Assembly (NCBI GenBank): GCA_018830645.1
Contig: JAHJSA010000050.1
Coordinates: forward strand, 62,001-126,000
Length of the DNA stretch: 64,000 nt
DNA from: Actinomycetota bacterium
Lineage (GTDB): Bacteria > Actinomycetota > Thermoleophilia > RBG-16-64-13
Direction of reading: 5' to 3'
The position numbers were made by a program, and so were the translations under genes. The notes below the pieces were generated by a model. The model made no database searches. It had not been told where the DNA came from and was given only the letters and a program-made list of their open reading frames with translations. Shown one piece after another: positions 1 through 64,000 of this stretch (its first letter is position 1; the number at the start of each line of letters is the position of its first letter).

Positions 1-1
1 C

Positions 2-991
2 GAGGCGGGGGCGGGCGATATCGTCGCACTCGCCAAGCTCAAGGACACCGCCACGGGCGATACCCTCACCGATCCCGCCCGCGCGGTGATGTTCCCGCCG
101 GTGGAGTATCCTCCGCCCGCGATCTCATTCGCCATCACCGCCAAGGTGAAGGGTGAGGAGGAGAAGGTCTCCTCCTCGCTCAAGCGTCTCATCGAAGAAG
201 ACCCGGCCATGCAGTTCCGCTTCGACCCTCAGACGCACGAGATGATCATGGCGGGCACGAGCCAGGTGCACGTAGAGGTGGTTCTCGACAAGATGAAGCG
301 CCGCTTCGGAGTCGAGGTCGACCTGCATCCTCCCCGCGTTCCCTACCGGGAGACCATCCGGAAGGCCTCCAAAGCTCAAGGGCGCCACAAGAAGCAGACG
401 GGCGGGCGCGGCCAGTTCGGCGACTGTTGGATCGAGATCGAGCCTCTCCCCGGCGGCGAGGGCTTCCTCTTCGAGGACGCCATCGTCGGCGGATCGATCC
501 CTCGCGGCTTCATCCCCGCTGTGGAGAAGGGCATCGTCGAGACCATGGAGCGCGGGGTGATAGCCGGGTATCCCGTGGTGGGTGTGAAGGTGCGCCTCTT
601 CGATGGGTCGTACCACAATGTCGACTCGTCGGAGATGGCCTTCAAGATCGCCGGCAGCCTGGCCTTCCACAAGGCCATGGAGGGTGCCGCGCCGGCCCTA
701 CTCGAGCCGGTGATGAACGTGGAGGTCACCGCTCCCGAGGAGAGCATGGGCGACATCATGGGCGACCTCTCCAGTCGTCGAGGACGCCCGCAGGGCAGCG
801 AGAGCCTGGGGGAGATGCACGTGATCCGAGCGCAGGTGCCCTTGGCGGAGATGCTCGTCTACGCGCCTCAACTCCGCTCCATGACCGGAGGTCGCGGCTC
901 CTACACCATGGAGATCGATCACTACGAGGAAGTGCCGTCGCACCTCACCGACAAGATCGTGGAGGAAGCCAAAGCGGCCAAGGAAGAGTAG
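2..991 (+). CDS. Elongation factor G-like protein, C-terminal part (5' end outside window); EF-G paralogue
   Basis: Frame is open from base 2 (EAGAGDIVALAKLKDTATGDTLTDP...). Contains EF-G domain IV/V motifs GYPVVGVKVRLFDGSYHNVDSSEMAFKIAG and SRRGRPQG...LRSMTGGRGSYTMEIDHYEEVP. No str-operon neighbours. Confidence 0.9.
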   Translation, partial: EAGAGDIVALAKLKDTATGDTLTDPARAVMFPPVEYPPPAISFAITAKVKGEEEKVSSSLKRLIEEDPAMQFRFDPQTHEMIMAGTSQVHVEVVLDKMKRRFGVEVDLHPPRVPYRETIRKASKAQGRHKKQTGGRGQFGDCWIEIEPLPGGEGFLFEDAIVGGSIPRGFIPAVEKGIVETMERGVIAGYPVVGVKVRLFDGSYHNVDSSEMAFKIAGSLAFHKAMEGAAPALLEPVMNVEVTAPEESMGDIMGDLSSRRGRPQGSESLGEMHVIRAQVPLAEMLVYAPQLRSMTGGRGSYTMEIDHYEEVPSHLTDKIVEEAKAAKEE

Positions 992-1064
992 GCGGCACCC
1001 TCGGCCGGACCGGTCAGGAACTCACGCCAACCACCGTGACGAACGAGCTTCACCGCTGAACTAC

Positions 1065-1096
1065 CACGCCCCCCGTGATGCGACACGGGGGGCGTG
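1065..1096 (+). terminator. Intrinsic-terminator-like hairpin, 13-bp perfect stem
   Basis: CACGCCCCCCGTG-atgcga-CACGGGGGGCGTG after the EF-G stop codon; no strong T-tract follows. Confidence 0.65.
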
Positions 1097-1189
1097 ACGT
1101 CCTCTTGCCGTCCGGAGCGCCCGGTACCATCGCTTCTTGCCCTGGTGGTCGTGAAGGACTCATGCAACGATTGTTGTACTATGAAGGGT

Positions 1190-2083
1190 ATGCAATCCAA
1201 AGGCAGTCAAGGGGACATGGTGGAGGATCCGAGACCGAGGCGCGTGACCGAGCTTCTGCGCGACGGGTTCGAATCGTTCTCGCGTTCCCAGAAGGCCATA
1301 GCCAGGTACATCATCGATCATCTTGGAGAGACGGCGTACCTGAGCGCCGAGGAGTTGGCGCGCAAGGGGAACACCTCGAGCTCCACGGTGGTGCGCTTCG
1401 CGCAGTCCTTGGGCTTCAGCGGGTATCCCGACCTCCAGAAGGCCGCACGCGATGAGTTCCGCCTGGGGGCTTCGTCGCGGGCCATCGTACATGATGACCA
1501 GCTGCTCTTCCTTGTAGAAGAAGACTACCTCACCCGGGCCTTGCGCACCGACATCCTGAGTCTCGAAGAGACCCTGGCGAAGAACACCCTGGCCCGCTTC
1601 AATCAGGCCGTCGAGATGGTCTCCTCCGCGGGAACGGTGCTGACCATCGGTATGCACGAAGCCTCCATCATCGCGACTCACGCATCGTACGTGTTCGAAT
1701 TGCTCGGCTTCGCCACGAGCGCGGTGGTCGACACTTCCGAGGCCAACGTGGCCAGACTTCTGCGCCTCGGCCCCGACGACGTGCTTCTGGCGGTCGGGTT
1801 CCGCCGCGCCCACCCTCAGACGATCGCGTTCCTCCAGAAGGCCGTCGCCGCCGGTGTGCCCACCATCGCGATCACCGACAACTCGCTGTCGGAGATAGCC
1901 GGCAAGGCGGCGGTCACCTTGTACGCCGATATCGACTCCACGTTCTTCGCCAACTCCCTGGTGGGCCCTCTCAGCATGGTTGCGGCCCTGGCGGCCGCCA
2001 CGTACGCGCGCGACCGCGACACGTACGACGCCCGAGTGAAGGCGGTACGAGCACACGTGGGAGAGTCTGGCTGGCTACGGTAG
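1190..2083 (+). CDS. MurR/RpiR-family transcriptional regulator (HTH_6 + SIS domain)
   Basis: N-terminal HTH (SRSQKAIARYIIDHLGETAYLSAEELARKGNTSSSTVVRFAQSLGFSGYPDLQ) and SIS-like C-terminus. Start uncertain (1190 or 1220); 1190 chosen from the -10 box position. Confidence 0.85.
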   Translation: MQSKGSQGDMVEDPRPRRVTELLRDGFESFSRSQKAIARYIIDHLGETAYLSAEELARKGNTSSSTVVRFAQSLGFSGYPDLQKAARDEFRLGASSRAIVHDDQLLFLVEEDYLTRALRTDILSLEETLAKNTLARFNQAVEMVSSAGTVLTIGMHEASIIATHASYVFELLGFATSAVVDTSEANVARLLRLGPDDVLLAVGFRRAHPQTIAFLQKAVAAGVPTIAITDNSLSEIAGKAAVTLYADIDSTFFANSLVGPLSMVAALAAATYARDRDTYDARVKAVRAHVGESGWLR

Positions 2084-2108
2084 ATCGACCGGGTGATCCG
2101 GCGTCCCG

Positions 2109-2137
2109 TTGATGGCGTCCGGGGGGTCGGGTAGACT
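2109..2137 (+). promoter_or_regulatory. Putative sigma70-type promoter upstream of yebC
   Basis: TTGATG-N17-TAGACT. Confidence 0.5.
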
Positions 2138-2255
2138 CTGACTCCGGCCGGTACGCTCACCGCGTCCATTGCGGATGGGCTCATCCTGTAGGCCAGAGAC
2201 GACCGGGCGGGGCGATACGCGCACCGCGTCGGGGTGGATACTGCGGAGGTCGACG

Positions 2256-3008
2256 ATGTCAGGTCATTCGAAGTGGGCGAGCATCAAACACAAGAAGGCG
2301 TCGGTCGACGCCAAACGCGGCAAGGAGTTCGCGAAGCTCTCTCGCGCCATCACGGTCGCGGCGAAGGAGGGTGGCGGAGATCCGGAAGCCAGCGCCAGCT
2401 TGGCACAAGCCATTCAGAAGGCGAAAGACGCCAACATGCCCGGCGACAACATCGATCGCGCGATCAAGAAGGGTACCGGGGAGGGCTCAGATGCCGCCTC
2501 CTTCATGCACCTTACCTATGAGGGGTATGGGCCGAACGGAGTCGCAGTCTATGTCTTCGTCCTTACCGACAACAAGAACCGGGCGGCTGCCGATGTGCGT
2601 CACATCTTCGATCGCTGTGGGGGGAAGCTGGGCACCGACGGCTCGGTGGCCTGGATCTTCGAACGCAAGGGAGTGATCAGTGTCGATGCAGCCGGCTACG
2701 ATGAAGACGAGGTGATGGCCGCAGCCATCGACGCCGGGGCCGAGGATCTCCTGTCAGAGGCCGGTATGTACGAGATACGCACGGATCCCGCGGATTTCAT
2801 GTCCGTCCGCGACGCGCTACGCGAGGCGAGCATCGAGATCGCCTCCGCCCAACTGACGATGATCCCGAAGAACTCGGTGGCGCTCGATGAGTCCGACGCG
2901 AAGAAGACCTTCCGTTTGCTCGACGCACTAGAGGATAGCGACGACGTGCAGGAGGTCTTCGCGAACTTCGATGTGACCGACGAGGTGATGGAGGCGCTGA
3001 CCGGCTAG
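2256..3008 (+). CDS. yebC: YebC/PmpR family transcriptional/translational regulator
   Basis: MSGHSKWASIKHKKASVDAKRGKEFAKLSRAI, hallmark YebC N-terminus; full-length similarity by eye. Confidence 0.97.
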   Translation: MSGHSKWASIKHKKASVDAKRGKEFAKLSRAITVAAKEGGGDPEASASLAQAIQKAKDANMPGDNIDRAIKKGTGEGSDAASFMHLTYEGYGPNGVAVYVFVLTDNKNRAAADVRHIFDRCGGKLGTDGSVAWIFERKGVISVDAAGYDEDEVMAAAIDAGAEDLLSEAGMYEIRTDPADFMSVRDALREASIEIASAQLTMIPKNSVALDESDAKKTFRLLDALEDSDDVQEVFANFDVTDEVMEALTG

Positions 3009-3050
3009 GGTCGCTGTGGCTGACCCGCGCCGCTAGGCGACTCTCAAAGC

Positions 3051-3626
3051 ATGGCAGTATCCAGCCGCATCATCCTCGGTATCGATCCGGGGACGGCCTC
3101 GACCGGCTTCGGCGTGATCGCTCAGCGTGGCAGCCGCTTGGAGGTCGTGGAGTACGGCGTGGTTCGCACCGAGGCCGGTGAAGAGCTCAGCGACCGACTG
3201 AGGGAGATCTTCGCCGCTGTCGGGGAGATCCTGCGCCACCATCGAGCGGCGGAAGCCGCCGTGGAGTCGCTGTTCTTCAACGTGAACGCACGCACCGCGT
3301 TCGCGGTAGGCCAAGCTCGGGGAGTGGCCCTTCTCGCGTGCGCGCAGTCCGGGTGCAAGGTCCACGAATACACCCCCCAGGAGGTCAAGCAGGCAGTTGT
3401 GGGATATGGCAAGGCCGACAAGGCTCAAGTGCAGGAGATGGTGCGGGTGCTTCTGCGCCTGACGGAACCCCCGAAGCCGGACCACGCGTCCGACGCCCTA
3501 GCGGTTGCGATCTGCCACGCGCACGGCCGGGGTCTCCGAGCGAGGATCGAACGCACACCCGGTCGGGCGGCGCATGGTGCCACGAGATCCGGTGGCCGTC
3601 CGGACCGCCGAGGGGAGGGCGATTGA
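3051..3626 (+). CDS. ruvC: Crossover junction endodeoxyribonuclease RuvC
   Basis: ILGIDPGTASTGFGVI...VESLFFNVNARTAFAVGQARGVALLA...DHASDALAVAICHAH. Confidence 0.96.
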   Translation: MAVSSRIILGIDPGTASTGFGVIAQRGSRLEVVEYGVVRTEAGEELSDRLREIFAAVGEILRHHRAAEAAVESLFFNVNARTAFAVGQARGVALLACAQSGCKVHEYTPQEVKQAVVGYGKADKAQVQEMVRVLLRLTEPPKPDHASDALAVAICHAHGRGLRARIERTPGRAAHGATRSGGRPDRRGEGD

Positions 3627-4207
3627 TCGAGCGCGTCAGAGGCACGGTGGTGGCCCTGCATGTTGACGGTGCGGTGCTCGACGTGGGTGGCGTGGGCTTC
3701 AGGCTGGAGATGTCTCGCACGACGCTCCGAGACCTCCCCCAGATGGGCGAGCCGGCGGTCGCCCTCACGTACCTGCATGTGCGCGACGAGGCTCTGCAGT
3801 TGTTCGGCTTCTCCAGCGAGGAGGAACGCGAGCTCTTTCTGCGACTGATCTCGGTGAGCAAGATCGGTCCCAAACTGGCGCTGGCCGCGCTCTCCGTGCG
3901 GCGGCCCCGCGAGGTGCGCAGGGCCATCGCCGCGGGCGACGTGGCGTTCTTCCAGTCGGTGCCGGGCATAGGCAAGAAGACGGCGGAGCGCCTCATCCTC
4001 GAACTCCGCGAGACGATGGCGGCGATAGAGGGCTCGATCACAGGCCCCCTCGCAGACGAAGAAGACGGGAGCGAGGTCCATCTGGCCAAGGCCGCACTCG
4101 CCGAGTTGGGCATGACCGCAGCCGAGGCCGAGCACCTGCTGCGCGACGCAGATCCGGACACCTCCGCGAATGAACTCGTGCGGGTCGCTTTGCGGAAACG
4201 ACGGTAG
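3623..4207 (+). CDS. ruvA: Holliday junction DNA helicase RuvA
   Basis: TTG start overlapping the ruvC stop; [28 protein letters not shown]...[17 protein letters not shown]. Confidence 0.95.
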
Positions 4208-4227
4208 AGGGTGGAGGAGGCGGCAGG

Positions 4228-5280
4228 TTGAACGACGGCATCGCGCGCATGGACGAAGACGAACGACTGGCCGATCCCGAGGAGCTCAAGGGCGACCAGG
4301 ATCTGGACGGGTCTCTCCGCCCTCGGGCGCTCGGATCATTCACGGGGCAGCCGGTCCTGCGCGAGCAGCTGTCCATCTTCATCGAGGCCGCCCGCAACAG
4401 GGGTGAGCCACTCGACCACGTGCTGCTCGCCGGGCCCCCCGGCCTGGGGAAGACCACTCTCGCGAACATCATCGCGTTCGAGATGGGCGTGCACATCGTC
4501 ACCACGTCGGGCCCGGCCCTGGAGCGCAAGGCCGATATGGCAGCCATCCTCACCAATCTCGAGGAAGGCGACGTGCTGTTCATTGACGAGATCCATCGCT
4601 TGAATCGGGCGATCGAAGAGATCATGTACCCGGCGATGGAAGACTTCGAGATCGACATAGTCATAGGACAGGGGCCGAGTGCGCGCAGCATCAGACTCGA
4701 TGTGCCGCGCTTCACGCTGATCGGCGCGACCACACGCTCCGGGCTGATCACGACGCCGCTCCGCGACCGCTTCGGCTTCTCGCACCGTCTTGACTACTAC
4801 TCCCAGGAAGACCTGAGCACGATCATCGATCGGTCGGCCGGCATACTCGGCGTGAGCATCGAGCCGGAAGGGGCACACATGCTCGCCCTCCGCTCGCGCG
4901 GCACCCCCCGCATCGCCAACCGCCTCCTCAAGCGAGTGCGCGACTACGCGCAGGTGCGTCACGAAGGGCGCATCACGGAGGGGGTCGCCGCGGAGGCCCT
5001 CCGCCTCTTCCAGGTGGACGACGAGGGCCTCGATCGAGTCGACCGGGAGATCCTCACTCTGATCCTGGAGAAGTTCGACGGCGGCCCGGTGGGCCTGTCG
5101 ACCCTGGCAGTCGCCATCGGGGAAGAGGCCGACACGATCGAGGACGTCTACGAGCCCTATCTTCTACAACGGGGCTTCCTCATGCGCACGCCGAGGGGGC
5201 GCGTGCTCACTCGGCTCGGCTACCTGCACTGCGGCGCCACGCCGCCCAGGGGACCGAGCACGCTGTTCGAACCGCTGTGA
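4228..5280 (+). CDS. ruvB: Holliday junction branch migration ATPase RuvB
   Basis: Walker [16 protein letters not shown], Walker [29 protein letters not shown]. Confidence 0.97.
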
Positions 5281-5810
5281 GACTACTGCTTCACGTGTGT
5301 TGCGGACCGTGTGCCGCCGGCACCCTCGACCATCACAGGGCAGCCGCCTCCGACGTGGTGGGATTCTTCTACAACCCGAACATCCACCCCTTCATGGAGT
5401 ACCGGAGCCGGCTCGCAGGAGTGCGCGACTTGGCGGCTGCGAGACACCTCCCCATCCGGGAAGACCTGTGGTTCGACCCGGAACAGTGGTTCGAGGCCGT
5501 GCGGGGCGGGCCCGAGGAGCGGTGCAGGCGCTGCCTCGCGCTTCGCCTGGGAAGGGCCGCGGAGGAAGCGTTGGCAGCCGGAGCCGATGCGTTCGCCACT
5601 ACTTTGGCCGTGAGTCCCTGGCAGGACCATGCGGCGATCGAAGAGGAAGGAGCGTCCGCGGGAGACGCGGCAGGTGTGGTCTTCGTCTACGAGGACCTTC
5701 GCCACCTCTACGCCGACTCTCGTCGCGTGGCGCGTGAGCTCGCCCTCTATCGACAGAGGTACTGCGGCTGCCTCATCTCCGAGTGGGAACGCCATCGTGA
5801 TCAGCGCTGA
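5277..5810 (+). CDS. queH: Epoxyqueuosine reductase QueH (DUF208)
   Basis: [13 protein letters not shown]...[17 protein letters not shown]...[11 protein letters not shown]...YCGC motifs; followed by queA and tgt. Confidence 0.92.
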
Positions 5811-5828
5811 AGCCGTCGAGGAGTAGAC

Positions 5829-6929
5829 GTGCGCCTCGACGAACTCGACTTCGCCTTTCCCGAGGAACTCATCGCGCAGCGTCCCAGTGAGCCGCGGGAC
5901 GCCTGCCGGCTTCTCGTCGTCGACAGGAACAGTGGTGCTCTCTCGCATCGGATCTTCCGCGACTTGCCGACACTGCTCAGGCCTGGAGACGTGCTCGTGG
6001 TCAACGAATCGCGCGTCCTGCCGGCACGGGTATGGGCGCACAAGAAGACCGGCGGTCGGGTCGAGTTGCTGTTCCTGCGAAGAGCCGACCGGGCGACCGA
6101 GTCCCACGGGCACGAGAAGGCCGGGTCGACGGCGGAGGGCCGCGAAGTGTGGGAGGTGTTGGCCCGCCCATCCTCACGTCTTCGCGCCGGCGTCGCCCTC
6201 ACGGTCGGACACGACACGAGCTTGACGCTCCAAGAATCGCTCGGAGACGGCCGTTGGCTGCTGAGCCATCAGGGCGCACCCGATGTCCTGGACTTGCTCG
6301 AACGATACGGGGCCATGCCGCTTCCGCCCTACATCCGGACTCCACTCCAAGACCCCGATGAGTATCAAACCGTGTACGCGACCGTGCCCGGCTCAGCCGC
6401 GGCGCCCACAGCGGGCCTTCATTTCACCCCTACACTTCTGTCGCGCCTGGGGGAAGTCGGCGTACAGATCGAGAGAGTCACGCTGCACGTGGGCGCCGAC
6501 ACGTTCCGTCCCGTCAGCGCGGAACAGGTGGAGGAGCATCAGATACACACGGAGACCTACCACGTCGAGCAGGCTGTCGCGGAGCGTCTCGATCGGGCGA
6601 GAGCCGAGGGTCGCCGCCTGGTAGCCGTAGGCACCACGGCCGTCCGGGTGCTCGAGACGGTGTACGGGCAGTCAGAGGCACGTGAAGGGGTGAAGATGCC
6701 GGCGACCGGGGCAACCGACGTGTTCATCACGCCTGGGTATCGGTTTCGCGCGGTCGACGCGCTGATCACGAACTTCCACCTGCCGCGCACCAGCCTGCTG
6801 GCGCTGGTGATGGCTTTCGGAGGTGTGCAGGTCGTGCGGAACGCGTACCAGGAAGCGGTCGAGCGCCGCTATCGGCTCTTCAGCTTCGGTGACGCCATGC
6901 TGCTCACCGGCGGAGACGATCTCGCATGA
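5829..6929 (+). CDS. queA: S-adenosylmethionine:tRNA ribosyltransferase-isomerase QueA
   Basis: LDELDFAFPEELIAQRPSEPRDACRLLVVDR...GSAAAPTAGLHFT...ITNFHLPRTSLLALV. Confidence 0.96.
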   Translation: MRLDELDFAFPEELIAQRPSEPRDACRLLVVDRNSGALSHRIFRDLPTLLRPGDVLVVNESRVLPARVWAHKKTGGRVELLFLRRADRATESHGHEKAGSTAEGREVWEVLARPSSRLRAGVALTVGHDTSLTLQESLGDGRWLLSHQGAPDVLDLLERYGAMPLPPYIRTPLQDPDEYQTVYATVPGSAAAPTAGLHFTPTLLSRLGEVGVQIERVTLHVGADTFRPVSAEQVEEHQIHTETYHVEQAVAERLDRARAEGRRLVAVGTTAVRVLETVYGQSEAREGVKMPATGATDVFITPGYRFRAVDALITNFHLPRTSLLALVMAFGGVQVVRNAYQEAVERRYRLFSFGDAMLLTGGDDLA

Positions 6930-8083
6930 ACGCCGGCATGAACGCCGGGAACCTGCCCGCCTTCAGGTTCGACGTGGTGGCCCGGAGCCAGGGCGCACGA
7001 GCCGGGGTCCTGCACACCCCGCGGGGGGCGGTGCGCACGCCGTGCTTCATGCCGGTGGGTACCAAGGGCACGGTGAAGGCTATATCGCCCGAGCGGCTTC
7101 GTTCGATCGGTGCGCAGATCGTCCTCGCGAACACGTACCACCTTGCGCTCCGGCCGGGGAGCGAGGTGGTCGCGGAGCTGGGCGGGCTCCACGGATTCAT
7201 GGGATGGGACGGCCCCATCCTCACCGACAGCGGGGGCTTCCAGGTGTTCAGCCTCAAGGGAACCGCCACCATCCGCGACGAAGGCGTGGCTTTCCGCTCG
7301 GTGTATGACGGATCCACGCACACGTTCACGCCCGAGCGCGCCATGCTCGAGCAGCAGCGCTTGGGCGCCGATCTCGTCATGTGCTTCGACGAATGCCCTC
7401 CTGGCGGATCGCCGCGCGAGGATGTCGCCGCCGCGGTACGACGCACGGAGGCCTGGGCGCGTCGCTGCCGAGACGCCCACGTTCGGGCGGAGGGCCGGGG
7501 CCACGACGGCCCTCAGATGCTGTTCGGCATCGTCCAGGGTGGCACGCACCTCGACCTGCGTCGGGAGAGTGTGGCCGGATTGCTGGAACTCGACTTCCCT
7601 GGATACGCTATCGGAGGTCTTTCGGTCGGCGAGGAGCGGGGCGCGATGCTCGAGACGACGGAGGCCACAGCCGCCATGCTGCCCCCGGAGCGCCCCCGGT
7701 ACTTCATGGGCATCGGGGACCCCGGGGGCCTGCTCGAGGTGATCGAACGGGGCATCGACATGTTCGACTGCGTGTTACCCACGCGCATCGCCCGAATGGG
7801 CACGGCGTTCGTGCCCGGAGGGCGGCTCAACCTCAGGAACGCCGAGCACACCTCCTCCAGAGAGCCGTTGGAGTCGGGGTGCCCATGCCAGGCGTGCACG
7901 ACCTTCTCGCGGGGAGCTCTGCGCCACTTCGTCATGCAGAAGGAGATCCTTGGTCTTCAACTCCTCACCGAGCACAACCTCGTCCATGTGTTCCGCCTCG
8001 TGGAGGCGGCGCGAGCGGCTATCCTCGGCGGTCGTTTCGCCGAGTTCAAAGGAACGTTCTCATCCAATGGAGAGCACCGGTAG
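6926..8083 (+). CDS. tgt: Queuine/archaeosine tRNA-guanine transglycosylase
   Basis: TPCFMPVGTKGTVKAISPE...DSGGFQVFSL...GIVQGGTHLDLR...GGLSVGE...YFMGIGDP. Confidence 0.97.
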   Translation: MNAGMNAGNLPAFRFDVVARSQGARAGVLHTPRGAVRTPCFMPVGTKGTVKAISPERLRSIGAQIVLANTYHLALRPGSEVVAELGGLHGFMGWDGPILTDSGGFQVFSLKGTATIRDEGVAFRSVYDGSTHTFTPERAMLEQQRLGADLVMCFDECPPGGSPREDVAAAVRRTEAWARRCRDAHVRAEGRGHDGPQMLFGIVQGGTHLDLRRESVAGLLELDFPGYAIGGLSVGEERGAMLETTEATAAMLPPERPRYFMGIGDPGGLLEVIERGIDMFDCVLPTRIARMGTAFVPGGRLNLRNAEHTSSREPLESGCPCQACTTFSRGALRHFVMQKEILGLQLLTEHNLVHVFRLVEAARAAILGGRFAEFKGTFSSNGEHR

Positions 8084-8159
8084 GTGGAGTAGGTCGTGGT
8101 AACATAGCCGTCATCAGCGCACCTACACTGCGCCGGCTCAGGAACTCAAGGAGGAAGCG

Positions 8160-8483
8160 TTGGGCAACTTCGGTCTATTGGCACTGTACGTTCTGGGCTT
8201 CATCGCCATCTTCTACTTCCTCGCCATCCGCCCGCAGCAGCGGCAGAGGAAGGCACACGACCAGCTCGTCTCGGGTCTGAAGCGCGGCGATCGGGTCGTC
8301 ACCGTGGGTGGTCTTCATGGAAAGATCAAGCGCACGGAGGAAGACGTGGTCGTGCTCGAGATCGCCAAGAATGTGGACGTCAGGCTGGGTCGTCGCGCGA
8401 TCGCCGAGGTTGTGACCACGGCTGAAACCACGTCTTCGTTCGGTCAGATCGACTCCGGCGACGGGGAAGCAACCGAAGACTAA
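8160..8483 (+). CDS. yajC: Preprotein translocase subunit YajC
   Basis: Single TM followed by FYFLAIRPQQRQRKAHDQLVSGLKRGDRVVTVGGLHGKI; upstream of secDF. Confidence 0.93.
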   Translation: MGNFGLLALYVLGFIAIFYFLAIRPQQRQRKAHDQLVSGLKRGDRVVTVGGLHGKIKRTEEDVVVLEIAKNVDVRLGRRAIAEVVTTAETTSSFGQIDSGDGEATED

Positions 8484-8549
8484 GGGGCCGTCCATCAGGG
8501 GGCGGCGCCGAGGCGAGTCGCACGTGTGGCGGCCGGCTCGGCGTTCGAA

Positions 8550-8578
8550 TTGACATAGTCCGCCCCTTGGCATATCCT
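8550..8578 (+). promoter_or_regulatory. Consensus-like sigma70 promoter upstream of secD
   Basis: TTGACA-N17-TATCCT. Confidence 0.7.
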
Positions 8579-8657
8579 CCGCCGCTGTGACTCGGAGGAA
8601 GAACGTCTCTCTTCCTGCCGCGCACCCGGAACCCGACGATTCTAGGATGGTACGAGC

Positions 8658-10055
8658 GTGTCCACGATGCGACGCAACGTGCTGACCCTGGCGGCCGTTG
8701 CCGTCCTGCTTGCTGTGGCCGGTTACTTCGTCCATCCCTTTGGTTCGAGTACGCGGCTCGGCCTCGACCTTCAGGGGGGTTTGGCCGTCATCCTCGAAGC
8801 AGAGGACAGCATCCGTGCTCCCCGCACGAACGATGGCATGAATCAGGCCATGAGCATCATCAACGACCGGATCAACCGGTTGGGGGTGACCGAATCTGAG
8901 GTGCAGCGACAGGGCGACTGGAAGATCAGCGTGCAGTTGCCCGGCATCGACAACACCGATGAAGCTCTGGCGATCATCGGGAAGACCGCGGTGCTCGAAT
9001 TCTACGATGTCGTCGACTTCGGCCCGCCGTTCGCCACCGAGGAAGAAGCGCTCCAGGCCGCGGGTGTGGATTCCGAGACGAGATTACCCGCCGACCAACG
9101 GATCGTCCGCTGGCCCGCGGACGATCCTACGCGGACGCGATACTACCTGGTGGAGTCCCCGCCGGCCCTGACCGGGTCCGCCCTCTCCGGTGCCCAGGTG
9201 GGGTTCGACAGCACCAACCAGCCGAAGGTCGACATGCAATTCAAGGACGACGGTGCCGTGGCCTTCGCCGACGTCACCGAGCGACTGGCGCAAAGGAACC
9301 AGATCACCGGGCAGGACCAACTGCTGGTGATCGTGCTCGACGGGGTGGTGGAGTCGTCGCCACGCGTATCGGAGCGGATCGCGGGTGGTCGCGCCGAGAT
9401 CACCGGGCGCTTCACGCTCGACGAGGCCAAGAACCTCGCGTTGGTCCTGCAAACAGGCGCCTTGCCCGTGGAGCTGACGGTGATCGACCAGCGCAGCATC
9501 GGGGCGACTCTCGGCAAGGCCTCGCTCCAGCAGGCGCTGTACGCGGGCCTGGTCGGGCTGGCGCTGGTGGCGGTGTTCATGGTGGCCTACTATCGTCTGC
9601 TCGGCCTCGTGGCCAACGTGGCGCTCGTCATCTACGGCCTGCTGTTCTGGGGGATCTTGAACGGGATCGATGCGGCGCTCACCCTTCCTGGCGTGGCAGG
9701 CATCATCCTCACCTTGGGCATGGCCGTCGATGCGAACGTCATCATCTTCGCCCGCATCAGGGAAGAGGTCGAAGCCGGCAAGACTGTGCGCACGGCGGTT
9801 GACGCCGGCTTCCGGAAGGCGCTCAGTGCCATCCTCGACGCCAACGTCACCACCCTGATCACTGCGGCCGTGCTCTTCTGGGCGGCGACCGGAGGCATCC
9901 GAGGGTTCGCGCTCACCCTGGGTATCGGTGTGGTCTTGTCGATGTTCACCGCCATCGTCGTCACGCGTGCTCTATTGGGTCTCTTGGCCGAGTGGAGACC
10001 GTTCAGAAATCCGGCGCTCACCGGTCTGCGGGTGAGAAGGGAGAACAAGGCATGA
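8658..10055 (+). CDS. secD: Protein translocase subunit SecD
   Basis: RLGLDLQGGLAVILEA...GVVESSPRVSERIAGG...GMAVDANVIIFARIREE. Confidence 0.96.
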   Translation: MSTMRRNVLTLAAVAVLLAVAGYFVHPFGSSTRLGLDLQGGLAVILEAEDSIRAPRTNDGMNQAMSIINDRINRLGVTESEVQRQGDWKISVQLPGIDNTDEALAIIGKTAVLEFYDVVDFGPPFATEEEALQAAGVDSETRLPADQRIVRWPADDPTRTRYYLVESPPALTGSALSGAQVGFDSTNQPKVDMQFKDDGAVAFADVTERLAQRNQITGQDQLLVIVLDGVVESSPRVSERIAGGRAEITGRFTLDEAKNLALVLQTGALPVELTVIDQRSIGATLGKASLQQALYAGLVGLALVAVFMVAYYRLLGLVANVALVIYGLLFWGILNGIDAALTLPGVAGIILTLGMAVDANVIIFARIREEVEAGKTVRTAVDAGFRKALSAILDANVTTLITAAVLFWAATGGIRGFALTLGIGVVLSMFTAIVVTRALLGLLAEWRPFRNPALTGLRVRRENKA

Positions 10056-10948
10056 CGGTCTATCCCTTCATGCGGTACAAGTGGTACTTCATCGCGCTTG
10101 TGGGCGTCGTCACTCTGTTCGCGCTGATCTCGATCCTCGTCTTCGGGCTCCGCCTCGGCATCGAGTTCAACGGCGGCGTACGCGTGGAAGTCAAGCTGGA
10201 GCGGCCGGCCACCGTGACGCAGGTGCGCGAAGCGGTCAGCGCGGTGGGGGTGGGCGACAGTGTAGTCCAGCCCGTGGGCGACGATGGCTTCGTGATAACC
10301 GCGTCGGAGTTGTCCGACGCTCAGTACGACGAGCTCATCGCGACCCTCGCCGAGGACTTCGGCGCCGAGCAGGCTGCGGCCGGCATGGAGCGCGTCGGGC
10401 CGAGCTTCGGGGCGGAGTCCGGGCAGAAAGCCTTGATCGCGGTACTCTTCGCCATCGCCGTCATAGTGCTCTACATCACGTGGCGCTTCGAGTACAAGTT
10501 CGCCCTTCCCGCGATCGTGGCCCTCGTACACGACGTAGCGCTCACGTTGGGCGTGTACGCGGTGACGGGACGTCTGGTCACCGCGGCCACCGTGGCGGCG
10601 GTGCTCACTATCCTGGGATACTCCATCAACGACACCATCATCGTGTTCGACCGCATCAGGGAAAATCAGATCCTGATGAAGAAGGAGTCGTACGCCTCCA
10701 TGGTGGACCTGAGCATACGCCAGACCCTGGCGCGATCGATCAACACCGCGCTCACCACCCTCATGCCCATCGGCACCATCCTTCTTTTGGGTGGCGCCAC
10801 ACTGAAAGACTTCGCCTTCGCATTGTTCATTGGCATCGCTGCAGGCGGCTACTCGTCCATGTTCGTCGCGTCGCCCATCCTCACTCTCTGGAAAGAACGG
10901 GAGCCGCGCTTCCGTAAGCGGGCGGCGGCGGAGAAGGCCGCCAGGTAG
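10052..10948 (+). CDS. secF: Protein translocase subunit SecF
   Basis: LGIEFNGGVRVEVK...GYSINDTIIVFDRIREN; ATGA overlap with secD. Confidence 0.95.
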   Translation: MTVYPFMRYKWYFIALVGVVTLFALISILVFGLRLGIEFNGGVRVEVKLERPATVTQVREAVSAVGVGDSVVQPVGDDGFVITASELSDAQYDELIATLAEDFGAEQAAAGMERVGPSFGAESGQKALIAVLFAIAVIVLYITWRFEYKFALPAIVALVHDVALTLGVYAVTGRLVTAATVAAVLTILGYSINDTIIVFDRIRENQILMKKESYASMVDLSIRQTLARSINTALTTLMPIGTILLLGGATLKDFAFALFIGIAAGGYSSMFVASPILTLWKEREPRFRKRAAAEKAAR

Positions 10949-11062
10949 TTCTCTCCACGTCGTCGCCCTCACCCCGGTCGGAGTGACCGGAAACGTCGCC
11001 GTTTCAGTGCTCTCCAGAGCCGGGAAGAGTGTCTGCGAACCCCGTCCAGGAAGGGAGAGGTC

Positions 11063-11479
11063 ATGACTGAAGACGCCGACAAGACCACCCGCACGACCAC
11101 CAACACGACTGCCGACAGCACCCCGGAGGAAAGCCCGCCTGCGGTACGCGATATCCTCGAGCGGGCTCTGCTCGTAGGGCTCGGAGCGGCCGCGCTCACC
11201 AAAGACCGTGTGCAGGCCGTAGCTGACGAATTCATCCGCAGGGGTCAACTCTCGGCGGACGAGGGCAAAGACCTCGTCGAGGGCTTGGCGGTCCGAAGCC
11301 GGGATGAAGCACGGTCGGTTCTTCGTGGGGCCGACTCGTCGATCCAGAGCGTGATGGGGCAGCTCGGAGTCGCCACGCAACGCTCGGTCGAAGACCTGGA
11401 GTTCCGCGTTCAGCAACTGGAGCATCGTCTGGCGCTTCTTGAGAAGCAGGCCGACGCGGCCTCCACGGTGGATGAGTAA
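11063..11479 (+). CDS. Phasin-like / PHA granule-associated-type coiled-coil protein
   Basis: RDILERALLVGLGAAALTKDRVQAVADEFIRRGQLSADEGKDLVEGL followed by a C-terminal heptad-like VEDLEFRVQQLEHRLALLEKQ. Confidence 0.65.
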   Translation: MTEDADKTTRTTTNTTADSTPEESPPAVRDILERALLVGLGAAALTKDRVQAVADEFIRRGQLSADEGKDLVEGLAVRSRDEARSVLRGADSSIQSVMGQLGVATQRSVEDLEFRVQQLEHRLALLEKQADAASTVDE

Positions 11480-11521
11480 CTCACTTCGCGGTGCGCGCGG
11501 CAAGGGGGCGGTGGTGCCGAA

Positions 11522-13213
11522 GTGCGTGACACGCGAGTGACACAGACGCCGAAAGGACTCGTCGGCCGGGCCCGCAACCTCGATCGCCTGCGCCAGATCT
11601 CCGAAGTCGCGGTGCGTCACGGCTTCGGGTACCTGTTCGAGCGCCACAACCTGTGGACGGTCCTCGCGCTCCGCAAACGGGAGGTGCCCCCGGCTCCCCC
11701 GCAGTTGGGGCGCCATGTGCGGGAGTTCCTCGAGGAGCTCGGCCCCACATTTGTGAAGTTCGGCCAGTTGTTGAGCACGAGACCCGACCTGATTCCCCAT
11801 GAAGTACTCGAGCAGCTTGTGCGCCTACAGGACCAGGTGCCGCCCTTCCCGTTCGATACCGTTCGCGCTGTCGTCGAGGAGGAACTCGGACTCACTTTGG
11901 AGCGGGCGTTCGTGAGCTTCGACCGCGTACCTATCGCCGCCGCGTCCATCGGGCAGGTGCACCGGGCGGAACTTCCCGGCGGGGCCCAGGTGGTGGTGAA
12001 GGTACAGCGGCCCGACGCCGCCCGGCAGATCCGCCGCGACATCGAACTGCTCGAGCAGACTGCGCTGCTGATGAAGGAGCACATGGGCGAGCGGCTCTTC
12101 GCCGATCCGGTGGCCGTGGTGCAGGAGTTCGCGCGGTCCATCTCCGCTGAACTCGACTACACGTTGGAGGCGCGCAACGCCGACCGGTTCGCATCCCACT
12201 TCTCAGGATCCCAGTCGGTCAGCATCCCCAGAGTGTATTGGACGCACTCACGACGCCGCGTCCTCGCTCTCGAGTACACGCACGGCACCACGCTGAACCT
12301 CCTCGACCTAGAGGAGATGGGGTACGCCGAGCGTTCCGTCCTCGCGGAGACCATCGCCGATGCGTGGTTCAAGCAGATTCTCGAAGACGGCTTCTTCCAC
12401 GCTGATCCGCACCCGGCGAACATCATGTACCTCGAGCACGGCCGCATCGCCCTTCTGGATTTCGGCATGGCAGGCGCTCTGTCTCGGGAAGACCTGGAGC
12501 AAGGTACCCTCCTCTTCCTCGATGTGATGGGCCGCGATCTCGAGGGCGTCAAGCGCCGGTTGGCGCGCCTCGGGGTGCGCTGGCCCCGCGAGAAGGACCA
12601 CGAGGTCACCGCGGCCTTGGAGCTGGGCTTCGCCCGCTACTTCGGCCTCAAGCTCGCCGACCTCGACGCCGGAGCGCTTATCCATGAGGTATTCGACCTC
12701 ATCTACCACCTGCATCTGAACCTGCCTTCCCGCTTCCTCCTTCTCGAGAAGTCGCTGCTCACTCTGGAGGGCGTGGCGACAACCGTCTATCCAGATCTCA
12801 ACGTCTTCCAGATGGCACGACCGTACGCACGCCGCCTGCTCGTCCGGCGCTACCGGCCCGACGTAGCCCTTGCCGGTGCCGGCCGCTCGTTCGAGGCATA
12901 CGCCAGAGTCCTACGTGACTATCCTTTCCAGTTACACGACCTGCTCGAGGAGATGCGTGACGGCGAACTCGAGATCAAGTTCGTGCACATGGGACTGGAC
13001 GACTTCGGGCACAAGCTCGACGTGCTCACCAATCGTGTGGTCATCGGCCTGATCACCGCTACTCTCGGGCTGGCCAGCTCCATGGTCGCGGTGTTCGTGA
13101 CCGATGGGCCCCACGTTCTCGGTCTCTCCGTTTGGGGGATACCAGGCTTCTTCGGTTCGTTCGTCTTCGGCGTGTGGCTCATGTGGGCGATCGTTCGCTC
13201 CGGCAGGATGTGA
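11522..13213 (+). CDS. ABC1/AarF/UbiB family atypical kinase
   Basis: GPTFVKFGQLLSTRPDLIP, AAASIGQVHRAEL, VVVKVQRP, FFHADPHPANIMYL, LLDFGMAG; two C-terminal TM segments. Confidence 0.93.
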   Translation: MRDTRVTQTPKGLVGRARNLDRLRQISEVAVRHGFGYLFERHNLWTVLALRKREVPPAPPQLGRHVREFLEELGPTFVKFGQLLSTRPDLIPHEVLEQLVRLQDQVPPFPFDTVRAVVEEELGLTLERAFVSFDRVPIAAASIGQVHRAELPGGAQVVVKVQRPDAARQIRRDIELLEQTALLMKEHMGERLFADPVAVVQEFARSISAELDYTLEARNADRFASHFSGSQSVSIPRVYWTHSRRRVLALEYTHGTTLNLLDLEEMGYAERSVLAETIADAWFKQILEDGFFHADPHPANIMYLEHGRIALLDFGMAGALSREDLEQGTLLFLDVMGRDLEGVKRRLARLGVRWPREKDHEVTAALELGFARYFGLKLADLDAGALIHEVFDLIYHLHLNLPSRFLLLEKSLLTLEGVATTVYPDLNVFQMARPYARRLLVRRYRPDVALAGAGRSFEAYARVLRDYPFQLHDLLEEMRDGELEIKFVHMGLDDFGHKLDVLTNRVVIGLITATLGLASSMVAVFVTDGPHVLGLSVWGIPGFFGSFVFGVWLMWAIVRSGRM

Positions 13214-13279
13214 GGCCTCTCGCGCCTCGATGGTGAAGCCGGCGACCGCTGTCCGTTAGCGCGGCTATACTGTTCCAAC

Positions 13280-15784
13280 ATGGATTCGTACACTTGGAAC
13301 TGCACGCCCTTCGAGTGGGATGTCGCGGAACGCATCGCGGACGAACTGCGCCTGCCTCTTGTGGCCGGCGTAGTCCTGGCCAGGCGCGGGTTCGCGTCTC
13401 CTGAGGAGGCGCGCGCCTTCCTCGAAGTGTCCGCCGAGGTGCCGAGCCCGTTCCTCTTCTCCGACATGAAGGTCGCGGTCGAGAAGATAGTCGCGGCTGC
13501 GTCAGGGGGTCTGCGCGTGGTGGTGTACGGTGACTACGACGTCGACGGCATCTCGGCCACGGCGCTGCTCGTGCGGGGCCTCAGGCGTTTCGGCATCCAC
13601 GCGGAGACGTTCCTCCCAAGCCGTTTCGTGGAGGGCTACGGCCTTTCAGAATCCGGCGTTCGCACGATCGCGACCAAAGGCGCGGGCCTGTTGATCACGG
13701 TCGACTGCGGTGTCAACTACCCTGATCAAGTCGCCCTCGCTATGTCGCTGGGTCTCGATGTGATCGTGACCGACCATCACAGCCCCGGCCCCGAGCTCCC
13801 CGCGTGCCCGGTGATACACCCGTCCCGTGGTGAGTACCCGCACGCGCACCTGTGCGGCGTGGGAGTGGCCCTCAAAGTACTCCACGCCCTCCACGTGCGT
13901 GTCGAGGGGGCGGACGAGCATCGCCTGCCCGAGGCGCTCCTTCGCCAGCTCGACTTGGTCGCACTCGGCACTGTCGCTGATCTCGTGCCCCTCGTCGGGG
14001 AGAACCGCTACTACGTCACCGAAGGCGTCGTGCGTCTCGCGACTTCCGATAAGCCCGGCCTGCGGGCCTTGCTCAGCATGATCGGCGAAGGGAGGATCGA
14101 CGCCCAGACCATCGGGTACCGGCTGGCCCCGAGATTGAACGCGGCGGGACGCATGAAGGACCCCCAATCCCCCCTGCGACTGCTCCTTACCGACGACCTG
14201 GACGAAGCCGCCGCCATCAGCGAGGAGCTCGACGTGCTAAACCGCCGGCGGCAGGAGGTAGAGGCGGCCGTGCTCGTGGAGGCTCTGCAGCAGGTGGGAG
14301 ATCTCGCGGTGTTGCCAACGATCTTGATCCTGGCGGGCGCCGGTTGGCACGAAGGGGTGCTCGGTATCGTCGCCTCGCGGATCGTCGAGCGCTATCATCG
14401 CCCTGCAGCGGTGCTCTCGATCAGCGACGGTATGGCAAGAGGGTCCGCTCGGAGCATCCCGCCGTACGACATCATGGCCGGGCTGACCAGCTGCTCCGAC
14501 CTGTTCTCGGACTTCGGCGGTCATCGTCAAGCCGCGGGAATGACCCTTCCAGCGTCTTCGCTGGAGGAGTTCCGCTCGAGGATCGAGGCGCACGCCGACG
14601 CGACCCTCACGGCAGAAGACATGATCCCCACCTATCTGCCCGACGCCGTCATCCACGGCGAAGATCTCACGTTGGAGACCGCTGACTCGTTCGCCTGTCT
14701 CGCGCCCTTCGGCATGGGCAATCCTCGGGTGAACCTCATCGCGATCGCGGCGCGCTTCGAGTACCCCGAAACCACCCGCAAGGGTGATCATCTGCGCTGC
14801 AGCGTGGTGGTGGACGACATCCGCACCAAGGCGATCGGGTTCGGGCTCGCGCCCAAGATCCCTGCGCTCCTCGATAGCGGTGCCAAAGGGCATGCGGGGC
14901 TGCGTCTCGAGGTGAGCGAGTGGCAGGGTACGAGTCGCGCCGAAGCCCACCTCCACAGCTTGTACCGCGCCAACGATCACGGCCAGGCCGCCCTCGGGTG
15001 CGCGCCGGATTGCCCCTTCCGAGATCCGCTGGATGCACCCGATGCGTGTGCACGCTGCGCGGAGCCGTTCGCCGGTGAGGCGGTACCTCTTACGGGCCGC
15101 GATCTCCGCGATCGCCGTAGCACGCTACCTCGCATCGCGGAAGTCTTATCGTCGGGAGAACCCGTGGCCATCGTCGGTTCCTCGGCGAGCCACCATCTCG
15201 CATCCGTGTGCGGCGCCCTGCCGCTCAGGGAGCTGGGCGTCACCGGCGTAGATTGCGTGAGCCGATACTGTTGGCGCACCAGGGGACCCGGTCTACGTCC
15301 CGACGCCCTCCTGTTCGCCGACTGGTGGGGCGCCGAGCGTCGCGTCGCGCTCCTGAGCTCCCGGCGGCACATCATCGTGGCCGACCCCCCGTTCCGTTCT
15401 TCGCACACGCGCCTGGTCGCCGACCTCGCCGCCTCGGGGGGGAGGATCCACCTGATGTACGGCAAGGCTGAGCGAGACCGCGTCGCGCGGGAGCTTCGTA
15501 GAACCGTGCATCCCAGGTACTGGATGGTCGCTCTCTACCGGGAGTGGCAGTCAGGGGAGGCGGAGCTGCCCGAGCTGTTCGCCCGCGTGGATCGTACAGC
15601 CTGGGAGAGAGACGGGGCGCTGGCCTCCTCCGAAGACCTCCATGCCGCCGCGGAGCTTCTTCAGGCCCTCGGCCATGGCCCTGAATCGGCCGAAAGGGCT
15701 ACAATGAGGGCCACGGACCACCCTGCGTACCTAGCGGCCGAAGCCGCCTACCTGGAGGCCATCAGCTTTTGCCGAAGGATGTGA
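13280..15784 (+). CDS. recJ: Single-stranded-DNA-specific exonuclease RecJ with long C-terminal extension
   Basis: YGDYDVDGISATALL, VDCGVN, VTDHHSPG, GVLGIVASRIVERYHRPAAVLS, GHRQAAGMTL; unusual C4-containing C-terminus. Confidence 0.92.
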   Translation: MDSYTWNCTPFEWDVAERIADELRLPLVAGVVLARRGFASPEEARAFLEVSAEVPSPFLFSDMKVAVEKIVAAASGGLRVVVYGDYDVDGISATALLVRGLRRFGIHAETFLPSRFVEGYGLSESGVRTIATKGAGLLITVDCGVNYPDQVALAMSLGLDVIVTDHHSPGPELPACPVIHPSRGEYPHAHLCGVGVALKVLHALHVRVEGADEHRLPEALLRQLDLVALGTVADLVPLVGENRYYVTEGVVRLATSDKPGLRALLSMIGEGRIDAQTIGYRLAPRLNAAGRMKDPQSPLRLLLTDDLDEAAAISEELDVLNRRRQEVEAAVLVEALQQVGDLAVLPTILILAGAGWHEGVLGIVASRIVERYHRPAAVLSISDGMARGSARSIPPYDIMAGLTSCSDLFSDFGGHRQAAGMTLPASSLEEFRSRIEAHADATLTAEDMIPTYLPDAVIHGEDLTLETADSFACLAPFGMGNPRVNLIAIAARFEYPETTRKGDHLRCSVVVDDIRTKAIGFGLAPKIPALLDSGAKGHAGLRLEVSEWQGTSRAEAHLHSLYRANDHGQAALGCAPDCPFRDPLDAPDACARCAEPFAGEAVPLTGRDLRDRRSTLPRIAEVLSSGEPVAIVGSSASHHLASVCGALPLRELGVTGVDCVSRYCWRTRGPGLRPDALLFADWWGAERRVALLSSRRHIIVADPPFRSSHTRLVADLAASGGRIHLMYGKAERDRVARELRRTVHPRYWMVALYREWQSGEAELPELFARVDRTAWERDGALASSEDLHAAAELLQALGHGPESAERATMRATDHPAYLAAEAAYLEAISFCRRM

Positions 15785-18006
15785 CAAGGCCGGCTGATAA
15801 TTCGGAAGTCATGGAACTCGAGGTGCCCCACCGCGAGTTGCTGGACGATCTGTTCCGTCAGATCGTGCGGTACAACCCGACGTTCGATAGAGACTTGGTC
15901 GGGCGCGCGTTCCGGATAGCAGTGACGCATCACCGGGAACAGAGGCGCGCCAGCGGCGAAGACTACATCCTTCATCCCGTCGGCACGGCGGCCATCTGCG
16001 CCGATCTTCGGCTTGACTCCGCCACCATCGCCGCCGCGCTTCTTCACGACGTCGTTGAAGACACCGAGGTCTCGGTCGAAGAGGTGCGCAGCGAGTTCGG
16101 CGACGAAGTGGCGCTTCTCGTCGATGGCGTCACCAAGCTGACGCAGATGTCGTTCCGCAGCGTGGAAGAGGAGCAGGCCGAGAACTTCCGTAAGATGATC
16201 ATCGCGATGGCAAAAGACATCCGGGTGATCCTGATCAAACTCGCCGATCGCCTACACAACATGCGCACCCTCTGCTACCTGGGCAAGGAGAAGCAGATAC
16301 AGAAGGCCAAGGAGACCCTCGAGATCTACGCTCCGCTGGCGCACCGCCTGGGTATCGAATCCATACGCTGGGAGCTGGAAGACGTCGCGTTCGCGACGCT
16401 GCACCCCCGCAAGTACGCGGAGATCCAGCAGATGGTGGCGCAGCGCCGAGCCGATCGCGAGAACTACCTCGAAGAAGCTCGGGCCTACCTGAAGCGCGAA
16501 CTCGACAAGGTGAAGATCGACGCCGAAATACTCGGGCGGGCGAAGCACTTCTACTCCATCTACGACAAGATGACCCGGAAGGGCAAGGAGTTCAACGAGA
16601 TCTACGATCTCACCGCGATGCGAGTGCTGGTGGCCAGCGTCCGCGACTGCTACGCGGCCGTGGGTATCATCCACTCCCTCTGGAAGCCCCTGCCCGGTCG
16701 TTTCAAGGACTACATCGCGATGCCGAAGTTCAATATGTACCAATCCCTACACACGACTGTCATCGGCCCGCAGGGCAAGCCGCTCGAGATCCAGATACGC
16801 ACGATGGAGATGCACGAGACCTCCGAATACGGCATCGCAGCGCACTGGATGTACAAGGACAAGGACAAGGCCCGCGATGGCGCGCAGGACAAGTCCGATC
16901 GCTTGGCCTGGCTGCGGCAGATGATGGAGTGGCAGTCGGAGACGAAGGACGCTTCCGAGTTCATGGAGTCGCTCCGGGTCGACTTGCTGCAGGACGAGGT
17001 CTACGTCTTCACCCCGAAGGGCGAGGTCAAGAGCCTGCCTGCCGGAGCCACGCCGGTGGACTTCGCTTACGCCATCCACACCGACGTAGGGCATCGCTGT
17101 ATCGGCGCGAAGGCGAACGGGCGCATCGTGCCGCTCACCTACAACCTGCAGTCCGGCGACATCGTGGAGATACTCACCACCAAGAACCCTCAGGGACCGT
17201 CGCGCGACTGGCTCAATTTCGTGCGCAGTTCCGGTGCCCGCAACAAGATCCGGCAGTGGTTCAAGCGAGAGCGGCGCGAGGATTCCGAACACTTGGGCAA
17301 GGAGGCATTGCTCGAGGTCATGCGCAAGCACGGTCTCCCGGCCCAGAGGCTGATGGGCTCAGAGACGCTCTCGCAGGTAGTCAAGGACATGAACTTCCAG
17401 AAGCGCGAGGACTTCTTCGTAAGCATCGGCGCCGGGAAGACGAGTGCGCAGCACGTGCTCACCAAGATCATGCAGCACCTAGACGAGAGCCTCGGCACCG
17501 TCAAAGACCTTCCTCCCGCCATCCAGGTCACGCCTCGTCGCCTTCCCTCTTCGGGTGATCTCGGCATTCGGGTCGAGGGCGTCGAAGATGTGGCGATTCG
17601 GATGCCGGAGTGCTGCAGACCGGTGCCCGGCGACGAGATCGTCGGGTATATTTCTCTGGGCAAGGGCATCACGGTGCACCGCAAGGACTGCCCGAATGTG
17701 AGAGCTCTCGAGAAGCACCCGGAGAGGTTCGCGGCGGTCTCATGGGACACCACTACCAAGGCCCCGTTCCGTGTGGAGATACAGATCGAGGCGTACGACC
17801 GCAGCCGACTCTTGGAGGATATCTCACGCACCTTGAGTGAGAGCGGGGTGAATATCCTGGCCGCACAGCTCCAGATGACCGACGACAACACGGTGAAGGG
17901 AAGGTTCGTGTTCGAAGTGCCCGGGGTCGAGTACCTCGAATCGGTCTTGCAGCGCATGCGGATGATCGACACCGTCTACGACGCGTATCGCGTCACTCCC
18001 CACTAG
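15769..18006 (+). CDS. relA: Bifunctional (p)ppGpp synthetase/hydrolase RelA/SpoT
   Basis: HD domain LLHDVVEDTEVS, synthetase YQSLHTTVIGPQGKPLEIQIRT, TGS and C-terminal ACT domains. Start 15769 (TTG) or 15811 (ATG). Confidence 0.95.
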   Translation: MPKDVTRPADNSEVMELEVPHRELLDDLFRQIVRYNPTFDRDLVGRAFRIAVTHHREQRRASGEDYILHPVGTAAICADLRLDSATIAAALLHDVVEDTEVSVEEVRSEFGDEVALLVDGVTKLTQMSFRSVEEEQAENFRKMIIAMAKDIRVILIKLADRLHNMRTLCYLGKEKQIQKAKETLEIYAPLAHRLGIESIRWELEDVAFATLHPRKYAEIQQMVAQRRADRENYLEEARAYLKRELDKVKIDAEILGRAKHFYSIYDKMTRKGKEFNEIYDLTAMRVLVASVRDCYAAVGIIHSLWKPLPGRFKDYIAMPKFNMYQSLHTTVIGPQGKPLEIQIRTMEMHETSEYGIAAHWMYKDKDKARDGAQDKSDRLAWLRQMMEWQSETKDASEFMESLRVDLLQDEVYVFTPKGEVKSLPAGATPVDFAYAIHTDVGHRCIGAKANGRIVPLTYNLQSGDIVEILTTKNPQGPSRDWLNFVRSSGARNKIRQWFKRERREDSEHLGKEALLEVMRKHGLPAQRLMGSETLSQVVKDMNFQKREDFFVSIGAGKTSAQHVLTKIMQHLDESLGTVKDLPPAIQVTPRRLPSSGDLGIRVEGVEDVAIRMPECCRPVPGDEIVGYISLGKGITVHRKDCPNVRALEKHPERFAAVSWDTTTKAPFRVEIQIEAYDRSRLLEDISRTLSESGVNILAAQLQMTDDNTVKGRFVFEVPGVEYLESVLQRMRMIDTVYDAYRVTPH

Positions 18007-18013
18007 GGTCGGC

Positions 18014-18979
18014 ATGACCCGTCGGATCCTTGTAGTCGAAGACGACGCAGATCTGCGAGGGATGCTGCGGAGTCTGCTTGAAGAAGACGGCTACGAGGTG
18101 ACGGTGGCCGAAGACGGACTCGAGGGTCTGCGCCGGGTGGTCGACGACCCCCCCGAACTCATCATCTCCGATGTCCTCATGCCTCGCATGAGCGGACTCG
18201 AGTTCTGCGCCTTGCTGAAGGACAGCCCACAGACCCGCCATATCCCGCTCCTCTTCCTCACCTGCGTCGACGATCCGGTGAACGGCTTTGATGTGGGCGC
18301 CGACGACTACCTGGTGAAGCCGTTCCGCCAGCGTGAGTTGCTTGCTCGGCTGAGGGCCGTCTTTCGCCGCACCGAGTCGCTGCCACCGCAGATGGCCGGT
18401 CAGGGGCTGAGGGGCAATCTGAGCGAACTAGGCATAACGGAAGTCGTGCAGACCCTCCATGTCGGGAGAGCTTCAGGGTGTCTCTCCGCGGTCACCGCCG
18501 ACGTATCCGGCCGGGCCCGCCTATGGCTGGAGCAAGGGGAGCTGGTGGCCGCCAAGGTCGAAGGTGCGGAGGCTCTCGACGGCGAAGAAGCCTTCTTCTT
18601 CGCAGCGCACTGGGAGGAGGGGGCTTTCGCGTTCGACTCGGCCAACCGCGCCGAGCATTGGACCGTACAGAACACCATCGAGAGCCTGCTGCTTGAAGCC
18701 GCCCGCCGAATCGACGAGGAGGACTCCGAGGAAGCTGGACTGTCGCGTGCCGCCTCACGCTCATGTCGCATCCGGCCCGACATGCCGGGCCGTACGGAGC
18801 TCGAGGCGCGGGTAGTCGAGGTGCGGAACCGCCTGAAACTCAAGGCGTTTGAAGCGCTCATGGCGGGTCGGCCGCTGCACCAAGACGAGCCAGTTCCCTT
18901 TGTGCAGGTCGTAGACTCAGGGGTCGAACTGCCGGCGGAACTCGACGAGTTGATAGAACGAATGCTGAGCCAGGAGTGA
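18014..18979 (+). CDS. Response regulator receiver domain fused to DUF4388 (PatA-like)
   Basis: ILVVEDDADLRGMLRSLL...ISDVLMPRMSG...GADDYLVKPFRQRELLARL, then GNLSELGITEVVQTLHVGRASGCLSAVT...LWLEQGELVAAKVEG. Confidence 0.85.
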   Translation: MTRRILVVEDDADLRGMLRSLLEEDGYEVTVAEDGLEGLRRVVDDPPELIISDVLMPRMSGLEFCALLKDSPQTRHIPLLFLTCVDDPVNGFDVGADDYLVKPFRQRELLARLRAVFRRTESLPPQMAGQGLRGNLSELGITEVVQTLHVGRASGCLSAVTADVSGRARLWLEQGELVAAKVEGAEALDGEEAFFFAAHWEEGAFAFDSANRAEHWTVQNTIESLLLEAARRIDEEDSEEAGLSRAASRSCRIRPDMPGRTELEARVVEVRNRLKLKAFEALMAGRPLHQDEPVPFVQVVDSGVELPAELDELIERMLSQE

Positions 18980-19018
18980 CCGACCGCTCTGTTCCAGGAG
19001 TGACCGGGGCGCTCTGTT
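18970..19018 (+). repeat. Imperfect ~24-bp tandem direct repeat spanning the response-regulator stop codon
   Basis: ccaggagtgaccgaccgctctgtt / ccaggagtgaccggggcgctctgtt. Confidence 0.85.
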
Positions 19019-19062
19019 ATCATGACGCTCGATCCTGCTCCTACAACGAGGTCTGATCCTGT

Positions 19063-19698
19063 ATGAACATATTGTGTGTGCCCGTGGGCCCGCTCCAAGC
19101 CAACTGCTATCTGCTCTCCGACGACGAAGGCGTCACGTGCGCCATTGACCCAGGGGGAGACCACGAGAAACTCGCCGGCCTGTTGTCGGAACGCGGGCTG
19201 GACCTCTCTCACATCCTCCTCACCCATGGGCATTTCGACCACCTCGCCGGTGCGTCGCAGCTGGCAGAGAGCACCGGCGCCCTCGTGGGCTGTGCGCCAG
19301 GCACGGTCCCGATGCTGCGCGATCCCGATTCCTACATCCCGTTCCCCGGCTTCGGAGGGATCCCAGGCCGTGACCCCGACCTGGTGCTTTCCGATGGGGA
19401 CGTGGTCGAGGTGGGCGCCCTACGGATCGAAGTGGTGCCCACGCCCGGTCATTCCCCCGGAGACGTGACCTTCGCGGCGGGCACGGCGCTGTTCTGTGGC
19501 GACCTCCTCTTCTACAGGTCGGTGGGCCGCACGGATTTCCCCGGGGGAGACTTCGAAACGCTGCTCGCCTCGGTGCAGCGACTCGTCGACAGTTTCCCCT
19601 TGGAGACGCAGGTCTTCCCCGGCCACATGCAGGCCACCACCCTGGGCGACGAGCTCCGCTACAACCCCTTCTTGTCGAGGCTCACGTCAAGTGGCTGA
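19063..19698 (+). CDS. Metallo-beta-lactamase fold hydrolase (glyoxalase II-like)
   Basis: HILLTHGHFDHLAG, PTPGHSPGDV, FCGDLLF, FPGHMQATTLGDE. Confidence 0.92.
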   Translation: MNILCVPVGPLQANCYLLSDDEGVTCAIDPGGDHEKLAGLLSERGLDLSHILLTHGHFDHLAGASQLAESTGALVGCAPGTVPMLRDPDSYIPFPGFGGIPGRDPDLVLSDGDVVEVGALRIEVVPTPGHSPGDVTFAAGTALFCGDLLFYRSVGRTDFPGGDFETLLASVQRLVDSFPLETQVFPGHMQATTLGDELRYNPFLSRLTSSG

Positions 19699-20968
19699 CA
19701 AGATCACCGCTCCCAAGGGAACGTACGACATCCTGCCCGACGAACAGGCGGTGCGCCGCTGGGTGGTCGCTCGCGCCGAGGACGTATTCCGTCGCTACGG
19801 CTACGGACGTCTAGACACCCCTATGTTCGAGGAGACCGCCCTGTTCTCGCGGGGAGTGGGTGAATCCACCGATATCGTGCGCAAGGAGATGTACACGTTC
19901 ACCGACCTCGGCGGACGGAGCATGACCCTGCGTCCCGAAGGAACAGCACCCGCAGCCCGAGCCTACGTCGAGCACGGCATGCACACCCTTCCGCAGCCCG
20001 TGAAGTTCTGGTATCACTGGCCGATGTTCCGCTACGAGAGTCCGCAATCGGGCCGGTATCGCCAGCACTATCAGTTCGGCATCGAGGCGTTCGGTTCCAC
20101 GTCGCCGGCGCTGGACGCCGAGGCGATCGGGGTCCTGGAGGCGCTGTACCGGGATGTCGGCCTGGCCCACGTCGACCTCCGCATCAATTCCATGGGTTGT
20201 CGGCAGTGCCGCCCCGCCTACTCGGCCCAGCTGCATGCGTTCCTCACCGAACACCGCTCCGACCTCTGCTCGGAATGCCACGAGCGTACGCGCTTGAACC
20301 CCCTCCGTACCTTCGACTGCAAGGTGCCGGGTTGCGTGCACGTGATGGACTCGGCTCCGCGTTTCACCGATTATCTGTGCGAGAGCTGCGAGACACATCA
20401 CTCCGTGGTCCGCGACCACCTGGCCTTGCAGAGTATCGAGTACACCGAGGACCACCGCCTGGTGCGCGGCATGGATTACTACACGCGTACCACCTTCGAG
20501 TTCCAGTCGGCCGTGCTCGGCGCCCAGTCGGGAGTGGGGGGCGGCGGACGCTACGACGACCTGGTGGAGTCCATCGGCGGTCCGCCCACGCCTGGTGTGG
20601 GGTTCGGCACCGGAGTGGAACGCATCCTCCTTGCCCTTTCGCGGTCGCGAGACGATCTACCGCGAGCCCGCGGGCCGCTGGCATACGTGGTCGCCATCAA
20701 CGACAGCACCCGTCGAGAAGCCTTTGCCCTGGTTCACGAACTCCGTACTCGAGGGGTGGCCGCCGAACTCGACTATGCTTCCAGAAGCCTCAAGGGCCAG
20801 ATGAAGCAGGCGGGGAGAGGAGGTGCGCGGTTCGCGCTCCTCCTCGGAGACGACGAAGTGGCAGCCGGGGAAGTAACTCTCAAAGACCTAGCGACCGGCG
20901 AAGAGCGCAGCCTGCCGCGTACCGAGGCGGCAGCCATCGTCGTTAGAGCAGAAGTGAGCGCCGAATGA
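19691..20968 (+). CDS. hisS: Histidyl-tRNA synthetase
   Basis: APKGTYDILPDE, FEETALFSRGVGESTDIVRKEMYTF, LRPEGTAPAARAYVEHG, RGMDYYTRTTFEF, GVGGGGRYDDL. Confidence 0.96.
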   Translation: MADKITAPKGTYDILPDEQAVRRWVVARAEDVFRRYGYGRLDTPMFEETALFSRGVGESTDIVRKEMYTFTDLGGRSMTLRPEGTAPAARAYVEHGMHTLPQPVKFWYHWPMFRYESPQSGRYRQHYQFGIEAFGSTSPALDAEAIGVLEALYRDVGLAHVDLRINSMGCRQCRPAYSAQLHAFLTEHRSDLCSECHERTRLNPLRTFDCKVPGCVHVMDSAPRFTDYLCESCETHHSVVRDHLALQSIEYTEDHRLVRGMDYYTRTTFEFQSAVLGAQSGVGGGGRYDDLVESIGGPPTPGVGFGTGVERILLALSRSRDDLPRARGPLAYVVAINDSTRREAFALVHELRTRGVAAELDYASRSLKGQMKQAGRGGARFALLLGDDEVAAGEVTLKDLATGEERSLPRTEAAAIVVRAEVSAE

Positions 20969-22719
20969 GCTACAGAACACACTGGTGTGCCGATGTCACC
21001 GAGGAGAAGGTCGGCGAACGAGTCACCCTGGCCGGGTGGGTGAACCGCCGCCGGGATCACGGAGGTCTGGTCTTCATCGACCTGAGAGACCGGAGCGGTC
21101 TGCTACAGCTTGTGTTCGACCCTGAGAAGCACGCGGGAACCCACGAGATGGCCCATGAGCTTCGCGGTGAGTTCGTGATCTCGGCTACAGGCACGGTGGT
21201 CGCGCGTGGCGAGGACCACGTGAACCCAAAGCTGGTCACCGGACGAGTGGAAGTCGTCGTGGAGTCCCTCGACTTGGTGACGCCGGCGAAGACGCCGCCC
21301 TTCTCTCCTGAAGACGACACCGCGATAGACGAGACCCTTAGGCTGAAGTACAGATACATCGATCTTCGCCGCAAGAGGCTCCAGGACAACCTCAGGCTGA
21401 GGGACAGGGTCGCTCAGTCGGTGCGTCGCTACTTCGAAAGCGAGGGGTTCATCGAGTTCGAGACTCCGATCCTCACCAAGTCGACCCCCGAGGGTGCCCG
21501 CGACTTCCTGGTGCCGAGCCGGTTGCGGCGGGGCGAGTTCTACGCTCTGCCCCAATCCCCACAACTCTTCAAACAGCTGTTGATGATTGCGGGGTTCGAA
21601 CGCTACTACCAGATAGCCCACGCATTCAGGGATGAGGACCTGCGCGCCGATAGACAGCTCGAGCATACTCAGATCGACCTGGAGTTGAGTTTCGTGCACG
21701 AATCCGACGTGCAGGAAGTAGTCGAGGGCCTGATGTGCCGCGCGTTCAGCGAGGTGCTCGGCGTAGAACTGCCGCGTCCCTTCCCGCGTTTGACCTATCG
21801 TGAGAGCATGCGTCGCTTCGGGTCCGACAAGCCCGATATGCGTTTCGGCATGGAGATCGTGGATGTCTCCGACGTGGTGGCTGGCGTCGAGTTCAAGGTG
21901 TTCGCCGAGGCTCTTGCCGTGGGTGGAGTCGTACGTGGCCTACGTGCGCCCGGAGGTGCCCGCTTCTCCCGCAAAGACGTGGATGATCTTTCGCAGGACG
22001 TTGCCGTCTTCGGCGCACGCGGTCTTGCCCCCGTCTGGATCGAGGAGTCCGGGCTCCGCTCTCCGATCGCCAAGTTCCTCGGCGACGAGGTCATGGCCGC
22101 CCTTGTGGGGCGCTTAGAGGCAACGCCGGGCGATCTCCTACTGTTCGTGGCCGATAGCGCGCAGGTGGTCGAGCCGAGCCTCGGCGCCCTGCGATCCCGG
22201 TTGGCCGACCTGCTCCATGTCCCACGCGAAGGCTGGCGATTCGTGTGGGTGGTCGATCCGCCCATGTTCGAGTTCGACGAGCGTGAAGGTCGCCTGAAGG
22301 CGCAGCACCACCCCTTCACGAAGCCTCGGGTGACATCGCCGAGCGACCTTCGCGACCGGCCTCTCGAGGTCGGCACCGAGGCCTACGACTTGGTGCTGAA
22401 CGGCGTAGAGTTGGGCAGCGGATCGATCAGGATCTCCGACCCCCTGCTGCAACAGGAAGTCTTCCGTGCCCTCGGACTTGAAGACGAAGAGATCCGCGCG
22501 AAGTTCGGCTTCCTGGTGGAGGCAATGGACTTCGGTGTCCCGCCGCATGGCGGGATGGGCATCGGTCTCGACAGGACGGTGATGCTCATGGCCGGGGAAT
22601 CCTCGATCAGGGAGGTGATCGCGTTCCCGAAGACCCAAAGCGGGTCGTGTCCGCTCACGGACGCTCCATCGGAGGTCGCAAGAGCGCAGCTTCAGGAACT
22701 CGGGATCCGAATCAGCTAG
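20965..22719 (+). CDS. aspS: Aspartyl-tRNA synthetase (bacterial type with GAD insertion)
   Basis: VTLAGWVNRRRDHGGLVFIDLRDRSGLLQLV, LPQSPQLFKQLLMIAGFERYYQIAHAFRDEDLRADRQLEHTQIDLE, GMGIGLDRTVML. Confidence 0.96.
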   Translation: MSYRTHWCADVTEEKVGERVTLAGWVNRRRDHGGLVFIDLRDRSGLLQLVFDPEKHAGTHEMAHELRGEFVISATGTVVARGEDHVNPKLVTGRVEVVVESLDLVTPAKTPPFSPEDDTAIDETLRLKYRYIDLRRKRLQDNLRLRDRVAQSVRRYFESEGFIEFETPILTKSTPEGARDFLVPSRLRRGEFYALPQSPQLFKQLLMIAGFERYYQIAHAFRDEDLRADRQLEHTQIDLELSFVHESDVQEVVEGLMCRAFSEVLGVELPRPFPRLTYRESMRRFGSDKPDMRFGMEIVDVSDVVAGVEFKVFAEALAVGGVVRGLRAPGGARFSRKDVDDLSQDVAVFGARGLAPVWIEESGLRSPIAKFLGDEVMAALVGRLEATPGDLLLFVADSAQVVEPSLGALRSRLADLLHVPREGWRFVWVVDPPMFEFDEREGRLKAQHHPFTKPRVTSPSDLRDRPLEVGTEAYDLVLNGVELGSGSIRISDPLLQQEVFRALGLEDEEIRAKFGFLVEAMDFGVPPHGGMGIGLDRTVMLMAGESSIREVIAFPKTQSGSCPLTDAPSEVARAQLQELGIRIS

Positions 22720-22745
22720 TTGTGCTGGAAGGGGGGTCTTCGGCT

Positions 22746-22774
22746 TTGTCGAAATCAGACACCTATGGTACTGT
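22746..22774 (+). promoter_or_regulatory. Putative sigma70-type promoter upstream of the lipoprotein / iscU-mnmA region
   Basis: TTGTCG-N17-TACTGT. Confidence 0.4.
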
Positions 22775-22947
22775 TGTTGAGCTCGACCTTGTGCGTGATC
22801 CGCTCAAACTTGAGCCAACACATTTTCCTTGGGAGGCACGTTCTCCCGGCCGGCCCAGCTCGCCGGAGACAGTCGCCCACCTGCATACGCAGGTTCAAGG
22901 GAGATGCGGACACGGCAAGGTGGAGCACTTCTTTTCTCCGGAGGAAC

Positions 22948-23478
22948 ATGATGCAGCGAATGCGTAAGGCCGTCCCGGTAGTGCTCGTAGCGATGCTCCT
23001 GCTGGTCAGCCTCTCGCTCGCTGTGGGCTGTGGCGGCGACGAGACTGCCACGGAGGGGACCCAGCCGCCCGACGCGGGAGTTGTCGTCGAGCCGACCACG
23101 ACGACCATCGCCGGCGCTCCCAAGGCGTTCAAACACCTCATCGGGACCACCTTGGCCGTCACAGATGAGTCCCCGGAGAAGGTGCGCGCGAGCATCGAGC
23201 GACGCACACCGATGGTGATCGCATTCTACGTGACCGGCGGAACCGACGACGCCGTCGTCCTCAAGCATCTCGATGATCTGGCGGTGCGTTTTGCCGAGAT
23301 CGATTTCTACAAGTTCGACTACAAGCTCCCCGGTGAATACGGGGACCTGAGTGCGCTCTTGGAGATCGATTATCCCCCGCAGGTGACGTTCGTGGACGAC
23401 CGCGGGGTCATCCAAGCCGTGACCTCCGGATACGCCGACGAGGGCACGCTCAACCAGAACCTGACCAATATCCGCTAG
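22948..23478 (+). CDS. Putative lipoprotein with thioredoxin-like fold features but no CxxC
   Basis: Signal peptide ending ...SLAVGC; RBS GGAGG; TPMVIAFYVTGGTDDAVVLKHLDDLAVRF...FDYKLPGEYGDLSALLEIDYPPQVTFVDDRGVIQAVTSGY. Confidence 0.6.
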   Translation: MMQRMRKAVPVVLVAMLLLVSLSLAVGCGGDETATEGTQPPDAGVVVEPTTTTIAGAPKAFKHLIGTTLAVTDESPEKVRASIERRTPMVIAFYVTGGTDDAVVLKHLDDLAVRFAEIDFYKFDYKLPGEYGDLSALLEIDYPPQVTFVDDRGVIQAVTSGYADEGTLNQNLTNIR

Positions 23479-23510
23479 AGCTTCTCGCGGATCCTCGCAC
23501 GTGATGTGAC

Positions 23511-23530
23511 GGGCCGGCGCCTGCCGGCCC
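23511..23530 (+). terminator. GC-rich hairpin between the lipoprotein and iscU-mnmA
   Basis: gggccggc-gcct-gccggccc perfect 8-bp stem; weak T-tail. Confidence 0.45.
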
Positions 23531-23550
23531 GTATGTTCGGTGGGCAGACC

Positions 23551-25020
23551 ATGACGCACGCACAAGACCACGACCCCTTTCCGCGCGCGTACGGTCCGCG
23601 CGTTCTCGAGCACCTTCGCGCGCCCAGAGGCGTGGGAACGCTCGAGAGCCCGGACGCGACCGGCTCCGCGGGCAGTCGAACGTGCGGTGACTTGGTCGTG
23701 ATGCACGCCCACCTCCGCGACGGGCGTATCGTCGAGGCCAGGTTCCAAGCCTTCGGCTGTCCGGCCACCATAGCTTCGGCGGCCGAGATCGTCCGACGGC
23801 TCCCCCGCATGACGATAGTCGAGGCCGCTGCACTCGGGCACGAGTGGATCGCCGAGCATCTCGAGCTTCCGCCTCACAAGAGAGGCTGCTCGGAGGTGGC
23901 CGCCGACGCCCTTCACAACCTTCTCGAAGACTGGGTGGGCTCGGGGCTCCCCCTGCGGCCCGATGGTCGCGAGGGCACCTACGGATTCCTGGTGGCCATG
24001 AGTGGTGGGGTCGACAGTTCCGTAGCTGCGCTGCGACTGAAGGAGACCGGACGACCGGTGACTGGTGTCACGTTCCGTCTCTGGGCCGACCCCACGTGTA
24101 GCGTTTCGAGCGGGTGCTGTAGTCCGGAGACGGTTCGGTCCGCTCGGCGCACGGCGCATCACCTGGGCCTGCCGCACCTCACCGTCGACCTCACGGACCG
24201 GTTCTTCGACGAAGTCGTCGAGCACTTCGTAGCGGAGTATGCGGCCGGCCGGACGCCGAACCCGTGCGTGAGCTGCAACTCCGTGCTCCGTTTCGACGCA
24301 TTGATCGAATTGGCCGACCGCCTCGGGGCGAGCCACGTCGCCACGGGACACTACGCCCGCATGATGGGGAGGCCGCCGCGCCTCCACCGCGGGGTCGATG
24401 TCGACAAGGACCAATCCTACGTTCTTTCGAGGGTCGATCCCCACCTGTTGGAGCGGGTGGTCTTCCCTTTGGGCGACTTGGTCAAGTCCGATGTGCGTCG
24501 CCTTGCGCGCCAGGCGGGTCTGGAAGCGCACGACGCCGAAGAGAGCCAAGAGATCTGCTTCATCCCCGACGACGACTACAGGCGGTTCCTGGCCGACCGT
24601 CTGGGTCGCCGGGTGGGCGCGATCGTCGATGGTCGGGGGGTCATCCTCGGCTCACACGACGGCACGTTCCGCTTTACGATCGGGCAGCGCAAGGGCCTCG
24701 GCATCTCTTCTCCAGAGCCTCTGTATGTGACCGCGATCGGCGCTGCCGACGGCACCGTCGTCGTGGGCACCCGCGACGACCTCAGAGTGACCGAAGTACG
24801 TCTCGGGCACGTCGTCGAGCACCGGGAGCGGGGGAGGGGCCCGCTGACCGCACAATTGCGATCCAGTGGGGGGGTCGTCGCGGTCGAGATCGGATCCGAC
24901 ACCCATGACCCAGTCTTGAAGCTCGCGACTCACGGGCTAGGCGTGGCCTTGGGGCAGACCGGGGTCGTGTATGAAGCCGACGCGGTGTTGCTCGCAGGGT
25001 CGATCGAGGGAACGCGCTAG
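23551..25020 (+). CDS. mnmA: IscU-like Fe-S scaffold domain fused to MnmA tRNA-specific 2-thiouridylase
   Basis: N-terminus: YGPRVLEHLRAPRGVG...TCGDLVVMHAHL...FQAFGCPATIASAAEI...LELPPHKRGCSEVAADALHNLL. C-terminus: VAMSGGVDSSVAALRLKE...GRTPNPCVSCNSVLRFDAL...GASHVATGHYARM...DQSYVLSRVD. Confidence 0.93.
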   Translation: MTHAQDHDPFPRAYGPRVLEHLRAPRGVGTLESPDATGSAGSRTCGDLVVMHAHLRDGRIVEARFQAFGCPATIASAAEIVRRLPRMTIVEAAALGHEWIAEHLELPPHKRGCSEVAADALHNLLEDWVGSGLPLRPDGREGTYGFLVAMSGGVDSSVAALRLKETGRPVTGVTFRLWADPTCSVSSGCCSPETVRSARRTAHHLGLPHLTVDLTDRFFDEVVEHFVAEYAAGRTPNPCVSCNSVLRFDALIELADRLGASHVATGHYARMMGRPPRLHRGVDVDKDQSYVLSRVDPHLLERVVFPLGDLVKSDVRRLARQAGLEAHDAEESQEICFIPDDDYRRFLADRLGRRVGAIVDGRGVILGSHDGTFRFTIGQRKGLGISSPEPLYVTAIGAADGTVVVGTRDDLRVTEVRLGHVVEHRERGRGPLTAQLRSSGGVVAVEIGSDTHDPVLKLATHGLGVALGQTGVVYEADAVLLAGSIEGTR

Positions 25021-25175
25021 CCCACGATACACACTCGACGGAAACCCTCGCCTGCCGAGTCGGGGAACCCCAACCGGGGGGTGGAATAGGCCCCTATGGT
25101 ATAGTTGGACCTGCACCGAGGAGCATTCCCCGGGGATTTCTGCCCGGCTTTGACGATCCGAACGAGGAGACGGAT

Positions 25176-25550
25176 ATGGAGTGGGATGCGTCTGCGTTCA
25201 TGAAGATAGCCATCGGCGTCTTCTTCCTCGCCTTCGCGGGGGGGCTCACACTCGCACTCGTACGGTTGGCCGGCGTTCTCAAGGAGTTGACCGTCGTCCT
25301 CACGGATTCGGCACGAGAGTTCGTTCCTATCATCACCCGCTTCCAGACGACAGTGGACGGCATCAACTCTGAGATCGGGAAGATCGACGAGATCACGGGT
25401 TCGGTCGCCCACATGACCGGCACCATCGAGAGCACCGCTTCCGCGCTCCAGAGCGCGATAGCGACGCCCGTGAAGAAGATGGCCGGCTTCTCAGCCGGTG
25501 TCGGTGAGGCACTTTCATCCTTCGTCGCCGCACGTCGAAAGGAGTCGTGA
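25176..25550 (+). CDS. DUF948-type membrane protein
   Basis: N-terminal TM plus repeated coiled-coil (LKELTVVLTDSAREFVPIITRFQTTVDGINSEIGKIDEITGSV). Confidence 0.7.
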   Translation: MEWDASAFMKIAIGVFFLAFAGGLTLALVRLAGVLKELTVVLTDSAREFVPIITRFQTTVDGINSEIGKIDEITGSVAHMTGTIESTASALQSAIATPVKKMAGFSAGVGEALSSFVAARRKES

Positions 25551-25798
25551 TGGGCAGGTTCTCCTTCGGGCTCACTGTCGCGTTGACCGCCGCGGCCGCG
25601 GCCGCGGCCGCCCTCGCCTATCGCATCTCGCGCGAGACGGGCAAGAGTCTCACCGAGGCGTTGGCCGAAGTCCCGGCTGAAGCGGAGCGATACCTCGAGG
25701 AGGTCGTCACCCGCGGCCGTGAGGCACTCGACGCGGGGCGCAGTGCGGCCGCCGAGAAGCAGGCGGAGATCGAGAGACGTCTCAACGAGCGGGCTTGA
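25550..25798 (+). CDS. YtxH-like small membrane protein
   Basis: Poly-Ala TM followed by a charged amphipathic helix; directly after the DUF948 gene. Confidence 0.55.
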   Translation: MGRFSFGLTVALTAAAAAAAALAYRISRETGKSLTEALAEVPAEAERYLEEVVTRGREALDAGRSAAAEKQAEIERRLNERA

Positions 25799-25821
25799 AG
25801 ACCGGACCCCGGGCTAGCGTC

Positions 25822-26226
25822 ATGTCCACTGCCTCAGACACCGTTTCCCTCACCATCCCGCGTGCTCAGGAGTACCTGCCCCTCTTCAACATGCTTCTTG
25901 GAGGCATCGCTACTCGGCGCGTTCTTTCCCTGGAAGCTCTCGACGATCTGCAGCTCGCCGTCGACAATGTGATCCTCGAGGACCGTGGCACCACGGGCGA
26001 TCTCTCTCTCGCGGTGACTCTTCTGGAAGAGGCACTGGAGATAGTCATCTCCCCGCTCTCCGATCCCGACCTTCACAGCACGTTGATCGAGGGCTCTGTG
26101 TCGACCGAGGCGGCCGATCGATGCCTGGACGTATGCCTCCTGCTGAGCCCACTCGTCGATCGATACGTCGTGCATGATCTCGACTCGGGCACCTTCGCTC
26201 TCGAGTTGCGGAAACTGCTCCGGTAG
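25822..26226 (+). CDS. Anti-sigma regulatory factor-like protein (degenerate RsbW/HATPase_c_2)
   Basis: LDDLQLAVDNVILEDRG... resembles the N-box region of RsbW-type kinases; immediately upstream of a SigF-type sigma gene. Confidence 0.55.
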   Translation: MSTASDTVSLTIPRAQEYLPLFNMLLGGIATRRVLSLEALDDLQLAVDNVILEDRGTTGDLSLAVTLLEEALEIVISPLSDPDLHSTLIEGSVSTEAADRCLDVCLLLSPLVDRYVVHDLDSGTFALELRKLLR

Positions 26227-26234
26227 GGGCATCC

Positions 26235-27056
26235 GTGGACATCGGCTCCGCTCACGTGAATACCGAACCGGTGCCTCTTCAGGCCCGCACGCCGAACGCC
26301 CCCGAGAAGGAGCTGCTCTGGCGCATCCATCGCGAGGCTGATGCGGTGGCGCGCGAGGAGTTGATCACGCGCTACCTGCCGCTCGTGCGAAGTCTCGCCC
26401 GGCGATTCTCTTCGCGGGGCCAGCCGGTGGAAGACCTCATCCAGGTGGGGTCCATAGGTTTGATCAAGGCGATCGATCGCTTCGACATCGAGCGAGGCGT
26501 GGAGCTTTCTACCTACGCGACTCCCACCATCCTCGGTGAGATCAAGCGCTACTTTCGCGACAAGGGCTGGGCGGTCAAAGTGCCGCGCGCCCTTCAGGAT
26601 CTGAACATCCGCCTCAACCGGATCATCGAGCAGCTCACGGTGGAACTCAATCGTTCTCCCACCATCGCCGAACTCGCTGAGGCGTGCGACGTGTCGGAGG
26701 AGGAGGTACTCGAAGCCCTCGAAAGCGGCAGGGCCTACAACTCCCTGTCTCTGTTCTCGAGTGGATCACCCGACGACGAGGATTCACTCGAGCTGCTCGA
26801 CTACCTCGGTCGCGAGGACGACGAGTACAAGTTGGTCGAGCAGCGCAGGTACCTGGCGCCCGCGATGGGACGGCTGGATGAACGAGAGCGCCTCATCCTC
26901 CACCTGCGGTTCTTCGAGGGGATGACCCAGACCCAGATCGCAACCCGTGTGGGCATCTCCCAGATGCACGTCTCCAGACTGATCCGCAAGTCGATCGAAG
27001 TCCTGCGACAACACATGGTCGATCAGGACGGTGTCCCACCCGACCCGTCCCGCTGA
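26235..27056 (+). CDS. SigB/SigF/SigG-family RNA polymerase sigma factor
   Basis: LVRSLARRFSSRGQPVEDLIQVGSIGLIKAIDRFDIERGVELSTYATPTILGEIKRYFRDKGWAVKVPR...QTQIATRVGISQMHVSRLIRKS. Confidence 0.93.
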   Translation: MDIGSAHVNTEPVPLQARTPNAPEKELLWRIHREADAVAREELITRYLPLVRSLARRFSSRGQPVEDLIQVGSIGLIKAIDRFDIERGVELSTYATPTILGEIKRYFRDKGWAVKVPRALQDLNIRLNRIIEQLTVELNRSPTIAELAEACDVSEEEVLEALESGRAYNSLSLFSSGSPDDEDSLELLDYLGREDDEYKLVEQRRYLAPAMGRLDERERLILHLRFFEGMTQTQIATRVGISQMHVSRLIRKSIEVLRQHMVDQDGVPPDPSR

Positions 27057-27108
27057 TGGAGAACGATCGTGCATCGTCCTCGAAAAGACGAGAACGTGGG
27101 AGATATGC

Positions 27109-29727
27109 GTGAAGACGAGTGAACTCCGGAGACTCTTCTTGGACTACTTCGCCAGGAACGGTCACCAGTTGGTTCCCAGCGCGTCGCTGGTGCCGTATCG
27201 AGATCCGTCCGTGCTACTCACGACCGCCGGCATGCAACAGTTCAAGCCATATTTCCTGGGCATGGCGGAGCCGCCTGCACCCCGTCTGACCAGCGTGCAG
27301 AAGTGCTTTCGCACCACGGACATCGATCGCGTGGGACTTACGGCCAGGCACTGCACCTTCTTCGAGATGCTGGGGAACTTCTCGGTTGGCGACTACTTCA
27401 AGGAAGACGCGATCCGCTTCGGCTACGAGCTCTCCACCACCGAGTTGGGCCTCTCGCCCGACCGCATATGGGTCTCGGTCTTCGAAGGTGACGATCGCGT
27501 GGAGGCGGACGAAGAGGCGATGGGGTATTGGGAGGCCGTGGGGATCCCACGTGCACGGATGGTCGCCCTCCCTCGTAGCGAGAACTTCTGGGGGCCGCCC
27601 GGCCCCACGGGCCCGTGCGGACCTTGCTCGGAGCTCTACTACGACCGAGGCGCCGCGGTCGGCTGCGGCGATGACGACTGCAGGCCCGGATGCGACTGTG
27701 AACGCTTCCTCGAGTACTGGAACCTGGTGTTCATGCAGTACAATCAGGATGAACAAGGGAAGCTCACACCGCTGCCGGCCAAGAACATCGACACCGGTAT
27801 GGGGCTGGAGCGCATCGCCGCCCTCATGCAGGATGTGGATTCGGTGTTCCTCACCGATTCCTTCCGCCCCCTCATCGAGTTGGGTGAAGAGATCTCGGGC
27901 GTGAAGTTCGGCACATCGGAACGCGCCGACGTGGTGTTGCGGGTGCTGGCGGACCACTCGAGGGCGATGACGTTCCTGATCGGTGACGGCGTCCTTCCCG
28001 GCAACGAAGGCCGTGGCTACGTTCTGAGGCGCGTGATCAGGCGCGCGGCTCGGTTCAGCAGAAGCCTCGACATGAGCCCGCCGTTCCTCGCGCGCTTCGC
28101 CGAGCGTACCATCGAGCTGCTTTCGGACGTGTACCCGGAATTGCACGAGCGGCAAGACACCATCCTTCGCATCGTCGATTCCGAAGAGGAACGTTTCAAT
28201 CGCACCTTGGACCAGGGGCTGGTGCTTCTCGACGAAGAGATCCGAAGGGCCGATGAGGAGGGGACCACCGTCTTCCCCGGGGCGGCCGCATTCGTCCTGC
28301 ACGACACTTACGGATTCCCGATCGAGGTGACCAGGGAGATCGTCGAAGAGCGCGGCATGGAACTCGATCGAGCGGGCTTCGAGAGCGCCATGAACACGCA
28401 GCGCGAGCGGGCACGGGCCACGAGTCGCGGCTCGGGCTCCGTGGAAGAAGCCATCGTCACCTTGGCCAGGACGGACGGACACCCCACCGAGTTCGTCGGC
28501 TACGCTCAAGACGAGGTGTTCACCGTGATCGAACGTCTACAGAAGCTCGAAGACGGCCAGGTGATCCTCAGTCTCCGGGAAAGCCCGTTCTACGCAGAAG
28601 GGGGCGGGCAGACAGCCGACATCGGTTGGATCGAGACTGATTCGGGGCGGGCGGAAGTCCGCGATGTCCAGCAGCACGGCTCGGTTCAGATCGTAGTCGC
28701 GCACGTCGTCGAAGGCGTTCTCCAGGCCGGAGTGCGGGCCAAAGCAGTCATCTCCTCCGTGCACCGGCACTCGGTTGCGGCGAACCACACGGGCACACAC
28801 CTCCTTCATTACGGTCTCCGCACCATGTTGGGAAAGGACGTGACCCAGGCGGGGTCCGCAGTACGCGCGGATAAGTTCCGATTCGACTTCGCGTATCACG
28901 AACCCCTCGGGGCGGGGCGACTGCGCGAATTGGAGGAGATCGTCAACCGCAAGATCGTTGAGAACCATCCGGTGCGGGCATTCACGACGAGTCTGGATCA
29001 CGCGAAAGACCTCGGCGCCGTCGCGCTCTTCGGTGAGAAGTACGGCGACTTCGTGCGGGTCGTCGAGGTCGATGACTTCAGTCGGGAACTGTGTGGCGGT
29101 ACGCACGTGCACGCGACGAGCGAGATCGGCATCTTCAAGATCGTCTCCGAGGGCAGCGTGGGAGCGAACGTACGGCGGATCGAAGCACTCACGGGCAGAA
29201 GAGCCGTCGAGTTCTACCGCGGGCGCGATACCTCGGTGTCGGAAGCGGCTCGACTCCTCTCCGTGCAGGAAGACGCCCTCGTGCCGGCCATACGCAAGCT
29301 GGAGACCCGAGTGGGGAGCCTTGAGCGTGAGAACAAGGAGTTGATGGCCGGCAACGCAGCGGATCTTGCGGCTGAGATCCTCGACACGTCCGTGACCGTG
29401 GGGGAGACCCGCGTGGCTGTCGCACACGTGCCGGCCCGGGACACCGACCACCTGCTCTCCCTCCTCGACCAAGTCCGTGACCGGCTTGCGCCGGCCTTAG
29501 TCGTTCTCGCAGCTGTTTCAGACGGGAAGGTCCTTGCCGTGGCTGGGGTCTCCGCCGGTGTGAAGGGGTTTCACGCTGGCGATCTGATCAAGGAGCTCGG
29601 TGCCGTAATCGGGGGCGGGGGCGGGGGCAGCCCCAGTCTAGGCCGGGGCGGGGGCGGCGATCCGACTCGACTCGACGCGGGCCTGGACGCCATCCGAGAC
29701 GCTCTGGTGGCCCGTCTGGGAGCCTGA
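27109..29727 (+). CDS. alaS: Alanyl-tRNA synthetase
   Basis: TTAGMQQFKPYFLG, FFEMLGNFSVGDYFKEDAI, NHTGTHLLHYGLR, CGGTHVHATSEIG; GTG start with GGGAG RBS. Confidence 0.96.
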   Translation: MKTSELRRLFLDYFARNGHQLVPSASLVPYRDPSVLLTTAGMQQFKPYFLGMAEPPAPRLTSVQKCFRTTDIDRVGLTARHCTFFEMLGNFSVGDYFKEDAIRFGYELSTTELGLSPDRIWVSVFEGDDRVEADEEAMGYWEAVGIPRARMVALPRSENFWGPPGPTGPCGPCSELYYDRGAAVGCGDDDCRPGCDCERFLEYWNLVFMQYNQDEQGKLTPLPAKNIDTGMGLERIAALMQDVDSVFLTDSFRPLIELGEEISGVKFGTSERADVVLRVLADHSRAMTFLIGDGVLPGNEGRGYVLRRVIRRAARFSRSLDMSPPFLARFAERTIELLSDVYPELHERQDTILRIVDSEEERFNRTLDQGLVLLDEEIRRADEEGTTVFPGAAAFVLHDTYGFPIEVTREIVEERGMELDRAGFESAMNTQRERARATSRGSGSVEEAIVTLARTDGHPTEFVGYAQDEVFTVIERLQKLEDGQVILSLRESPFYAEGGGQTADIGWIETDSGRAEVRDVQQHGSVQIVVAHVVEGVLQAGVRAKAVISSVHRHSVAANHTGTHLLHYGLRTMLGKDVTQAGSAVRADKFRFDFAYHEPLGAGRLRELEEIVNRKIVENHPVRAFTTSLDHAKDLGAVALFGEKYGDFVRVVEVDDFSRELCGGTHVHATSEIGIFKIVSEGSVGANVRRIEALTGRRAVEFYRGRDTSVSEAARLLSVQEDALVPAIRKLETRVGSLERENKELMAGNAADLAAEILDTSVTVGETRVAVAHVPARDTDHLLSLLDQVRDRLAPALVVLAAVSDGKVLAVAGVSAGVKGFHAGDLIKELGAVIGGGGGGSPSLGRGGGGDPTRLDAGLDAIRDALVARLGA

Positions 29728-29731
29728 CCGA

Positions 29732-30142
29732 GTGCGTGCGCTGGGAGTGGATGTAGGAGCGGCCCGAACGGGACTCGCCCTCTCCGATCCCCTCGGGATC
29801 ACCTGTAGACCCCTCACGATCCTCCAGATCAGAGACCGGGGTGCGTTGGCCACGGCCGTAGCCGATGTTGCCGAGCAAGAGGACGCGGCGACGATCGTCG
29901 TCGGTCTGCCCCGACCACTCTCGGGAGGCGTGAACCAACAGATGCGGGTCGTTATCGCCTTCATCGACCGATTGCGGACTCTCACGCCTCGACCCGTGGT
30001 CTCGTGGGACGAGCGCTTCACCTCGAAGCTGGCCAAAGAACATCGCAGACCTGGAGAACCCGTCGATGATGTGGCGGCCTGCCACCTTCTTCAGAACTAC
30101 CTCGATCACTCAGCGCTTGGTCGCTCGGAGGCCGCGGAGTGA
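29732..30142 (+). CDS. ruvX: RuvX/YqgF pre-16S rRNA nuclease / putative Holliday junction resolvase
   Basis: RALGVDVGAARTGLALSDPLG...IVVGLPRPLSG...WDERFTS. Confidence 0.9.
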   Translation: MRALGVDVGAARTGLALSDPLGITCRPLTILQIRDRGALATAVADVAEQEDAATIVVGLPRPLSGGVNQQMRVVIAFIDRLRTLTPRPVVSWDERFTSKLAKEHRRPGEPVDDVAACHLLQNYLDHSALGRSEAAE

Positions 30143-31197
30143 GCGTAGCTACCGGTGTCGCGCGTCGCCGTCATCGGCTCCTAGCGGCTGCCGCCTTTCT
30201 CCTCCTCGTGCTTGCCGGAGGGGCGGTGGTGGTCGCCTCCGATTTCCTCGAACGCTTCGGCGCACCGGCGGCCACTACCCTTCCTTCAGAGACCCGCACC
30301 ATCATCATCCCGACCGGATTGACAGCGTCCGATGTCGCCAAGGTCCTCGAGCGCGAAGGTGTCATCGCGTCGGCCACCGCGTTCCTTGTTGAGCTTCGGC
30401 TCAGAGGGGCGGCTGAGCGGATACAACCGGGCACCTACCAGTTCAAGACCGGCCAAGACAGCGGCTCGATCATCGGACTCCTCGAGACCGGGCCGTCCCC
30501 GGCCGACATACGACTCACCCTGCCCGAGGGATTGTCGATCGACCAGGCGGCAGCGCGCCTCGACGGCTTCGAAGCTATCTCGGCGGACGACTACAAGGAG
30601 TTCGCGGGTGATCCCGACACGTTCACGCTTCCCAAGGTTGGCGACACCACACCGAGCCCCGATGACCTTGAGGGACTGCTCTTTCCCAGCACGTATTTCG
30701 TCGAGCTCGGTATCGACGCGTCAGATCTGATCCAGCTCCAGCTGAACACCTTCGAGGGCAAGACGGCCGGGCTCGAGTGGGAACGGGCGGGCGAGCTTGG
30801 CGTCGATCCGTACGAGGTGGTGATCATCGCCTCGATGATCGAGAAGGAAGCTCGGGTGCCTGAAGAGCGCGCGCGGGTCGCGGCTGTCATCTACAATCGA
30901 CTTGCGCTGAACATGCCACTCGGCATCGACGCCACGACCCGGTTCGCCCTAAAGAAATGGACCGAACCACTCACCAAGAGCGACCTCGCGGTTGATTCAC
31001 CATACAACACCCGCCTCGTCACCGGCCTTCCACCCGGTCCCATCGCGAGCCCCGGCATCCAGGCTCTCGAAGCGGCTCTCTCCCCGGCGGATGTGGACTT
31101 CCTCTACTACGTGCTCATCGACGAGGAAGGACACCACTTCTTCACCGCCTCATACGACGAGTTCCTGCGGGCTAAGGCGCAGGCTCCCGGCCAGTGA
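30139..31197 (+). CDS. mltG: Endolytic murein transglycosylase MltG (YceG-like)
   Basis: TLPEGLSIDQAAARL, LEGLLFPSTYF, ASMIEKEARVPEERARVAAVIYNRL, YNTRLVTGLPPGPIASPGIQALEAAL. Confidence 0.93.
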   Translation: MSVATGVARRRHRLLAAAAFLLLVLAGGAVVVASDFLERFGAPAATTLPSETRTIIIPTGLTASDVAKVLEREGVIASATAFLVELRLRGAAERIQPGTYQFKTGQDSGSIIGLLETGPSPADIRLTLPEGLSIDQAAARLDGFEAISADDYKEFAGDPDTFTLPKVGDTTPSPDDLEGLLFPSTYFVELGIDASDLIQLQLNTFEGKTAGLEWERAGELGVDPYEVVIIASMIEKEARVPEERARVAAVIYNRLALNMPLGIDATTRFALKKWTEPLTKSDLAVDSPYNTRLVTGLPPGPIASPGIQALEAALSPADVDFLYYVLIDEEGHHFFTASYDEFLRAKAQAPGQ

Positions 31198-31317
31198 AGC
31201 CGCTGTGCCGCCATGGTGCGACCAAAGCAGGAGTGTGGGACGAGCGCCACGTCGGTACTCTAGAGCCGACCGTTCGCGAGGGCGACGGCAAGAACACGAG
31301 CCGCGGGGCGTGATCTG

Positions 31318-32163
31318 TTGGAAGTGAAGGCGAGCACAGGGGTAGTCTGCATTCTTGGTCATCCGGTACGCCATTCACGATCGCCGGCGATGCACAACGC
31401 CGCCTTCGCAGAAGTAGGCCTTGACCTGGTCTACGTAGCCTTTGATGTATGCGAAACAGACCTTCCTTCCGCCATCGACGGCCTCCGCAGCCTGGGGTTC
31501 GTAGGCGCCAATATCACGCTACCTCACAAGGAGAGTGTGGTCCCACTGCTCGACGAGACCGACGAACTCGCCACCACGATCGGCGCCGTGAACACCATAG
31601 TGGTTGATCGAGGGCGTCTGCGCGGCTACAACACAGACGCGCAGGGCTTCCTGCGCGCGCTGGAGCGGGGGTGGGGGAGAGGGCCGGACGGCGCGCGCTG
31701 CCTCGTGCTGGGGGCCGGCGGAGCGGCGCGCGCGATCGTCGCGGCGCTCGTGCACGCACAGGCGGCTGAGGTCGTGGTGCATAATCGCACCGCGGCGCGC
31801 GCCCGCAGACTCTGCGCCGACGCGGCCACATGGTCCAGCGTTCCGGTGCGCGCGATCGAGCCCGAGGAGCTCGGCCGTGTCGCCGCGCGCGCCGATTTGA
31901 TCGTAAACGCCACGTCCGTGGGCCTCGACCGTACGTTCAAGGCAATACCACTTCCTGTCGATATGGTGAAGGATAGCCACGTTGTGATGGACGTCGTGTA
32001 TTCTGATTCGATGACTCCGCTGTTGGAAGCCGCCCACGGGAGGGGTGCGACAGTGATCGAAGGCACAGAGATGCTGGTGCAACAAGCTTGCCTCGCCTAC
32101 GAACTGTGGACAGGGAGGATTGCTCCCGTGCATCTGTTCCGCAATAAGGCTTCCAGCGACTGA
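31318..32163 (+). CDS. aroE: Shikimate dehydrogenase
   Basis: ILGHPVRHSRSPAMHNAAF, GANITLPHKESV, GYNTDAQGFLRAL, VLGAGGAARAIVAAL, VNATSVGL. Confidence 0.94.
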   Translation: MEVKASTGVVCILGHPVRHSRSPAMHNAAFAEVGLDLVYVAFDVCETDLPSAIDGLRSLGFVGANITLPHKESVVPLLDETDELATTIGAVNTIVVDRGRLRGYNTDAQGFLRALERGWGRGPDGARCLVLGAGGAARAIVAALVHAQAAEVVVHNRTAARARRLCADAATWSSVPVRAIEPEELGRVAARADLIVNATSVGLDRTFKAIPLPVDMVKDSHVVMDVVYSDSMTPLLEAAHGRGATVIEGTEMLVQQACLAYELWTGRIAPVHLFRNKASSD

Positions 32164-33884
32164 TGCAGCTGCCGAGCGAAGAGATACCCCTGCGCAAGCC
32201 GGGGAAGAAGCGCACCGGCGAGATTCTCGTAGAGATGGGGCTACTCACACCCCAGCAGCTCGAAGAGGCGCTCGAGGAACAGAAGACCTCGCATCTGCGC
32301 ATCGGCGAAGTACTTGTAGCGAAGGGGTGGATCAAGCACACCGAGCTGACCGAGGCCCTTGCCCGTCGTCTGGGTGTGCGGTATCTCGATCTCTCGACCA
32401 CCAAGGTCGAGCATGCCGCGGCGAACCTGATCACCGAGAAGGACGCCAGGCGCTACGCGGCGATCCCCGTGTCGTACCTCAACGACCACACCTTGCTGGT
32501 GGCCATGGTCGATCCGGCCAACATCTTCGCGATCGACGACCTGCGTATCCTCACCGGGTGCGACGTCGAGCCGGCTATCGCCACCGAGGAAGACATCTTC
32601 GGGCAGATCTCAAAGCTACGGAGTCTCGAGGACAAGGTCGGCGCGAACCTCGAGGAGCAAGTCGAATCGACCGAACTCAGCCCCAACGAAGTGCGCGACA
32701 TCAGGGAGCAGATCGACGAAGCTCCCATCGTCAAGTTGGTCAACAGCATCATGGCGCAGGCAGCTGAGGACGGCGCGTCCGACATCCACTTTGAGCCTCA
32801 GGCCAAAGAGATGGTCATCCGCTTCCGCAACGACGGGGTGCTTCACGAGGTCATGTCGGTGCCCCGGCGCATGCAATCCGGAGTGCTCTCGCGCATCAAG
32901 ATCATGGCCGACCTCGACATCGCCGAGCGCCGCGTGCCTCAGGACGGTCGTATCGGCCTCATGGTCGGAGGGAAGCCCATCGACATGCGGGTGGCCTCGC
33001 TGCCGACCGTGTACGGTGAGAAGATAGTGATGCGGCTTCTGGATAGGTCCAACGTCATGCTTCGTCTGCAGGACCTCGGTTTCTCGGAGAAGAGCCTTGC
33101 CCGATTCCGCAAGTCTTTCACGAAGCCGTATGGAGCGATGCTGGTAACGGGTCCGACGGGTTCGGGCAAGTCCACAACGCTGTATGCTACGTTGAACATA
33201 CTGAACACGCCGGAGAAGAACATCATCACTGTCGAGGACCCTGTGGAGTACCGATTGACCGGCATCAACCAGGTGCAGGCGAATCTGCGGGCGGGGCTGA
33301 CCTTCCCTGTCGCCCTCAAGTCGATCCTGCGCTGCGACCCGGACATCGTCATGATCGGCGAGATCCGGGACAAGGAGACCGCTCAGATAGCCGTGGAGTC
33401 CGCTCTGACCGGTCACCTGGTCCTTTCGACTCTGCACACCAACGACGCTCCGGGCGCCCTGTCCCGTCTCACCGAGATGGGCATCGAGCCGTTCCTCACA
33501 GCTTCCGCCGTCGATTGCGTTCTCGCTCAGCGCCTCGCACGCAAGTTGTGTGAAGGGTGCAAGGAACCCTACAAGCCCACGCAGGAGATGCTCCGTCGGA
33601 ACGACTTCCCCATGGAGGCCTGCGAAGACTGGGAGAACGTCACCCTCTACAAGCCGGTAGGATGTCCGCGCTGCAACGGAACCGGCTACAAGGGGCGCCT
33701 CGGCATCTACGAGGTCATGCTGGTCACCGAGGCCATCGAGAGACTCACTGTCGAAAGGAAGAGCGCGGACGAGATCAGTCGTGTCGCGCAGGCAGAGGGG
33801 ATGAAGAGCCTACGGGAGGACGGTATCGAGAAAGTGCTGCAGGGCCGTACAGCGATCGAGGAGATCGCCCGTGTCATTGTGTGA
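32163..33884 (+). CDS. pilB: Type II secretion/type IV pilus assembly ATPase (PilB/GspE)
   Basis: MshEN domain, DIHFEPQAKEMVIRFRNDG, VTGPTGSGKSTTLYATL, ILRCDPDIVMIGEIRDKETAQIAVESALTGHLVLSTLHTNDAPGAL, CxxC...CxxC. Confidence 0.93.
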   Translation: MQLPSEEIPLRKPGKKRTGEILVEMGLLTPQQLEEALEEQKTSHLRIGEVLVAKGWIKHTELTEALARRLGVRYLDLSTTKVEHAAANLITEKDARRYAAIPVSYLNDHTLLVAMVDPANIFAIDDLRILTGCDVEPAIATEEDIFGQISKLRSLEDKVGANLEEQVESTELSPNEVRDIREQIDEAPIVKLVNSIMAQAAEDGASDIHFEPQAKEMVIRFRNDGVLHEVMSVPRRMQSGVLSRIKIMADLDIAERRVPQDGRIGLMVGGKPIDMRVASLPTVYGEKIVMRLLDRSNVMLRLQDLGFSEKSLARFRKSFTKPYGAMLVTGPTGSGKSTTLYATLNILNTPEKNIITVEDPVEYRLTGINQVQANLRAGLTFPVALKSILRCDPDIVMIGEIRDKETAQIAVESALTGHLVLSTLHTNDAPGALSRLTEMGIEPFLTASAVDCVLAQRLARKLCEGCKEPYKPTQEMLRRNDFPMEACEDWENVTLYKPVGCPRCNGTGYKGRLGIYEVMLVTEAIERLTVERKSADEISRVAQAEGMKSLREDGIEKVLQGRTAIEEIARVIV

Positions 33885-33943
33885 GCAGACGAGCCTCGGG
33901 GTCCCAGGGCAAGGCCTGCTCTTGATCTACCTGGCCCAGCGTC

Positions 33944-35020
33944 ATGGAGGTGACCGTGGAACTCGTTGAGATCCTGAAGGAGGTGCTCGAGAGGGGAGCC
34001 TCCGACCTCCACATCTCAGTGGGGGTGCCACCGACTCTTAGGGTCAGCGGCAAGCTCGTGCATCTCGATGCCCCGAGGGTCACCACGAATGACGCGCGTT
34101 CCCTCATTTACAGCATCCTTACGCAGGATCAGCGCCAAAAACTCGAGAACGACTGGGAGCTTGACTTCTCGTACTCCGTGCCCGGCCGAGCCCGGTTCCG
34201 GGTCAACGCGTATTTCCAGCGCAACAGCCTCGGAGCCGCTTTCCGTCTCATCCCGGTGGACATCAAGTCCATCGACGAGCTGGGGTTGCCGCCGATTCTG
34301 CACGAACTAGCGCGCAAGCCACGCGGTTTCGTACTCGTCACTGGGCCCACGGGCTCGGGCAAGTCCACGACCCTGGCAGCCATGATTGACGCGATCAACA
34401 AGGAGCGTGACGATCACATCATGACCATCGAGGATCCGATCGAGTTCCTTCACCGCCACCAGAACTGCATCGTGAACCAACGAGAGGTGGGAACCGACAC
34501 GAAGTCCTTCGCCAAGGCCCTGAAGTCTGTGCTCCGGCAAGACCCCGACATCATCCTTGTGGGGGAGCTCCGCGATCTCGAGACGATCACGACCGCTCTG
34601 ACCGCCGCGGAGACGGGGCATCTGGTCTTCGCGACACTTCACACTCAAGACGCGCCTCAGACCATCGATCGCCTCATAGACGTGTTCCCGCCGCATCAGC
34701 AAGAACAGATACGTGTGCAGATCGCTGCGACCATCCAGGGCATCGTCACGCAGCAATTGCTTGAGCGGCGCGACGGCAAGGGCCGGATCGCCGCCTGCGA
34801 GGTCTTGATCCCGACGCCTGCGGTTCGGAACCTCATCAGGGAGGGGAAGACGCATCAGATCTACACCACCATGCAGACGGGCACCAAGCACGGCATGCAG
34901 ACCATGGACTCCACCTTGGCCGACCTTGTGAGGCGAGGCCTGATCACGAAGGAACTGGCTGATCGTCGATCGTCGAATCCGGAAGACCTCAAACGACTCC
35001 TCGTATCTGGGGCGGCGTGA
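33944..35020 (+). CDS. pilT: Type IV pilus twitching motility ATPase PilT
   Basis: GASDLHISVGVPPTLRVSGKL, VTGPTGSGKSTTLAAMID, VLRQDPDIILVGELRDLETITTALTAAETGHLVFATLHT, AIRNLIREGK-like motif. Confidence 0.95.
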   Translation: MEVTVELVEILKEVLERGASDLHISVGVPPTLRVSGKLVHLDAPRVTTNDARSLIYSILTQDQRQKLENDWELDFSYSVPGRARFRVNAYFQRNSLGAAFRLIPVDIKSIDELGLPPILHELARKPRGFVLVTGPTGSGKSTTLAAMIDAINKERDDHIMTIEDPIEFLHRHQNCIVNQREVGTDTKSFAKALKSVLRQDPDIILVGELRDLETITTALTAAETGHLVFATLHTQDAPQTIDRLIDVFPPHQQEQIRVQIAATIQGIVTQQLLERRDGKGRIAACEVLIPTPAVRNLIREGKTHQIYTTMQTGTKHGMQTMDSTLADLVRRGLITKELADRRSSNPEDLKRLLVSGAA

Positions 35021-35073
35021 CGCTCGGGCCACAGGGCGTTCGCGGGTAGCGCTGCAGGAAAGGAAGAGCCACC

Positions 35074-36288
35074 ATGACCACCTTCACATACACGGCTAAG
35101 CCATCGGGCGGCAGCCTGATGGACGGCGAGATACAGGGGGATTCGAAAGCCGCGGTGGCCGCCGAGCTCAGGCGGCGCGGCCTAACCGTGATGTCCCTCG
35201 AGGAGAAGAAGGGCCTACCCAACATCGGCGAGCTGCTCGAGGGCATGAGCAGTATCAAGCTCCGCGACAAGGTCATCTTCTCTCGACAGTTCGCCACCAT
35301 GATCAACGCGGGTCTTGCGCTGCTCCGGGCGCTTTTTATCCTGGAAGAGCAGACGGAGAACCCGCGCCTCCAGAAGATCATCAAGGCCGTCCGCCAGGAT
35401 GTCGAGGCGGGTATGCCCCTCTCGGACTCCTTCGAGAAGCACCCGATCGCGTTCGACAGACTCTACGTCAGTATGGTCCGGGCCGGCGAAGTCGGAGGGG
35501 TACTCGACCTGACCCTCGAACGCCTAGCGACCCAACTCGAGAAAGACGACAGCCTCCGAAGATCGGTCAAGTCGGCCATGACGTACCCGATCCTCATCTT
35601 CGTCTTCGCGATCGTCGTGCTGTTCGCGCTCATCCTCTTCGTGATACCTGTGTTCGCCGGCATGTACGACGGATTGGGCGGTCAATTGCCGCTTCTCACC
35701 CGGATCATGGTGGGAGCAAGTGACTTTATGCGCTCGTTCTGGTTTGTCGTGTTCCCAGCCGCCTTCCTGCTCTTCTACGGGCTCAAGCGGCTCAAGAACA
35801 CCAAGACGGGCACCGAGACCTGGGACAAGATCAAGCTGCGCCTGCCCATGAAGCTGGGCCCGATCGTGCAGAAGATCGCCGTTTCCCGCTTCAGCCGGAC
35901 GCTGGCGACGCTGGTGAGTTCCGGTGTGCCGATCCTGCAGGCCATCGACATCACGGGAAAGACCTCGGGCAACACGGTCATAGAGTACGCGATGGAAGCG
36001 GTCAGAGAGAACATCAAGAGCGGAGATTCGATCTCACGCCCTCTCGAGAAGATAAAGGTGTTTCCACCGATGGTCACCCAGATGATCGCCATCGGGGAGG
36101 AGACGGGTGCTCTCGACACCATGCTCCACAAGATCGCCGACTTCTACGAGGATGAGGTCGATTCCGCGGTCAAGTCACTCACGTCGATCATCGAGCCGAT
36201 CATGATGATCTTCATCGGTGGCATCGTGGGCCTCGTCGTCGTCTCCATGTACCTGCCGATCTTCAACCTGTTCCAGTTGGTGGAGTAG
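35074..36288 (+). CDS. pilC: Type II secretion/type IV pilus inner-membrane platform protein PilC/GspF
   Basis: FSRQFATMINAGLALLRAL...SRFSRTLATLVSSGVPILQAIDITGKTSGN...QMIAIGEETGALDTML. Confidence 0.93.
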   Translation: MTTFTYTAKPSGGSLMDGEIQGDSKAAVAAELRRRGLTVMSLEEKKGLPNIGELLEGMSSIKLRDKVIFSRQFATMINAGLALLRALFILEEQTENPRLQKIIKAVRQDVEAGMPLSDSFEKHPIAFDRLYVSMVRAGEVGGVLDLTLERLATQLEKDDSLRRSVKSAMTYPILIFVFAIVVLFALILFVIPVFAGMYDGLGGQLPLLTRIMVGASDFMRSFWFVVFPAAFLLFYGLKRLKNTKTGTETWDKIKLRLPMKLGPIVQKIAVSRFSRTLATLVSSGVPILQAIDITGKTSGNTVIEYAMEAVRENIKSGDSISRPLEKIKVFPPMVTQMIAIGEETGALDTMLHKIADFYEDEVDSAVKSLTSIIEPIMMIFIGGIVGLVVVSMYLPIFNLFQLVE

Positions 36289-36328
36289 GCGCGAGCTATC
36301 CGACGCCGAAGGCGCACGGGCCGACTGG

Positions 36329-37183
36329 ATGTACATGTCTGGAGCTTCCAACGTGGAAGACGACATACGGGCAGCAGCCGCTTCTCTCGGGGTATCGGAT
36401 GGGAGAGCCGGTGCGCAGCCCACCGGCAACCTGCCGCGAACGTTCCCGGCCAACGAAGCCCTGCTGGCCGCGTACCGGCGCGGAGATTTGGGCGCGCTCG
36501 ATCGACTTCTCGAGAAGAACGAACCGTTGTTGCATCATGCTCTGAAGAGGTTCTCGTATTCCTCAGAGCCTTACGAGGACCTGTTCCAGGTCGCGCGCCT
36601 CGGCTTCATGAAAGCGGTCCACAGGTACGACGAGACCCGAGGCACCGCTTTCTCCACGTACGCTATCGCCATCGCCGACGGCGAGATCCGCCATCATCTT
36701 CGAGACGCCCTGTTGGTACGTCAACCGCGCTGGGCGCGAGGTCTCTACGCGCACATCGTCGAGGCGCAGACGGAGTTCTTCCGGGAGCACGGCCGCTCAC
36801 CGACAATCGCGGAGGTGGCAGCCCTCGTCAACATCCAGGAGAAGGGCGTTCTGGAGATCATCAGAGCGCAGGCGAACCTCAACGTGCATTCCCTGGACGA
36901 GCCCTTCGACGAGCCCGATGGTGGCCGAGCGCCCGACAGGACCTTGGTCCGATCCATCCGCGCCGAATCGTTCTCGCTGCCCATCGAGGACCGTATCCTG
37001 TTGTACGAAGCCCTGGGCGTACTCTCCGACCTCCAGAAGAAGATTATATACCTGCTGTTCTTCCGTGATCTGACGCAGCAAGAGGTCGCAGACGAGATCG
37101 GCCTCACCCAGCGCGCCGTATCACGCGAAAACGTGAAGGCCATGGACCGGCTGAAGGCGATCCTGAGCAAACGCGTCTTCTGA
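36329..37183 (+). CDS. Divergent SigB/F/G-like sigma factor downstream of pilC
   Basis: EDLFQVARLGFMKAVHRYDETRGTAFSTYAIAIADGEIRHHLRDALLVRQPRW...LTQQEVADEIGLTQRAVSRENVKAMDRLK. Start 36329 or 36335. Confidence 0.85.
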   Translation: MYMSGASNVEDDIRAAAASLGVSDGRAGAQPTGNLPRTFPANEALLAAYRRGDLGALDRLLEKNEPLLHHALKRFSYSSEPYEDLFQVARLGFMKAVHRYDETRGTAFSTYAIAIADGEIRHHLRDALLVRQPRWARGLYAHIVEAQTEFFREHGRSPTIAEVAALVNIQEKGVLEIIRAQANLNVHSLDEPFDEPDGGRAPDRTLVRSIRAESFSLPIEDRILLYEALGVLSDLQKKIIYLLFFRDLTQQEVADEIGLTQRAVSRENVKAMDRLKAILSKRVF

Positions 37184-37271
37184 CACCGCCTCGGCAGTCC
37201 TGGGCGACGATCCCTCGCAGGATTCCCCTACGTCCCAGCCGCTCTTCCACGCACGATAATGTATGTTATGT

Positions 37272-37297
37272 AAAGAAGCCACCGTAAAGCGGCCTTC
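37272..37297 (-). terminator. Intrinsic terminator for apt
   Basis: On the minus strand GAAGGCC-gctttacggt-GGCTTCTTT just after the apt stop. Confidence 0.55.
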
Positions 37298-37300
37298 ACG

Positions 37301-37813
37301 TCAGTACCGGATCAGACTGAAGACGTCGTAGCCCTCGAGGCGGTCACGCCCCTTCAGGAACTCCAACTCGATGACAAAAGCCAGGCCGACCACTATGCCG
37401 CCTGACTTCTCCACCAGCTCGATCTTCGCTCTCGCGGTTCCTCCTGTGGCAAGAAGGTCATCGTGGATGATGACGCGCTGGCCGGGCGCTATCGCGTCCA
37501 CATGCATTTCGAGGCAGTCTACGCCGTACTCCAGGTCGTAGTCGGCGCGGGCCACGTCCCAGGGCAGCTTTCCCGGCTTTCGCGCCGCCGCGAAGCCAGC
37601 CCCCACCGCGTAGGCAAGTGCCGCGCCGAGGATGAACCCTCTGGCCTCCGCACCCAAGATCACATCAGGGGTCCGCTCCTTGCTGAAATCAGCGAGTCGC
37701 TCCACCGTATAGCGAAGCGCCTCAGCGTCTTGAAGGAGCGGCATTATGTCCTTGAAGATGATGCCCGCTTTCGGGAAATCGGGCACGTCTCGGATGAAGG
37801 TGCTTAAATCCAT
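37301..37813 (-). CDS. apt: Adenine phosphoribosyltransferase
   Basis: IRDVPDFPKAGIIFKDIMPLL, ILGAEARGFILGAALA, VIIHDDLLATGGTARAKIELV. Confidence 0.95.
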   Translation of the reverse strand: MDLSTFIRDVPDFPKAGIIFKDIMPLLQDAEALRYTVERLADFSKERTPDVILGAEARGFILGAALAYAVGAGFAAARKPGKLPWDVARADYDLEYGVDCLEMHVDAIAPGQRVIIHDDLLATGGTARAKIELVEKSGGIVVGLAFVIELEFLKGRDRLEGYDVFSLIRY

Positions 37814-37839
37814 GGGGCTCCTCGGGTCATCTTGGGAGG

Positions 37840-38592
37840 TCAGCCGGCAAGCCGCGAGAGTTCTCGGTACAGGAGCAGGTCGAGCAGACGAGCCATGAGC
37901 GAGCCGAGATCGGCCAGCGCCCGCGTCCCTTCCTCTCTCCTGTCCTTGTTCGCCGATCTCATCGCCGGCGCCACCACTTGTGCCAGCAACGCGGCCTCAC
38001 GTTCCGCCGACGAACTGAGGACACGCAGATTGCGAGGCTCGACCCCATGGCGGCTCAAGAGGTCGCAGATGCGCACCACCTCCAGGTCTGGTTCCGAGAG
38101 GCGCGTTTCGGTCATCGGCGTGGCTGCATCGAAGAGATGGAACTCGGCAAGAGCACGAAGAAACGACTCCGAAACTCCGGTGATGCTCAACGCCTGGTCC
38201 CACGTGTACGCGGGTACTCCTCGCTTGAGGCCGCGAGGCGTGTCGAAGGGTCCGGAGGGTGCCAAGGGTCGGCCGACCGCTGAAGCGGTGCCACGCTCGA
38301 GGCGCTCTTTGATCACATCGAGGGGCAAGAACTCGTCCCGCTGAAGAGTCAGGATAGTGCGCAGCGTTCGGACAGCCGCCTGGCCGTACTTTCGGTAGCC
38401 CCCCGGAGTGCGCTCCGGCGACACGAGGCCTCGATCCTCCAGATAACGGATCTTGCTGATGGTCAGGTCGGGGAACTCCCCGCGGAGGCGTGCCACCACT
38501 CCGCCGATCGCCAAGAGGGTCTCGGCCTGTCCCTCGAGAGCCCCCGCAGTCTCTCCGCCGGCCGTATCCTGACGCTGCGGGCGATCAGTCAT
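37840..38592 (-). CDS. MerR-family regulator, FtsR-like
   Basis: AIGGVVARLRGEFPDLTISKIRYLEDRGLVSPERTPGGYRKYGQAAVRTLRTILTLQRDEFLPLDVIKERL; directly downstream of a GarA-type FHA gene. Confidence 0.85.
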   Translation of the reverse strand: MTDRPQRQDTAGGETAGALEGQAETLLAIGGVVARLRGEFPDLTISKIRYLEDRGLVSPERTPGGYRKYGQAAVRTLRTILTLQRDEFLPLDVIKERLERGTASAVGRPLAPSGPFDTPRGLKRGVPAYTWDQALSITGVSESFLRALAEFHLFDAATPMTETRLSEPDLEVVRICDLLSRHGVEPRNLRVLSSSAEREAALLAQVVAPAMRSANKDRREEGTRALADLGSLMARLLDLLLYRELSRLAG

Positions 38593-39059
38593 CAGTCGAT
38601 CGGTTCCAGAAACGCCAGTTTGAACTTACCGATCTGCAGTTCATCGCCGTCGGCGAGGTGCTGGCGCTCGACTCTGCCCCGGTTGACATAGGTGCCGTTC
38701 AGGCTGTTCAGATCTTCGACCGCGTACCCGGTAGCATCGCGCACGACGCGGGCGTGATGACGAGAAACAGTGACATCGTCGAGGAACAGGTGGCTCTCCG
38801 GGTTGCGGCCGATGGTCAGGAGGTCGCTATCGAGGGGGATCTGCTCTCCCTCGCTACCCCCGCCCGCTCTGATCAGAAGAACAGGGTAGCGGCTCACCCC
38901 TCCGGAGACATCTGGGCCGGCTCCTGCCTCATCCCCATCGAGGGGCGCATACGTGACGGTGGTCTCGGCGAGGTCGGCGATGACCAAGCGGCTGCCACAA
39001 CGACTACAGAAGTTGGCGTCTCCGCTGTTCTCGAAGGAGCACTTGGCGCACGAGGTCAT
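38592..39059 (-). CDS. FHA-domain protein, GarA/OdhI-like, with N-terminal zinc ribbon
   Basis: CAKCSFENSGDANFCSRCG zinc ribbon; AETTVTY; LLTIGRNPESHLFLDDVTVSRHHARV...LNSLNGTYVNRGRV...ADGDELQIGKFKLAFL. Confidence 0.9.
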   Translation of the reverse strand: MTSCAKCSFENSGDANFCSRCGSRLVIADLAETTVTYAPLDGDEAGAGPDVSGGVSRYPVLLIRAGGGSEGEQIPLDSDLLTIGRNPESHLFLDDVTVSRHHARVVRDATGYAVEDLNSLNGTYVNRGRVERQHLADGDELQIGKFKLAFLEPID

Positions 39060-39346
39060 GCCTCGTCCTCTTCTGTGTGGGCGAGCTGCCTCTGGTAGTG
39101 GGTGAATTCGGCCGCCATCTGATCCTCGATGCCTCGCAGTACTTCCGGGCTCTCCAGGATATGCGCGCGGTCCTCAGCATCTGTGTTGTTGATAATGTAT
39201 GGGTCGGCCATCACCTGATCGAACCTCCGACCCTTGCTCAGTTCCGTCACGATGTACCGGAGGATCCTCTCCTCGCGCACACCGACGGAGAGTTCGTGGA
39301 AGAGCCTCTCCATACCCCTTACGACTCGGTCGATCCTATCCCCCAT
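39056..39346 (-). CDS. Conserved-looking 96-aa protein of unknown function between the RsiG-like and FHA genes
   Basis: 4-bp overlap with the FHA gene; REERILRYIVTELSKGRRFDQVMADPYIINNTDAEDRAHILESPEVLRGIEDQM. Confidence 0.7.
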   Translation of the reverse strand: MGDRIDRVVRGMERLFHELSVGVREERILRYIVTELSKGRRFDQVMADPYIINNTDAEDRAHILESPEVLRGIEDQMAAEFTHYQRQLAHTEEDEA

Positions 39347-39361
39347 GGGACCACCTCCGCC

Positions 39362-39640
39362 TCAGAGCTCTTCTTCGGCCAACCCGCGGGAGCTGAGGAT
39401 GCTGCTGAGCTTCTCGACGTCGCCCTCGACGAAGAGACTCTTGCCGCTCGAATGCTTGTCTCTCAGCCGACGAACCATCTCTGCGCGAAGGATGTCGAGC
39501 TTCGCGTGGATGATCCGGCGGGTCTTGGAGACCTCTCGCTCCTCTGCCGCCAGTTGCTCGGCGAGTACCTTGATCTCGTCATCGCCCTTCGACTGTATGT
39601 CGATGAGCAGTTCGAACGATGAGGTGTCGTAGTCGTTCAT
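39362..39640 (-). CDS. RsiG-like ('aerial mycelium formation protein' type) small coiled-coil protein, putative c-di-GMP-dependent anti-sigma
   Basis: EREVSKTRRIIHAKLDILRAEMVRRL matches E(X)3S(X)2R(X)3[Q->H](X)3D. Confidence 0.7.
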   Translation of the reverse strand: MNDYDTSSFELLIDIQSKGDDEIKVLAEQLAAEEREVSKTRRIIHAKLDILRAEMVRRLRDKHSSGKSLFVEGDVEKLSSILSSRGLAEEEL

Positions 39641-39647
39641 GGCTTCT

Positions 39648-39676
39648 AGTATACCCCCGTGGCTACGAACCATCAA
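39648..39676 (-). promoter_or_regulatory. Leaderless-type sigma70-like promoter of the RsiG-like gene
   Basis: Minus strand TTGATG-N17-TATACT-N7-ATG; -35 overlaps inverted repeat CAACCT-N7-AGGTTG (39674-39692). Confidence 0.65.
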
Positions 39677-39716
39677 CCTTGACTAGAGGTTGGCGACCAC
39701 CGCCTCCCCCAAGATC

Positions 39717-39743
39717 AAGGGCAGGCACCACGCGCCTGCCCTT
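39717..39743 (-). terminator. Hairpin terminator downstream of gcvH
   Basis: AAGGGCAGGC-accacgc-GCCTGCCCTT perfect 10-bp stem. Confidence 0.6.
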
Positions 39744-39784
39744 CGTGCTACATGGTCTGTCCTACCGTACGGACGGCTGCAGGT

Positions 39785-40171
39785 TCACTCGTCCTGCTCT
39801 GCGAGGATCTGCTCGTATTCCTCGGCCGACATGAGTTCCTCGAGTTCGCTCGGGTCGCTCAGCTTGATCTTGATGAGCCAACCGTCTTCGTAGGGGCTCT
39901 CGTTGATCAACTCGGGAGCATCCACGACTTCCTCGTTAGTCTCGACGATCGTGCCGCTCAGCGGAGCGTAGACATCGGTCACCGCCTTCACCGATTCGAT
40001 CTCGGCATACGTAGTACCGGCGGCGACTTCCGTGCCTACCTCGGGAAGCTCGATGTAGACGATGTCGCCGAGGGCCTCCTGGGCGTAATCGGTCACACCG
40101 AGTACAGCGATGTCACCCTCGATACGGGCCCAATCATGCTCCTTGTGGTACTTGAGGTTCTTGGGGTTCAC
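39785..40171 (-). CDS. gcvH: Glycine cleavage system H protein (lipoyl carrier)
   Basis: YHKEHDWARIEGDIAVLGVTDYAQEALGDIVYIELPEVG...ESVKAVTDVYAPLSGTIVETNEEV (lipoyl-Lys motif). Confidence 0.96.
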   Translation of the reverse strand: MNPKNLKYHKEHDWARIEGDIAVLGVTDYAQEALGDIVYIELPEVGTEVAAGTTYAEIESVKAVTDVYAPLSGTIVETNEEVVDAPELINESPYEDGWLIKIKLSDPSELEELMSAEEYEQILAEQDE

Positions 40172-40252
40172 TAGCGCTCCTTTCTCGCCAAGCGTGGCTG
40201 GCCACATGATAGCACAGGCTTCCCGGCCTCCCGCCCATCGAACCGGCGCTAC

Positions 40253-40588
40253 TCAACTCGCCTGCGGCGCGTCGCTCAGACTCTCTAGAAGCAGGCTGTC
40301 GAGAGTCCGATCTATGGTCACTGGAGACGTGATGGCAGTGAACTCGACGCTCTCGAAGGCGAAGTGACCTTCCTTGAGTGCGATGAGACCCCAGAAGGCC
40401 TCAAGGGCGGATTCAGCCCCTACCTGCTCGGCGTGGATGACTCGTCCCCGAGCTATGACGATCATGCCCTCGATATCGGTGTGATCGACTGAGCAGCGGA
40501 GCTCTACTTCTCCCGTCCTCTTCCCATGCACGAGCACCTGCAGGATCTCAGGAAGAGCGAAGTCCCTCAGGTCGCCGACAAAAGCCAT
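40253..40588 (-). CDS. DUF4388-domain protein
   Basis: MAFVGDLRDFALPEILQVLVHGKRTGEVELRC...IVIARGRVIHAEQVGAESALEAFWGLIALKEGHFAFE. Confidence 0.75.
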   Translation of the reverse strand: MAFVGDLRDFALPEILQVLVHGKRTGEVELRCSVDHTDIEGMIVIARGRVIHAEQVGAESALEAFWGLIALKEGHFAFESVEFTAITSPVTIDRTLDSLLLESLSDAPQAS

Positions 40589-40673
40589 CGCCCTCCTATG
40601 CCTCGTCATCCAACGTCGGTCGCGGGGGATTCTACCAACGCGGACCCGCATAGCAAAGGCTACAGGGCCTTGT

Positions 40674-40679
40674 TATACT
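40674..40679 (+). promoter_or_regulatory. Putative -10 box upstream of the Roadblock/mglA pair
   Basis: TATACT about 57 nt upstream of the TTG start; no clear -35. Confidence 0.35.
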
Positions 40680-40735
40680 TCTGCCCGTGCTTCCAGCCGC
40701 AACCTAGCGGCCCACATGTGCACAAGGAGGTGCTC

Positions 40736-41230
40736 TTGGTTCGCCGCAGGGGGCTGGTAATCAACGATCGGCAGATGCAGCTCGTGGATGACATCCTCGA
40801 TAAGCTGCGCCAGGTTTCGGGGTCGCGCTTCATCGCCCTGGTCTCCACGAGCGGCCAACCCATCACGACATCGTCAGTGGAAGCTCACCCTGACACCCTG
40901 TCCCTCGCCTCCTTGGCCGCCAGTTCGTTCGCTGCGACTCAGCAGCTCGCAGAGGTGCTGCACGAGCGGGAGTTCACCCTGCTGTTCCACGAAGGCCGCG
41001 AGAGCAATTTGCACGTGGCGCAGGTCACGGACCAAGTCTTGCTTGTGATCACGTTCGGACGTGAGACCCAGGTGGGCAAGGTGCGGCTCTACACGAACCG
41101 AGCGGTAGAGGTACTCCGCCCTGTGTTCGATTCGAACGATGGCGACGACCAGACCAACCTCATGATAGACGACGACTACTCGCTGCTCGCGGACGAGGCC
41201 ATAGACGACCTCTTCGCGGACATGGAGTGA
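40736..41230 (+). CDS. Roadblock/LC7-domain protein, MglB-like
   Basis: TTG start with AAGGAGG RBS; INDRQMQLVDDILDKLRQVSGSRFIALVSTSGQPITTSSVE...SLAALAASSFAATQQLAEVL-type Roadblock pattern; adjacent to mglA. Confidence 0.85.
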   Translation: MVRRRGLVINDRQMQLVDDILDKLRQVSGSRFIALVSTSGQPITTSSVEAHPDTLSLASLAASSFAATQQLAEVLHEREFTLLFHEGRESNLHVAQVTDQVLLVITFGRETQVGKVRLYTNRAVEVLRPVFDSNDGDDQTNLMIDDDYSLLADEAIDDLFADME

Positions 41231-41234
41231 CCTC

Positions 41235-41822
41235 GTGCCTCTGATCAACTTCGCCGCACGCGAGATCAACTACAAGATCGTCTACTATGGGTGCGGTCTA
41301 TGCGGCAAGACCACGAACATCCAGTACATCCACAAGAAGGTGAACCCGAACGCCCGCGGCAAGCTGGTCAGTATCGCGACCGAGGAGGAGCGCACCCTCT
41401 ACTTCGACTTCCTCCCACTTACCCTGGGAACAGTCAAGGGCATGAAGACTCGCTTCCACCTCTATACCGTCCCGGGCCAGTCGTACTACAACGCGTCCCG
41501 CCGACTCGTGTTGCAGGGAGTCGATGGCATCGTGATGGTCGCCGACAGCCAGATCACTCGCCTGGACGAGAACGTCGAGAGCTATCTGAACCTCTGGGAT
41601 AACCTCCTCGACCAAGGCGACGACTTGACCCGCCTAAGTTTCGTGATCCAACTGAACAAGCGCGATCTCACGGACATCTTCTCGGCCGAGGATCTCAAGG
41701 AGCTCCTGAACCACACGAACTCGCCCGTGACGGAAGCGTGCGCGCTCACCGGCCAAGGAGTCTTCGAGACCCTCAAGACCGTGTGCAAGCAGGTCATCGC
41801 CAAGACCGGTCAGGCCTCCTAG
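41235..41822 (+). CDS. mglA: MglA-family small Ras-like GTPase
   Basis: PLINFAAREINYKIVYYGCGLCGKTTNIQYIHKK...ERTLYFDFLPLTLGTVKGMKTRFHLYTVPGQSYYNASRRLVLQGVDGIVMVADSQ...NKRDL. Confidence 0.95.
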   Translation: MPLINFAAREINYKIVYYGCGLCGKTTNIQYIHKKVNPNARGKLVSIATEEERTLYFDFLPLTLGTVKGMKTRFHLYTVPGQSYYNASRRLVLQGVDGIVMVADSQITRLDENVESYLNLWDNLLDQGDDLTRLSFVIQLNKRDLTDIFSAEDLKELLNHTNSPVTEACALTGQGVFETLKTVCKQVIAKTGQAS

Positions 41823-41856
41823 ACGATCACCTCTCGGTGCCTGCGGAGGTCGTGGC

Positions 41857-41880
41857 GGTACCCTCTCCGGTACCCTCTCC
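41857..41880 (+). repeat. Perfect 12-bp tandem duplication
   Basis: GGTACCCTCTCC x2 between the convergent mglA and vanW-like genes. Confidence 0.9.
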
Positions 41881-41907
41881 GCGGACCCGTATGCACCCTT
41901 CGGGCGC

Positions 41908-43641
41908 TCATCCCCCCACGCGTACCACCCAGTCTTTGGGAGCGTAGGTACTGCCGAAGTCGTCTTCGTGCACCACTCTGCCCGAAGAATCCCGAACCAC
42001 TCGCCGCACCTCCACCGCCCGCCCCGCGACCCCTGCCTCGACGGGCGAAGTCGTGCCGCGAGCCAAGGCTGGATCTCGGAGTCGTCGAGGGTTCTCCTCG
42101 GAGCTACGAGGGTCGACCAGATCGCGGAACGGTGATGTCTCGTACTCCACCGACCGGTCCCATTCCGGCGCGGCCAGAGCCACCGCGACCGACCGATCGG
42201 TCGCGGTGACCGAAAGCAGCAAGACCGTGTCGGAATCGTTGGTGAAGCGGACGTCGATGGCCCCGTACGAGACCGTCGCGTCACGGCCGATCGGGTAGTG
42301 GTCGATGTAGAACGAGTGCGGCTTGCGCTCCACGATCGGCAGCCCGGCGAAGAAGGCCGTGTTGAAGAGGGTCGTGGCCACCTGGCAGATGCCGCCGCCC
42401 ACGCCCGGAGTCAGCACGCCGTCGCGGATCACCGGTGCCTCGTCGAAGCCGGCCTCTTTCGTGCGCGGCCCGACCGTGTCGTTGAACGAGAAGGTCTCCC
42501 CCGGCCTTATGACCACGCCGTCGAGCTTGTTCGAGACCTGGATGATGTTGTTCACGCGGCCCGAGTCCGCAGGACTGAAGTAGGTGGTGAACGAAGCCAC
42601 CTCGCGCCGATCTCCGAGCTGATTGGCGTCCTCTGTGGTCAGGCGAGGGGGCACTTGAGTGGTGGGTATCGGAACGTACCGTCGCCCACTCTCGAAAGCG
42701 ACGCGGGTCATGGAGCCAAGGAGAGCAGACCACTCGACTAGGGTCCCCTCGCTACTGGGCAGCACGGTGAACCCCCTCCCCCCCTCGGCCGGCACGATCA
42801 CGGCTTCAACCGGAGGGTCTTCTACAGCTGCAAGCCGCGGTTGCAGGAGTTCTCGGGCGGCCTCCGTGTCGAAGCTGAAGGGTAGGCCCGAGGTCATACC
42901 GGAAGGATTGAACTCCGCCATGGCCGCCAGCTCCTCGGGCGAGACCACGATCTCCTTCCCCTGGTACGCCAGTGTCAACGGGCCGGCAAGCGCGACCTTG
43001 ACCTCATCCAGAGCGGCGCGGGCCTCCTCGGTCGTCACGGTTGGCTCCACGACGGTCAGGGGCACCTGCACTTCGCTCTTCTCGTTGGACAGAGCGTCGA
43101 GGAAAGCTGAACGCAGGGCGTCACGCTCCAGCACCGCACCCGCGGCGGCGGCTACCGCCTTGGGCCTCCCCGAATCGAACACAAGACGACCGTTCTTGCA
43201 GAGGCCTTCGAACTGGAGGGCGACCTCATCGGCGAAAGAGGTCCACCGGACTTCATCGACCTCATAGGCGACGGGGACCTCGATCGGTTCGGCACTCAGG
43301 ACCGGCACCAATCTGACCAGCCGATCCACGATGCCTTCGGCAGATCCCGCGCCGAGGGCGGCCGACACGGTCGCACCCACGTCAAGAGAGATGCCGGCAT
43401 CTTCCGCGGTCGACGACATGACGCCTTCGTCGCCCACAAGGTCGATCTCGATGGACGACCGCCGGCCCAGTCGCTGCTCCAGGACCGCCGCGGCGCTCGC
43501 CGCATCCAGGCCTCCGAGCTCGACTCCTCCAGCCGTCACCCCTGGTGGGATCGTGCCGGGATCAGTGCTTCCCAACGCCAGCGCGCCCACGCCGACAAAG
43601 GCCACCACACACACGATCGCTCCGATGAACACCTTCAACAT
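41908..43641 (-). CDS. VanW-family protein with peptidoglycan-binding-4-like repeats
   Basis: TYFSPADSGRVNNIIQVSNKLDGVVIRPGETFSFNDTVGPRTKEAGF...GVGGGICQVATTLFNTAFFAGLPIVERKPHSFYIDHYPIGRDATV; N-terminal TM. Confidence 0.92.
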   Translation of the reverse strand: MLKVFIGAIVCVVAFVGVGALALGSTDPGTIPPGVTAGGVELGGLDAASAAAVLEQRLGRRSSIEIDLVGDEGVMSSTAEDAGISLDVGATVSAALGAGSAEGIVDRLVRLVPVLSAEPIEVPVAYEVDEVRWTSFADEVALQFEGLCKNGRLVFDSGRPKAVAAAAGAVLERDALRSAFLDALSNEKSEVQVPLTVVEPTVTTEEARAALDEVKVALAGPLTLAYQGKEIVVSPEELAAMAEFNPSGMTSGLPFSFDTEAARELLQPRLAAVEDPPVEAVIVPAEGGRGFTVLPSSEGTLVEWSALLGSMTRVAFESGRRYVPIPTTQVPPRLTTEDANQLGDRREVASFTTYFSPADSGRVNNIIQVSNKLDGVVIRPGETFSFNDTVGPRTKEAGFDEAPVIRDGVLTPGVGGGICQVATTLFNTAFFAGLPIVERKPHSFYIDHYPIGRDATVSYGAIDVRFTNDSDTVLLLSVTATDRSVAVALAAPEWDRSVEYETSPFRDLVDPRSSEENPRRLRDPALARGTTSPVEAGVAGRAVEVRRVVRDSSGRVVHEDDFGSTYAPKDWVVRVGG

Positions 43642-43653
43642 GAGCCCCAGGCC

Positions 43654-46173
43654 CTAGCCGTCCGCGTCACTTTGGAGTTCCGAGATGATCCGCGTGATGA
43701 TCTCGGTGTGCGCGCCCAGCAGTGCGCCCGCCTCTTCCTCCGTATCGGCTTCCGTGTAGATGTGGAACACGGGGTCTCCGGCGTCGGGGAGGTACTGCAC
43801 CCAGTCACCGCTCCCTGCGGCCAGCTTGATGCCGTCGAGCAAGGACACCCGTTCGTTCTTGAATTCTTCCACCAACTGGCGCATGACCCCGCCCTTCACC
43901 CCCCACGGGCACGGTACGACCGCGTGTGCCATGATCACCTTCGGCAGATCGGCCAGCAGCACCGACACGGGCTCATCACCCATGGCGACGGTCTCCAGTA
44001 TGAGAACGAGGGTCAACAGGGAATCCGGGGCGGGAAGGAAGGACGGCAGGATGAATCTGCCCTCTGTCGTCGCCGCGAAGATGGTGTGAGGCCGGGTCGC
44101 TTCCGCAAACAGCGCAGAGTCGGCCGCGCGGGTACGTACGACGTTCGCGCCGCATTCGGCGGCCACCTCGTCCGCGTGACGGGTCATGTGCACGGGCAGA
44201 GCCACGTTGCCCGGACCGTGTCGTTCGCACGCGTGTCGCATGAGAAAGAGCAGCAGGGCTTCGTCGCTCACACGTTCGCCGTTCTCGTCGAGGAGGTAGA
44301 GTCCTTCGGCCGCCGGGTCCACGCACACACCCAAGTCAGCTCCCATGGCGGCCACCAGCTTCCGCAAACGCTCATCCCCGGGATCTCCCACTCCTCTGGC
44401 CCGCTGACTCTGGTCGGGGCCCGCGGCCGCATTGATGCTCACGATCTCGACATCCAAGGAGTGCAGGATGTTCGGTAAGACGATCGACGAGGCGGAGAAC
44501 CCGTGGTCCAGCACCAACCGCAGCTTGCGGGCACGGATGCGATCAACATCGCACGACGCAAGCAGGGCGCCAAGGTAGCCCTCAAGCAATCTGGCGGGAA
44601 ACGTGATCGTGCCCATCTGCTCAGGGGACGCCCGACGGTAGTCCTCCCGGTAGAAGATGTTCTCTATGGCCCGCTCCGCCGAGGGGCCGATGGGGATACC
44701 CGGAGGGGTGGAGAAGAGGATCTCGACCTCTTCCGGGCTGTCCCGGCACACCCGGAGGTGTACTCCGCCCGCGGAGCTGCCGCTGCGCAGGTCGAAGCGG
44801 TTGAGCGACCCCGGAGCCACACGCAGATCGCGCACCGAGACGCCCGTGGCGTTGAGCCCCGCCACAAGAGCTCGGTTGAACACGCGAGTGGCCGGGTGCC
44901 AGTCGCGGCTCGCCGTGACGACGGCCCCCGGAGTCAGCACGGTACCGTACGACATGGCAAGGCGCATCACGAGTTCGGGAGTCACGTCCACATTGATGAG
45001 ACCGCGAACGCCGTTCTTCCCGAACAGCGAACTCAGACCACGCGACTCCCAGATCACGCTGGTCCGCACTGAAGCGCCGGCTTCGATCACCTTGTCTGGA
45101 TAGATCTTGACATCGCTACCGATGACGGCCTTCTCGCCCACCGAGCAGCCATCGCCCAGCACGGCCCCGGCGGAGACATCGGCATTGGCGCGAAGATCGA
45201 CGTTGGAGCCGATCACCGCGCCGGTGAGACGCACCCCGGGACCCACGTACGCCCGGTCGCCCACCACCGAACCGAAGATCGAGGCGCCATCCCGAACCAC
45301 CACGTTGTTGCCTAGCACGGTGTGCGCCCCGATGGTCGCATTCGGGGATACGCGCGCGTAGTCACCGATAAGGGCCGGGCCCTCGACTCGGTCGATACTC
45401 TCGAGGTCGACCCCGTGACCCAGCCAGACGTTGCCGCGAAGCCTCACGCCGGGCACCTGCACGCGCACCTTACCGTCGAGGGCGTCCCTGTTCGCTTGGA
45501 CGAACTGGGCCAGGGTCCCTATGTCTTGCCAGTAGCCGTCGCACAGCATCCCATACAGGGGCTTCCTCAGTTCGTGCAGCCGCGGGAAGAGCTCGTGGCT
45601 GAAGTCGTACGGCTGCCCTTGGGGGATATGGTCGAAGATCTCCGGCTCGAGCACGTAGATACCCGTGTTGATCGTGTCGGAGAATACCTGACCCCACCCC
45701 GGTTTCTCCAGGAACCTCTCGATTCTCCCCTCTTCGTCCACGATGACCACGCCGAACTCCAGCGGGTTGTCCACGCTCTTGAGGGCGATGGTCACCAGGG
45801 CCTCTCGCTCGTGGTGGAAGGCCACGATCTCACTTAGGTCGAAATCGGTGAGCGAATCTCCGCTGATCACGAGGAAGGTGTCGTCGAGCGACGATTCGGC
45901 GTTCTTCACCGACCCCGCGGTGCCAAGAGGACTCGCCTCGACGCTGTACTCGATGCGCATGTCGAAGGCGGAGCCGTCGCCGAAGTAGTTCTGGATCAAC
46001 TGCGGCATGAAGGCTACCGTCATCACGACGTCGCGAACACCGTGTCTCGAGAGGAGCTCGAGGATATGCAAAGCCGTGGGCTTGTTCACCACGGGCACCA
46101 TCGGCTTCGGTTGGTTGGACGTGAGTGGCCGGAGTCGCGTGCCTTGCCCGCCGGCCATGACGACCGCTTTCAC
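43654..46173 (-). CDS. Mannose-1-phosphate guanylyltransferase-like nucleotidyltransferase + LbH hexapeptide repeats + phosphomannomutase-like domain
   Basis: [32 protein letters not shown]; left-handed beta-helix repeats; PMM-like C-terminal region with degenerate active-site motifs. Confidence 0.9.
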
Positions 46174-46189
46174 CGTGTCCCCCTTTCGT

Positions 46190-46729
46190 TCACGCGCCCG
46201 CCCGTCCGACCACCCCCGGGCGTGGACGCCGGAACTGACGTACGCCTTGATGCGTGTAGACGGCGGCCGACGTCAGTGACAACGCCGCACCCACCCAGAA
46301 CAGAGATTCAGCCACGCCTGCACCCAAGACTGCCAGGAACAGAGTCAGCATCAGCACAGCCGTGCTGACCTTGCCCAAGAGGTTCACCGACACCTGCGTG
46401 CCCCTGCGATTCAAGACATAGTACCCCGCCATGACGTATGCGTCTCGAACGAGCACGGCCATCAGCGGGGCGGTGGGAAGACGGTGGGTCACCAGAAGGA
46501 TCACGAGAGCGCTGCCGATGAGGAGGCGGTCCGCGAGTGGGTCCGCGAAACGCCCGAAGTCGGTGACAGTATCGGTGCGTCGGGCGATCTGACCGTCGAG
46601 CCAGTCGGTGATCGACGCGACCGCGAACAGGACTCCCGCAACGAGGGAGCCACCGCCGTCATCGACTGCCAGGAAGTAGATGAACACGGGAATGATCAGC
46701 AGCCGGAACATGGTCAACACGTTGGCCAC
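46190..46729 (-). CDS. pgsA: CDP-alcohol phosphatidyltransferase (PgsA-like)
   Basis: [27 protein letters not shown] = D-G-x2-A-R-x8-G-x3-D-x3-D. Confidence 0.88.
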
Positions 46730-46831
46730 CGCGCACCTCCCTCACCGTGTCCACGCGCGGTGGTCGCCACGCGTACCGCTCCGCGCGGGACTCCGTCGAC
46801 CCCGATCGCAACCCACAAGGAAATACGAAGT

Positions 46832-46904
46832 CGGGACGGCCAGATTCGAACTGGCGACCTCCCGGCCCCCAGCCGGATGCGCTACCAGACTGCGCCACGT
46901 CCCG
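46832..46904 (-). tRNA. tRNA-Pro (anticodon GGG)
   Basis: Minus strand cgggacgtggcgcagtctggtagcgcatccggctGGGggccgggaggtcgccagttcgaatctggccgtcccg; 7-bp acceptor stem, anticodon stem TCCGG/CCGGG, T-loop TTCGAAT. No encoded CCA. Confidence 0.95.
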
Positions 46905-46915
46905 ACGCAGGGGTC

Positions 46916-46921
46916 AGTATA
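46916..46921 (-). promoter_or_regulatory. Extended -10 promoter for tRNA-Pro
   Basis: Minus strand TGGTATACT, 11 nt upstream of the tRNA 5' end. Confidence 0.5.
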
Positions 46922-46938
46922 CCAAACGCTCGAGGTGG

Positions 46939-47979
46939 CTAGTGACGCTCGGGGCGACGCTCTCGCAACATGAGATCGCGCACGCTGTCTCGCACGCTCT
47001 TACCTTCATAGACGACCGCCACGACATTCTCGGTGATGGGCATCTCGACGCCCTTCGATCGTGCGAGTCGCAGGATCGCCGGAGCGGCCGTGAGCCCTTC
47101 GGCCACCATGCCGATCTCCGATTCGACTTCCGCAGGGGAGTGCCCGTGAGCTAACAGTTCACCGGCCAGTCGGTTGCGACTGTGCCGCGAAGTGCACGTA
47201 GCCACCAAGTCACCCAAGCCGGCCAGGCCGGCGAAGGTAAGCGGCTCCGCACCCAGCGCGATGCCCAGACGCGCCATCTCGGCGATGCCTCGCGTCATGA
47301 GGGCCGCCCTCGCATTGTCACCGTACCCCACCCCGTCACCCATGCCCGTGGCGACTGCGATGATGTTCTTCACGGCGCTCGCCAACTCGACGCCGATAAG
47401 ATCGTGGTTGACATAGGCCCTGAATGTCTCAGTGGAGAGCAACTCTTGCAGAGCTTCGGCGAACTCCACATCGTGCGATGCGATCACGGTGGCCGTGGGT
47501 TGGTCGAGGGTGACTTCTTCGGCGTGATTCGGTCCAGAGAGTACCGCCACCCTCGGAGTCGAAGCCTGCCACATCTCCTGGAGGAGTTCGGAGAAACGGC
47601 GCAAGGTCGCGGGCTCGACGCCCTTCGTGAGGCTGAGCACGCCCACGTTCTTCGGAATGCGAGCTGCGAGCGACTCCGCGACCTCGGCGTACGCCTTACT
47701 CGGTACCGCCATCACGATCAGATCGACATCGAAGAGATCACCCTCGGTGTAGACCCCGGCATCGAGGGCTAAAGGAAGGGCGGTCTTCGTGAGGTACTCT
47801 GGGTTGTGCCTCGACTCCAAGATGGCCGCGGCCTGCTCCGGGCGTCTGCCTAGAAGCCTGGTGCGAGCGCCGACCAGCGCCAAGTGCCGCGCCATGGCCG
47901 TTCCCCAACTGCCCGCGCCGATGACGGCGACGACAAGGGTCTCTCCCTCACGCGGGACGAATGCCGCCCCTCGGCTCAC
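46939..47979 (-). CDS. gpsA: NAD(P)-dependent glycerol-3-phosphate dehydrogenase
   Basis: VIGAGSWGTAMARHLA, SLTKGVEPATLRRFSELL, LSGPNHAEEV, ELASAVKNIIAVATGMGDGVGYGDNARAALMTRGIAEM. Confidence 0.95.
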   Translation of the reverse strand: MSRGAAFVPREGETLVVAVIGAGSWGTAMARHLALVGARTRLLGRRPEQAAAILESRHNPEYLTKTALPLALDAGVYTEGDLFDVDLIVMAVPSKAYAEVAESLAARIPKNVGVLSLTKGVEPATLRRFSELLQEMWQASTPRVAVLSGPNHAEEVTLDQPTATVIASHDVEFAEALQELLSTETFRAYVNHDLIGVELASAVKNIIAVATGMGDGVGYGDNARAALMTRGIAEMARLGIALGAEPLTFAGLAGLGDLVATCTSRHSRNRLAGELLAHGHSPAEVESEIGMVAEGLTAAPAILRLARSKGVEMPITENVVAVVYEGKSVRDSVRDLMLRERRPERH

Positions 47980-48677
47980 GACGTACCCCCTTCGTCGGGA
48001 TCCCGGTGGACGTCAGCGGGCACATCCTGCTGCGCTTCCGCCGTTTCGCCTCTGCCCCACTCGCGTCGAACAAGGAACGCCCCCACGCGCGACCACGTGA
48101 GGCCGCTCTTCGGCTCCGTTCCCCGCAACAAGCGGCGCACGTTCCCCCGGTGCGCCCAGACGACGATACCAGAAGCCGCCAGCGAGAACAGCAGATACGC
48201 CGTGGGCTGCTTGCCGAGGAACGCGAGCACCGGCAAACCGACGGCAGCGGTGACCGAAGCCGCCGACACGAAAGACGTCGACAAAAGCACCACCGCGAAC
48301 ACGCCGAGAAGCATCACGAGCGAGATGGGCATCATCGCGAGCAGCACACCGGCTCCCGTGGCCACGCCTTTGCCCCCGCGTCCTCGCAAGAAGATCGAGT
48401 AGTTGTGGCCGGCGATCGCCGCCAGCGCCACGAGTACGGTCCAGTCGGGCTCAACAACGAATCGCGCAGCCATTACCGGCGCGAATCCCTTGGCCACGTC
48501 GAGCAGCAAGACCACCCCTCCGAGCGGAGTGCCGAGTACTCGGAACGCGTTCGTCGCGCCGGCGTTGCCGCTGCCGTGGTCCCGGATGTCGATGCCCCGG
48601 ACGGCCTTTCCCAGCAGCACGCTGGGAGACAACGAACCGATCAAGTAGGCCCCCACGACAAGGGCGGCGACCGTCAC
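47976..48677 (-). CDS. plsY: Glycerol-3-phosphate acyltransferase PlsY
   Basis: YLIGSLSPSVLLGKAVRGIDIRDHGSGNAGATNAFRVLG...GHNYSIFLRGRGGKGVATGAGVLL. Confidence 0.94.
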   Translation of the reverse strand: MTVAALVVGAYLIGSLSPSVLLGKAVRGIDIRDHGSGNAGATNAFRVLGTPLGGVVLLLDVAKGFAPVMAARFVVEPDWTVLVALAAIAGHNYSIFLRGRGGKGVATGAGVLLAMMPISLVMLLGVFAVVLLSTSFVSAASVTAAVGLPVLAFLGKQPTAYLLFSLAASGIVVWAHRGNVRRLLRGTEPKSGLTWSRVGAFLVRREWGRGETAEAQQDVPADVHRDPDEGGTS

Positions 48678-49999
48678 GAGTAGCGCTCTTCCTTCCCCTC
48701 GAAGTCGATCACCAGCGGGATGCCCCATAGGGCGAAGGCGTCGCGCAACCTATTCTCCAGGAAGTAGCCGTAGCTGCGCGTGATCAGGGCCTTCGAGTTC
48801 ACCATGACCTTGAAACGAGGCGGCGACTCCTCGTACTGCACCACGTAGAACAGCTTCAGCGCCTTGCCGCGTCGCTGAGGGGGGTCTTTGCGTGCCCGCA
48901 GGTCTTCGAGCCACGTATTGAGCGCCGGCGTCGGGATACGCGCCGCGTATCGACTGTGAAGGTCGAGAGCCAGAGGAAGGACTCTCCCGAGGTTACGGCC
49001 GGTGAGGGCCGAGATGGTCACCCAGGGCGGTCTCATCTGCACCTTGGCATTGAGGCGCGCGGTGACCATGTCGAGATCGATCGTTGACTCGTCCCACTTG
49101 TTGAACAGAATCGCCGTCGCACAACGGGCGCGCTGAGCCTCGTACGCCACCTGCAGATCGAGATCCACCAACCCCTCGGATGCATCCACGACCACCAGCG
49201 CTACGTCACTCCGTTCGAGAGCCTTGATGGTCCGCAGGGAGCTGTAGAATTCGACGTCGTCTTCGCTGCGCTTGCCCCGTCGACGTAGCCCGGCCGTGTC
49301 GACGAGGTTCACGGGTGTGCCCTCGTGCTCCACGAGCGTGTCGATGGCATCACGCGTCGTGCCGGGGATCGGAGATACGATGGTGCGCTCGTGCCCGAGC
49401 AGAGCGTTCAGTATCGAACTCTTGCCCACGTTCGGGCGCCCCACGATGGCAACGTTCACCGGGACCGAGCTTTTCTCCTCGACGGCGGGCTCGGGAAGTG
49501 CCGCGATTATTGCATCAAGGATGTCGCCGATGCCCAGGCCGTGCTCGGCCGACACTCCGTGGGGCGTCCCCAGACCGAGTGCCCAGAACTCGTTCTGCCG
49601 TTCCTCGGCCGGGCGCAAGTCGATCTTGTTGACCGCGAGCACCACGGGTACGTCACTCCTCCGGAGGATCTCGGCGATCTCGTGCTCCTGAGGGCCCACG
49701 CCCGTCTTCCCGTCCGTGAGGAACACGACCACGGCCGCGAGGTCCACCGCCTGCCGAGCCTGCGCCCGCACTTGGTCGGACAAGGGCTCTTTCGCCTTGA
49801 GGTCGATGCCTCCGGTGTCCACCAGCACGAACGATCGGTGAAGCCATTCCGCGAACCCCTCCTTCCGGTCGCGGGTGACGCCCGCCTCAGGAGCAACCAC
49901 CGCTTCGCGGGTCTCTGTGATCCGGTTGAAGAACGTGGACTTGCCCACGTTCGGATAGCCCACGATGGCCACACGGGGCAGTGAAGCCGATAGGCTCAT
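48674..49999 (-). CDS. der: Ribosome biogenesis GTPase Der (EngA)
   Basis: Two G domains: VAIVGYPNVGKSTFFNRITETREAVV and VAIVGRPNVGKSSILNALLGHERTIVSPIPGTTRDAIDT; KH-like C-terminus. Confidence 0.96.
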   Translation of the reverse strand: MSLSASLPRVAIVGYPNVGKSTFFNRITETREAVVAPEAGVTRDRKEGFAEWLHRSFVLVDTGGIDLKAKEPLSDQVRAQARQAVDLAAVVVFLTDGKTGVGPQEHEIAEILRRSDVPVVLAVNKIDLRPAEERQNEFWALGLGTPHGVSAEHGLGIGDILDAIIAALPEPAVEEKSSVPVNVAIVGRPNVGKSSILNALLGHERTIVSPIPGTTRDAIDTLVEHEGTPVNLVDTAGLRRRGKRSEDDVEFYSSLRTIKALERSDVALVVVDASEGLVDLDLQVAYEAQRARCATAILFNKWDESTIDLDMVTARLNAKVQMRPPWVTISALTGRNLGRVLPLALDLHSRYAARIPTPALNTWLEDLRARKDPPQRRGKALKLFYVVQYEESPPRFKVMVNSKALITRSYGYFLENRLRDAFALWGIPLVIDFEGKEERYS

Positions 50000-50844
50000 G
50001 ACGACAACTCCCGCACTCGTGCCACCACAGCTTCGATTTGGGCGGGGGGGGTCGAGGCTCCGGCCGTGATCCCCACAGAGTCGACACCCTCCAACCACTC
50101 CCGCTGGACCTCCTCAGCACCCTCGACGTGGAACGAACGAGGCTGCACGGCCGAGCTCAGTTGCACGAGTCGCGCGGTGTTGCCGGAGTCCCTTCCCCCC
50201 ACCACGATCACGAGATCCACCTCCTCGGCCAGCTCCACGGTCTCCCGCTGGCGGCGCTCCGTAGCGCTACAGATGGTGTTGAACACGCGAAGCTCGCTCA
50301 CTCGGGGAGTCAGGGCAGCCGCCAACGCAGCAAGACGCGCCTGCGACTGAGTCGTCTGAACCACGAGACCCACCCTCCGTCCGTCGAGCCACTCGGGTAT
50401 TTCCTCCGGCTCTTCGAGCACCACCGCGTCGGGGCCGGCGTGAGATCGGATGCCCAGCACCTCCGGATGGTCGGGTTCCCCTAAGATGACCACCTTGTAA
50501 CCTTCGGCTCGAAGTCGCGCGGCCTTGTCCTGGGCCGCTTTGACGAAGGTACAGGTGGCGTCGACCACCTGGATATCGCTCTCTGCCAACACGTCTTTCA
50601 CCTCGATCGGGATTCCATGCGAACGTATGATGACGGTGCCTTCCGTCTTGGCGGCCAGGTCCTCGACCCGACCGATGCCCTCGGCTTCCAACTCGGCGAT
50701 CACGCCGGGGTTGTGGATGAGAGGTCCCAAGGTATCGACGGGCGCTCGGCACGTCGCGACCGCGTCGCGGGCGATCTCGAGGGCACGCTCGACGCCCCAG
50801 CAGAAGCCGGCAGAGGCCGGCACCACGATGCGCAGATCGCTCAT
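49996..50844 (-). CDS. ispH: 4-hydroxy-3-methylbut-2-enyl diphosphate reductase IspH
   Basis: AGFCWGVERALEIA, GPLIHNPGVIAEL, IIRSHGIP, DATCTFVKAAQDKA, VVGGRDSGNTARLVQL, GITAGASTPPAQIEAV. Confidence 0.94.
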   Translation of the reverse strand: MSDLRIVVPASAGFCWGVERALEIARDAVATCRAPVDTLGPLIHNPGVIAELEAEGIGRVEDLAAKTEGTVIIRSHGIPIEVKDVLAESDIQVVDATCTFVKAAQDKAARLRAEGYKVVILGEPDHPEVLGIRSHAGPDAVVLEEPEEIPEWLDGRRVGLVVQTTQSQARLAALAAALTPRVSELRVFNTICSATERRQRETVELAEEVDLVIVVGGRDSGNTARLVQLSSAVQPRSFHVEGAEEVQREWLEGVDSVGITAGASTPPAQIEAVVARVRELSS

Positions 50845-51491
50845 TCGACAGTCTCCGATGATGCGGGGACATGTCCCAGCATGGCGCCCACCCGCGTCAT
50901 CCAGCGAGCACCGATCTCCTGGTGACGCTCCCCTCGCGGGAGCCCCTCGACGCCAACGTCCAAGGAGGCGCCGAAGGTCACGGACACACGAGGAAGCCTC
51001 GGGATGCCGCCGCGCGCGATGCGGTCCGTACCAGAAAGCGCCACCGGGATCGTGGTGACACCCTCGCGGAGGGCCAACAGTGCGAACCCAGGCAACGCGG
51101 TGCCCAGGCGACCGGCTCGCTGCCTGGTCCCCTCGGGGAATATGCCCACCACACACCCGTCGCTCAGGTAGCCCACGGCAGTCCGGATCGCCTCTCTGTC
51201 GGCCTCGCCCCGCCGCACCGGAAAGGCGCTCAGTCCCTCGACGACATGGCCGAGGGCCGACGACTTCCACAACTCCGACTTCGCCATGAAGTGGGCTTGG
51301 CGCGGAGCAGCCACTCCGATGAACACCGGATCGATGTTCGAGACGTGGTTCACCGCAAGCAGGACGGCACCGTGGGTAGGCACGTTCTCGATACCCTCTA
51401 TCCGCATGCGGAAGAGCAACCGAAAGGGGATTCTGATGAGCAATCTGACCAACTTGTACAGCCGTTCATCGCGTGGACCGGCGATCAGCAC
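50841..51491 (-). CDS. plsC: 1-acyl-sn-glycerol-3-phosphate acyltransferase (PlsC-like)
   Basis: AVNHVSNIDPVFIG (NHxxxxD), AFPVRRGEADREAI, VVGIFPEGTRQRAGRLG. Confidence 0.92.
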   Translation of the reverse strand: MLIAGPRDERLYKLVRLLIRIPFRLLFRMRIEGIENVPTHGAVLLAVNHVSNIDPVFIGVAAPRQAHFMAKSELWKSSALGHVVEGLSAFPVRRGEADREAIRTAVGYLSDGCVVGIFPEGTRQRAGRLGTALPGFALLALREGVTTIPVALSGTDRIARGGIPRLPRVSVTFGASLDVGVEGLPRGERHQEIGARWMTRVGAMLGHVPASSETVE

Positions 51492-52168
51492 GATCCGCCT
51501 CCATCGCTTCCGACGCCGACAGCCTCGGCGGCGATCCGATCGACCACTTCTTCGATGCTCAGCTCCGTGGTGTCGATCTCGATGGCGTCCCGCGGTTTCC
51601 TGAGCGGGGCGACCGACCGGGTGGAGTCGTGAGTGTCGCGCAAGAGTATCTCCCTCTCCAGCGTCTTGGCGGAGATGCAGATGCCCTGTTCTTCGAGCTG
51701 ACGCTTCCGGCGTACGGCACGAACGCCCACCGAAGCCGTCAAGAACACCTTGAGATCGGCGCGAGGACACACGACCGTACCGATGTCCCGGCCCTCGAGC
51801 ACTACGTCTCCCGTTTCGGCCATGCCACGCTGCCGCAGCTTCAAGGCCTCGCGCACCTTGCGATGAGCGGCCACGTACGACACCTTCTGGCTCACCAATG
51901 GCTCACGAATGGCCTTGGTCACGTCGCGACCGGCCACCCGCACCTGTGGGAGCCCTTGGGCGGATTCCGAGAGGTCGATTTCCATCTCGAGCGCTAGGGA
52001 TCCCAATGCGTCGTCGTCTTCGAGCGACACGCCCTTCTCGAGGGCGAGGAGGGTCACGGCGCGGTACATCGCGCCGGTATCCACGTAGGTAAGGGCGAGT
52101 CGCTCTGCGACCGCTTGTGCGATGGTACTCTTGCCGGAGCCTGCGGGCCCGTCGATGGCTATGATCAT
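51485..52168 (-). CDS. cmk: Cytidylate kinase
   Basis: MIIAIDGPAGSGKSTIAQAVAERLALTYVDTGAMYRAVT, VVLEGRDIGTVVCPRADLKVFLTAS. Confidence 0.95.
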   Translation of the reverse strand: MIIAIDGPAGSGKSTIAQAVAERLALTYVDTGAMYRAVTLLALEKGVSLEDDDALGSLALEMEIDLSESAQGLPQVRVAGRDVTKAIREPLVSQKVSYVAAHRKVREALKLRQRGMAETGDVVLEGRDIGTVVCPRADLKVFLTASVGVRAVRRKRQLEEQGICISAKTLEREILLRDTHDSTRSVAPLRKPRDAIEIDTTELSIEEVVDRIAAEAVGVGSDGGGSC

Positions 52169-53493
52169 CTGTCGCCCTCCGGCGAACTCAACAGGTCCAT
52201 CGTACCAGCGAACCCAGGGAACGACACGTCGATGCACGCTACGTCGTCCACGTGCACACCCTCGCTCGAGGCAAGCCCCGCCGTGGCTCCCACCATCGCA
52301 AGTCGATGGTCCCCGTGCGCGCGGATCGCGCCGCCCGTCCACCCTTCAGGGCGGCCGACGATATCGAGGCCGTCGTCGTACTCGGTCACCCTCACTCCGA
52401 GGGCCCTCAGGACCTCGGCGACCGCCGCCAGGCGGTCGCTCTCCTTCACCCGCAGCTCGCCCGCTCCCCGAAGGCGAGAAGTGCCGCTCGCCTTGGCCGC
52501 GGCAAGGGCCCACACCGGCAGTTCGTCGATCAACAAGGGCACCTCCTCCGGGGTCACATCCGTGGCCGACAGCGCGCGATGCTCCGCGTGGACAGCACCC
52601 GTAGGCTCAGGAGCCAGAGAGTCGTAGGAACTGACCGATAGGTGCGCCCCCATACGCTCGAGCACGGCGAGCAACCCGGTCCTCGTAGGGTTCAGGCCCA
52701 CCTTCTCCACGGTGAGTGCTGAACCCGGGATGATGAGGGCGGCCACGATCAAAAACGCCGCCGAGCTGAAGTCGCCGGGCACCGTGATCTCGCTGAGACT
52801 GAGGGCCTCCAACGGCTCGACGGTGATCCGCACCGAGCCGCCGACCTCGGCGATCCGTTGGATCCGTGCGCCCCCTGAAAGGAGAAGTCGCTCAGTGTGA
52901 TCTCGAGAAACGCCCGGTTCCACCACCACGGTGACGCCCGACGCCCTCAGGCCCGCCAGGAGCAGACACGACTTCACCTGGGCGGAGGCCACAGGCAGGT
53001 GGTGCTCACAGGCATGGAGAGATCCGCCGATGATGCCCACCGGGGGCAAGGAGTTCCGCGCGCGACCCCACACCCGGGCCCCCATCGCCTCCAGCGGTCG
53101 CAGCACACGCGACATGGGCCGACGGCGGATGCTCTCGTCCCCCGTAAGTACGGTGAGGAACGGGGACGCGGCCACTAACCCGGGCAGCAGCCGCATCAAA
53201 GTGCCCGCGTTCCTAACATCGATCACATCCTCAGGCTCGCGCAGGCCTTCCCAACCGCCCCCATGCACCACCACACACCCCGATTCGGGGCTCTCGACGG
53301 AGACCCCGAGGGCACGCACCGCGTCCACGGTCGCCAGGGTGTCCGCCGACCGGAGGAAGCCGTTCACGACCACCGATCCCTCCGAGACCGCCCCGAAGAG
53401 GATGGAGCGATGCGAGATCGACTTGTCGCCGGGCACCTCGACGACTCCCCGGAGCCCCTCAGCAGCCGGTTGGAAGAAGCCATGGAAGCTCAT
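52165..53493 (-). CDS. aroA: 3-phosphoshikimate 1-carboxyvinyltransferase
   Basis: VPGDKSISHRSILFGAVSEG, NAGTLMRLL, PGDFSSAAFLIVAA, LRVKESDRLAAVAEVLRALG, HGDHRLAM. Confidence 0.96.
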   Translation of the reverse strand: MSFHGFFQPAAEGLRGVVEVPGDKSISHRSILFGAVSEGSVVVNGFLRSADTLATVDAVRALGVSVESPESGCVVVHGGGWEGLREPEDVIDVRNAGTLMRLLPGLVAASPFLTVLTGDESIRRRPMSRVLRPLEAMGARVWGRARNSLPPVGIIGGSLHACEHHLPVASAQVKSCLLLAGLRASGVTVVVEPGVSRDHTERLLLSGGARIQRIAEVGGSVRITVEPLEALSLSEITVPGDFSSAAFLIVAALIIPGSALTVEKVGLNPTRTGLLAVLERMGAHLSVSSYDSLAPEPTGAVHAEHRALSATDVTPEEVPLLIDELPVWALAAAKASGTSRLRGAGELRVKESDRLAAVAEVLRALGVRVTEYDDGLDIVGRPEGWTGGAIRAHGDHRLAMVGATAGLASSEGVHVDDVACIDVSFPGFAGTMDLLSSPEGDR

Positions 53494-54626
53494 CCTGCCG
53501 GCGTTCCCACAAAGGAGACGACGGCCGGATAGCCGAGCGCTTCAGCAAGCGAACACGCGGACGCGGCCTCCTCTTCCCCGTTCACGAACAGTACGAGGTC
53601 TCCGCCCACGGCCCGGCTGAAATGGTGCAGGGTCAGGTCCTCGATGTTGATGTTGGCGTTGCCGAGAGATGTCATCACCCGCGACAGCACGCCGGGTTCG
53701 TCGGGGATCCGCACGGTCACGCGGTACAGGGTATCGAGGACGATGTCCTCGTGTTGGAGTAGTTCTCGGCGATATGAGGCCGCCGTGTTGATGCCCCGAA
53801 GCACCGCCTCTTCGTCACCGTCGCGCAGGTTCTCGCAGAGCATCATGATGTCGGCGGCGACGCTCTTCAGTGACAGGATCAGGGCTTCTCGATTGTCGAA
53901 GAAAATGTCGCGCCACATCGGCGGGTTCGCGCCGGCTACGCGCGTGAGGTCCTTGAAGCTCGGGCCCACGGAGAACATCGCCCGGCGCCCGGACGCCTCG
54001 AATCCCCCCACTTCGGTCATGAGGACGTTCGCGAGCACGTGCGGCACGTGGCTCACCAGAGCCATGATCCGGTCGTGGGCATCGGCGCCCAAGGCGATGG
54101 GGCGGGCACCCAGTGAGGTCACGAAGGCATGTAACCCCTCGTGGAGCTCCGCCGGCGAATCGTCGGATGGGCACAGGAAGTAGATGGCTCGGTCGAACAG
54201 GTCGGCCCGTGCGAACCGCACGCCGCTGGTCTCGGCTCCGCAGATAGGATGCCCGGCGATGAAGCGGGCGCGGGCGGCGCTCGAGAGCCCCGAGACCAGC
54301 GCGCTCTTGGTGCTCCCGATGTCGGTGATCAGACGCGGTGGTGGTTGGGCGGCAGCCGCTTCCTCGACCAGGGCGGGGATACTGCGGACCGGCGTGCACA
54401 CCACCACGAGATCGGCTCCGGCGGCCGCCTCCGCGATCGAGCCGCAGCGCCGGGTGATCACTCCGGCCGCCAAAGCCTCGTCCAATGCGCGCGGATCGGC
54501 GTCGTACCCCCTCACTTCGGGGACGTCGGCCCTCCTCCGCGCCGCGAGGGCGAGGCTTCCGCCCATCATCCCAACGCCGAGCAGAGCGAGAGTCTGCACG
54601 GACAGGGTCTCGCTGGTAGGCGCCAA
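53490..54626 (-). CDS. tyrA: Prephenate dehydrogenase with C-terminal ACT domain
   Basis: LALLGVGMMGGSLALAARRR, DIGSTKSALV, FIAGHPICGAETSGVRFARADLF; ACT-like VTVRIPDEPGVLSRVMTSLGNANINIEDL. Confidence 0.92.
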   Translation of the reverse strand: MAPTSETLSVQTLALLGVGMMGGSLALAARRRADVPEVRGYDADPRALDEALAAGVITRRCGSIAEAAAGADLVVVCTPVRSIPALVEEAAAAQPPPRLITDIGSTKSALVSGLSSAARARFIAGHPICGAETSGVRFARADLFDRAIYFLCPSDDSPAELHEGLHAFVTSLGARPIALGADAHDRIMALVSHVPHVLANVLMTEVGGFEASGRRAMFSVGPSFKDLTRVAGANPPMWRDIFFDNREALILSLKSVAADIMMLCENLRDGDEEAVLRGINTAASYRRELLQHEDIVLDTLYRVTVRIPDEPGVLSRVMTSLGNANINIEDLTLHHFSRAVGGDLVLFVNGEEEAASACSLAEALGYPAVVSFVGTPAG

Positions 54627-54629
54627 CCT

Positions 54630-55676
54630 CTAGCCTACCGTCTTCCCGAACCACTGGACCAGTTCCGCGATACGCTTGGCGGTACACGCGAACTCGCGTA
54701 GATTGAGCGACTGCCCGCCGTCGCACAGTGCCGCCTCCGGGGCGGGATGCGCTTCGATCATGAGACCGTCGGCGCCGGCGGCGATCGCCGCCAAGGAGAG
54801 CGGCTCGATAAGATCCACCTTCCCCGTGGCATGGCTGGGGTCGACGATCACAGGCAAGTGAGAACGCTGCTTGATGATGGGGACCGCGGAGAGGTCGAGG
54901 GTGTTGCGGGTGGCGGTCTCGAACGTCCTGATGCCTCTCTCACAGAGGATCACGCGGTTGTTGCCCTCTTTGACGATGTACTCGGCTGCCATGAGCAGTT
55001 CGTCCACCGTGGCCGAGAGGCCACGCTTGAGCAGCACAGGCTTCTCCACCTGACCAACCGCCGAAAGGAGATAGAAGTTCTGCATGTTCCGGGCGCCTAT
55101 CTGGATGACGTCGGCATACTCGGCCACGGCATCGAGATGCCTGGGATCCATGAGCTCGGTGACCACGGGGAGGCCTGTGCGTTCGCGCGCCTCCGCGAGG
55201 ATCTCGAGCGCTTCCACTCCCAGGCCCTGGAAGGCATAGGGCGACGTTCGCGGCTTGTACGCCCCGCCCCGCAGCATCGAGGCACCGGCCTCCTTCATGG
55301 AATCGGCCGCCGAAAGGAGTTGCTCTCGGCTCTCAACGGAACACGGCCCGGCGATCAGGGCCACGTGGCTACCGCCGATCTTGGTGCCTCCCACCTCGAT
55401 GACGGTATCGCTGGTGCGGAACTCGCGACTCACGAGCTTGTACGGGCGCAGGATCGGCAGGATCTTCTCGACCCCGGGGTACGCTTCCATAGGGATGCCG
55501 GCGATGACTTCGCGGTCCCCCATGACGCCGATCACCGTGACCGTGTCTCCAGTGGAGACGTGGCCCCGCGCTCCGGCTTCCGCCAGCCGTTCGAGCACGT
55601 GATCCACCTCCACCGGCGTCGTGCCCTCCCGCATGACGATCATGGTCTCGATGCTGCCGCCTTCAAAGAGGCTCAT
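54630..55676 (-). CDS. aroF: 3-deoxy-7-phosphoheptulonate synthase (AroF/AroG type with N-terminal regulatory domain)
   Basis: [48 protein letters not shown]...[18 protein letters not shown]...[13 protein letters not shown]. Confidence 0.94.
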
Positions 55677-56785
55677 GTGGGTCCCTCCTCACCTGCAAGG
55701 TCGCTGAGCGCGCCCAGGAATAGGTCATTCTCCTCGCTCGTACCAACTGTCGCTCGAACCCAACCGGGGTAACCGATCCCCCATCCGGATCGCACCAGCA
55801 CACCTCGCTCGAGCAGCGCGTTCGGCACCTCGGCGGCAGCTGAGGGGAGCCCTTCTACCCCCACGAGCATGAAATTGGCCTCGGAAGGCACCCACGGCCG
55901 GCCGAGCGCTGTGAGCAGCTCGCCGATGCGAACCCGCTCCCCGGCCACGTGATCTCGCCGCTCCGCGACCCGCTCGGGGTGGCGCAGTGCCTCCAGCGCC
56001 GCCACCTGCGCAAGGGTCGACACATTGTACGGCTGCCGCACCTTGTCGATGGCGTCGATGACACTCGGATGCGCGACGCCGTAGCCGATGCGAAGGCCGG
56101 CCAGTCCGTAGATCTTGGAGAACGTCCTCAGGATCACGAGGTTCTCGTAGTCCCGCAGCCACGGCACGGTGTCCTCGAGATCGGGGCGGCTCACGTACTC
56201 CGTATATGCCTCGTCGAATACCACCAGTGTCTCCGGCGGGACGGTCTCCATCAGGTCACGCAGCGCTGCCGCGCCCACGCAGGTGCCACTGGGGTTGTTC
56301 GGTTCGCACACGATGAGCAGGCGCGTGTCCTCGCGCACCGCCCGCTTCATGGCATCCAGGTCGTGCCGGTGGTCGCGGAGCGGGACGGCATCGAACTCGG
56401 CCTGCCGAGCCAAGGCGATAGTCTCGTACACGACGAAGGAGGGATCGGCGTACACCATGTGTACCCCTGGGCCCAGCACCGCTTCGCCAAGCAGCATGAG
56501 GAGGTCGCACGAACCGTTCCCGAACATCATGGCCCCGGACTCGACGCCCAGCCTGTCCGAGAGAGAAGCCCTCAGCTCTTCACAGCCCCCCGACGGGTAC
56601 CGGTTGAGCCCGGTCAAAGACGCCGTCAACGCCTCGATCACCTCAGGGAAGGGCCCATCGGCGCACTCGTTCGCTCCGAGCTCGACTACTCGATCAAGCC
56701 CGTATCGGCCACGGATCTCGGCCATCGGTGGACCGGCCTTGTACGGCACCAGCCCCTCCAGAGCCTTGTTGAACTTCGCGGTCAA
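55673..56785 (-). CDS. hisC: Histidinol-phosphate aminotransferase
   Basis: [64 protein letters not shown]. Confidence 0.92.
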
Positions 56786-57525
56786 GCCTCGTTCCCTTTC
56801 GCATGCGGATCGTCGTCCCCGTAGACGGCCCGCTTCAGATTCTCTATCTCAGGCCCTCGAAGGCGTCGCACCGCGCCCACGAACATCCCGTCGTCGGTGA
56901 GTGGTCCAAAGCGCCCGCGATGGAGGCTGACCACAGAGTGCCCCACGGCCTCCAACATACGCCGTACCTGCCGATTGCGGCCCTCGTGCAGTGTCAAGCG
57001 TAGGACGCTGTTCCGTCCGACGGAGACGAGATGGACGTCGGCCGGCGCGGTGACGCCATCCTCCAATTCGACCCCCTCTGACAAGCGCCGAGCCGTTGCC
57101 TCGGTCACCCGGCCCCGAGCGATGACCTCGTACTCCTTCTCGACTCCGTACGACGGGTGCAGAAGACGATGAGCAAGAGCGCCGTCGTTGGTGATCAGGA
57201 GCAGACCCGTGGTCGCCGCGTCCAGGCGTCCGACCGGAAACACCCGTGTTTCCGTAGGCACGCAGTCTACCACCGTTCGCCGGCCTTGGGGGTCGTCGGC
57301 CGTCGACACCACACCGGCCGGCTTGTTGAGGAGCCAGTACTCGATCCCCTCACTCACGATCTCGCGCTCGTCGACGGTGACCGTCTGGGTGATCAGGTCG
57401 ACAGACATGCCCAGCGTGGCCGGCACTCCGTCCACCGCCACGCGCCCTGCGCGGATCAGCTCCTCACACGACCTTCGCGAGCCGAAGCCGGCAGAAGCCA
57501 GTGCCCGCTGCAGACGCTCGCTCAT
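56782..57525 (-). CDS. rluB: Pseudouridine synthase RluB/RsuA family
   Basis: RLQRALASAGFGSRRSCEELIRAGRVAVDG, LLNKPAGVVSTADDPQGRRTVVD, FPVGRLDAATTGLLLITNDGALAHRLLHPSY. Confidence 0.92.
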   Translation of the reverse strand: MSERLQRALASAGFGSRRSCEELIRAGRVAVDGVPATLGMSVDLITQTVTVDEREIVSEGIEYWLLNKPAGVVSTADDPQGRRTVVDCVPTETRVFPVGRLDAATTGLLLITNDGALAHRLLHPSYGVEKEYEVIARGRVTEATARRLSEGVELEDGVTAPADVHLVSVGRNSVLRLTLHEGRNRQVRRMLEAVGHSVVSLHRGRFGPLTDDGMFVGAVRRLRGPEIENLKRAVYGDDDPHAKGNEA

Positions 57526-58202
57526 TCAGGCGAGACCGCGACGCCCAGCCGCCTCCTGAGTTCCTCCCTCTGTTCCTCGCCCACTTCGAACTGCGAAAGA
57601 GGGGGCAACCGGTCGAGTCCGGGAAGATCAAAGGCGATCAGGAATCGCTCCGTGGTGCCATACAGGACTGCCGCGCCCGGCCCTTCACGGCGCCCCACTT
57701 CCTGCACCATCTCCCGGTCGAGCAGGGTGTGAAGCGCCGAGTCGGAATTCACCCCCCGGATCTCGGCGATCTCGGGGCGCGATACCGGCTGAAGGTAGGT
57801 GACGATAGCCAACGTCTCCAGCGCGGCGGGAGACAAGCGGGGATCCTCGGTTACGTCGAAGAGGCGGGAGAGCGCGGGCTCGGCGGCTGCGTTCGTTCGA
57901 AAGAGCCAGCCGCCCGCCACGCAGGCCAACTCGAATCCGCGGGGGCCGCCCACGGGGTACTCCAGCCGCAGCGCCTCAAGACACTCTGCGATCGAGTCTG
58001 CCGAAACCGGCTCGGCGTACGACACGGCCTCCGCGAGCCTCTCCGTCGCCAGCGGGCGCCCCGAGGCGAAGAGCACCGCCTCGACATCGCGGCGAAGGCG
58101 AAGCCGGTCGTCCAACAGTGGCGGCGCCGACTGTGGTGACGCCACTGGGTGCGACCCAACAGCGGGCGGGGTGCCGGCAGGTCCAGATTCGCGGTCGATC
58201 AT
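57522..58202 (-). CDS. scpB: Segregation and condensation protein B
   Basis: DVEAVLFASGRPLATERLAEAV...SPAALETLAIVTYLQPVSRPEIAEIRGVNSDSALHTLLDREMVQEVGRREGPGAAVLYGTT. Confidence 0.94.
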   Translation of the reverse strand: MIDRESGPAGTPPAVGSHPVASPQSAPPLLDDRLRLRRDVEAVLFASGRPLATERLAEAVSYAEPVSADSIAECLEALRLEYPVGGPRGFELACVAGGWLFRTNAAAEPALSRLFDVTEDPRLSPAALETLAIVTYLQPVSRPEIAEIRGVNSDSALHTLLDREMVQEVGRREGPGAAVLYGTTERFLIAFDLPGLDRLPPLSQFEVGEEQREELRRRLGVAVSPE

Positions 58203-58212
58203 GGGCGCCTTC

Positions 58213-58947
58213 CTAGGCGATGCGGCGGGCACGCGCCGCCGCGACCGTGATATCGCCGAAATGGTTGCGCTGGACCACCCGCACGTCTCCTCGAGCCATG
58301 AGGCCAAGCAGGGCGAGCAGACTCACGGCCTGCACCATGGGTTCGTCCGCACCGAACTCCTCTTCGAAGGAGAACGCGCCGCGGCTCCGCAGCATCCGGC
58401 GGATGGCCGCGATCTGGCGGTTCAGGCCCACTCGAAGCACCGGCACGTGGCTCGTATCGGGCGGCCTCCGGGCTTCGAAGAGCCTCTCGAGCGCGATGGT
58501 CAGGGCTCCGGGTTGTTGACTCCCTGCGATGTCCGCGCGTGGAGCCAGCATGCGACGAGACTCGCGGCAGGGCCGACGGACGATCCTTCCGCGTTGAGCT
58601 TCCCGAATCTGGGCAAGCGCCGCCGCGGCCAACTTGAAACGACGGTAAGCGACCAGCCGAGCGAGCAGCAACTCGCGGGACATCTCGAGGTCCTGGTCCT
58701 CCTCCCCCATCCGCTCCTCGGGCAGCAGCACGCGGGATTTCAGCTCCAACAACGAGCTGATCAATACCAGGAACTCGGTGAGGCCCTCCCAGTCCGCCGA
58801 CCCTTCATCGGCCAGACCCTCCACGTAGGCGAGGATCACTTCCACGATGGGCACTTCGAAGATGTCCACTTCCTCACGTAGGATCAGAGTGAAGAGGAGA
58901 TCGAAGGGACCCTGATAGACCTCAAGATCGAGGTCGAGGAGCCTCAT
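58213..58947 (-). CDS. scpA: Segregation and condensation protein A
   Basis: LEVYQGPFDLLFTLILREEVDIFEVPIVEVILAYVE...LTEFLVLISSLLELKSRVLLP; C-terminal winged helix. Confidence 0.93.
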   Translation of the reverse strand: MRLLDLDLEVYQGPFDLLFTLILREEVDIFEVPIVEVILAYVEGLADEGSADWEGLTEFLVLISSLLELKSRVLLPEERMGEEDQDLEMSRELLLARLVAYRRFKLAAAALAQIREAQRGRIVRRPCRESRRMLAPRADIAGSQQPGALTIALERLFEARRPPDTSHVPVLRVGLNRQIAAIRRMLRSRGAFSFEEEFGADEPMVQAVSLLALLGLMARGDVRVVQRNHFGDITVAAARARRIA

Positions 58948-59027
58948 GATCGGTGCCGGAAGCCGGCGCCCGCCGGGCACCCAGGGACCGACCGTGAGCA
59001 GGTGTAAGCGTTCATAGTCGGGATATC

Positions 59028-59056
59028 ATGATACGTGACGGGTGCCTCGAAGGCAA
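59028..59056 (-). promoter_or_regulatory. Putative promoter of the scpA...gpsA superoperon
   Basis: Minus strand TTGCCT-N17-TATCAT; -10 lies in the perfect 10-bp palindrome TATCATGATA (59024-59033). Confidence 0.5.
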
Positions 59057-59076
59057 AGGCGGATGCGGGCGGTGGC

Positions 59077-59727
59077 TCAGAAGTACGCGGGCAGGAGCAC
59101 CCGGCTGATAGCCTCGAACGCTCCTCCGAGGATCGTGCGGAACGGCCCCGGGAACACGAAGAAGATCGCCAAGATGATCAGGATGCCGTAGCGATCGAGA
59201 CCAGACCAGCGAGCGTACATGTCGCGAGACATGAAGCCGGCGATCACACGCGAGCCGTCGAGGGGCGGGATGGGCACCAGGTTGAAGATCCCCAGCACGA
59301 TGTTCACTTGATAGGCCAGGAAGAGAGCCTCGAACAACGTTGAGCCGCCACTCATCGCGGCAATAGTCGCCGAGGCCGGGGCGAGAGCGTTCAGCAGGGC
59401 GGCGAGCATGATGGCGATGATGAAGTTGGTCATCGGTCCGGCGAGCCCCACGATCATCATGCCACGCTGGTGATCCTTGAAGTACCACGGGTTCACCGGC
59501 ACCGGCTTCGCCCACCCGAAGATGAAGCTCCCCCCGATGTAGGTGATCACGAACATGAGCGTGCCGAGAGGATCGAGGTGCTTCAGCGGGTTGGCAGTGA
59601 GCCGTCCATGCTCCTTCGCGGTAGGGTCGCCCAGACGGTTGGCCACCGCGCCGTGAGCGAGTTCGTGGGCGGCCATCGAGATGAGCAAGATCGGGAGGAG
59701 GAACGCAAGACCAATGATCTCAGACAT
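59077..59727 (-). CDS. Site-2 protease family (M50) membrane metalloprotease
   Basis: HELAHGAVANRLGDPTAKEHGRLTANPLKHLDPLGTLM...NLVPIPPLDGSRV. Confidence 0.94.
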   Translation of the reverse strand: MSEIIGLAFLLPILLISMAAHELAHGAVANRLGDPTAKEHGRLTANPLKHLDPLGTLMFVITYIGGSFIFGWAKPVPVNPWYFKDHQRGMMIVGLAGPMTNFIIAIMLAALLNALAPASATIAAMSGGSTLFEALFLAYQVNIVLGIFNLVPIPPLDGSRVIAGFMSRDMYARWSGLDRYGILIILAIFFVFPGPFRTILGGAFEAISRVLLPAYF

Positions 59728-59764
59728 CAGGCGCACTTCCGGTGACGCGGTCGCGGGCTGAGGT

Positions 59765-62473
59765 TCATACCGCTCCCCCGATGTGGGCGCGCGCCGCCGC
59801 GAGCTGCTCAGCCCGAGTCTCCACGCCCCCTTCGACGCGCATACGCGTCAGGGACTGCAGGATGCGCCCCACCCCCGGTCCCTCGCGGGCGCCGAGCGCA
59901 ATCAGGTCGGCGCCGGATATCTCCAAGGTGCGCGCTCTGAGCACCTCGAGGAAGCGCTCGAATTGCGCACGGGCCGTTCCGGCGCCCGCCCGGCCCATGC
60001 AGAAGACCACGGCCTCGACGGGCACCTTCCGCAGCAACCGGAAGAGCTCCCAATCTCCGAGTTGCTCGTCGCCCAACTGCTGGGTGAGGCGGGAGCCCAG
60101 AGTCACGCTCGCACGCAGCACGTGCCTGTCGGCGTGCTTCAGTCTCAACTTCTCCAACCACATGAAGAGCTCCTCGTGGGTCATGTTGCGCGTGACGGCT
60201 GCGAGCCGCAGCCGCCAGGGTACCACTTCGGCGCGCAGATCGAGCCGCGCGACCACCTCGTCCAAGGCGTGGATGAGGGCCACGGTCCGGGCGCCGGTGG
60301 CCAACTTCGGGTGCACCTGCCGTGCCACGCCCAGGTCGAACAGACGACCAAGGGTGTACGACACGTCCGGCTCCCCCAGGAGGGCCACCAGTTCGTCGCG
60401 CAGTCGCGCGCTCGAGAGGTCGCCTACCAGGTGCATGTCGACACAGGCGCGCGCCAGCGCCCTCGTCTGTTCGTCCATGCGGAAGCCGTAGCGATTCTCG
60501 TAGCGCACGGCACGGAAGATGCGCGTGGGGTCTTCGATGAAGCTCAGGTTGTGCAACACCTTGATCGCGCCGGAGTCAAGATCTTCCAATCCCCCGAAGA
60601 AATCGATCACCGTGCCCAGATCATCACCCTTGAGAGACACCGCCATGGCGTTGACCGTGAAGTCCCGTCGGAAGAGATCCTGACGGATCGACGCATGTTC
60701 CACGCTGGGCAGCGCGGCAGGGTAGTCGTAGAACTCGGTACGCGTCGTAGCCACATCTACGTGGAACGGCTCAGCTCCCCTCTGCGGCGGAAGGGGCTCG
60801 TCGCCGACGGAATCGGGCGGAAGCAGCACCACCGCAGTCTGGAACTTCTGGTGCGCCCGCACCCGCCCGCCGAGCTTGCGAGCCAGACGTCGGGCGAAGT
60901 CGATGCCGTCGCCCTCGACTGCGATGTCGATATCGGAGTTCTGTCGCCCCAGGAGGAGGTCGCGAACGAAGCCTCCTACCAGATACACGCCGGCGAACTC
61001 CTCGGAGACCGTGGATACCGCCTTGAAGAGACGTCCGAACGTGGGTAGATCACCAAGGTACTCCAACGTACAGGCGGTCACCCCCTCGCGCGGACCGGAG
61101 GGGGACATGCCGTGCTGCGCCGCCAACACATCGGTGCGAGTGGCTATGCCTATGACATCGGCCACCTCGACGACGCCGCTGCTGTCGGCACGGGAGTACG
61201 CCTCGTCGGCCAAGATGGGCAGCCGGCCCACGTTCGTGGCCGCCATGAGCCGCTGGAGTTCGTCGAGGGTCGCAGTAGCGGGCGCGAACACCACGTTCCG
61301 AGTCATGACCCCCTTCACCGGCGCGTGGCCCAGCCCATGGCGCACAGCCTTGTCCAGGTCGCGCCTGGCCACGATGCCCACGACCCGCCCGCCCTCTTTC
61401 ACCGATATCCCGGAATGGCCGTAGCGCTGCGCGGTGAAGAGCGCTTCCTCTACAGAGGTGTCCGAGGCGATGAAGCGTACGGGCCGGCTCATGACATCGG
61501 CGGCGGTGGGGACGGCCGGCGCGGCCGCCTCCATCTCCTCGAGCAAACGACGGACTATCTCTTCCGATGTCAAGTCGCGAAGGACGGCCGACCCCGCCTG
61601 TGGATGGCCCCCTCCCCCTAGACCCCGCAGAAGAGCACCGACATCGACCATCCTGGAGCGAGAGCGAGCGGTCACGAACCGGCGCTCCTCCATCTCGACC
61701 ACCTGGAGGAGCACATCCGAGTTCAGCAGATCCATGGCCTTGTGGGCGATCACGCTCAGCCCGTCCACATACACCGGGCTGTCGAGCACGGCCACGTGCA
61801 CCTCCTGGCCCTTCACGTACTCCACTCTCACGTGGTCCACGACCCTCAGAAGTAGCTCTCGTTGCTCCGCTGTGAGCGGATTGTGCAGGTAGCGCTCGAT
61901 CAGCGCCTGGGATGCCCCCATCCGCATGCAGATGGCCAGCATCTCGGCGTCGCGTACGGTGGTTCGGGGGTAGGTGAGCGACCCAGTGTCTTCGTGGATG
62001 CCGAGAGCGAAAATAGTGGCCTCCAAGGGCGAGATCGCGAACTCTCGCTCCCGAAGGATGTGCACCATCGCCGTTGCCAAGGCACCGTCCCCCGACACGA
62101 CCCAGTTCTCGCCTCGCACGAACGAGGGACGCTCCTCCGGCTCGCCCCCGTGGTGGTCGAACACAACCACCTCCACGTCTTCGCTTCCACACAGCACTCC
62201 GAGTTCAGCCAAACGGACGCAATCGGAGGTGTCCACGACCACCAGTCGGCGGACGGAGTCCAGGTCGAGTGACCGGAACGGCAGGAGTGGCAACTCCTCG
62301 CCGTGCAGGCTCACGAAATCCCTCACGTTGCGGTTCAGGGACCCCGCGAACACGATGCGTGCGTCGGGATACAGACGGGACGCGCCGACGGCCGCGGCGA
62401 ACGCGTCGAAGTCGGCGTTCTGATGCGTCGTGATGACAGAGAATACCCTGATATCCGCCGAGGGGGTCGGCAT
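59765..62473 (-). CDS. DHH/DHHA1 + paired CBS + class II poly(A) polymerase/tRNA nucleotidyltransferase fusion
   Basis: DHH: THQNADFDAFAAAVGA, VVFDHHG, GGGGHPQAGSA. CBS: ADVMSRPVRFIASDTSVEEAL / VKGVMTRNVVFAPATATLDEL. NTase: VYLVGGFVRDLLLGRQNSDIDIAVEGDG, RRDFTVNAMA, EDPTRIFRAVRYENRYGF. Confidence 0.93.
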   Translation of the reverse strand: MPTPSADIRVFSVITTHQNADFDAFAAAVGASRLYPDARIVFAGSLNRNVRDFVSLHGEELPLLPFRSLDLDSVRRLVVVDTSDCVRLAELGVLCGSEDVEVVVFDHHGGEPEERPSFVRGENWVVSGDGALATAMVHILREREFAISPLEATIFALGIHEDTGSLTYPRTTVRDAEMLAICMRMGASQALIERYLHNPLTAEQRELLLRVVDHVRVEYVKGQEVHVAVLDSPVYVDGLSVIAHKAMDLLNSDVLLQVVEMEERRFVTARSRSRMVDVGALLRGLGGGGHPQAGSAVLRDLTSEEIVRRLLEEMEAAAPAVPTAADVMSRPVRFIASDTSVEEALFTAQRYGHSGISVKEGGRVVGIVARRDLDKAVRHGLGHAPVKGVMTRNVVFAPATATLDELQRLMAATNVGRLPILADEAYSRADSSGVVEVADVIGIATRTDVLAAQHGMSPSGPREGVTACTLEYLGDLPTFGRLFKAVSTVSEEFAGVYLVGGFVRDLLLGRQNSDIDIAVEGDGIDFARRLARKLGGRVRAHQKFQTAVVLLPPDSVGDEPLPPQRGAEPFHVDVATTRTEFYDYPAALPSVEHASIRQDLFRRDFTVNAMAVSLKGDDLGTVIDFFGGLEDLDSGAIKVLHNLSFIEDPTRIFRAVRYENRYGFRMDEQTRALARACVDMHLVGDLSSARLRDELVALLGEPDVSYTLGRLFDLGVARQVHPKLATGARTVALIHALDEVVARLDLRAEVVPWRLRLAAVTRNMTHEELFMWLEKLRLKHADRHVLRASVTLGSRLTQQLGDEQLGDWELFRLLRKVPVEAVVFCMGRAGAGTARAQFERFLEVLRARTLEISGADLIALGAREGPGVGRILQSLTRMRVEGGVETRAEQLAAARAHIGGAV

Positions 62474-62485
62474 GGCTGGCGCGTA

Positions 62486-63262
62486 CTACTGCCGGTCGAT
62501 GAAGGCTTTCAGGTTCACCGTCGCGATCGCCAGCTGTTCCCGCAACACGGGGCCTTCCAGGTCGGTGATACCCGGTTGGATCGCCGTCCCCTCGAGGATC
62601 TCCGCGTCGAGCAGACGCTGGAACGCTTCCTTCTCGTCGGAGGAAAGCTCGAGATCGTCGATGGCATCCGTGATCTCGTCCGCTTCCGGAAGCTCTTCGG
62701 TCGCCGCGCGCCCCATCACGAGAAGCATCAATCGTATGGAGGCGGACGCGTCAGGGGAGAACACCAGCGGGTCGTCCCCGGTGCCGGACATCGCGTGGTG
62801 CCAGAAGATCGCAGCTGCATAGTCTGAGTCATCGATGGAAGTCAAGTCTGCTTCCACGTCATCGAAGATCTGCTGGGCTTCCCCGTCCACGGGCCAGCCC
62901 ATGGCCAAGACCACCGCCTTGGCCAACTCCATACGATCCATGGGGTCCGTCGGCCCGAAGCGGGTACCTGCGGCCGCAGGTACGAGCCCGGTCTCGACGG
63001 CGGTCGTGATGCGCTCCACCTGCACGTAGTTCTCCGGGATGTCCTCGAAGGTCAGCTGCGCCTGCACTTCACCAGGGTCGAGTATCCCCGAGCTCTCCAC
63101 CAAGGTATACAGCGTGTAGACAGCGCCGAGGAATGCTGCCAGCACGAACAGATTCAGCACGATCCTCTTCACAAGTCGGAAGGAAAAGCGCTTCTTCTCC
63201 GGCCTCTCGGCGGGCTCACCCAGAATAGGAACATCCCAGTCCTGACGCACTCCATCCTCCAT
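62486..63262 (-). CDS. Membrane-anchored protein with SLH-like repeats
   Basis: N-terminal cytosolic segment, one TM (IVLNLFVLAAFLGAVYTLYTLV), then TFEDIPENYVQVERITTAVETGLVPAAAGTRFGPTDPMDRMELAKAVVLAMG. Confidence 0.65.
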   Translation of the reverse strand: MEDGVRQDWDVPILGEPAERPEKKRFSFRLVKRIVLNLFVLAAFLGAVYTLYTLVESSGILDPGEVQAQLTFEDIPENYVQVERITTAVETGLVPAAAGTRFGPTDPMDRMELAKAVVLAMGWPVDGEAQQIFDDVEADLTSIDDSDYAAAIFWHHAMSGTGDDPLVFSPDASASIRLMLLVMGRAATEELPEADEITDAIDDLELSSDEKEAFQRLLDAEILEGTAIQPGITDLEGPVLREQLAIATVNLKAFIDRQ

Positions 63263-63282
63263 CTGCGATCAGATTGCGGCAA

Positions 63283-64000
63283 TCATACCGCGTCGATCAC
63301 GATTCCTCGAAGCGGAGGAGCATCCGGTCCCATTCGAAAGGCGGTGCTCACGAGTTCCACGGCCTCGCGCCCCAGCTGCTCTTCGTTCGCATGGATCCAC
63401 GCCACTACGTCCCCACGGTCCACCAGGGAGCCTGTCGGCGCCGCCAGCACCACACCGACCGCGTGGTCGATCCCTACTCCCTTGGTTTCCCGGCCCGCAC
63501 CCAGCAATAAACCCGCTCTGGCCACCGTCGTCGCAGTCACGGAGTGTACCCAGCCGGCCTCGGCGGCTCTCGCCGGCAGAACGAGCCTCGCTTCCGGAAG
63601 TCCGTTCCCATCGACCACATCTGCATGCCCGCCCTGTCCTTGCACCCACTCACGGGCTTTTCGAAGCGCGCTCCCGTCTTGCACGCGGCCGAGAGCGAGA
63701 GCCCGGCCCTCCGACAGATCCCCGGCCTGTCCCGCCATGAGAAGGAGATGCGCAGCCAACGTGATCACCACATGCCGAAGGTCGGCCGGTCCCCGTCCGT
63801 GGAGCACCTCGAACGCCTCGCGCACCTCGAGAGCGTTCCCCACGGCGAGTCCGAGGGGCTCGTCCATGGCGGTCAGCACAGCCCGCACCGAACGGCCCGC
63901 GTCTTTCCCGAGTTCGATCATGGTGCGCGCCACGCGGTGCGCCTGTTCCCGCTCACGCAAGAACGCTCCCTCGCCTACCTTGACATCCAGCACGATCGCA
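63283..64000 (-). CDS. deoA: Pyrimidine-nucleoside/thymidine phosphorylase, C-terminal part (5' end outside window)
   Basis: LDVKVGEGAFL...VLTAMDEPLGLAVGNALEV...C-terminal PYNP domain. Confidence 0.9.
   Translation of the reverse strand, partial: AIVLDVKVGEGAFLREREQAHRVARTMIELGKDAGRSVRAVLTAMDEPLGLAVGNALEVREAFEVLHGRGPADLRHVVITLAAHLLLMAGQAGDLSEGRALALGRVQDGSALRKAREWVQGQGGHADVVDGNGLPEARLVLPARAAEAGWVHSVTATTVARAGLLLGAGRETKGVGIDHAVGVVLAAPTGSLVDRGDVVAWIHANEEQLGREAVELVSTAFRMGPDAPPLRGIVIDAV

Follow-up and report, generated by a model that had tools for sequence, protein, structure and literature searches.

The gene at 23551-25020 on the plus strand of the window, i.e. the whole 64-kb stretch of DNA that was analysed, encodes an IscU/NifU_N domain joined in frame to MnmA, the predicted tRNA 2-thiouridine(34) synthase. 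Fifty-two distinct open reading frames with this fusion were found, across most families of the class of the window organism and in other actinobacterial families. The Fe-S assembly site of the IscU-like domain is eroded, while the domain itself is retained and the first ligand cysteine is kept nearly throughout. An evenly balanced judgement takes the N-terminal domain for a captured IscU/NifU protein, an in-cis arm on which the desulfurase docks and which accepts persulfide sulfur for a C-type (Fe-S type) MnmA.

The frame is open from ATG 23551 to the stop codon at 25018-25020, without a stop or frameshift between the domains, as a sequence-only reading of this DNA had described it. The earliest possible start is GTG 23506; ATG 23551 is preferred, because the relative L006 (82% identical) begins at the equivalent position. 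NifU_N (PF01592) matched residues 14-128 in ATG numbering (2e-22, 80 bits, cut-off 22), followed by MnmA at residues 147-485, or 162-500 counted from the GTG. The MnmA part scored above the curated equivalog cut-offs of NF001138 (3.6e-102, 342 bits, cut-off 284) and of TIGR00420 (278 bits, cut-off 237). No other MnmA is encoded in the genome, which is nearly complete (99.84%); the next match reached 29.6 bits, far under the cut-off. All motifs named in the sequence-only reading were recovered, TCGD (Cys45), FGCPATIAS (Cys70), LPPHKRGC (Cys113), SGGVDSS, NPCVSCN (Cys239, Cys242) and DQSYVL; overlooked had been the CC motif (Cys189-Cys190) and Cys336 of MnmA as well as Gly112 at the position of IscU His105. 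An assembly artefact or a chance frame is ruled out by the 52 distinct fused frames; some 50 distinct loci besides the window carry the fusion. The AlphaFold2 model of the window protein was confident and two-domain (pLDDT 92, pTM 0.90), its halves matching MnmA (2hma, 2deu) and IscU (7c8m, 4eb5, 3lvl); Foldseek placed the IscU-like domain on IscU 7c8m with a TMt of 0.85 and an rmsd of 1.4.

Table 1 Position of the fused gene, its domains and cysteines, and the downstream neighbour in the window
Feature	Position	Strand	Remark
Fused gene	23551..25020	+	IscU/NifU_N domain + C-type MnmA, 489 aa; start backed by L006
IscU/NifU_N domain	23590..23934	+	Pfam PF01592, 2e-22; AF2 model matches IscU 7c8m, 4eb5, 3lvl
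Cys45	23683..23685	+	IscU Cys1 (E. coli Cys37); 50/52 fused proteins
Cys70	23758..23760	+	IscU Cys2 (E. coli Cys63); 36/52 fused proteins
Gly112	23884..23886	+	IscU His105 position; assembly-site residue lost
Cys113	23887..23889	+	IscU Cys3 (E. coli Cys106); 8/52 fused proteins
MnmA part	23989..25005	+	HUP/PP-loop, PRC-barrel and C-terminal parts (TIGR00420, NF001138)
Cys189-Cys190	24115..24120	+	CC motif of C-type MnmA
Cys239-x-x-Cys242	24265..24276	+	CxxC motif; in C-type MnmA both cysteines are presumed to bind the cluster
Cys336	24556..24558	+	last cysteine of CxxC-C, equivalent to E. coli Cys199
alaS	27031..29727	+	conserved downstream neighbour marking the nifS-iscU-mnmA-alaS order of relatives

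The family scores and motifs identify the fused protein as a predicted MnmA with the PP-loop SGGVDSS at residue 151, and the cysteines CC-CxxC-C place it in the C-type. This set is the defining feature that separates C-type MnmA from the D-type found in E. coli (PMC11784392), and it was complete in 41 of 41 fusions of the window's class. Cys242 and Cys336 occupy the positions of the catalytic cysteine pair of E. coli, Cys102 and Cys199. The C-type enzyme of Thermus contains a [4Fe-4S] cluster and is active anaerobically and inactive aerobically (PMC8584467; Shigi 2020, cited there and in PMC11784392). The literature calls it unclear by what mechanism the C-type cluster passes on sulfur (PMC8584467), and for E. 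coli MnmA the sulfur route and the involvement of a [4Fe-4S] cluster are openly disputed (PMC11784392). The window protein resembles the Thermus thermophilus enzyme in PP-loop, CC, CxxC and third cysteine and in being the single MnmA of its genome, and differs from it by the extra N-terminal IscU/NifU_N domain. The Fe-S-dependent type of thiolation suggested by the sequence-only reading would fit the CxxC-C set of a class tied to a [4Fe-4S] cluster, and the proposed coupling of sulfur handling with s2U34 thiolation gains support from a fusion that is real. The unfused MnmAs sampled likewise have CxxC-C, so the cluster type alone does not explain the fusion. The CC motif is missing in 4 of 22 unfused and in 0 of 41 fused MnmAs, but a link to the loss of the domain was discarded, as it comes from two independent events only and is not significant. 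An extra cysteine, Cys183 (24097-24099), stands six residues ahead of the CC motif, mostly in f1 fusions that have IscU Cys3; it is also present in two unfused f1 MnmAs, which makes the link to IscU Cys3 doubtful.

By sequence and fold the N-terminal domain belongs to the IscU/NifU_N family. It stays below the equivalog cut-offs of TIGR01999 (IscU; 72.9 bits, cut-off 192) and TIGR03419 (79.5 bits, cut-off 188) and below that of the SufU family TIGR01994 (29.8 bits, cut-off 92.5). The 52 distinct fused domains were aligned with 55 stand-alone IscU/NifU/SufU (NifU_N) domains from fetched loci and compared at C37/D39/C63/H105/C106, the assembly-site positions named for ISCU2 (PMC11021402). The five-residue site was intact in none of the fused and in 49 of the 55 stand-alone domains. 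All three cysteines were present in eight fused domains, the window's among them, versus 53 of the 55 stand-alone ones; Cys3 was lost in 44 and Cys2 in 16 of the 52. Fusions with His105 lack Cys3 and those with Cys3 lack His105. The window domain, reading C, D, C, G, C at the five positions, is of the second kind. It thus shares with the IscU/NifU scaffolds the fold, the sequence family, three cysteines and the aspartate, and differs in being joined to MnmA and in the lost His105; most of its fused relatives have also lost Cys3 and often Cys2 and Asp39. Among the 41 fusions of the class, Cys1 is one of just three invariant columns. It is missing from two of the five f12 fusions; these two are without any ligand cysteine and still fused and in frame.

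Purifying selection acts on the domain. Eight of nine pairs gave a dN/dS of 0.15-0.26 for it, the ninth pair being saturated, and the low values include pairs with Cys1 but neither Cys2 nor Cys3; a decaying relic is ruled out for the pairs tested. The Cys1-only relative L009 was modelled with a pTM of 0.92, still with the IscU fold packed against MnmA.

A survey of the distribution of the fusion, advised in the sequence-only reading, has now been run and shows it to be common to whole actinobacterial lineages. Contig scan and genome searches revealed it in families f1, f2, f5, f6, f7 and f8 of the window's Thermoleophilia-type class; the named records with the fusion are Thermoleophilia and Gaiellales. 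In the same phylum it was also present in families f19, f12 and f51, and a restriction to the genus of the window is excluded by the occurrence in other families. MnmA without the domain was found in seven f1 genomes and in all eight f4 genomes. The unfused MnmAs of f1 fall inside the fused clade, so the domain has also been lost several times. Proposed detached copies of the domain in two genomes with unfused MnmA (G003 and G008) turned out to be NifU_N proteins of another kind, with a different C-terminal domain. The loci L147 (3123-3971, minus strand) and L152 (2216-3022, plus strand), from relatives whose MnmA is unfused, encode NifU_N joined to a distinct C-terminal domain, NifX/FeMo-cofactor-like by eye. 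Among Bacillota, matches spanning both halves of the query were two adjacent genes and not fusions in those cases that were inspected.

The fusion probably arose from the joining of operon neighbours, since related families and Bacillota keep separate genes in the same order: nifS-nifU-mnmA in Bacillota and nifS-iscU-mnmA-alaS in f3. Partners, order and neighbourhood of these clusters are those of the fusion, but their genes are separate and the IscU site is intact. In f19 and f8 a desulfurase gene (nifS) immediately precedes the fusion, and many other actinobacteria have nifS right ahead of mnmA. In the simplest reading the linked nifS was lost in most lineages after the fusion. Several independent origins were considered, as a quick tree split off f12/f30 and f51, yet the AU test gave no support: a tree keeping f12/f30 or f51 within the main clade could not be rejected and had a higher likelihood (p 0.61 and 0.90). 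Between the fused gene and alaS (25795-27056) the window encodes a protein resembling, by eye, an RsbW-type anti-sigma kinase and without a Pfam match, followed by a sigma-70-family factor with Pfam regions 2, 3 and 4.

The sequence-only reading had noted that no desulfurase gene lies nearby, and the 64-kb window indeed contained no cysteine desulfurase match; with nifS directly upstream in f19 and f8, this is a lineage-specific trait. A search for a stand-alone iscU, also advised there, located two other NifU_N proteins in the genome, each directly behind a cysteine desulfurase, in the order iscS-iscU on contig C71 and tusA-nifS-nifU on contig C108. Further desulfurases are encoded on C76 and C67. 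TusA-family matches were on C108 and C76, the latter a second tusA-like match.

Cysteine desulfurases dock on IscU and NifU and pass sulfur to them. The retention of Cys1 alone at the front of a thiolase suggests a sulfur-accepting arm. A cysteine desulfurase would dock on the IscU-like domain and pass persulfide sulfur to Cys45, the equivalent of IscU Cys37. From there the sulfur would move to the MnmA active site, either to the cysteines of CC/CxxC-C or to the open iron of a [4Fe-4S] cluster with Cys239, Cys242 and Cys336 as ligands, and finally onto the adenylated U34. The domain would thereby fill the role of the TusA/TusBCD/TusE relay of E. coli, which likewise brings persulfide sulfur from the desulfurase to MnmA, but the Tus proteins are different and separately encoded and the MnmA they serve is D-type. 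Precedents for the acceptor role are SufU, in which the Cys1 equivalent accepts the persulfide (PMC10216065), and the E. coli IscS-IscU structure, in which Cys37, exposed and closest to the cysteine of the desulfurase, was suggested to be the first acceptor (PMC2854127). Besides the cysteine counts and the absence of the five-residue site, the gene orders with nifS, iscU and mnmA, the dN/dS values, the retained fold in the AF2 models and the complete CC-CxxC-C set speak for a sulfur-accepting arm. Of the proposals in the sequence-only reading, sulfur shuttling fits best, as judged from Cys1 being kept in 50 of 52 domains while the scaffold site was lost. Against a sulfur-accepting arm stand the genomes of f1 and f4 with MnmA lacking the domain, and human ISCU2, in which Cys3 is the acceptor and Cys1 is dispensable for persulfidation (PMC11021402). 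The two f12 fusions without Cys1 also count against it and indicate that thiol chemistry is dispensable in some lineages, where docking alone may be enough.

These f12 members likewise speak for a docking or structural module only, which would bind the desulfurase or the tRNA or add stability, all without cysteine chemistry. The AF2 models pack the domain confidently against MnmA, and Cys1 could be retained for the structure of its loop instead. Against such a module, which we consider unlikely, stands the invariance of Cys1 in 41 of 41 class fusions, while the neighbouring ligand positions drift freely. The main idea of the sequence-only reading was a genuine Fe-S scaffold, which would assemble a cluster and deliver it in cis to the CxxC-C site of MnmA. 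Some features agree with this: the window domain keeps C45/D47/C70/K110/C113, its MnmA is of the class shown to contain a [4Fe-4S] cluster in Thermus, and a stand-alone IscU adjoins mnmA in f3. As a general function, however, scaffolding and cluster delivery are not supported, in view of the missing five-residue site, with glycine at the His105 position in the window, of the frequent loss of Cys3 and Cys2 and of the persistence under selection of domains with one ligand cysteine. The separate iscS-iscU and nifS-nifU loci of the genome and the unfused C-type MnmAs of the same class speak against it as well, and we rate a scaffold as rather improbable; the role may survive in a few three-cysteine lineages, the window's included.

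Three-cysteine members, with C, D, C, C and no histidine, might bind zinc and exchange ligands with the desulfurase as described for SufU (PMC10216065). They resemble SufU in the IscU fold and in the histidine, which is missing in 8 of 8 three-cysteine fusions and likewise in three SufU-like stand-alone members, and Cys1 is the acceptor in SufU and the proposed one here. A zinc sulfurtransferase in cis is nevertheless very doubtful: the sequence is nearer to IscU/NifU than to SufU in the scores given above, and most fusions lack the ligands to hold zinc. Unlike SufU, the domain is fused to its acceptor enzyme. That Cys1 acts as an extra ligand or gate of the MnmA [4Fe-4S] cluster, controlling access or oxygen sensitivity and not carrying sulfur, is highly improbable, as unfused C-type MnmAs manage without Cys1, even if a single cysteine is conserved in the adjoining domain and the three-cysteine cluster of the related TtuA leaves one iron free (PMC8584467).

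The sulfur-accepting arm has a wider corollary, which we put forward tentatively, at somewhat below even confidence: a scaffold protein was exapted to a single-cysteine in-cis carrier, and desulfurase sulfur reaches [4Fe-4S]-dependent thiolation via an IscU-derived persulfide without a Tus-like relay. If true, C-type MnmA, an enzyme class with an unsettled mechanism, would gain a donor route in such a carrier. The fusion of a desulfurase docking partner to C-type MnmA points to a likely donor route and unites carrier and enzyme in a single chain that allows both to be tested at once. Intact separate IscU, fusions with three, one or zero cysteines and unfused MnmA form a natural series which reveals the scaffold features that the fusion can do without. 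MnmA, IscU and their linkage in operons are already known; a literature search that fell short of many subscription papers found no paper on the fusion itself, on its distribution or on the scaffold site being selectively lost.

Several loci show irregular or additional features. L119 / L150 (G006) has an in-frame TAG within the MnmA part of the fused gene, which may indicate a pseudogene, an error or recoding. In an f19 genome whose kin have the fusion, nifU and mnmA occupy separate frames that overlap (L222, 502-1990, minus strand), either a true split or a frameshift. Upstream of mnmA in G128, an in-frame hybrid joins the start of NifS to the end of NifU (L250, 786-1472, plus strand), possibly by a deletion or an assembly error. 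In the window, a perfect 10-bp inverted repeat (ACGGGCCGGC / GCCGGCCCGT) at 23509-23532, in the gap that separates the fused gene from the ORF upstream of it, is a possible terminator or regulatory hairpin.

What the first reader, a model, noticed from the sequence alone, without database searches (positions are those of the whole stretch)
39362..39640. Single-motif RsiG-like protein with a variant c-di-GMP-binding signature
EREVSKTRRIIHAKLD (39494-39541) matches the RsiG motif E(X)3S(X)2R(X)3Q(X)3D at every key position except Q->H. RsiG is the c-di-GMP-armed anti-sigma of WhiG. Single-motif RsiGs in deep-branching actinobacteria act as homodimers, and in Rubrobacter radiotolerans control type IV pili. 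Here the gene lies ~2.2 kb from a pilus-linked sigma gene that is SigB/F/G-like rather than WhiG/FliA-like. That would imply a different sigma partner or an expansion of this switch.
Basis: partly seen in the sequence, partly recalled or inferred. Interest (0 to 1): 0.7.

Follow-up and report, generated by a model that had tools for sequence, protein, structure and literature searches.

The report
Ordinary single-motif RsiG anti-sigma gene
This small gene is a normal member of a known family of anti-sigma proteins that use the signal molecule c-di-GMP to hold back the sigma factor WhiG, and the genome carries the expected WhiG elsewhere, so the neighbouring sigma gene is probably not its partner.

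Summary
The ORF at 39362-39640 (-, 92 aa) is coding and scores 49.3 bits against Pfam PF22802 RsiG (cut-off 27). The motif lies exactly at 39494-39541. The genome is a Thermoleophilia actinobacterium, one of the two classes in which single-motif RsiG was described in 2021. The Q->H change is not a special signature: H stands there in 110 of 115 motif matches found here, and Conexibacter woesei RsiG, which has H, is published to bind c-di-GMP.

The proposed new sigma partner is not supported. The genome holds a bona fide WhiG (271 bits, cut-off 189.6) in a dprA-integrase-whiG-rpsB locus, with all three sigma2 residues that touch c-di-GMP (K/G/R). The sigmas at 36.3 and 26.2 kb lack K and G. The 36.3-kb sigma is found in 8 of 18 genomes of its family; RsiG in 17 of 18. 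RsiG and WhiG co-occur across 199 class genomes (148 both, 36 neither, 15 discordant). The conserved neighbours of rsiG are a GarA/OdhI-like FHA gene and ftsR, not the sigma gene. c-di-GMP and WhiG binding are inferred, not tested. Verdict: new member of a known kind.

The parts
39362..39640 (-). rsiG: single-motif RsiG-family c-di-GMP-dependent anti-sigma factor, 92 aa
   Evidence: PF22802 49.3 bits, cut-off 27; PDB RsiG matches; codon-level conservation
39494..39541 (-). c-di-GMP-binding motif E(X)3S(X)2R(X)3H(X)3D (E34, S38, R41, H45, D49)
   Evidence: Sequence; E34, S38, R41, D49 invariant and H45 at least 90% in 50 relatives
39785..40207 (-). gcvH-like gene upstream of rsiG in the same direction (named by reading, not run against Pfam)
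   Evidence: Same gene precedes rsiG in nearly all loci of the family
39056..39346 (-). 96-aa conserved protein of unknown function between rsiG and the FHA gene
   Evidence: No family match at a credible score; conserved in part of the family and a few other loci
38592..39059 (-). FHA-domain protein of the OdhI/GarA type with an N-terminal zinc-ribbon-like segment
   Evidence: PF00498 69 bits; NF041660 OdhI 106.8 bits, below its cut-off of 200
37840..38592 (-). ftsR: MerR-family regulator
   Evidence: NF050798 FtsR 197 bits, cut-off 150
37301..37813 (-). apt-like (phosphoribosyltransferase) gene downstream of ftsR
   Evidence: Position conserved in most loci; name from reading, not run against Pfam
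36218..37183 (+). SigB/F/G-like sigma gene next to pilC (ORF as listed; the true start is probably nearer 36329); judged NOT to be part of the switch
   Evidence: TIGR02980 176 bits, below cut-off 234; lacks K and G of the WhiG c-di-GMP contacts; in 8 of 18 family genomes

Best explanation
The gene encodes an orthologue of the known single-motif RsiG. By homology, two copies form an antiparallel coiled coil; each helix supplies one E-S-R-H-D motif; together they bind a c-di-GMP dimer. Only then can the dimer grip the sigma2 and sigma4 domains of WhiG and keep it off RNA polymerase. When c-di-GMP falls, WhiG is released and transcribes its regulon. The partner is the WhiG encoded in the dprA-whiG-rpsB locus on another contig (C89), not the SigB/F/G-like sigma near pilC. 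Shown here: family membership, an intact motif, a cognate-type WhiG with the c-di-GMP contact residues, 16 GGDEF matches in the genome, and RsiG/WhiG co-occurrence. Inferred: dimerisation, c-di-GMP binding, WhiG binding. Not determined: what WhiG controls in this organism.
For: PF22802 49.3 bits; only one RsiG in the genome. Bona fide WhiG: TIGR02479 271 bits, cut-off 189.6, 6pfj WhiG at 1.9e-87, flanked by an integrase-family recombinase gene (xerC type), dprA and rpsB. KYVAGR holds the three contacts K57/G61/R62 of S. venezuelae WhiG, conserved in the WhiGs of relatives with a single K/G/K exception and in R. radiotolerans WhiG. RsiG and WhiG co-occur over 199 class genomes: 148 both, 8 RsiG only, 7 WhiG only, 36 neither, with joint absence in 10 genera. 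H at the Q position in 110 of 115 motif matches, with published binding for an H-type RsiG. 16 GGDEF matches.
Against: No biochemistry was possible. Fifteen genomes hold one partner without the other, some of them incomplete. Several family RsiGs have N at position 14, where Rubrobacter has D39, which forms a salt bridge to WhiG (this protein has D). The flagellar/WhiG promoter consensus is not enriched in this genome, so no regulon could be read.
Confidence: 0.9

Rival explanations
1. The protein is a c-di-GMP-dependent anti-sigma of the nearby SigB/F/G-like sigma at 36.3 kb, alone or besides WhiG.
For: The two genes lie about 2.2 kb apart here and close together in several relatives of the same family.
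Against: The sigma lacks K and G of the K/G/R contacts (HHALKR in place of KYVAGR). It is undetected in ten of 18 family genomes while RsiG is in 17 of 18. The gene is on the other strand with other genes between. The genome has a proper WhiG.
Confidence: 0.03
2. The protein still belongs to the RsiG fold but has lost c-di-GMP control (H variant) and acts constitutively or not at all.
For: The motif departs from Q; A46 replaces the usual G, and K39 the usual Y, next to motif residues.
Against: H is the class norm and the H-bearing C. woesei protein binds c-di-GMP. E34, S38, R41 and D49 are invariant in 50 relatives. The gene is under protein-level selection.
Confidence: 0.05
3. The protein works mainly with its operon neighbours (GarA/OdhI-like FHA protein, FtsR), coupling c-di-GMP to 2-oxoglutarate metabolism or cell division, and WhiG binding is secondary.
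For: rsiG-FHA-ftsR order is kept in nearly all 80 named loci and in another single-motif family.
Against: Operon sharing alone proves no physical link. RsiG tends to be absent together with WhiG; whether the FHA-ftsR pair stays in those genomes was not tested.
Confidence: 0.02

Closest known systems
Single-motif RsiG of Conexibacter woesei / Thermoleophilia (PNAS 2021, PMC8325347)
   Same: Same class, similar size, one motif, H at the Q position; cognate WhiG in the genome
   Different: About 50% identical to the Conexibacter RsiGs fetched here (C. woesei itself was not fetched); this protein has an N-terminal extension of about 8 residues and has not been tested
Single-motif RsiG of Rubrobacter radiotolerans (PDB 7lq2, 7lq3, 7lq4)
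   Same: One motif, D at the position of Rr D39 (D14 here), C-terminal region after the coiled coil
   Different: Rr has Q; this protein has H. In Rr the switch is reported to control type IV pilus genes; no such promoters were found here
Twin-motif RsiG of Streptomyces (6pfj)
   Same: Same helix and motif
   Different: Streptomyces RsiG carries two motifs in one chain; the Streptomyces-like genes fetched here are not linked to FHA-ftsR

Membership tests
RsiG (PF22802) | Profile score above the curated cut-off | tested here: met
   49.3 bits against a cut-off of 27
RsiG (PF22802) | E(X)3S(X)2R(X)3[Q/H](X)3D motif | tested here: met
   EREVSKTRRIIHAKLD; H is accepted in the published family
RsiG, single-motif type | One motif in a chain of about 80-110 aa | tested here: met
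   One motif, 92 aa
RsiG | A WhiG encoded in the same genome | tested here: met
   C89:29479-30156, 271 bits over TIGR02479 cut-off, K/G/R contacts present
RsiG | Binds c-di-GMP | not testable with these tools
   Biochemistry needed
RsiG, single-motif type | Antiparallel homodimeric coiled coil | not tested
RsiG | Holds WhiG off RNA polymerase in a c-di-GMP-dependent way | not testable with these tools
   Two-hybrid, pull-down or transcription assay needed
WhiG/FliA sigma (for the 36.3-kb sigma) | TIGR02479 score above 189.6 and K/G/R contacts in sigma2 | tested here: not met
   80.6 bits; HHALKR in place of KYVAGR

The most novel reading that the evidence does not exclude
The RsiG dimer serves a second sigma factor in this family, the SigB/F/G-like one beside pilC, besides WhiG, so that one c-di-GMP-armed anti-sigma controls two sigma classes.
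Probability: 0.03. Interest if true: 0.65.

Novelty: new member of a known kind. Interest (0 to 1): 0.22.

Why it matters
In itself it adds one more uncultured Thermoleophilia genome to the known RsiG-WhiG switch. The surrounding survey is of some use: single-motif RsiG is widespread in the class (156 of 199 genomes have an RsiG match), H is the usual residue there, rsiG has a fixed home beside the GarA/OdhI-like FHA gene and ftsR, and twin-motif RsiGs seem to have arisen again inside this class.

Tried and rejected
Viral contigs: no relative found. WhiG/flagellar promoter consensus TAAA-N15-GCCGATAA: no match in the window at up to 2 mismatches, one chance-level match with N16; in the whole genome 1 match at up to 1 mismatch against 2 for the reversed control and 30 against 33 at up to 2. 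So no regulon was proposed. The sigma2 fragment sent was typed with small errors at its first residues; the exact sequence is aligned. The idea that sigma proximity marks a partner was dropped.

Full report
What is there. The ORF at 39362-39640 on the minus strand starts at ATG 39640 and encodes 92 aa. Pfam PF22802 (RsiG) matches at 49.3 bits against a curated cut-off of 27, and phmmer finds the solved RsiG chains of Streptomyces and Rubrobacter. Compared with the closest relative, L069, 26 codons differ synonymously and 8 non-synonymously, with 29 of 38 base changes at third positions.

Where it comes from. The genome has 3.87 Mb in 112 contigs. The nearest named loci are MAGs labelled Actinomycetes or Thermoleophilia bacterium, followed by Gaiellales, Solirubrobacterales and Conexibacter. 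The class is therefore Thermoleophilia, judged from these titles. RsiG is found in 156 of 199 genomes drawn from the class. Thermoleophilia and Rubrobacteria are the two classes in which single-motif RsiG was described (PMC8325347).

The H is not a new signature. In the loci collected here the Q position holds H in 110 of 115 motif matches, Q in 4, and one match is a chance hit. The 2021 paper states that H often replaces Q, that H can stack on guanine in the same way, and that the H-bearing C. woesei protein binds c-di-GMP with a Kd of 25 uM, or 1.7 uM with WhiG. E34, S38, R41, R42 and D49 are invariant in 50 aligned relatives.

The partner. The genome has one WhiG over the TIGR02479 cut-off, at C89:29479-30156, 271 bits. 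Its neighbours are an integrase-family recombinase (xerC type), dprA and rpsB, and it aligns to Streptomyces WhiG at 1.9e-87. The three sigma2 residues that touch c-di-GMP in the solved complexes (K57, G61, R62 in S. venezuelae) are all present as KYVAGR. They are kept in the WhiGs of the relatives examined, apart from one K/G/K; none of the other sigma factors aligned shares the K and G. The sigma at 36.3 kb reads HHALKR and the one at 26.2 kb RSLARR. The 36.3-kb sigma is best matched by SigB/F/G, below the cut-off, and is detected in only 8 of 18 genomes of its own family, whereas RsiG is in 17 of the 18. One search used a strict threshold (1e-30), and one genome counted as lacking the sigma (G034) holds a fragment of it at a contig end (L052). 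Linkage between rsiG and this sigma is therefore a local feature.

Co-occurrence. Over the 199 class genomes, 148 have both RsiG and a WhiG over cut-off, 36 have neither, 8 have RsiG only and 7 have WhiG only (counted, where presence lists were entered by hand from the two tables). Neither is found in genomes of 10 different genera. Fisher's test gives 8e-25, but relatedness is not corrected for, so the number of genera is the safer measure.

Neighbourhood. In the window the order on the minus strand is gcvH-like, rsiG, a 96-aa unknown, an FHA gene of the OdhI/GarA type, ftsR, and apt-like. The rsiG-FHA-ftsR order recurs in the families sampled, in nearly all of the 80 named loci and in another family with mostly Q-type single-motif RsiG; it is not seen around Streptomyces-like twin-motif genes. 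The FtsR paper reports that odhI/garA-ftsR is conserved in actinobacteria and that the region upstream of odhI varies (PMC6683498). The RsiG paper's main text does not contain the words FHA, GarA or gcvH. Among the loci with flanks, pilT and pilC homologues lie nearby only in the window's own family.

Mechanism. By homology the protein should form an antiparallel homodimer, bind a c-di-GMP dimer with two motifs and then sequester WhiG. The genome has 16 GGDEF matches, so c-di-GMP is very likely made. The regulon is unknown: the flagellar/WhiG promoter consensus is at control level in the genome and absent near the pilus genes. Whether pili are under this switch here cannot be said.

Limits. 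Confidence in family membership is very high; in the WhiG partnership high; in the regulon none.

Noticed in passing
L041 1459-2025, L143 7218-7781, L227, and L223, L224, L225, L226: Twin-motif RsiGs inside Thermoleophilia. In L223, L224, L226 and L227, as in L041 and L143, they sit at the rsiG-FHA-ftsR locus (L225 is cut short). In L041, L143 and L227 the two halves are about 64-69% identical to each other and each is closest to single-motif RsiGs of the same class, not to Streptomyces halves. The second group (L223-L226) resembles single-motif RsiGs of another family. This suggests one or two fusions separate from the Streptomyces one; no tree was built.
   Followed up: partly
window 37301-40207; L069-L148; L208, L211, L212, L215, L218, L219, L221: rsiG has a fixed place upstream of a GarA/OdhI-like FHA gene and ftsR across Thermoleophilia and in another single-motif family; not mentioned in the two papers consulted.
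   Followed up: partly
L091, L108, L114: Single-motif RsiG in MAGs labelled Coriobacteriia, a class not named in the 2021 paper's main text; L108's genome has a WhiG over cut-off, L091's and L114's have only matches below it, some cut by contig ends. Labels not verified.
   Followed up: no
window 39056-39346: A 96-aa protein without a family match, conserved between rsiG and the FHA gene in part of the family and in a few other loci.
   Followed up: no
window 40253-41822: DUF4388, Roadblock-like and MglA-like GTPase genes next to the rsiG operon, a set often tied to polarity or pilus motility (own knowledge); kept in several families.
   Followed up: no
L126: A record titled Bifidobacterium breve groups with Thermoleophilia loci; probably mislabelled.
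   Followed up: no
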